From NCBI GenBank assembly GCA_021788565.1, contig JAJYKO010000027.1, positions 1 to 16,926 on the forward strand: a stretch of 16,926 nucleotides of DNA, in the 5' to 3' direction. Origin of the DNA: Chloroflexota bacterium. Its GTDB lineage: Bacteria; Chloroflexota; UBA6077. A program made the translations under genes and the position numbers. The notes beneath the pieces were generated by a model. The model did not search any database. It had not been told where the DNA came from and saw only the letters and a list, made by a program, of their open reading frames with translations. Positions 1 to 16,926 of the stretch are shown piece by piece; position 1 is the stretch's first letter; every line of letters starts with the position of its first letter.

Positions 1-2
1 GT

Positions 3-704
3 TCGATCCTGGCGCTGCTGGCAGTGCACTTCCTGCCGGCCTCGGTGGTCGGGATGGTCACCGCCACGAGCCCCCTCTGGCTTGCGCTGGCCGCCATCAT
101 CGCCTACAGGCCCGCCGACTTCGGGAAGACGCTGCTGGGGGCCGCCATCGCTCTGGCGGGGGTGGGATTGGTGCTGTTCCAGGATGGGGTGACGGCTGTC
201 CTGACCGGAGACGGATTGGACCCCCGGGGCATCGCGATTGCCCTGCTGCTCGCGGTCGTGATTGCCATGCAGGCGGCCTGGGGACGTCGAGTAATGACTG
301 GCAGGGATCCCGTAGTTGTGACCTGCGTGGGGTGCGGCTGGAGTATTCCCCCTCTCCTGGCCCTGGCGGCGGCCGAAGGCGGAGTAGGCAGCCTCCTGGT
401 GCTATCCGGCCCCACCCTGGCGATCGTCCTGTATCTCGGGGTTGGCTGTACGGCGCTGAACTTCACCCTCTTCAACGATGCCCTCAAGCGGGTGCCAGCC
501 GATCAAGCCGCAGCTTTCCAGTACCTGATACCGTTCATCAGCGCGCTCCTCGCCCACATCTTCCTCGGAGAAATCATCACCTGGTCACTGATGGCCGGAG
601 GCGTGGCCATCATCCTCGGCCTGGTCCTCACGCAGGAGCGCAGGAAGCCTTCAGACGTTCGTGGACGGGTGAAAGAGACTGCTGGCGAGCGTTACTGTCC
701 ATAG
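3..704 (+). CDS. EamA/DMT-family transporter, 3' part
   Basis: Partial gene that enters the window already open; the reading frame is continuous from position 3 to a TAG at 702-704. The protein is a string of hydrophobic helices with short loops (for example PLWLALAAIIAY and GAAIALAGVGLVLF) and ends in a short Arg/Lys-rich cytoplasmic tail. The residues VPADQAAAFQYLIPFISALL followed by FLGEIIT are typical of the second EamA repeat (drug/metabolite transporter superfamily; export of metabolites or amino acids across the inner membrane). The true start and the first helices lie upstream. The substrate cannot be told. A 180-bp gap separates it from the next gene, so it is probably not part of the nickel operon. 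Confidence 0.85.
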   Translation, partial: SILALLAVHFLPASVVGMVTATSPLWLALAAIIAYRPADFGKTLLGAAIALAGVGLVLFQDGVTAVLTGDGLDPRGIAIALLLAVVIAMQAAWGRRVMTGRDPVVVTCVGCGWSIPPLLALAAAEGGVGSLLVLSGPTLAIVLYLGVGCTALNFTLFNDALKRVPADQAAAFQYLIPFISALLAHIFLGEIITWSLMAGGVAIILGLVLTQERRKPSDVRGRVKETAGERYCP

Positions 705-822
705 CGCCCAGTTAGTCGTGACAAAGCATTAGGAGTCGGGCGCAGCGCTGGGATAATGGCATCCTTCTTGCACGCTCCAGATGCGGCCTTCCCGTTTCCA
801 GTCGGATTCCTGGCTCGCCCGA

Positions 823-838
823 TATTAGTGAAGTAATA
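823..838. promoter_or_regulatory. Inverted repeat upstream of the nickel-type ABC operon
   Basis: TATTA (823-827), six bases, then TAATA (834-838), in an otherwise GC-rich 180-bp leader, about 47 bp before the likely ATG at 885. Its placement suits an operator or a -10 region for the uptake operon. It does not match the NikR half-site I know (GTATGA). I see no convincing -35/-10 pair in 705-884 and no other gene there. Confidence 0.25.
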
Positions 839-884
839 CCCCTCCCTGCGTCGCGCGCTTGCCCGAGTAGTGCAGGACTGTGTA

Positions 885-1793
885 ATGGCAGCGACGTCAT
901 TGGCGAAGTTGACGGGGATCCGCGGCGGTGCCGCTCCACTTGACCGCCTCGCGCTCTTGTGGCGGCGATCGAGCACCGTACGCGTGGGCGTGCTGTTGCT
1001 CCTCGTTTGCGCCTCGATGGCCCTGGTGGGGCCGCTGCTGGTGCCCTACGCTCCCGATGCCTACGTGGGCGCCCCGCTCGAGCCACCCGGTCCCCATCAC
1101 CTGCTCGGTACGAATGACGTGGGCCAGGACCTGCTCAGCGGTCTCGTTAACGGTGCCAGGGTTTCAATGGCTGTCGGGTTGATCGCAGGGGCGGCGGGGC
1201 TGGCAGTCGCGCTGATGGTCGGTCTATCTGCCGGGACCATTGGCGGGCCAATCGACACAGTGACCATGCGGCTCGTCGACGTGCTGATGGCCTTGCCAAG
1301 CCTCCCGCTGATGATTGTCATTGCTGCCTTCCTGGGGCCGGGCCTCGCCAACGTCATCATCGTCATCGTCGCCCTCGCCTGGGTTCGCCCCGCCAGGGTC
1401 ATAAGGTCTCAGGTGCTTACGCTGCGCTCCCGGGGATACGTGCAGTCGGCACGGCTCATAGGCGGGGGCCATCTATATCTGATGAAGCGCCATCTCTTGC
1501 CTGCACTCGCACCGATCGCCGTGGCTGGATTCGTCACCATGGCGAGTCGCGCCGTGATCATGGAAGCTGCCCTCGCCTTTCTCGGGATAGGAGACCCGAC
1601 GATCCAGAGCTGGGGCATGATGATGCGCCACGCCCTGGACTACCGGGCGATCTACCTGACGCCCGCCTGGACCTGGTGGCTTCTGCCACCAGGCATCTGT
1701 CTGACACTGCTAATCGCCAGCCTGGCGATGCTGGGAACGGCGGCAGATTCATATGCCAACGCCAGAATGAATCACCCCCAGGGAGTCAGTTAG
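885..1793 (+). CDS. ABC transporter permease, NikC/DppC/OppC type
   Basis: Inner-membrane permease of a nickel/peptide (family 5) ABC importer, 302 aa, the usual length. An N-terminal TM (VGVLLLLVCASMALVGPLLV) is followed by the OppC signature HLLGTNDVGQDLLSGLVNGAR, several more TM helices, and an EAA loop (ARLIGGGHLYLMKRHLLPAL) that contacts the ATPase. I chose ATG 885 because AGGA lies 7 nt upstream; a GTG at 870 is in frame but has no Shine-Dalgarno. It is first in the operon, 3 nt before the ATPase gene. The family does not distinguish nickel from peptide; the nickel assignment comes from the neighbours. Confidence 0.88.
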   Translation: MAATSLAKLTGIRGGAAPLDRLALLWRRSSTVRVGVLLLLVCASMALVGPLLVPYAPDAYVGAPLEPPGPHHLLGTNDVGQDLLSGLVNGARVSMAVGLIAGAAGLAVALMVGLSAGTIGGPIDTVTMRLVDVLMALPSLPLMIVIAAFLGPGLANVIIVIVALAWVRPARVIRSQVLTLRSRGYVQSARLIGGGHLYLMKRHLLPALAPIAVAGFVTMASRAVIMEAALAFLGIGDPTIQSWGMMMRHALDYRAIYLTPAWTWWLLPPGICLTLLIASLAMLGTAADSYANARMNHPQGVS

Positions 1794-1796
1794 CCC

Positions 1797-3692
1797 GTGA
1801 GCCATGATGTCATTCGGACTGATCTAGCCATCGGCCAGGCGCCGAGACCGGGTATTCCGATGCTGGAGGTCAAGGATCTTGGCGTCCGCTATCGAACCCG
1901 CGGCGGTCAGGCGATCTCGGCCTTGAGGGGACTTTCATTCGAGTTGCGACAGGGCGAACTGCTCGGAATTGTCGGGGAAACGGGCAGCGGGAAGTCGACC
2001 CTCGCTCACACACTGCTAGGGTTGCTCACCAGGGCTGAGATCGACGGAGAGGTGTCGTACAGAGGACAGCCGCTGCCTCTCCACGACGAGGAGGCGATGC
2101 GCGAGATCCGCTGGCGCGAAATCGCCCTGGTCTTCCAGGTGGCGGGGACGGGCTTCGATCCCGTCTATCCCGTTGGGGACCAGATTCGCGAGCCGCTGCT
2201 GGCTCACCGCCGTTGCGGCCGAGACGAAGCGCGAGCCAGGGTGGCTCAGCTCTGGGAGGACGTGGGCCTGGAGGCCGGTCGCCTGAACAGCTACCCGCAT
2301 CAGCTCAGCGGCGGGGAGAAGAGGCTCGCGATGCTGGCCATGGCCCTCGTCTGCGATCCCGAACTGCTTATGCTGGACGAGCCGACCGCCGGGCTGGACT
2401 CCTTCACGCGCATCCGAGTCCTGTCGTTACTGAAAAGCCTGCAGCGCCGCCGGAAGCTGACCATGATAGTGATCACCCACACATTGTCCGACCTGGACAG
2501 GCTCGCCGAGAGAACCATGATCCTGTACGCGGGAAAGGCGGTCGAGATTGGCCCCACGCGCGAGGTGCTCACCGCGCCGCTGCACCCGTACAGCTGGGGG
2601 TTGCTGAATGCCTACCCGTCCATGCGTCGCGCCCGCGATCTGTGGGGTATTCGGGGCGACTCACCAGACCCCATCTGCCATCCCACAGGTTGTGCGTTCG
2701 CGCCGCGCTGCACTCAGGCCGAGGAATCGTGCTTCGTGGCCGCACCCGACCTCGCGCCCCACGATGGCCGCCTTGTCGCTTGCCACTTCGGCGGGCTACG
2801 AACCCTGTTGGAAGCACGGGGATTGAGCAATACATTCAGGGACCACGGCAAACCGCCGGTCTGCGCTGTACGCGAGGCCAGTCTGAGGCTGCTGGAGGGC
2901 GAGGTCGTCGCGCTGGTGGGACAGACAGGTAGCGGCAAGTCCACATTGGCCAGGCTGCTTGTGGGGCTAGCCGACGCGGACTGTGGCGAGGTGTTCCTGG
3001 AAGGACAGCCTTTGAGCGAGCTCTCCGGGCCTCGACTGAGGCGAGCCCAGAGGCGACTTCAGCTGATTTTCCAGGACCCGTTCGACGCCCTCAGCCCGCG
3101 CATGTCCGTCCTGGAACTGGTGCGCGAGCCCCTGGACATCCAGGGAGGCGGCTCCACGGAGGAGCGCAACGCGCAGGCCCGTGCGGCTATCGCGGAGGTG
3201 CGCCTGCCCACGACCGACGATTTTCTCGCCAAGCGCTCCCACGAACTCTCCGGTGGCCAGCTTCAGCGAGTGGCCATTGCCCGCGCCCTGGTGCTGAGAC
3301 CGAAGGTGCTCGTCGCCGACGAGCCGGTCTCCATGCTGGATGCCAGCGAGCAGGCAAGGCTGCTCAGGCTTCTCAAAGACCTGCAGAATGAGCGTGGCAT
3401 GGGGTTGTTGCTGATCTCCCACGACATAGCGCTGGTGCGGAAGGTTGCCGACCGAATTCTGGTGATGGAGAAGGGTGTGATTGTAGAGGAGGGTCCAGCC
3501 GACCGCGTGATTAACGCTCCCCGTCATCCCTACACGGTTCAACTGCTGGCGGCGGCGTATGCGACGGCTGAAGAAGGCGGCGAGGTCGACATAAGGGAGC
3601 AACCTGGTGCAACGATGGAGCCCGATGGCGACGGTAGATTGCGCGGGAAAGGAGCAGTTGATGGACTGGAACCTACCTTTCGGGAGGCGTAG
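1797..3692 (+). CDS. Fused two-domain ABC ATPase (NikD-NikE / DppD-DppF type)
   Basis: A single 631-aa protein carrying both ATPases of a family 5 importer. Domain 1: Walker A GETGSGKST (about residues 60-68), signature LSGGEKR, Walker B LLMLDEPTAGLD, H-loop VITH, then the oligopeptide-type C-terminal region with a Cys pattern (CHPTGCAFAPRC and a later CHF). Domain 2: Walker A GQTGSGKST, Q-loop FQDPFDALSP, signature LSGGQLQR, Walker B VLVADEPVSMLD, H-loop ISHD, and ending with the RHPYTVQLL-type tail. Start is GTG 1797; upstream GGGAG is somewhat distant. The Cys-rich region of domain 1 may bind a metal or Fe-S cluster (inference). The 3' end overlaps the binding-protein gene by 32 bp, which suggests translational coupling. 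Confidence 0.9.
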   Translation: MSHDVIRTDLAIGQAPRPGIPMLEVKDLGVRYRTRGGQAISALRGLSFELRQGELLGIVGETGSGKSTLAHTLLGLLTRAEIDGEVSYRGQPLPLHDEEAMREIRWREIALVFQVAGTGFDPVYPVGDQIREPLLAHRRCGRDEARARVAQLWEDVGLEAGRLNSYPHQLSGGEKRLAMLAMALVCDPELLMLDEPTAGLDSFTRIRVLSLLKSLQRRRKLTMIVITHTLSDLDRLAERTMILYAGKAVEIGPTREVLTAPLHPYSWGLLNAYPSMRRARDLWGIRGDSPDPICHPTGCAFAPRCTQAEESCFVAAPDLAPHDGRLVACHFGGLRTLLEARGLSNTFRDHGKPPVCAVREASLRLLEGEVVALVGQTGSGKSTLARLLVGLADADCGEVFLEGQPLSELSGPRLRRAQRRLQLIFQDPFDALSPRMSVLELVREPLDIQGGGSTEERNAQARAAIAEVRLPTTDDFLAKRSHELSGGQLQRVAIARALVLRPKVLVADEPVSMLDASEQARLLRLLKDLQNERGMGLLLISHDIALVRKVADRILVMEKGVIVEEGPADRVINAPRHPYTVQLLAAAYATAEEGGEVDIREQPGATMEPDGDGRLRGKGAVDGLEPTFREA

Positions 3693-5355
3693 CTTGCTGA
3701 AGGCCGCCGGAGCTACCCTCGCTGCCTATCTTTTCAGCGGTTGCGCGCCGGCAGCGCCAACGTCCTCAATGGCCGTGAATCCCACTGCCGCGTCGAGCAA
3801 CGGGCCAGCCGGCGAAGGGCGGACGGTTCGACTGTTCGCAATGCAGGGTCAGGGCCTGTTCGAGGCGCCCAACCCATTCGGAAGTCGCACTGGGCCCGGT
3901 ATGATGCAGGCAAGCTATATTTTCGACGCCCTGCTCAGTCGCGACTCGACGGTCAATCCCATTCCATGGCTGGCAGAAAGCTGGTCGTCTTCGCCCGACG
4001 GCCTGGAATGGACGTTCAAGCTCCGTCCAGGAACGAAGTTCCAGGATGGTCACCCCCTGTCGCCAGAAGACGTGGAATTCTCATACGGCTATCTAGAATC
4101 TAACCCCTGCACCTATACCAGCACGATCTCCGGGGCAGTCAAAGACGTCAAAGCCGTCGACGAGCATACGATCAAAATGACGCTGAAGGCGCCCTACGCC
4201 CCCTTCCTCGTCAACGTCGCCGCTTCGGTACCGATCATTCCGAAGCACATCTGGTCAACCGTCACCGATCCCAAGAAATACACCGATCCCAAGGCCTTCA
4301 TCGGGAGCGGGCCGTACACCCTTGGGTCCATGAATCCATCCGACAGTAGCATGCTCTTCGCGGCTAATGACGGCTTCTGTCTCGGCAAGCCCTATGTGCA
4401 ACGGCTGGAGTTCATTCCGGCCGGCGACGAGTTCGTCGCGTTGAAGGCCGGCAAGCTGGACGCGGCCCTTCCGCTCCCGAGCAGCGCGGTGCCTCCGGAG
4501 GCCGTTGCTCCCTTCAAAGATGACCCGAAGTTCGGGATTCTTGAGGCCCCCGGCGAAGCGACAACGGCTCTGCACTTCAACCTTACCAGAGGAACGCCAT
4601 ACAATGACCTGTCCTTCCGCCAGGCGGTCATCTACGCCATCGACCGGCAGGAGATAGTCAACCGCGTCCTCGGCGGCGACGGTGACCCCGGTTCGCCCGG
4701 GTTCCTTCCTCCGATTAACCCCTTCTCGACAAAGGACGTCGAGCAGTACGCGTATAGTCCTCAGAAGGCGGCCGAACTACTGGACAAGGCCGGCTACCAG
4801 CTAAAGGATGGCCAACGTCAACGACCCGACGGCTCCCCGCTAACGATGCCGCTCCTGTTCGCGTCCAGCCTCGCCAGGGTAGCGGAGTTAGTCCGGACTC
4901 AGCTCTCCAAGGTTGGAGTCAGAGTAGATCTTCGGTCCAGCGACCCGGGCACCGCCAGCCAGCTCGAGAACGCCGGTAACTACGAGGTAGCCCTCGCCAC
5001 GTACGGCGGCCTGGGCAGCGACCCGGAGTTCATGAACCGAGTGTACGATAGCCCGGATCAGGCTCACCTGTGGTACAGGGCGTGGGGCTACAAGAGCGCG
5101 GAGTTCGACCGGCTGGCTCAAGCACAGCTGCGCACGCTCGATCAGGCAAGCCGGATGGATCTTGTGCGCCAGATGCAGCAGGTGGTCGCTCGGGACGTCC
5201 CCATGATGCCGTTGTACTATCCGAGGAGGTACGTCATCTACGTGAAAGCGGTATTCGACAACTGGTACTTCACACCGTTGTCGACTCCCCTGGCGCTGAA
5301 CAAGCAGGCTTTCGTGACGGGCAAGAAGACTGGGATCGCTATAAGGAACGACTAA
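3661..5355 (+). CDS. Family 5 extracellular solute-binding lipoprotein (NikA/DppA type)
   Basis: Binding protein of the importer, 564 aa. ATG 3661 is chosen because AAAGGAG sits 6 nt upstream; a longer in-frame start at 3607 would bury the signal peptide. The N-terminus has a Tat-like GRRSLLKAAG followed by a hydrophobic stretch and a lipobox FSGC (Cys 28), so it is probably exported and lipid-anchored outside the membrane. A Ser/Thr/Pro/Ala linker follows. The family 5 signature region (WLAESWSSSPDGLEWTFKLR, then FQDGHPLSPEDVEFSY) and later FRQAVIYAIDRQEIV are intact. The ligand is unknown: free peptides or a nickel chelate are both possible; nickel is inferred from the NicO, FmdE and hydrogenase context. 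Confidence 0.9.
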   Translation: MDWNLPFGRRSLLKAAGATLAAYLFSGCAPAAPTSSMAVNPTAASSNGPAGEGRTVRLFAMQGQGLFEAPNPFGSRTGPGMMQASYIFDALLSRDSTVNPIPWLAESWSSSPDGLEWTFKLRPGTKFQDGHPLSPEDVEFSYGYLESNPCTYTSTISGAVKDVKAVDEHTIKMTLKAPYAPFLVNVAASVPIIPKHIWSTVTDPKKYTDPKAFIGSGPYTLGSMNPSDSSMLFAANDGFCLGKPYVQRLEFIPAGDEFVALKAGKLDAALPLPSSAVPPEAVAPFKDDPKFGILEAPGEATTALHFNLTRGTPYNDLSFRQAVIYAIDRQEIVNRVLGGDGDPGSPGFLPPINPFSTKDVEQYAYSPQKAAELLDKAGYQLKDGQRQRPDGSPLTMPLLFASSLARVAELVRTQLSKVGVRVDLRSSDPGTASQLENAGNYEVALATYGGLGSDPEFMNRVYDSPDQAHLWYRAWGYKSAEFDRLAQAQLRTLDQASRMDLVRQMQQVVARDVPMMPLYYPRRYVIYVKAVFDNWYFTPLSTPLALNKQAFVTGKKTGIAIRND

Positions 5356-5416
5356 AGTGAAGCCAAGGGGGAATCTGAGTCCTTTCCGACCCGGAGTATG
5401 TGGGCCGGCTGGTAAC

Positions 5417-5444
5417 CGTCATCCCCGCTTTCGCGGGGATGACG
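5417..5444. repeat. Palindromic extragenic repeat (REP-like hairpin)
   Basis: Perfect 12-bp arms (CGTCATCCCCGC / GCGGGGATGACG) around the loop TTTC, in the 186-bp gap between the binding-protein and FmdE genes. A degenerate copy of the right arm follows (GCGGGAATGACGATGG, about 5453-5468). There is no T-run after the stem, so it is not a classical terminator; the form is that of dispersed repeats found in many copies in intergenic DNA. It might stabilise the upstream message or lower expression of the downstream genes. Confidence 0.75.
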
Positions 5445-5541
5445 ATGAGCAGCGCGGGAATGACGATGGGCCCGCGTTGGTCTTAGTGTGGCAATATGTC
5501 ACATGCTATTCGTTGGAATCGGGAGATGGGGAGGCAAGACC

Positions 5542-6162
5542 ATGACGACATCATTCGAGGCAACTTATCCGAAAGAGATTGAGCCCACAGTCCAGTTCCA
5601 CGGCCATTTTTGCCCTGGCATCTCCATCGGCATACGCGCAGCCCAGATCGCCCTGCGCGAAATCGGCCCGCACTCGAAGGACGAGGAGGTCGTGGCCATT
5701 GTGGAGACCGACATGTGTGCCGTTGACGCCATCCAGCAGATGGTAGGCTGCACATTCGGCAAGGGCAATCTGTTCCACCTGGACTACGGGAAGAATGCGT
5801 TCACCTTCATTCGCCGATCAGACAGCAAGGCAATCCGCGTGATGTGCCAGCCCAACATCTTCGGGAAGGATCCGGAGCGCGAGCAGTTGATGGCGAGGAT
5901 GGATGCCGGCAAGGCATCTCCCGAGGACCAGCGGCGCTTCGACCAGCTCCAGCGGCAGAGAGGCCTGGACATCTTGAAAGCGCCGGAGGATCAGCTGTTC
6001 ACCGTGAAGGCGGTCGATCCGGTCATGCCGTCCCACGCACGGCTCCGTCACTCCGTCGAGTGCGAGATATGCGGAGAGTCCACCATGGAGACCCGTACCC
6101 GCCGGATCAACAGGCAGATCGTTTGTCTTCCCTGCTTCCAGAAGCTGGACAGCCGGTTCTAA
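5542..6162 (+). CDS. FmdE-domain protein with C-terminal zinc-ribbon-like motif
   Basis: 206 aa, no signal peptide, so cytoplasmic. The N-terminal part is an FmdE domain (named after formylmethanofuran dehydrogenase subunit E) with FHGHFCPG (residues 19-26, Cys 24) and conserved Cys 59 and Cys 70. A helical, charged linker follows, then a CxxC...CxxC pair (C174, C177, C195, C198) like a zinc ribbon. ATG 5542 has GGGGAGG 7 nt upstream; a longer in-frame start at 5488 lacks this. It lies inside the ABC operon, 3 nt before the second permease. No formylmethanofuran dehydrogenase genes are here, so a role in metal binding or delivery linked to import is the best guess. Function not established. 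Confidence 0.85.
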   Translation: MTTSFEATYPKEIEPTVQFHGHFCPGISIGIRAAQIALREIGPHSKDEEVVAIVETDMCAVDAIQQMVGCTFGKGNLFHLDYGKNAFTFIRRSDSKAIRVMCQPNIFGKDPEREQLMARMDAGKASPEDQRRFDQLQRQRGLDILKAPEDQLFTVKAVDPVMPSHARLRHSVECEICGESTMETRTRRINRQIVCLPCFQKLDSRF

Positions 6163-6165
6163 GAG

Positions 6166-7176
6166 ATGGCGACGGCGACACTATCGCGGACAGGGAATAC
6201 GCGATCCGGACGCCTCAATCGGTTGGGCGCCTTCCTGCTGACACTGCTCGCGGTGCTGACGCTTAACTTCCTGTTGCCCCGGGCGATGCCAGGCGACCCG
6301 ATCACCGCTCTGCTGGCCCCGAGCAACACCCAGGTCACGACCGATGACACCACGCGCGCTGCCCTGGAGCAGTACTACGGGTTGGACCAGCCGCTTTACG
6401 TGCAGTACGTGCGCTACCTGTTCGGCATTGTGACGGGCGATCTCGGCTGGTCCATCCGCCAACAGCAGCCGGTCTCTCAACTGATCGCCAGCCACCTGCC
6501 GTGGACCCTGGCCCTGACGGTACCAGCAATACTGCTCGCCTCCTTCGTGAGCCTTGTGGCTGGCGCCCACGCCGGTTGGAGGCGCGGCACCTGGGTGGAA
6601 CGCGGCCTCATTATGCTCTTCACCACGGTCCATACGGTGCCGGCGTTCTTCCTCGGGGCGCTGCTGTTGCTCCTGTTCGGGGTACAGCTTGGTTGGCTGC
6701 CGATCGCCGGGGCGCAGACGCCGTTTGCCAGCTGCGCCAACCTGTGGACCGCGGCGACGGACGTCATCCGGCACTTGCTGCTGCCGGTGGCCGTCCTAAC
6801 CCTGGAGATGCTAGGGGGGCAGTTTTTGCTGATGCGGAACAGCGTAACCACGGTGCTGGGCGAGGATTTTATGCTGGTCGCTCGAGCAAAAGGTCTCAGC
6901 GCACGGCGGCTCAAGTACTGCCATGCAGCGCGAAACGCGCTTCTGCCGTTCGTCACTGCCCTTTCCATGCAGCTTGGGACCGCGGTGTCTGGTGCCATCG
7001 TCGTCGAGACCCTCTTCACATATCCGGGAATGGGCTTGCTTACCTTTCAGGCGGTGTCGGTTCGAGACTATCCAGTGCTCCAGGGGGTGTTCCTGGTCAC
7101 GTCCGTAGCTGTGCTAGCCGCCAATCAAGGGATCGACCTTCTGTACGCGCGTCTCGACCCGCGGGTCGAGACCTAA
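6166..7176 (+). CDS. ABC transporter permease, NikB/DppB/OppB type
   Basis: Second permease of the importer, 336 aa, normal length. The N-terminus has TM1 (LGAFLLTLLAVLTLNFLLPR) followed by MPGDPITALL and the OppB-like YGLDQPLYVQYVRYLFGIVTGDLGWS. Further TM helices follow, with an EAA loop (ARAKGLSARRLKYCHAARNA) and a terminal LYARLDPRV, the usual end of this family. ATG 6166 is 3 nt after the FmdE stop. The two permease genes are split by the ATPase, binding-protein and FmdE genes, a less common order than nikABCDE. Confidence 0.9.
   Translation: MATATLSRTGNTRSGRLNRLGAFLLTLLAVLTLNFLLPRAMPGDPITALLAPSNTQVTTDDTTRAALEQYYGLDQPLYVQYVRYLFGIVTGDLGWSIRQQQPVSQLIASHLPWTLALTVPAILLASFVSLVAGAHAGWRRGTWVERGLIMLFTTVHTVPAFFLGALLLLLFGVQLGWLPIAGAQTPFASCANLWTAATDVIRHLLLPVAVLTLEMLGGQFLLMRNSVTTVLGEDFMLVARAKGLSARRLKYCHAARNALLPFVTALSMQLGTAVSGAIVVETLFTYPGMGLLTFQAVSVRDYPVLQGVFLVTSVAVLAANQGIDLLYARLDPRVET
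7151..7172. repeat. Perfect 22-bp palindrome at the 3' end of the second permease gene
   Basis: GTCTCGACCCG followed directly by its exact reverse complement CGGGTCGAGAC; no loop bases. It covers the last codons of the permease (LDPRVET) and ends just before the stop. As RNA it could form a hairpin; as DNA it could be a protein site. The coding constraint from the conserved LDPRV end accounts for only part of it. Confidence 0.7.
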
Positions 7177-7179
7177 AGG

Positions 7180-7199
7180 GACGGCGGAGCTCTGCCGTC
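7180..7199. repeat. Hairpin in the permease-nicO gap
   Basis: GACGGC (7180-7185) pairs with GCCGTC (7194-7199); the 8-base loop contains GAGCTC, so the whole 20 bp is a palindrome apart from one mismatched pair. It lies 7 bp after the 22-bp palindrome and 23 bp before the nicO start. No T-run follows, so it is not a clear terminator; it could dampen nicO expression or protect the upstream message. Confidence 0.5.
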
Positions 7200-7222
7200 T
7201 GGCTGGTTCGAGAGGGTGACAA

Positions 7223-7984
7223 TTGAACGCGATGATCCTCTTGTCGGCGCTCGTTCTGGGAGGGCTCCACGCCATAGAGCCCGGCCATGGCAAGACCGTC
7301 GTGGCGGCCTACCTTGTGGGTTCGAGGGGGAGGGTGTCGGACGCGGTCATCCTGGGTGGAGTCGTCACCTTCACACACACGTCCAGCGTGATAGTGCTCG
7401 GCCTCCTCACGGCCCTAGCAGGGGCCTACCTGGTGCCAGAGACAGTGCACCGGGGGCTGGAGGTCATCTCTGGTCTGCTGGTGGTGGGCGTAGGGCTATG
7501 GATGGTCTGGACCCGCATGGTTCGGGGCCAGTCCGCCCACGGCCACACGCATGGACCGCATGGCGAGCACTTGCAGGAGCAGGAGCACGGTCATACCGAC
7601 GCTCAGGTTCACCAACATTCTCACGACAGTGTGAGCTTCGCCAGGCGGGAACGGGCCACGCTGGGGGGACTTGTGGCCCTGGGGATCTCCGGAGGGATGG
7701 TTCCATGCCCCGCGGCGCTGGCCTTGCTCCTGGCCGCCGTCGCCCTGGGCGACGTCCTGGCTGGGGTGTCGCTTGTGATCATCTTCAGCCTTGGGCTGGC
7801 GGCGGTCCTCATCGCGATCGGGATAATGCTCGTCAAGAGCGCCGACCTCGCCGGACGTCGTCTCCCCGCTGTGTTCGGCGAACATGGCGGTTTCGCCCGC
7901 TGGGCAGGGTCCGCCAGCGCCGTCGTCGTGACGCTGTTGGGCATCGGGATGACCGTGCGCGCAGCGGTAGACTGGCTATCCTAG
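7223..7984 (+). CDS. NicO-family nickel/cobalt transporter with His-rich loop
   Basis: 253 aa, inner-membrane protein of the NicO/RcnA/UreH group. The N-terminus carries HAIEPGHGKT (residues 16-25), a family metal motif, in the first helix region. THTSSV follows in the next helix. A His-rich cytoplasmic or periplasmic loop spans residues 106-134 with about ten His. The second half repeats the pattern with ISGGMVPCPAALALLL. Start TTG 7223 has AGAGGG 6 nt upstream; an ATG at 7232 is in frame but too far from that site. It can move Ni2+ or Co2+; direction (import or export) cannot be told from sequence. Next to a hydrogenase operon, nickel import is more likely. Its stop overlaps the end of the convergent CooC-like gene by 9 bp. 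Confidence 0.88.
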   Translation: MNAMILLSALVLGGLHAIEPGHGKTVVAAYLVGSRGRVSDAVILGGVVTFTHTSSVIVLGLLTALAGAYLVPETVHRGLEVISGLLVVGVGLWMVWTRMVRGQSAHGHTHGPHGEHLQEQEHGHTDAQVHQHSHDSVSFARRERATLGGLVALGISGGMVPCPAALALLLAAVALGDVLAGVSLVIIFSLGLAAVLIAIGIMLVKSADLAGRRLPAVFGEHGGFARWAGSASAVVVTLLGIGMTVRAAVDWLS

Positions 7985-8743
7985 CTCCAGCGATCTGGCC
8001 AGGCCGTATACCGCCCGCATCGCCGGACCCTCCGGCACGAAGTCGATGGGGGCCGTGCCCCGCCGCTCGGCCTCCGGGACCGCTTCGTCGTATGGGATCG
8101 TGGCTGCCAGGTTCAGATCATGATTCCAGCAATACTGAGATACGGCCTCTCGATCCGCCTCTGTTCTGATGCGATTCGCCGCTACGATAGTCTGCGGCAC
8201 GCGTAGCTCCTTTGCCAGATCGCGGATACGGGTGGCTGCCTCCAGTGCCCGGTAATACGGCTCGGTCACAACCAGCAGGGTATCGACGTGCTCCACTGTG
8301 CCGCGCCCCATGTGCTCTAGCCCAGCCTCCATGTCCAGCACCGCCACATCGGCCTCAGCCACCAGGTGTCCAGTGATGCCACGCGCCACGGCGTGGGCGT
8401 TGCAGCGTCAACCGACTCCGGCATGATCCACGGTTCCCATTACCAGCAGCCGCACACCGCCCGGGGTAGTGACGCCATACCGCTCCACCACCTCGCTGAC
8501 CGACATGGAGAGTTCTACGAAAGCTTTTCCCTTCGAGTCTTCTCGCCACCGGCCCAGGTCCGGCGGTGTCGGAGTGATCGCGGCGACCCGATCTCGCGGG
8601 ACACCGAGGGATATCGCCAGGTTAGGGTTGGAGTCCGCGTCCAGAGCCAGCACCTGCCTGCCGTCCTGTGCCAGGATACGCGCGAGCGTTCCAGCGATGG
8701 TCGTTTTTCCGACCCCGCCTTTTCCGGCAACTCCCAGCTTCAT
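7976..8743 (-). CDS. CooC-like MinD/ParA-family ATPase, candidate selenoprotein (in-frame UGA at codon 112)
   Basis: P-loop ATPase related to CooC, which loads nickel into CO dehydrogenase. If UGA at 8408-8410 is read through, it gives 255 aa. Deviant Walker A GKGGVGKTT (residues 7-15), ALDAD (33-37), then LLVMGTVDHAGVG-[UGA]-RCNAH, and Walker B-like VLDMEAGLEHMGR (from 135). In CooC the matching place is a CxC motif that binds metal between the two subunits; here UGA takes the first Cys and Cys 114 the second. The frame is unchanged across the UGA and the downstream half is well conserved. ATG 8743 has GGAGAGG upstream and lies 4 nt after the XRE gene stop. No CO dehydrogenase is present, so it probably serves the hydrogenase. 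Alternatives: nonsense mutation or sequencing error (TGC to TGA). A GTG at 8389 could restart the frame but has no Shine-Dalgarno. Confidence 0.75.
8379..8410 (-). promoter_or_regulatory. Candidate bacterial SECIS element following the in-frame UGA
   Basis: On the coding strand the UGA (8410-8408) is followed, after 11 nt, by a perfect 6-bp stem CCACGC (8396-8391) / GCGTGG (8384-8379) closing a 6-nt loop CGTGGC (8390-8385). The second loop base is G, 19 nt after the UGA. That fits the known bacterial pattern: a short hairpin just downstream, with a G in the first loop positions about 16-37 nt away. One further pair is possible with a bulged C. The region is GC-rich, so a 6-bp stem can arise by chance. 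Confidence 0.45.
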
Positions 8744-8747
8744 CGAC

Positions 8748-9068
8748 TCACCTCTCCGTCGTGCCGATCTTCTCTCCCGACGCGCACGTGCACCCCGGAC
8801 ATGCGCACTTCCCGTCGAACAGCGCCCGTTCCAGACGTAGCAGCTTCCGCAACAGCTCACGCTCCCGGCTGTCGAGCCCCTCCAGCACCTCCGGCAACTC
8901 AGCAGCCAGAGCAACCACGTGGTCGGCCGATGGAGTTTCCTCGCCGCTCTCCCAGAAGGAGACCGTGGTCTGGCTCACCCCCAGCCGCGCCGCCAGTTCA
9001 CGTTGGGTGAGGCCGCTCTTCGCCCGCGCCACCCTGAGCGCCAGTGATATCGGTCGAGCCCTGGCCAT
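8748..9068 (-). CDS. XRE-family HTH regulator with C-terminal Cys cluster
   Basis: 106 aa. Residues about 8-60 form an XRE/Cro HTH (SGLTQRELAARLGVSQTTVS, then FWESGEETPSADHV). A charged helix follows (about 66-85), then the tail CACPGCTC (C88, C90, C93, C95). The tail could hold a metal ion or Fe-S cluster and tune DNA binding to nickel, iron or redox state (inference). ATG 9068 has GGGAGG 8 nt upstream and overlaps the protease gene 3' end by 71 bp. Its likely targets are the operon promoter near 15980-16011 or the nickel operon leader, but no site is proven. Confidence 0.85.
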   Translation of the reverse strand: MARARPISLALRVARAKSGLTQRELAARLGVSQTTVSFWESGEETPSADHVVALAAELPEVLEGLDSRERELLRKLLRLERALFDGKCACPGCTCASGEKIGTTER

Positions 9069-9561
9069 GGAGTACCTCCCGGACCAGCCTCTCTATCTCG
9101 ATGGCCGCCTCTTTCGTCGCCTGCCGAACCGGCTCCGTCAGACCGATGCCAAGGTCGAAGAAATCCCCTGCCTGGCATCCGAGTATGAACACCCTGGGCG
9201 GCAGAACTCCCAGCGCCCGAGCAAGTACCAGCGCCCTAGACGGCGTCGCGTAGTGCATATCGGCCAGGAAATCGCGCTGTTCATCCTCGGGCCACATCGT
9301 CAGGTCGGGCACGTCCACCCTAAGGAGCTTCAAGGAGCCGGGTGGCTCTCCGCGATCGACGGCATCCACAATCACCAGGACGTCGTAGCAGTCGATGAGC
9401 TTCTGTACGAGATGGATCCCCCCGATCCCCACCTCGATCAAGTCCGCCTGAGGCGGGAGACCGTTTCGCTCTGTCAGTTGTCGCGTCACCTCTACGCCGA
9501 AACCATCGTCCCGCCGCAGGACGTTTCCCATGCCCGCGATCAGGATGCGTCTAACGAGCAA
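8998..9561 (-). CDS. Hydrogenase maturation protease (M52, HyaD/HybD type)
   Basis: Endopeptidase that clips the C-terminal tail of the large subunit once nickel is in place. 187 aa. It has the family's N-terminal ILIAGMGNVLRRDDGFGVEV, then VIVDAVDRGEPPG and DMHYATPSRAL. The three nickel-sensing ligands of HybD (E16, D62, H93) correspond to D19, D66 and H103, so it should be active. The start is TTG 9561, set by the conserved LLVRRILIAG beginning; no clear Shine-Dalgarno, and it overlaps the NifU-like gene by 22 bp, so translation is probably coupled. The large subunit has a 22-residue tail after its last CxxCxxH, a fitting substrate. The C-terminal 20 residues are low-complexity and overlap the XRE gene. 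Confidence 0.9.
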   Translation of the reverse strand: MLVRRILIAGMGNVLRRDDGFGVEVTRQLTERNGLPPQADLIEVGIGGIHLVQKLIDCYDVLVIVDAVDRGEPPGSLKLLRVDVPDLTMWPEDEQRDFLADMHYATPSRALVLARALGVLPPRVFILGCQAGDFFDLGIGLTEPVRQATKEAAIEIERLVREVLHGQGSTDITGAQGGAGEERPHPT

Positions 9562-10103
9562 CGGAGGTCCCAGCTTTCGAGTCCAGTGGCGGACATAACG
9601 TGTTCAGACTCTGCTTCACATATCTGCAAGGAACGGAAGGCAGGAAACTCCCGTCGTAGCGTTTCCTCAATGCTGCGGCTCAGAGAGTTGGTGGAGCGAG
9701 AGCACGCCAGGCAAGCTCCAGAAATGCGCAGAGTCACCATGCCATCCGCGACGTTCTCCACCTCGATCGCGCCGCCGTGGGCCCGAGCGTAGTCCTGGAA
9801 CGTGAAGAGTGCTGCGTCGACCCACGTTCGATCGTCGCAGGGAATGAGATCGTACATGAGCATGAGTTGCCGGACGATGGGGTCCTCGGCGAGCTGGTCC
9901 AGTAGTTCCGGGTGACCGCCTTCCTTGAGGATGGACACCACTCGCTCGAGGGGCTGCCGGTGCACGGCGTCGACGGCCTGAAGCAGGTCGACCGCCTTAT
10001 CCCTCACGCGCGGGTACGGGAGTTCCTCGAACTCCTGCCACAGTGCACTCAGGCGTTCCGCAGCCGATGCGAACTCCGCTTCCGCCGATCGCGGCTCGAG
10101 CAT
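9540..10103 (-). CDS. NifU-like (Nfu C-terminal domain) protein
   Basis: 187 aa. A helical N-terminal half (about 1-100) of no family I recognise is followed by an Nfu domain: HGGAIEVENVADGMVTLRIS then ACLACSRS (CxxC at 131-134) and a helix SIEETLRREFP. In Nfu proteins the CxxC holds a [4Fe-4S] cluster for transfer; here the small-subunit clusters are the likely target. ATG 10103 has AGGAGGGG 5 nt upstream; an in-frame start at 10136 adds 11 residues but has no such site. The last 20 bases run into the protease gene. The 122-bp gap upstream (10104-10225) shows no gene; it has a small GAGCG/CGCTC hairpin. Confidence 0.85.
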   Translation of the reverse strand: MLEPRSAEAEFASAAERLSALWQEFEELPYPRVRDKAVDLLQAVDAVHRQPLERVVSILKEGGHPELLDQLAEDPIVRQLMLMYDLIPCDDRTWVDAALFTFQDYARAHGGAIEVENVADGMVTLRISGACLACSRSTNSLSRSIEETLRREFPAFRSLQICEAESEHVMSATGLESWDLRCSLDAS

Positions 10104-10225
10104 TAGCCCCCTCCTACCAGTCAGTCTCCAGAGCACAGCTCGCCGGGCAGGGAAGGGCGAGCGTCCCGCTCACACGCCCTCCGGAATCCGTCCCTATCTA
10201 CCGGTTTTTGCGAACCACGTCATCC

Positions 10226-10606
10226 CTACAGATGCTGGCCATGAGACTCGCAGGCCTCGGGACCCAGGGTGTGGCAGGCGCAGTTGGGATCGCTGCACTC
10301 GCCGTGGGCCTGCCCCGTGAGCCCGGCGAACTCGTCCGCGAAGCGCCGCCCGCCCTCCTTCACCCCAAGCTCGGTGAGGCAATATCGTAGCGGGATCCCG
10401 TCCTGTACTGTCGTGGCGTAACTCTCGTCCACCAGCCGCACCAGACACTGTTGTACCAGTTCCTCGCCGACTTCCAGGAAAGTCACCAGGTCGCGCGCCG
10501 TCACCGACTCGCCCAGCCCCTCGCCGCGGAGCCAGTACAGGATCTGCAGGATCTCGTCGCGCCAGTAGAGCGCGTCCAGGGGATCACGTGCCAATTCGCC
10601 AGCCAC
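10226..10606 (-). CDS. Winged-helix-like protein with C-terminal Cys/His-rich tail
   Basis: 126 aa from GTG 10606, 7 nt after the upstream stop; only GAAGAG lies directly before it. Residues about 12-95 read as a winged helix (RDEILQILYWLRGEGLGES, VTARDLVTFLEVGEELVQQC, a wing YATTVQDGIPLRYCLTELG, then a last helix EGGRRFADEFAGL). The tail is Cys/His-rich: H101, C104, C109, C111, H112, C119, H122, H125, with a CSDPNCAC core. It may bind metal or an Fe-S cluster. It could be a regulator or, since it is embedded among maturation genes, a structural maturation factor. I do not recognise a named family. Confidence 0.75.
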   Translation of the reverse strand: MAGELARDPLDALYWRDEILQILYWLRGEGLGESVTARDLVTFLEVGEELVQQCLVRLVDESYATTVQDGIPLRYCLTELGVKEGGRRFADEFAGLTGQAHGECSDPNCACHTLGPEACESHGQHL

Positions 10607-10613
10607 CTCTTCG

Positions 10614-11123
10614 CTAATCGCCCGCTACCAACTCGCCGTCGTCCCCAGCCGCGAGCCTCCGCACCGCATCCACCACCTTCTCCAACGATCCCTCGACTCG
10701 CGGACTGAACCCCGGTCCCCAGTCGGTGTCTTCCGGCTCCACCTCCACGACCACCACATCTTCCGGAAGGGCGCCGAAGTGCTCGGCCACTATCAGCAGG
10801 TTGTCCAGACTGATGATGCCTGTGACCGCTTCAGCGACCCTCTCCTGGATCTGGGCGGCATCCGGCAAATCACCGCGCCAGCGGTAGCAGTAGACACCAC
10901 CGGGCTCCCGCCCCCTGCCTACTGCCGAAACCAGGACGATGCGGTCGTAGTGCCCGGGCCTGTCCTCCAGCCTCTGCACCACGGCGATGGGGCCGAAGCT
11001 CCAGTCGTCCACGTCAACATCCGACGGCCACTCCATCTCCCGCAGCCGCGGCACAAGTACGGGGCCGACCGACAGGTCCCTCAGGTTCGTGTATCCGACA
11101 CCCGCGATCATTACGTGAGTCAT
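10614..11123 (-). CDS. Hydrogenase maturation protease homologue lacking the metal ligands
   Basis: 169 aa with the M52 fold outline: VMIAGVGYTNLRDLSVGP, then HYDRIVLVSAVGRGREPGGV, then SLDNLLIVAEHFGALPEDVV and VEVEPEDTDWG. Aligned by eye with the canonical protease at 8998-9561, the three HybD ligand positions become L17 (E16), S66 (D62) and G102 (H93). So the nickel-sensing and cleavage site appears lost. It probably acts as a chaperone or scaffold for the large subunit, which it follows. No Shine-Dalgarno is visible before ATG 11123, and a second ATG at codon 5 is possible. The 52-bp gap before it is AT-rich. Confidence 0.82.
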   Translation of the reverse strand: MTHVMIAGVGYTNLRDLSVGPVLVPRLREMEWPSDVDVDDWSFGPIAVVQRLEDRPGHYDRIVLVSAVGRGREPGGVYCYRWRGDLPDAAQIQERVAEAVTGIISLDNLLIVAEHFGALPEDVVVVEVEPEDTDWGPGFSPRVEGSLEKVVDAVRRLAAGDDGELVAGD

Positions 11124-11143
11124 CAGCCGTTAGTGATTATTAG

Positions 11144-11172
11144 TTAGCAGCGAGCTAGTAGGTAACTGCTAA
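11144..11172. repeat. Inverted repeat in the AT-rich gap after the large-subunit gene
   Basis: TTAGCAG (11144-11150) and CTGCTAA (11166-11172), 15 bases apart, within a TAG/TTAG-rich 52-bp stretch (11124-11175) that differs sharply from the GC-rich surroundings. It could be a hairpin that ends or processes the message after the structural genes. Confidence 0.4.
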
Positions 11173-11175
11173 TAG

Positions 11176-13050
11176 CTATTCGAGTCCGCACCCGCAGGTG
11201 TTGACCTCTCGGGTGACCACGAACGGACTGCCGTCGACGTGGATGTGCGTCGTGCACGGCATGCACGGGTCGAAGCTACGAATCGTCCGCAGGATATCGA
11301 TGCCCTTGAAACTCTCAGGGCTGCCAAACTCCTCCAGGATCGGGGTGTTCATCACCGACTCCTCGTAAGGGCCGGGGTTGCCCCATGGATCCTTGGGACT
11401 GGCGTTCCAGGTCGAAGGCGTGACGATCTGGTAGTTGCTCAGCGCTCCCTCGTCGATGACGGCGTGGTGGGTCAGGTACCCTCGGCCCGCACCCCAGAAT
11501 CCTGCCCCAATGTGCGTGCCTTTCCGGGGCACTTCAAATGGCGTATGGACTCTGTCCTTACCCTGTTTCAGAAGGTCGAGGCCGATCAGCCAGTTGTCGA
11601 ATGCCACGAGCGCGTTAAAGGGAATGCAATAGGCCCGTCCCCTGTTCCGCTCGAAGGCGTTCCAGAGGGTGGGGATCCTCCACTCGAGCTCCATCTCCGG
11701 CAGGCTCCCCTCCGGCACTCGCATCTTAAGGCTCGTGCCAGTCGGCTGTATGAAGCGGGTGTGCGGCATCACGTTGGACTGAGCGGTATTCCATATCCGC
11801 GCTGTGCACTCCCCCTCCATGGCACGCCGGTCCCACCTTGGCGATGTCCCCCATGAGTACTTCTCACGCCAGTTCTGGCCCGTCGGCTTCGGCTTGGTTT
11901 CCTTGTTCCACGGGTGGTAAGGACTTATTGGGTTTCCGGCCGGGTCCGTCTTGAAGCGGTGATTCGCCCAGTTCTCGTAGAACGAGTGCTCGACAAACTC
12001 CTCTATACCGATGTTCAGAGCCGTCAGATTGTGCGTCACGACCTGGCCATCGACAATTACCCCCGGCGTCGCCCATCGCCGCGCTCCCCATTCGTCGCAC
12101 CGCGCGTAGGAAGCGTCGTAGGAGAACGGGTCATCCCAGATGCCTGGGTCAATCATGTTCGCGGGACTGGCACCGACCTTCTTGTAGTCGGGATTCACAT
12201 CGTAGAAGAAATCGCACAGGTCGTCCCAGATCCCAACAACCTTCTTCGCGTAATCGAAGAGTTGGACCATGGATGGGTACATCTGGTTGAAGACACCGAC
12301 GTCGACAGTGCTGCTCACGCCGCCCGGGATGGCGGACTCAGGGTGCGGGTACTTGGCGGCGATCAGCACATAGGCGTCCCTTGCCACGCGGGTCATGTGG
12401 AGCCCTTCCAGGTACAAAGATCCGCTCAGCGGGTTCATGCCGGTCATGATGTCTCCGATGGTTCTGAACCCGTGTATATTGGCATGCGGTGCCGGCGTGG
12501 TCGTAGCCCTCTCCCACACCGATGGATTGGTCGTCTGGACGACCGCCTGGGAGTAATCCGGACCGGCCAGCAGAGCCAGGTGAATTGGGTTGTCATACAG
12601 GAACTCCAGTGCGAGCTCCAGGTTCCGTACGACGATGCCCAGGGGTGGAGGTGGTACGGGGAAGGCCATCTCCAGGGCAAGGGCCGAGCAGGTTGAGTGG
12701 ACGCCCCCGCATACCCCGCACGCTCGACTGCTGATGTACGCGGCGTCTCTGGGGTCCCGGCCCTTGAGTATCACCTCGTAGCCGCGGAAGAGGGTCCCCA
12801 TCGAGTCGGTCTCCAGGACGCGCCGCTCCCGCAGATCAACGACCGTGTGGAACGCGAGCGCTCCGGCCACGCGAGTGACCGGGTCGAAGTCTACTGGCTT
12901 GATGTGGCCGTTGCGAGCTAGCAACTCCTTGATCCGGTCGGCCTGCTCATCCAGCGACCGCGTCTCGTAGGCGTATGGGTCGCGCGCGCCCTCCTTGAGG
13001 TAGGCCCGACCGCTCTCATCGAATTCGATCGGCAGGTTCTTGAAGCACAT
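11176..13050 (-). CDS. hhyL: [NiFe]-hydrogenase large subunit, group 1h (Hhy) type
   Basis: Catalytic subunit that binds the Ni-Fe(CN)2CO centre and oxidises H2. 624 aa. The N-terminal motif RACGVCGGVHSTC gives C111, C114 and H118; the C-terminal motif DPCMPCTTH gives C596 and C599 (all four nickel ligands are Cys, not Sec). FDPVTRVAGAL (from 55), PPPLGIVVRNLELALEFL, LAGPDYSQ and HPWNKETKPKP resemble the high-affinity group 1h enzymes of actinobacteria as I remember them. A 22-residue tail follows H602 and is probably removed by the maturation protease. The tail has an odd TCGCGLE end. ATG 13050 has GAGAGGAGG upstream. It is separated from the small-subunit gene by five membrane-protein genes. 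The subgroup label is from memory. Confidence 0.93.
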   Translation of the reverse strand: MCFKNLPIEFDESGRAYLKEGARDPYAYETRSLDEQADRIKELLARNGHIKPVDFDPVTRVAGALAFHTVVDLRERRVLETDSMGTLFRGYEVILKGRDPRDAAYISSRACGVCGGVHSTCSALALEMAFPVPPPPLGIVVRNLELALEFLYDNPIHLALLAGPDYSQAVVQTTNPSVWERATTTPAPHANIHGFRTIGDIMTGMNPLSGSLYLEGLHMTRVARDAYVLIAAKYPHPESAIPGGVSSTVDVGVFNQMYPSMVQLFDYAKKVVGIWDDLCDFFYDVNPDYKKVGASPANMIDPGIWDDPFSYDASYARCDEWGARRWATPGVIVDGQVVTHNLTALNIGIEEFVEHSFYENWANHRFKTDPAGNPISPYHPWNKETKPKPTGQNWREKYSWGTSPRWDRRAMEGECTARIWNTAQSNVMPHTRFIQPTGTSLKMRVPEGSLPEMELEWRIPTLWNAFERNRGRAYCIPFNALVAFDNWLIGLDLLKQGKDRVHTPFEVPRKGTHIGAGFWGAGRGYLTHHAVIDEGALSNYQIVTPSTWNASPKDPWGNPGPYEESVMNTPILEEFGSPESFKGIDILRTIRSFDPCMPCTTHIHVDGSPFVVTREVNTCGCGLE

Positions 13051-13067
13051 CGCATCCTCCTCTCAGG

Positions 13068-13337
13068 CTAGCCCCGCAGGGTCTGGGCGATGGCGCGGAG
13101 GCGCTCGTCGACCGCGACGAGACGGCTGTACAGCGTCGTCGCGGCGTCGTTTACAGCCGGCAGATCCTGGGAGAGCGGCGCAGTATTGTCGCGGATTGCC
13201 TTCAGTCCCTCGGTAAGTTTGGCCAGATTCTCGTTTGCGCGGACGAGCGCCGTCGCCGCGGGAACCAGATAGGCGACGAGAAGCACGACGACCGACCCGG
13301 TGGTCAGTAGGGTGAGCGAGATCAAGAGCTTCTTCAC
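13068..13337 (-). CDS. Small single-TM membrane protein 5 (hydrogenase-linked family)
   Basis: 89 aa. Residues 4-29 form a TM helix (LLISLTLLTTGSVVVLLVAYLV). A helical, amphipathic C-terminal part follows, with the shared motif AIRDNTAPL (N51, T52). No Cys or clear haem ligands. ATG 13337 overlaps the previous gene by 4 bp. It lies 17 bp before the large-subunit gene. See the shared-motif finding. Confidence 0.82.
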   Translation of the reverse strand: MKKLLISLTLLTTGSVVVLLVAYLVPAATALVRANENLAKLTEGLKAIRDNTAPLSQDLPAVNDAATTLYSRLVAVDERLRAIAQTLRG

Positions 13338-13654
13338 TGCTGACCCTCCTCAGCGTTCTCGGGAGGGCGTGCCGGCCGCGCCGCGAGGGCGTCCTGCAAC
13401 GCTGCCAGATGGCTCTCCATCGACTGGGCTCCAGAGACCAGTTGGGGGGCCAGAGAGAGCGTCTGCTTGAGAGCTGTCGCCTTAGACGTGTTCTCGGCGA
13501 TGCCCGCCCCGGCTCGCAGAATCTCTTCGGAGTACAGCTCTATATGTCGTGCGGCTGCCCGGGCGCGGATGAGCCACGACACCAGGTTAGGCAGGAAGGC
13601 TAAAACCGCGCCGAGAAGGCTTATCCACCAGACGATCGCCACGAATGGGTTCAT
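13334..13654 (-). CDS. Small single-TM membrane protein 4 (hydrogenase-linked family)
   Basis: 106 aa. N-terminal TM at about 5-29 (VAIVWWISLLGAVLAFLPNL), then a long helical region with the shared motif GIAENTSKA (N55, T56) and a charged Pro/Glu-rich end. No Cys. It overlaps both neighbours by 4 bp (ATGA type), so these genes are translationally coupled. Confidence 0.82.
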   Translation of the reverse strand: MNPFVAIVWWISLLGAVLAFLPNLVSWLIRARAAARHIELYSEEILRAGAGIAENTSKATALKQTLSLAPQLVSGAQSMESHLAALQDALAARPARPPENAEEGQQ

Positions 13655-13950
13655 CGCGAGCGCCCCTTTCCGCCGGACAGCGCGCTGACTGTGGCGACCA
13701 GACTCTGATCAACGGCTGCCAACTGTCCGGCCAGCTTGCTCAGTCCTTCGTTGAGCCGCCCGACCTCCGGAGCGAGGTGGCTGGTCTCCTTTTCGATCGC
13801 GCGCACCCCGAAGCGGATCTTAGCCAGGTAGCTGCCGCCCAGCCCCCCGATCCTCTCTAGGGAGGTGACTATTCGGAACAGGAAGTAGACCAGAGCCACC
13901 GCCAGAATGGCGACCTCTAGCGCAGTGAGAACGACTAGACGGATAGTCAT
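13651..13950 (-). CDS. Small single-TM membrane protein 3 (hydrogenase-linked family)
   Basis: 99 aa. N-terminal TM at about 4-27 (RLVVLTALEVAILAVALVYF), then a helical tail with heptad-like hydrophobics (LAPEVGRLNEGLSKLAGQL) suited to a coiled coil. The shared motif appears as AIEKETSHL (E55, T56), Glu replacing Asn. ATG 13950 overlaps the previous stop by 4 bp. Confidence 0.82.
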   Translation of the reverse strand: MTIRLVVLTALEVAILAVALVYFLFRIVTSLERIGGLGGSYLAKIRFGVRAIEKETSHLAPEVGRLNEGLSKLAGQLAAVDQSLVATVSALSGGKGRSR

Positions 13951-14246
13951 GATGGGCCTCCCTTTCCCGATGCGCCACCGGCTGCCGTCTGGATCCGGCT
14001 AGCGGCGCGAGCGATCTCGTCCGCGGTGTCAGAGACCTCACCCAGGTTCTGATTGACGCGCCCAAGGAGCGCAATGTGGACCGTGTTGTTGGCGATCAGC
14101 TTCCCCACCTGCCAGACCTGAGCGGAGCCCTGGAGGACCTCCTCGGACGTCCGGCAAAGGACACCCAGCAGCGACGCAACTACGCCGAGGACCGCCAGTC
14201 CGGCAGCGAGGCTGATCCCCCAGCACTTGACGACGGAGTCTGACAT
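13947..14246 (-). CDS. Small single-TM membrane protein 2 (hydrogenase-linked family)
   Basis: 99 aa from ATG 14246, chosen because GGGAGG lies just upstream; an in-frame start at 14333 would add a 29-residue Arg-rich stretch that overlaps the gene before it. TM at about 10-31 (GISLAAGLAVLGVVASLLGV), then a helical part with the shared motif LIANNTVHI (N54, T55). Cys 8 and Cys 31 flank the TM. It follows the previous gene by 16 bp. Confidence 0.82.
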   Translation of the reverse strand: MSDSVVKCWGISLAAGLAVLGVVASLLGVLCRTSEEVLQGSAQVWQVGKLIANNTVHIALLGRVNQNLGEVSDTADEIARAASRIQTAAGGASGKGGPS

Positions 14247-14262
14247 GACCTTATCCTCCCCT

Positions 14263-14553
14263 CTACCGCGCCCGCGGTCCCTCGAGGCTGTCGGCGATCT
14301 CGGACGCATGTTGAGAAATCGCACGGGCGCCAAGCAGAAGCTGCCCGGACAGCGAGTCGGTATCCGCGAGTTTCCAGATTGGCCTGGTATTGGTCACAAT
14401 ATCCTGCGCCAGGCCCTGGATGCGCAAAGCGTTGGCCCGGATGCTTCGAGCCGTCACGATGATCGCCAGCAGAAGTGCGGCAACAGCGGCGACAACGACG
14501 CCCGCGAGTGCCGCGCCCGTGTACCAATACCGGAGTACCTTTTTGCGAGACAT
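14263..14553 (-). CDS. Small single-TM membrane protein 1 (hydrogenase-linked family)
   Basis: 96 aa. A positive N-terminus (MSRKKVLRYW) and a TM at about 11-34 (TGAALAGVVVAAVAALLLAI) suggest the C-terminal part faces outward, by the positive-inside rule. A helical tail follows with the shared motif DIVTNTRPI (N55, T56). ATG 14553 has GGAGG 7 nt upstream. First of five such genes after the small subunit, which it follows by 45 bp. Confidence 0.82.
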   Translation of the reverse strand: MSRKKVLRYWYTGAALAGVVVAAVAALLLAIIVTARSIRANALRIQGLAQDIVTNTRPIWKLADTDSLSGQLLLGARAISQHASEIADSLEGPRAR

Positions 14554-14598
14554 CGCATTACCTCCGATCCTCCGACCGCGACGATACCCGGCGATTTC

Positions 14599-15927
14599 TC
14601 ACAGCTGTGGCGTGCGGTGAGTGCTCTCGCCTGCTCTCACGCCCGGCACTTCGTATCCGCCGGGGTACTCTTCGTAGGGCTTGGTCCGCCCTGGCCGCTC
14701 CGTTCCGATATGCTGGAACCTCTCGTAGAAGTAGTGGATAAGCACCCTCCCGATAGCAGGCTTCGTCACGTGGCCCCACCCGCTGGGGACCTCCTCTGTC
14801 GAACCCCACCTGAGTTCCCGATTCTGGAACTCCTGGGTGATGCTCCTGAGCTTCCGCACGAAGAGACCGTAGCTCTTCGATGCGTTGGAGGACACAAGCG
14901 TTCCGGGCGGTCGCTGGTAGAAGGGGGAGAAGCGATCCGGGAACCCGGGCATCATGCAGCCGATGCACGGCGCACCTGCCCTCATACAACCACCCCGATA
15001 ATTGATCGCGCCACGCTCCGTGATCCTGCATTGCACCACGGGCCCCCAGCAACCAATCTCCACCAGGCACTCCCTATCGCCGTAGTGCTTCGCGAAGACA
15101 CCCTCCTCGTAATATCCGGCCCGAGGGCAGTGGCGATGTACCGTCTCGTTGAACTGCCATTGAGGCCGGCCCAATTCGTCGAATTCGGGGAGGGGACCGT
15201 AGCCATTGAGGAAAAGCAGCACAGCGGCGACGGTCTCCATGAAATCATCGCCGATGGGCGAGCAGCCCGGCTGATTGACTACCGGCAGCCCCAGGGCACT
15301 CACATAATCCTTCCCCAGAAAATCCATGACGCTCATGGAGCCCGTCGCGTTGCCCTCCGCGGCTGGGATGCCGCCCCACGTGGCGCAGGTGCCGATCGCG
15401 ATCACCGCCGCGGCTCCTGGGGCCATTCGCTTCAGCCAGGTCGCGGTTGGGATCGGCTTCATTTCGCCGTTTACCTCCTCCGTGCCCATGGACGCCCAGT
15501 AGCCACCCGTCTCCGCGGCCACGGACTCGTCTGGGACGGAGCCCTCGTACACGACCACGTAGGGTGCTTTGAGCTTGCCCTCCACAGCCAGCCTGTAGTT
15601 CTTCACGAACTCCTCTCCGGCCTCCGTCGAGAGAACGTAGTGATGCAACACGACCCGAGGCAGTCCGGGCAACTTCCCCGTCAGGAGATCCTCGATACTG
15701 GGTGTTGTCGCTCCAGACACGGCGATTGTGCATCCGTCGCAGCTCATCCCGGCTAGCCAGAACACGTGAACCACCTGAACGGGGCCGAGGGCAGCACCGG
15801 GCCGCTCCATCGTGTGAATCTTCCTCCGTTCGCGCTCGGCGCTTGACGAGAGCACATCCTCAGCCGCGATTCGCGCCGCCACCGTCTCCCTGGCAAGCGG
15901 AGGAGGTACCGGCATTAGCTCTTCCAT
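14599..15927 (-). CDS. hhyS: [NiFe]-hydrogenase small subunit, group 1h-like
   Basis: Electron-transfer subunit with three Fe-S clusters, 442 aa. Proximal-cluster ligands: C63 and C66 (MSCDGC), C181 (GTCATWGG) and C222 (PGCSP). Distal: H264, C267, C287, C293. Medial region: C300, C314, C321, C324 (CIGC). TTPSIEDLLTGKLPGLP and the block from HCPRAGYYEEG to GCWGPVVQC are close to group 1h enzymes as I remember them. In group 1h one proximal Cys is replaced by Asp (CDGD); here it is Cys. An extra ~50-residue N-terminal part precedes the core and has no twin-arginine signal, so the enzyme should stay on the cytoplasmic side. No C-terminal TM. ATG 15927 has AAAGGAG 9 nt upstream. First gene of the operon. 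Confidence 0.93.
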   Translation of the reverse strand: MEELMPVPPPLARETVAARIAAEDVLSSSAERERRKIHTMERPGAALGPVQVVHVFWLAGMSCDGCTIAVSGATTPSIEDLLTGKLPGLPRVVLHHYVLSTEAGEEFVKNYRLAVEGKLKAPYVVVYEGSVPDESVAAETGGYWASMGTEEVNGEMKPIPTATWLKRMAPGAAAVIAIGTCATWGGIPAAEGNATGSMSVMDFLGKDYVSALGLPVVNQPGCSPIGDDFMETVAAVLLFLNGYGPLPEFDELGRPQWQFNETVHRHCPRAGYYEEGVFAKHYGDRECLVEIGCWGPVVQCRITERGAINYRGGCMRAGAPCIGCMMPGFPDRFSPFYQRPPGTLVSSNASKSYGLFVRKLRSITQEFQNRELRWGSTEEVPSGWGHVTKPAIGRVLIHYFYERFQHIGTERPGRTKPYEEYPGGYEVPGVRAGESTHRTPQL

Positions 15928-15979
15928 GAAACCGGCTCCTTTCCGTAAGCAGCCTTAGCACAGGTACTACTCTGAGGTT

Positions 15980-16011
15980 ACTATAGACCTTCCCCTTAAG
16001 GGTAATGTCAA
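15980..16011 (-). promoter_or_regulatory. Predicted sigma-70-like promoter of the hydrogenase operon, with an internal palindrome
   Basis: On the - strand: perfect -35 TTGACA (16011-16006) and -10-like TATAGT (15985-15980), with a 20-bp spacer that is longer than the usual 17. Inside the spacer is the palindrome CCCTTAAGGG (15993-16002), flanked by symmetric TT/AA after one mismatch. A bound regulator there would control or correct the long spacer. The small-subunit start is about 50 bp downstream of the -10. Confidence 0.5.
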
Positions 16012-16316
16012 GACGTCGCGCGGTGTTCTGCGGCGATGTGCCCACTTTAGTGCGCTCGAACAGCGCATCGCTAGCAAATTGTTGTTGCATGGACCGAGCC
16101 AGCGCTGCACCGGACCTGCTGCCCCGCCAGCCTTCGCTCGCTTCGTCGCGGCGTGGTAACTTTTTACATTTATTTTACGAGCTAGCCGCACTATACAGGA
16201 CCTTAAACACCAATGTGGCCCCATAAATGCCTATACGGACCGTCAGATGCAATTACACCGCCGGAGTAATGCCATTACTTACCTACGTTAAGCAATATGC
16301 GAAAGGGTAGCGCTGC
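16012..16316. other. Remainder of the divergent intergenic region
   Basis: About 300 bp with no convincing gene. An AT-rich patch near 16160-16200 holds TATACA (16192-16197) without a well-spaced -35. The only reading frame (16005-16226, +) has no Shine-Dalgarno and looks unlike a protein. Together with the hydrogenase promoter it separates the divergent operon and adaptor genes. Confidence 0.4.
16265..16279. promoter_or_regulatory. Operator-like inverted repeat upstream of the HlyD-type gene
   Basis: AGTAATG (16265-16271), one base, CATTACT (16273-16279): perfect 7-bp arms, 38 bp before the ATG at 16317. The place and shape suit a dimeric repressor site controlling the adaptor gene. Confidence 0.45.
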
Positions 16317-16926
16317 ATGAGAACGGATATTCCAGTTACGCGCCGAGCACGTGGGGTGCGGGGGGCGCTGGGAGGCCTACCGAACAGGCGTCTCGGGATA
16401 CTGGGGGCGATACTGCTCCTTTCCGTGATCGCTGGCTTCGTCGGCTACCAGCGCTACCTGGCCACGAGCCACACCCCCACGGTAGTCCAAACCGCCACCG
16501 CCCGCACGGGCTCCCTCGTCTCGACCGTCACTGCCACCGGCAGCGTCATCGCCACCAAGCAGTCCACCCTCGGCTTCTCGGCATCAAGCACCGCCTCGGG
16601 CAAGATCACCGAGATCGACGTCAAGGTGGGGGACACGGTCAAGGCGGGACAGACCCTGGCCAAGCTGGATACCCAGGCCCTCCAGGCCCAGCTCGATCAG
16701 GCCAACTCCAACCTCCAGACAGCCCAGATCAACCTCCAGAAGGTCAAGGATGGGGCAACACCCCAGGCCAGGGCAGCCGCCCAGGCCGCCTACGACTCGG
16801 CCCTCGCCAACTACCAGCAGGTAGCGGCGGGCGTCACTGGGGCCTCCCTCGCCGCCGACCAGGCCTCTGTGGCATCCGCCCAGGCCAACCTCAATAGCGC
16901 CCAGGCCAAGCTGGATACCGCCCAGC
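16317..16926 (+). CDS. HlyD/MacA-type membrane-fusion adaptor, 5' part
   Basis: The gene runs off the end; 203 residues are visible. A basic N-terminus (VTRRARGVRG) precedes one TM at about 27-45 (LGILGAILLLSVIAGFVGY). Next come a beta segment (ATARTGSLVSTVTATGSV), a lipoyl-like half-motif (GKITEIDVKVGDTVKAGQTL, about 96-115) and a long coiled-coil hairpin rich in Ala, Gln and Leu (QALQAQLDQANSNLQTAQIN and onward). This is the usual order in MacA-type adaptors that work with an ABC exporter, so such genes probably follow downstream. ATG 16317 has GAAAGGG about 9 nt upstream. No visible tie to the hydrogenase. Confidence 0.88.
   Translation, partial: MRTDIPVTRRARGVRGALGGLPNRRLGILGAILLLSVIAGFVGYQRYLATSHTPTVVQTATARTGSLVSTVTATGSVIATKQSTLGFSASSTASGKITEIDVKVGDTVKAGQTLAKLDTQALQAQLDQANSNLQTAQINLQKVKDGATPQARAAAQAAYDSALANYQQVAAGVTGASLAADQASVASAQANLNSAQAKLDTAQ

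What the first reader, a model, noticed from the sequence alone, without database searches (positions are those of the whole stretch)
7976..8743. Candidate selenocysteine in the metal-binding CxC motif of a CooC-like nickel ATPase
The gene is interrupted only by one in-frame TGA (8410-8408). Both halves are in the same frame and keep all ATPase motifs. By codon count the TGA is residue 112, with Cys at 114. In CooC1 the CxC pair (C112/C114 as I recall) binds metal at the dimer interface. A stop falling exactly on the first of those Cys is hard to explain by chance. A Sec-x-Cys nickel site in a hydrogenase maturation ATPase would be, to my knowledge, undescribed.
Basis: partly seen in the sequence, partly recalled or inferred. 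Interest (0 to 1): 0.92.

Follow-up and report, generated by a model that had tools for sequence, protein, structure and literature searches.

The report
Selenocysteine in a nickel-delivery ATPase
A gene that probably helps load nickel into a hydrogen-burning enzyme carries a stop codon exactly where its relatives have a metal-binding cysteine, and over a hundred relatives in public data break at the same point, so the codon is most likely read as the rare amino acid selenocysteine, in a selenoprotein family that we found in no list.

Summary
The minus-strand gene 8743-7976 has one in-frame TGA (8410-8408), codon 112. The 120 listed full-length relatives all have Cys there and at 114; both positions align with C112/C114 of CooC1, PDB 3kje.

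The new evidence is recurrence. A search with only the 111 residues before the TGA gave 664 hits, 120 listed. Of the 119 listed besides the window's own, 118 end at residue 111. The mirror search with the downstream part gave 68 hits; of 67 besides the own, 27 start at residue 113. Four relatives have both halves on a contig of the same length from the same source. A sequencing error or decay in this one genome cannot explain that. Decoding as Sec is the best reading (0.87).

The gene lies beside a group 1h [NiFe]-hydrogenase. The 119-family table of a 2026 review has no such selenoprotein.

Not shown: SelA/B/C/D in this genome (none held), the stop codon's identity in relatives (no DNA reachable), a distinctive SECIS (the hairpin is no better than synonymous variants).

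The parts
7976..8743 (-). CooC-like SIMIBI ATPase, 255 residues when TGA is read as a residue; proposed Sec at 112, Cys at 114
8408..8410 (-). in-frame TGA, codon 112; Cys in 120 of 120 listed full-length relatives
8363..8407 (-). 45 bases after the TGA, where a bacterial SECIS hairpin would lie; a hairpin folds here but is not better than shuffled or synonymous sequence (inconclusive)
8748..9068 (-). helix-turn-helix protein with CACPGCTC tail directly upstream; an HTH domain is fused to the ATPase in several relatives
8998..9561 (-). hydrogenase maturation protease (TIGR00072, over cut-off)
9540..10136 (-). NifU-domain protein
10226..10606 (-). 126-aa protein without family match, Cys/His-rich tail
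10614..11123 (-). second hydrogenase maturation protease-like protein (TIGR00072, over cut-off)
11176..13050 (-). [NiFe]-hydrogenase large subunit; best PDB match 5aa5, HofG
14599..15927 (-). [NiFe]-hydrogenase small subunit; best PDB match 5aa5, HofK
7223..7984 (+). NicO-type nickel/cobalt transporter, convergent with the ATPase gene (ends overlap by 9 bases)

Best explanation
The gene encodes a CooC-like, MinD/NifH-class ATPase that helps deliver nickel to the neighbouring group 1h [NiFe]-hydrogenase. Its TGA at codon 112 is decoded as selenocysteine, giving a Sec-Arg-Cys metal site at the dimer interface in place of the usual Cys-Arg-Cys. Shown here: the TGA, its position at the invariant Cys, the recurrence of a break there in relatives with conserved downstream halves, the CooC1-like sequence and fold, and the hydrogenase neighbourhood. 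Inferred: decoding as Sec, nickel as the metal, the hydrogenase as client, and the benefit (a softer, more easily re-reduced ligand for a chaperone working in oxic conditions).
Against: No Sec machinery could be sought: no genome is held for the window; the window has no tRNA gene and no Rfam match at gathering score. The hairpin after the TGA is not better than chance (z 0.48, 133 of 200 shuffles fold as well; 43% of 2000 synonymous variants fold at least as well). The stop codon in relatives was inferred from protein ends, not read in DNA. The 120 listed full-length relatives are plain Cys forms, so Sec is not required for the fold or family. Among the 34 more distant loci, the 30 readable ones have Cys codons, and searches of three groups of genomes listed no match with a stop at this codon.
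Confidence: 0.87

Rival explanations
1. The TGA is read as cysteine (or another amino acid) by a suppressor tRNA, for instance a tRNA-Cys with UCA anticodon, which I recall has been described as able to read Sec codons.
For: The position is Cys in all 120 listed full-length relatives, so Cys insertion would restore the known protein. The present data cannot separate Cys from Sec.
Against: 7 of the 19 ORFs taken as genes use TGA as their stop, so general suppression would be costly. Such tRNAs are rare as far as I recall. No tRNA gene is in the window, which says nothing of the genome.
Confidence: 0.05
2. The gene is truly split: two polypeptides, the second started anew after the stop, assemble without the first Cys.
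For: 27 of 67 C-terminal hits begin at codon 113, printed as M, so a start codon stands directly after the break, which would allow re-initiation in those lineages.
Against: In the window codon 113 is CGC; the next start codon in frame is GTG at codon 118, beyond the CxC motif. A split hitting exactly the invariant metal-ligand codon in diverged lineages has no reason under this view.
Confidence: 0.05
3. Local nonsense mutation, pseudogene or sequencing error (TGC to TGA) in this contig.
For: One base change from TGC, the commoner Cys codon here (61 TGC, 12 TGT); no SECIS signal.
Against: The same break occurs in 118 of 119 listed fragments, and the downstream half is conserved in four paired relatives.
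Confidence: 0.03

Closest known systems
CooC1 of Carboxydothermus (PDB 3kje/3kjg/3kjh/3kji), nickel ATPase for CO dehydrogenase
   Same: P-loop, fold and CxC spacing; C112/C114 align residue for residue
   Different: First ligand encoded by TGA; the neighbours are a hydrogenase and its helpers, and no CO dehydrogenase was recognised among the window proteins searched
CobW-related selenoprotein (NF041053, UxxC), listed in PMC13188914 Table 1
   Same: Selenoprotein of a metal-chaperone P-loop NTPase (class recalled)
   Different: Different family and motif; its model is not among the 22 NCBIfam matches of this protein
HypB, NTPase for nickel insertion into hydrogenases
   Same: Nickel delivery to hydrogenase by an NTPase that dimerises, with metal-chelating residues at the interface (PMC3792862 passage)
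   Different: HypB works with guanine nucleotides (same passage) and is another subfamily (recalled); none was recognised among the window proteins searched
[NiFeSe] hydrogenases
   Same: Selenium tied to a nickel enzyme system
   Different: There Sec is in the enzyme's large subunit; here the large subunit reads DPCMPC with Cys and the Sec would sit in a maturation factor

Membership tests
Bacterial selenoprotein | in-frame TGA at a position held by Cys in homologues | tested here: met
   120 of 120 listed have Cys
Bacterial selenoprotein | break at the same codon in several diverged relatives, with conserved downstream sequence | tested here: met
   stop identity in the relatives not seen
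Bacterial selenoprotein | SECIS hairpin directly after the TGA | tested here: inconclusive
   hairpin present, not better than shuffled or synonymous sequences
Bacterial selenoprotein | selA, selB, selC, selD in the genome | not testable with these tools
   no genome held for the window
Bacterial selenoprotein | Sec shown in the protein | not testable with these tools
   needs 75Se label or mass spectrometry
CooC (CO dehydrogenase nickel ATPase) | SIMIBI fold with GKGGVGKTT P-loop | tested here: met
CooC (CO dehydrogenase nickel ATPase) | CxC metal motif at 112/114 | tested here: met
   for position; the first residue is TGA-encoded, so CxC strictly holds only if it is read as Cys or Sec
CooC (CO dehydrogenase nickel ATPase) | linked to a CO dehydrogenase gene | tested here: not met
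   none among the window proteins searched; it is therefore called CooC-like, not CooC
CooC (CO dehydrogenase nickel ATPase) | binds nickel, hydrolyses ATP | not testable with these tools
   needs purified protein
Group 1h [NiFe]-hydrogenase (neighbouring genes) | subunits closest to HofK/HofG (5aa5) by sequence | tested here: met
   large E 9.1e-150 against 2.4e-50 for the next chain; small E 1.6e-103 against 4.1e-44; that 5aa5 is group 1h is recalled

The most novel reading that the evidence does not exclude
A large, so far unlisted selenoprotein family: nickel-delivery ATPases, here for a group 1h (trace-hydrogen) hydrogenase, whose dimer-interface metal site is Sec-x-Cys. It occurs in two groups of sequences, possibly through separate Cys-to-Sec switches, and stands in protein data as two pieces.
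Probability: 0.78. Interest if true: 0.82.

Novelty: new variant of a known kind. Interest (0 to 1): 0.78.

Why it matters
Sec as a metal ligand in a metallochaperone, rather than in a redox enzyme, would be an unusual use of selenium and would tie selenium supply to hydrogenase maturation, possibly in bacteria that live on trace hydrogen. Probably hundreds of database proteins (664 hits, 120 seen) would need re-annotation. It also makes testable why a nickel chaperone would pay for Sec: oxygen tolerance, metal release or selectivity.

Tried and rejected
DNA of TGA-bearing relatives was sought and not reached. The one genome-contig scan gave 34 more distant loci: Cys codons at the motif in 30 of 34; L027, L029, L033 and L034 gave no reading. 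Searches of 198 genomes of the phylum of a MAG titled Deltaproteobacteria, 246 of the phylum of a Planctomycetota MAG, 296 relatives of that MAG, 6 single genomes and 299 of the phylum of a MAG titled Bacillota (the tool names no phylum) listed no match with a stop at this codon; the two listed with a stop (G028, G138) hold only the gene's own end. Those searches listed only the best rows, and the last four used strict E-value limits (1e-50, 1e-62, 1e-45, 1e-64); one search had no match at all, which shows nothing. Two of the best Desulfo-type matches were looked at in context; no hydrogenase is seen by eye among their ORFs of 150 or 180 aa and more. Viral contigs: the profile scan gave weak matches, most of them short P-loop stretches, best E 1e-7; three pattern matches were chance when translated. 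Plasmids: 2 records, 36% and 26% identity.

SECIS: Rfam none at gathering score, fold z 0.48, synonymous control 0.43. I drop it as evidence either way.

Tree of 239 N-terminal parts (quick method, 111 columns; P0128 and the own fragment P0122 left out; 'Sec' there means 'ends at 111'): at least two changes between Cys and Sec. The window and P0123-P0127 form one group (support 97) among Cys relatives, 112 other Sec rows lie apart, and P0161, a long branch, sits at the base of the Cys side. The starred branches do not rule out one origin, so separate switches are only possible.

Two contig-length matches with differing sources (P0144/P0268, P0148/P0302) were not counted as pairs.

Papers: ten searches (53 was on CooC1 and 68 on the hydrogenase operon; two returned nothing) showed no report of a Sec CooC-like protein in their listings. 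Of PMC13188914 I read passages and parts 1 and 2 of 3 of section 7, with all of Table 1; of PMC9312934, PMC5424206, PMC3792862 and PMC1794560 only passages around search terms; of PMC12013277 only that none of six terms occurs. The library lacks most subscription papers.

Full report

Is the stop an accident? The 120 listed full-length relatives (4248 hits; only the best 120 listed) all have Cys at both positions. A random single-base stop had 64 ways to arise in the gene; by the code two of them hit the CxC pair. That is suggestive only. So I asked whether other genomes hold the gene broken at the same place. Gene callers end at a stop, so I searched with the 111 residues before the TGA; the tool then takes only candidates of 0.55 to 1.75 times that length, which leaves full-length relatives out. 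This gave 664 hits of 731 candidates; 120 were listed. Leaving out the window's own, 118 of 119 end opposite residue 111, and one (P0128) opposite residue 100. Identity of the listed relatives to the window runs from 79% to 52%. Of 119 listed rows with a contig length (own included) 67 lie on contigs of at least 2 kb and 33 on at least 5 kb, so contig ends are not the cause.

The mirror search with the 143 residues after the TGA gave 68 hits of 280 candidates. Of 67 besides the own, 27 begin opposite residue 113, 31 between 116 and 138, and 9 further upstream. Where C-parts begin at 113 and N-parts end at 111, one codon is missing, which a stop explains. In four relatives both halves sit on a contig of the same length from the same source (P0124/P0244, P0125/P0245, P0126/P0243, P0127/P0247). 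Their N-halves are 73-79% and their C-halves 66-73% identical to the window. Conservation past the stop at that divergence argues that the downstream part is still translated.

How it probably works. CooC1 is an ATPase that delivers nickel to CO dehydrogenase, and a Cys-X-Cys at its dimer interface holds the metal (PMC3792862, passage). Here the first of those ligands is TGA-encoded. The surroundings are those of a hydrogenase: small and large subunits closest to HofK/HofG of 5aa5, the actinobacterial-type or group 1h enzyme (group name recalled), two maturation-protease-like proteins, a NifU-domain protein and a NicO-type nickel transporter. The large subunit keeps Cys in its C-terminal motif. 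I therefore propose a nickel-loading factor for this hydrogenase with a Sec-x-Cys site. The client, the metal and the reason for selenium are inference. Group 1h enzymes are known, from recall, for oxidising trace hydrogen in air; selenolate may keep the chaperone usable after oxidation. The gene neighbourhood was seen only in this window, not in the relatives.

What speaks against or stays open. No genome is held for the window, so selA, selB, selC and selD could not be sought. The stop codon in the relatives was not read in DNA. The hairpin after the TGA is ordinary: z 0.48, and 43% of 2000 synonymous variants fold as well. The searches of reachable genomes listed only forms without a stop at this codon; those read belong to other subfamilies whose motif context differs (GGxGCxCPE in place of GCRCxAH). 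Reading as Cys by an unusual tRNA cannot be separated from Sec here. Re-initiation is conceivable where codon 113 is a start codon, but in the window it is CGC.

Origin. In a tree of 239 N-terminal parts, the window and five fragment relatives form one group (support 97) among Cys relatives, 112 other broken forms lie apart, and one (P0161, long branch) is at the base of the Cys side; at least two changes are needed, and one origin is not excluded by the well-supported branches.

Novelty. Table 1 of a 2026 review, 119 families or subfamilies, has no CooC, MinD or hydrogenase-maturation ATPase; its nearest entry is a CobW-related selenoprotein (PMC13188914). Ten paper searches showed no report in their listings. 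The closest kinds are known (Sec variants of Cys proteins; CooC-type ATPases), so I file it as a new variant of a known kind.

Noticed in passing
8748-9068 (-): A helix-turn-helix protein with a CACPGCTC tail ends 4 bases before the ATPase start. In 8 listed relatives of 357-389 aa an HTH domain is fused to the ATPase, and 7 of these 8 keep a CxCxxCxC motif at residues 88-94, between the parts; it may sense or hand over metal.
   Followed up: partly
13068-14553 (-): Five small ORFs between the hydrogenase subunit genes; the four tested have no Pfam match. Several show one apparent membrane helix, and neighbours overlap by a few bases (by eye).
   Followed up: partly
10226-10606 (-): 126-aa protein with no family match and a Cys/His-rich tail, within the hydrogenase cluster.
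   Followed up: no
5488-6162 (+): FmdE-domain protein with a DksA/TraR-type zinc finger between genes that look like an oligopeptide/nickel ABC importer (by eye, not searched).
   Followed up: no
P0252-P0256, P0259-P0278, P0285, P0289: In these 27 downstream fragments a start codon stands exactly at codon 113, directly after the inferred stop; whether this is Met/Val in Sec-x-Cys or used for re-initiation is open.
   Followed up: partly
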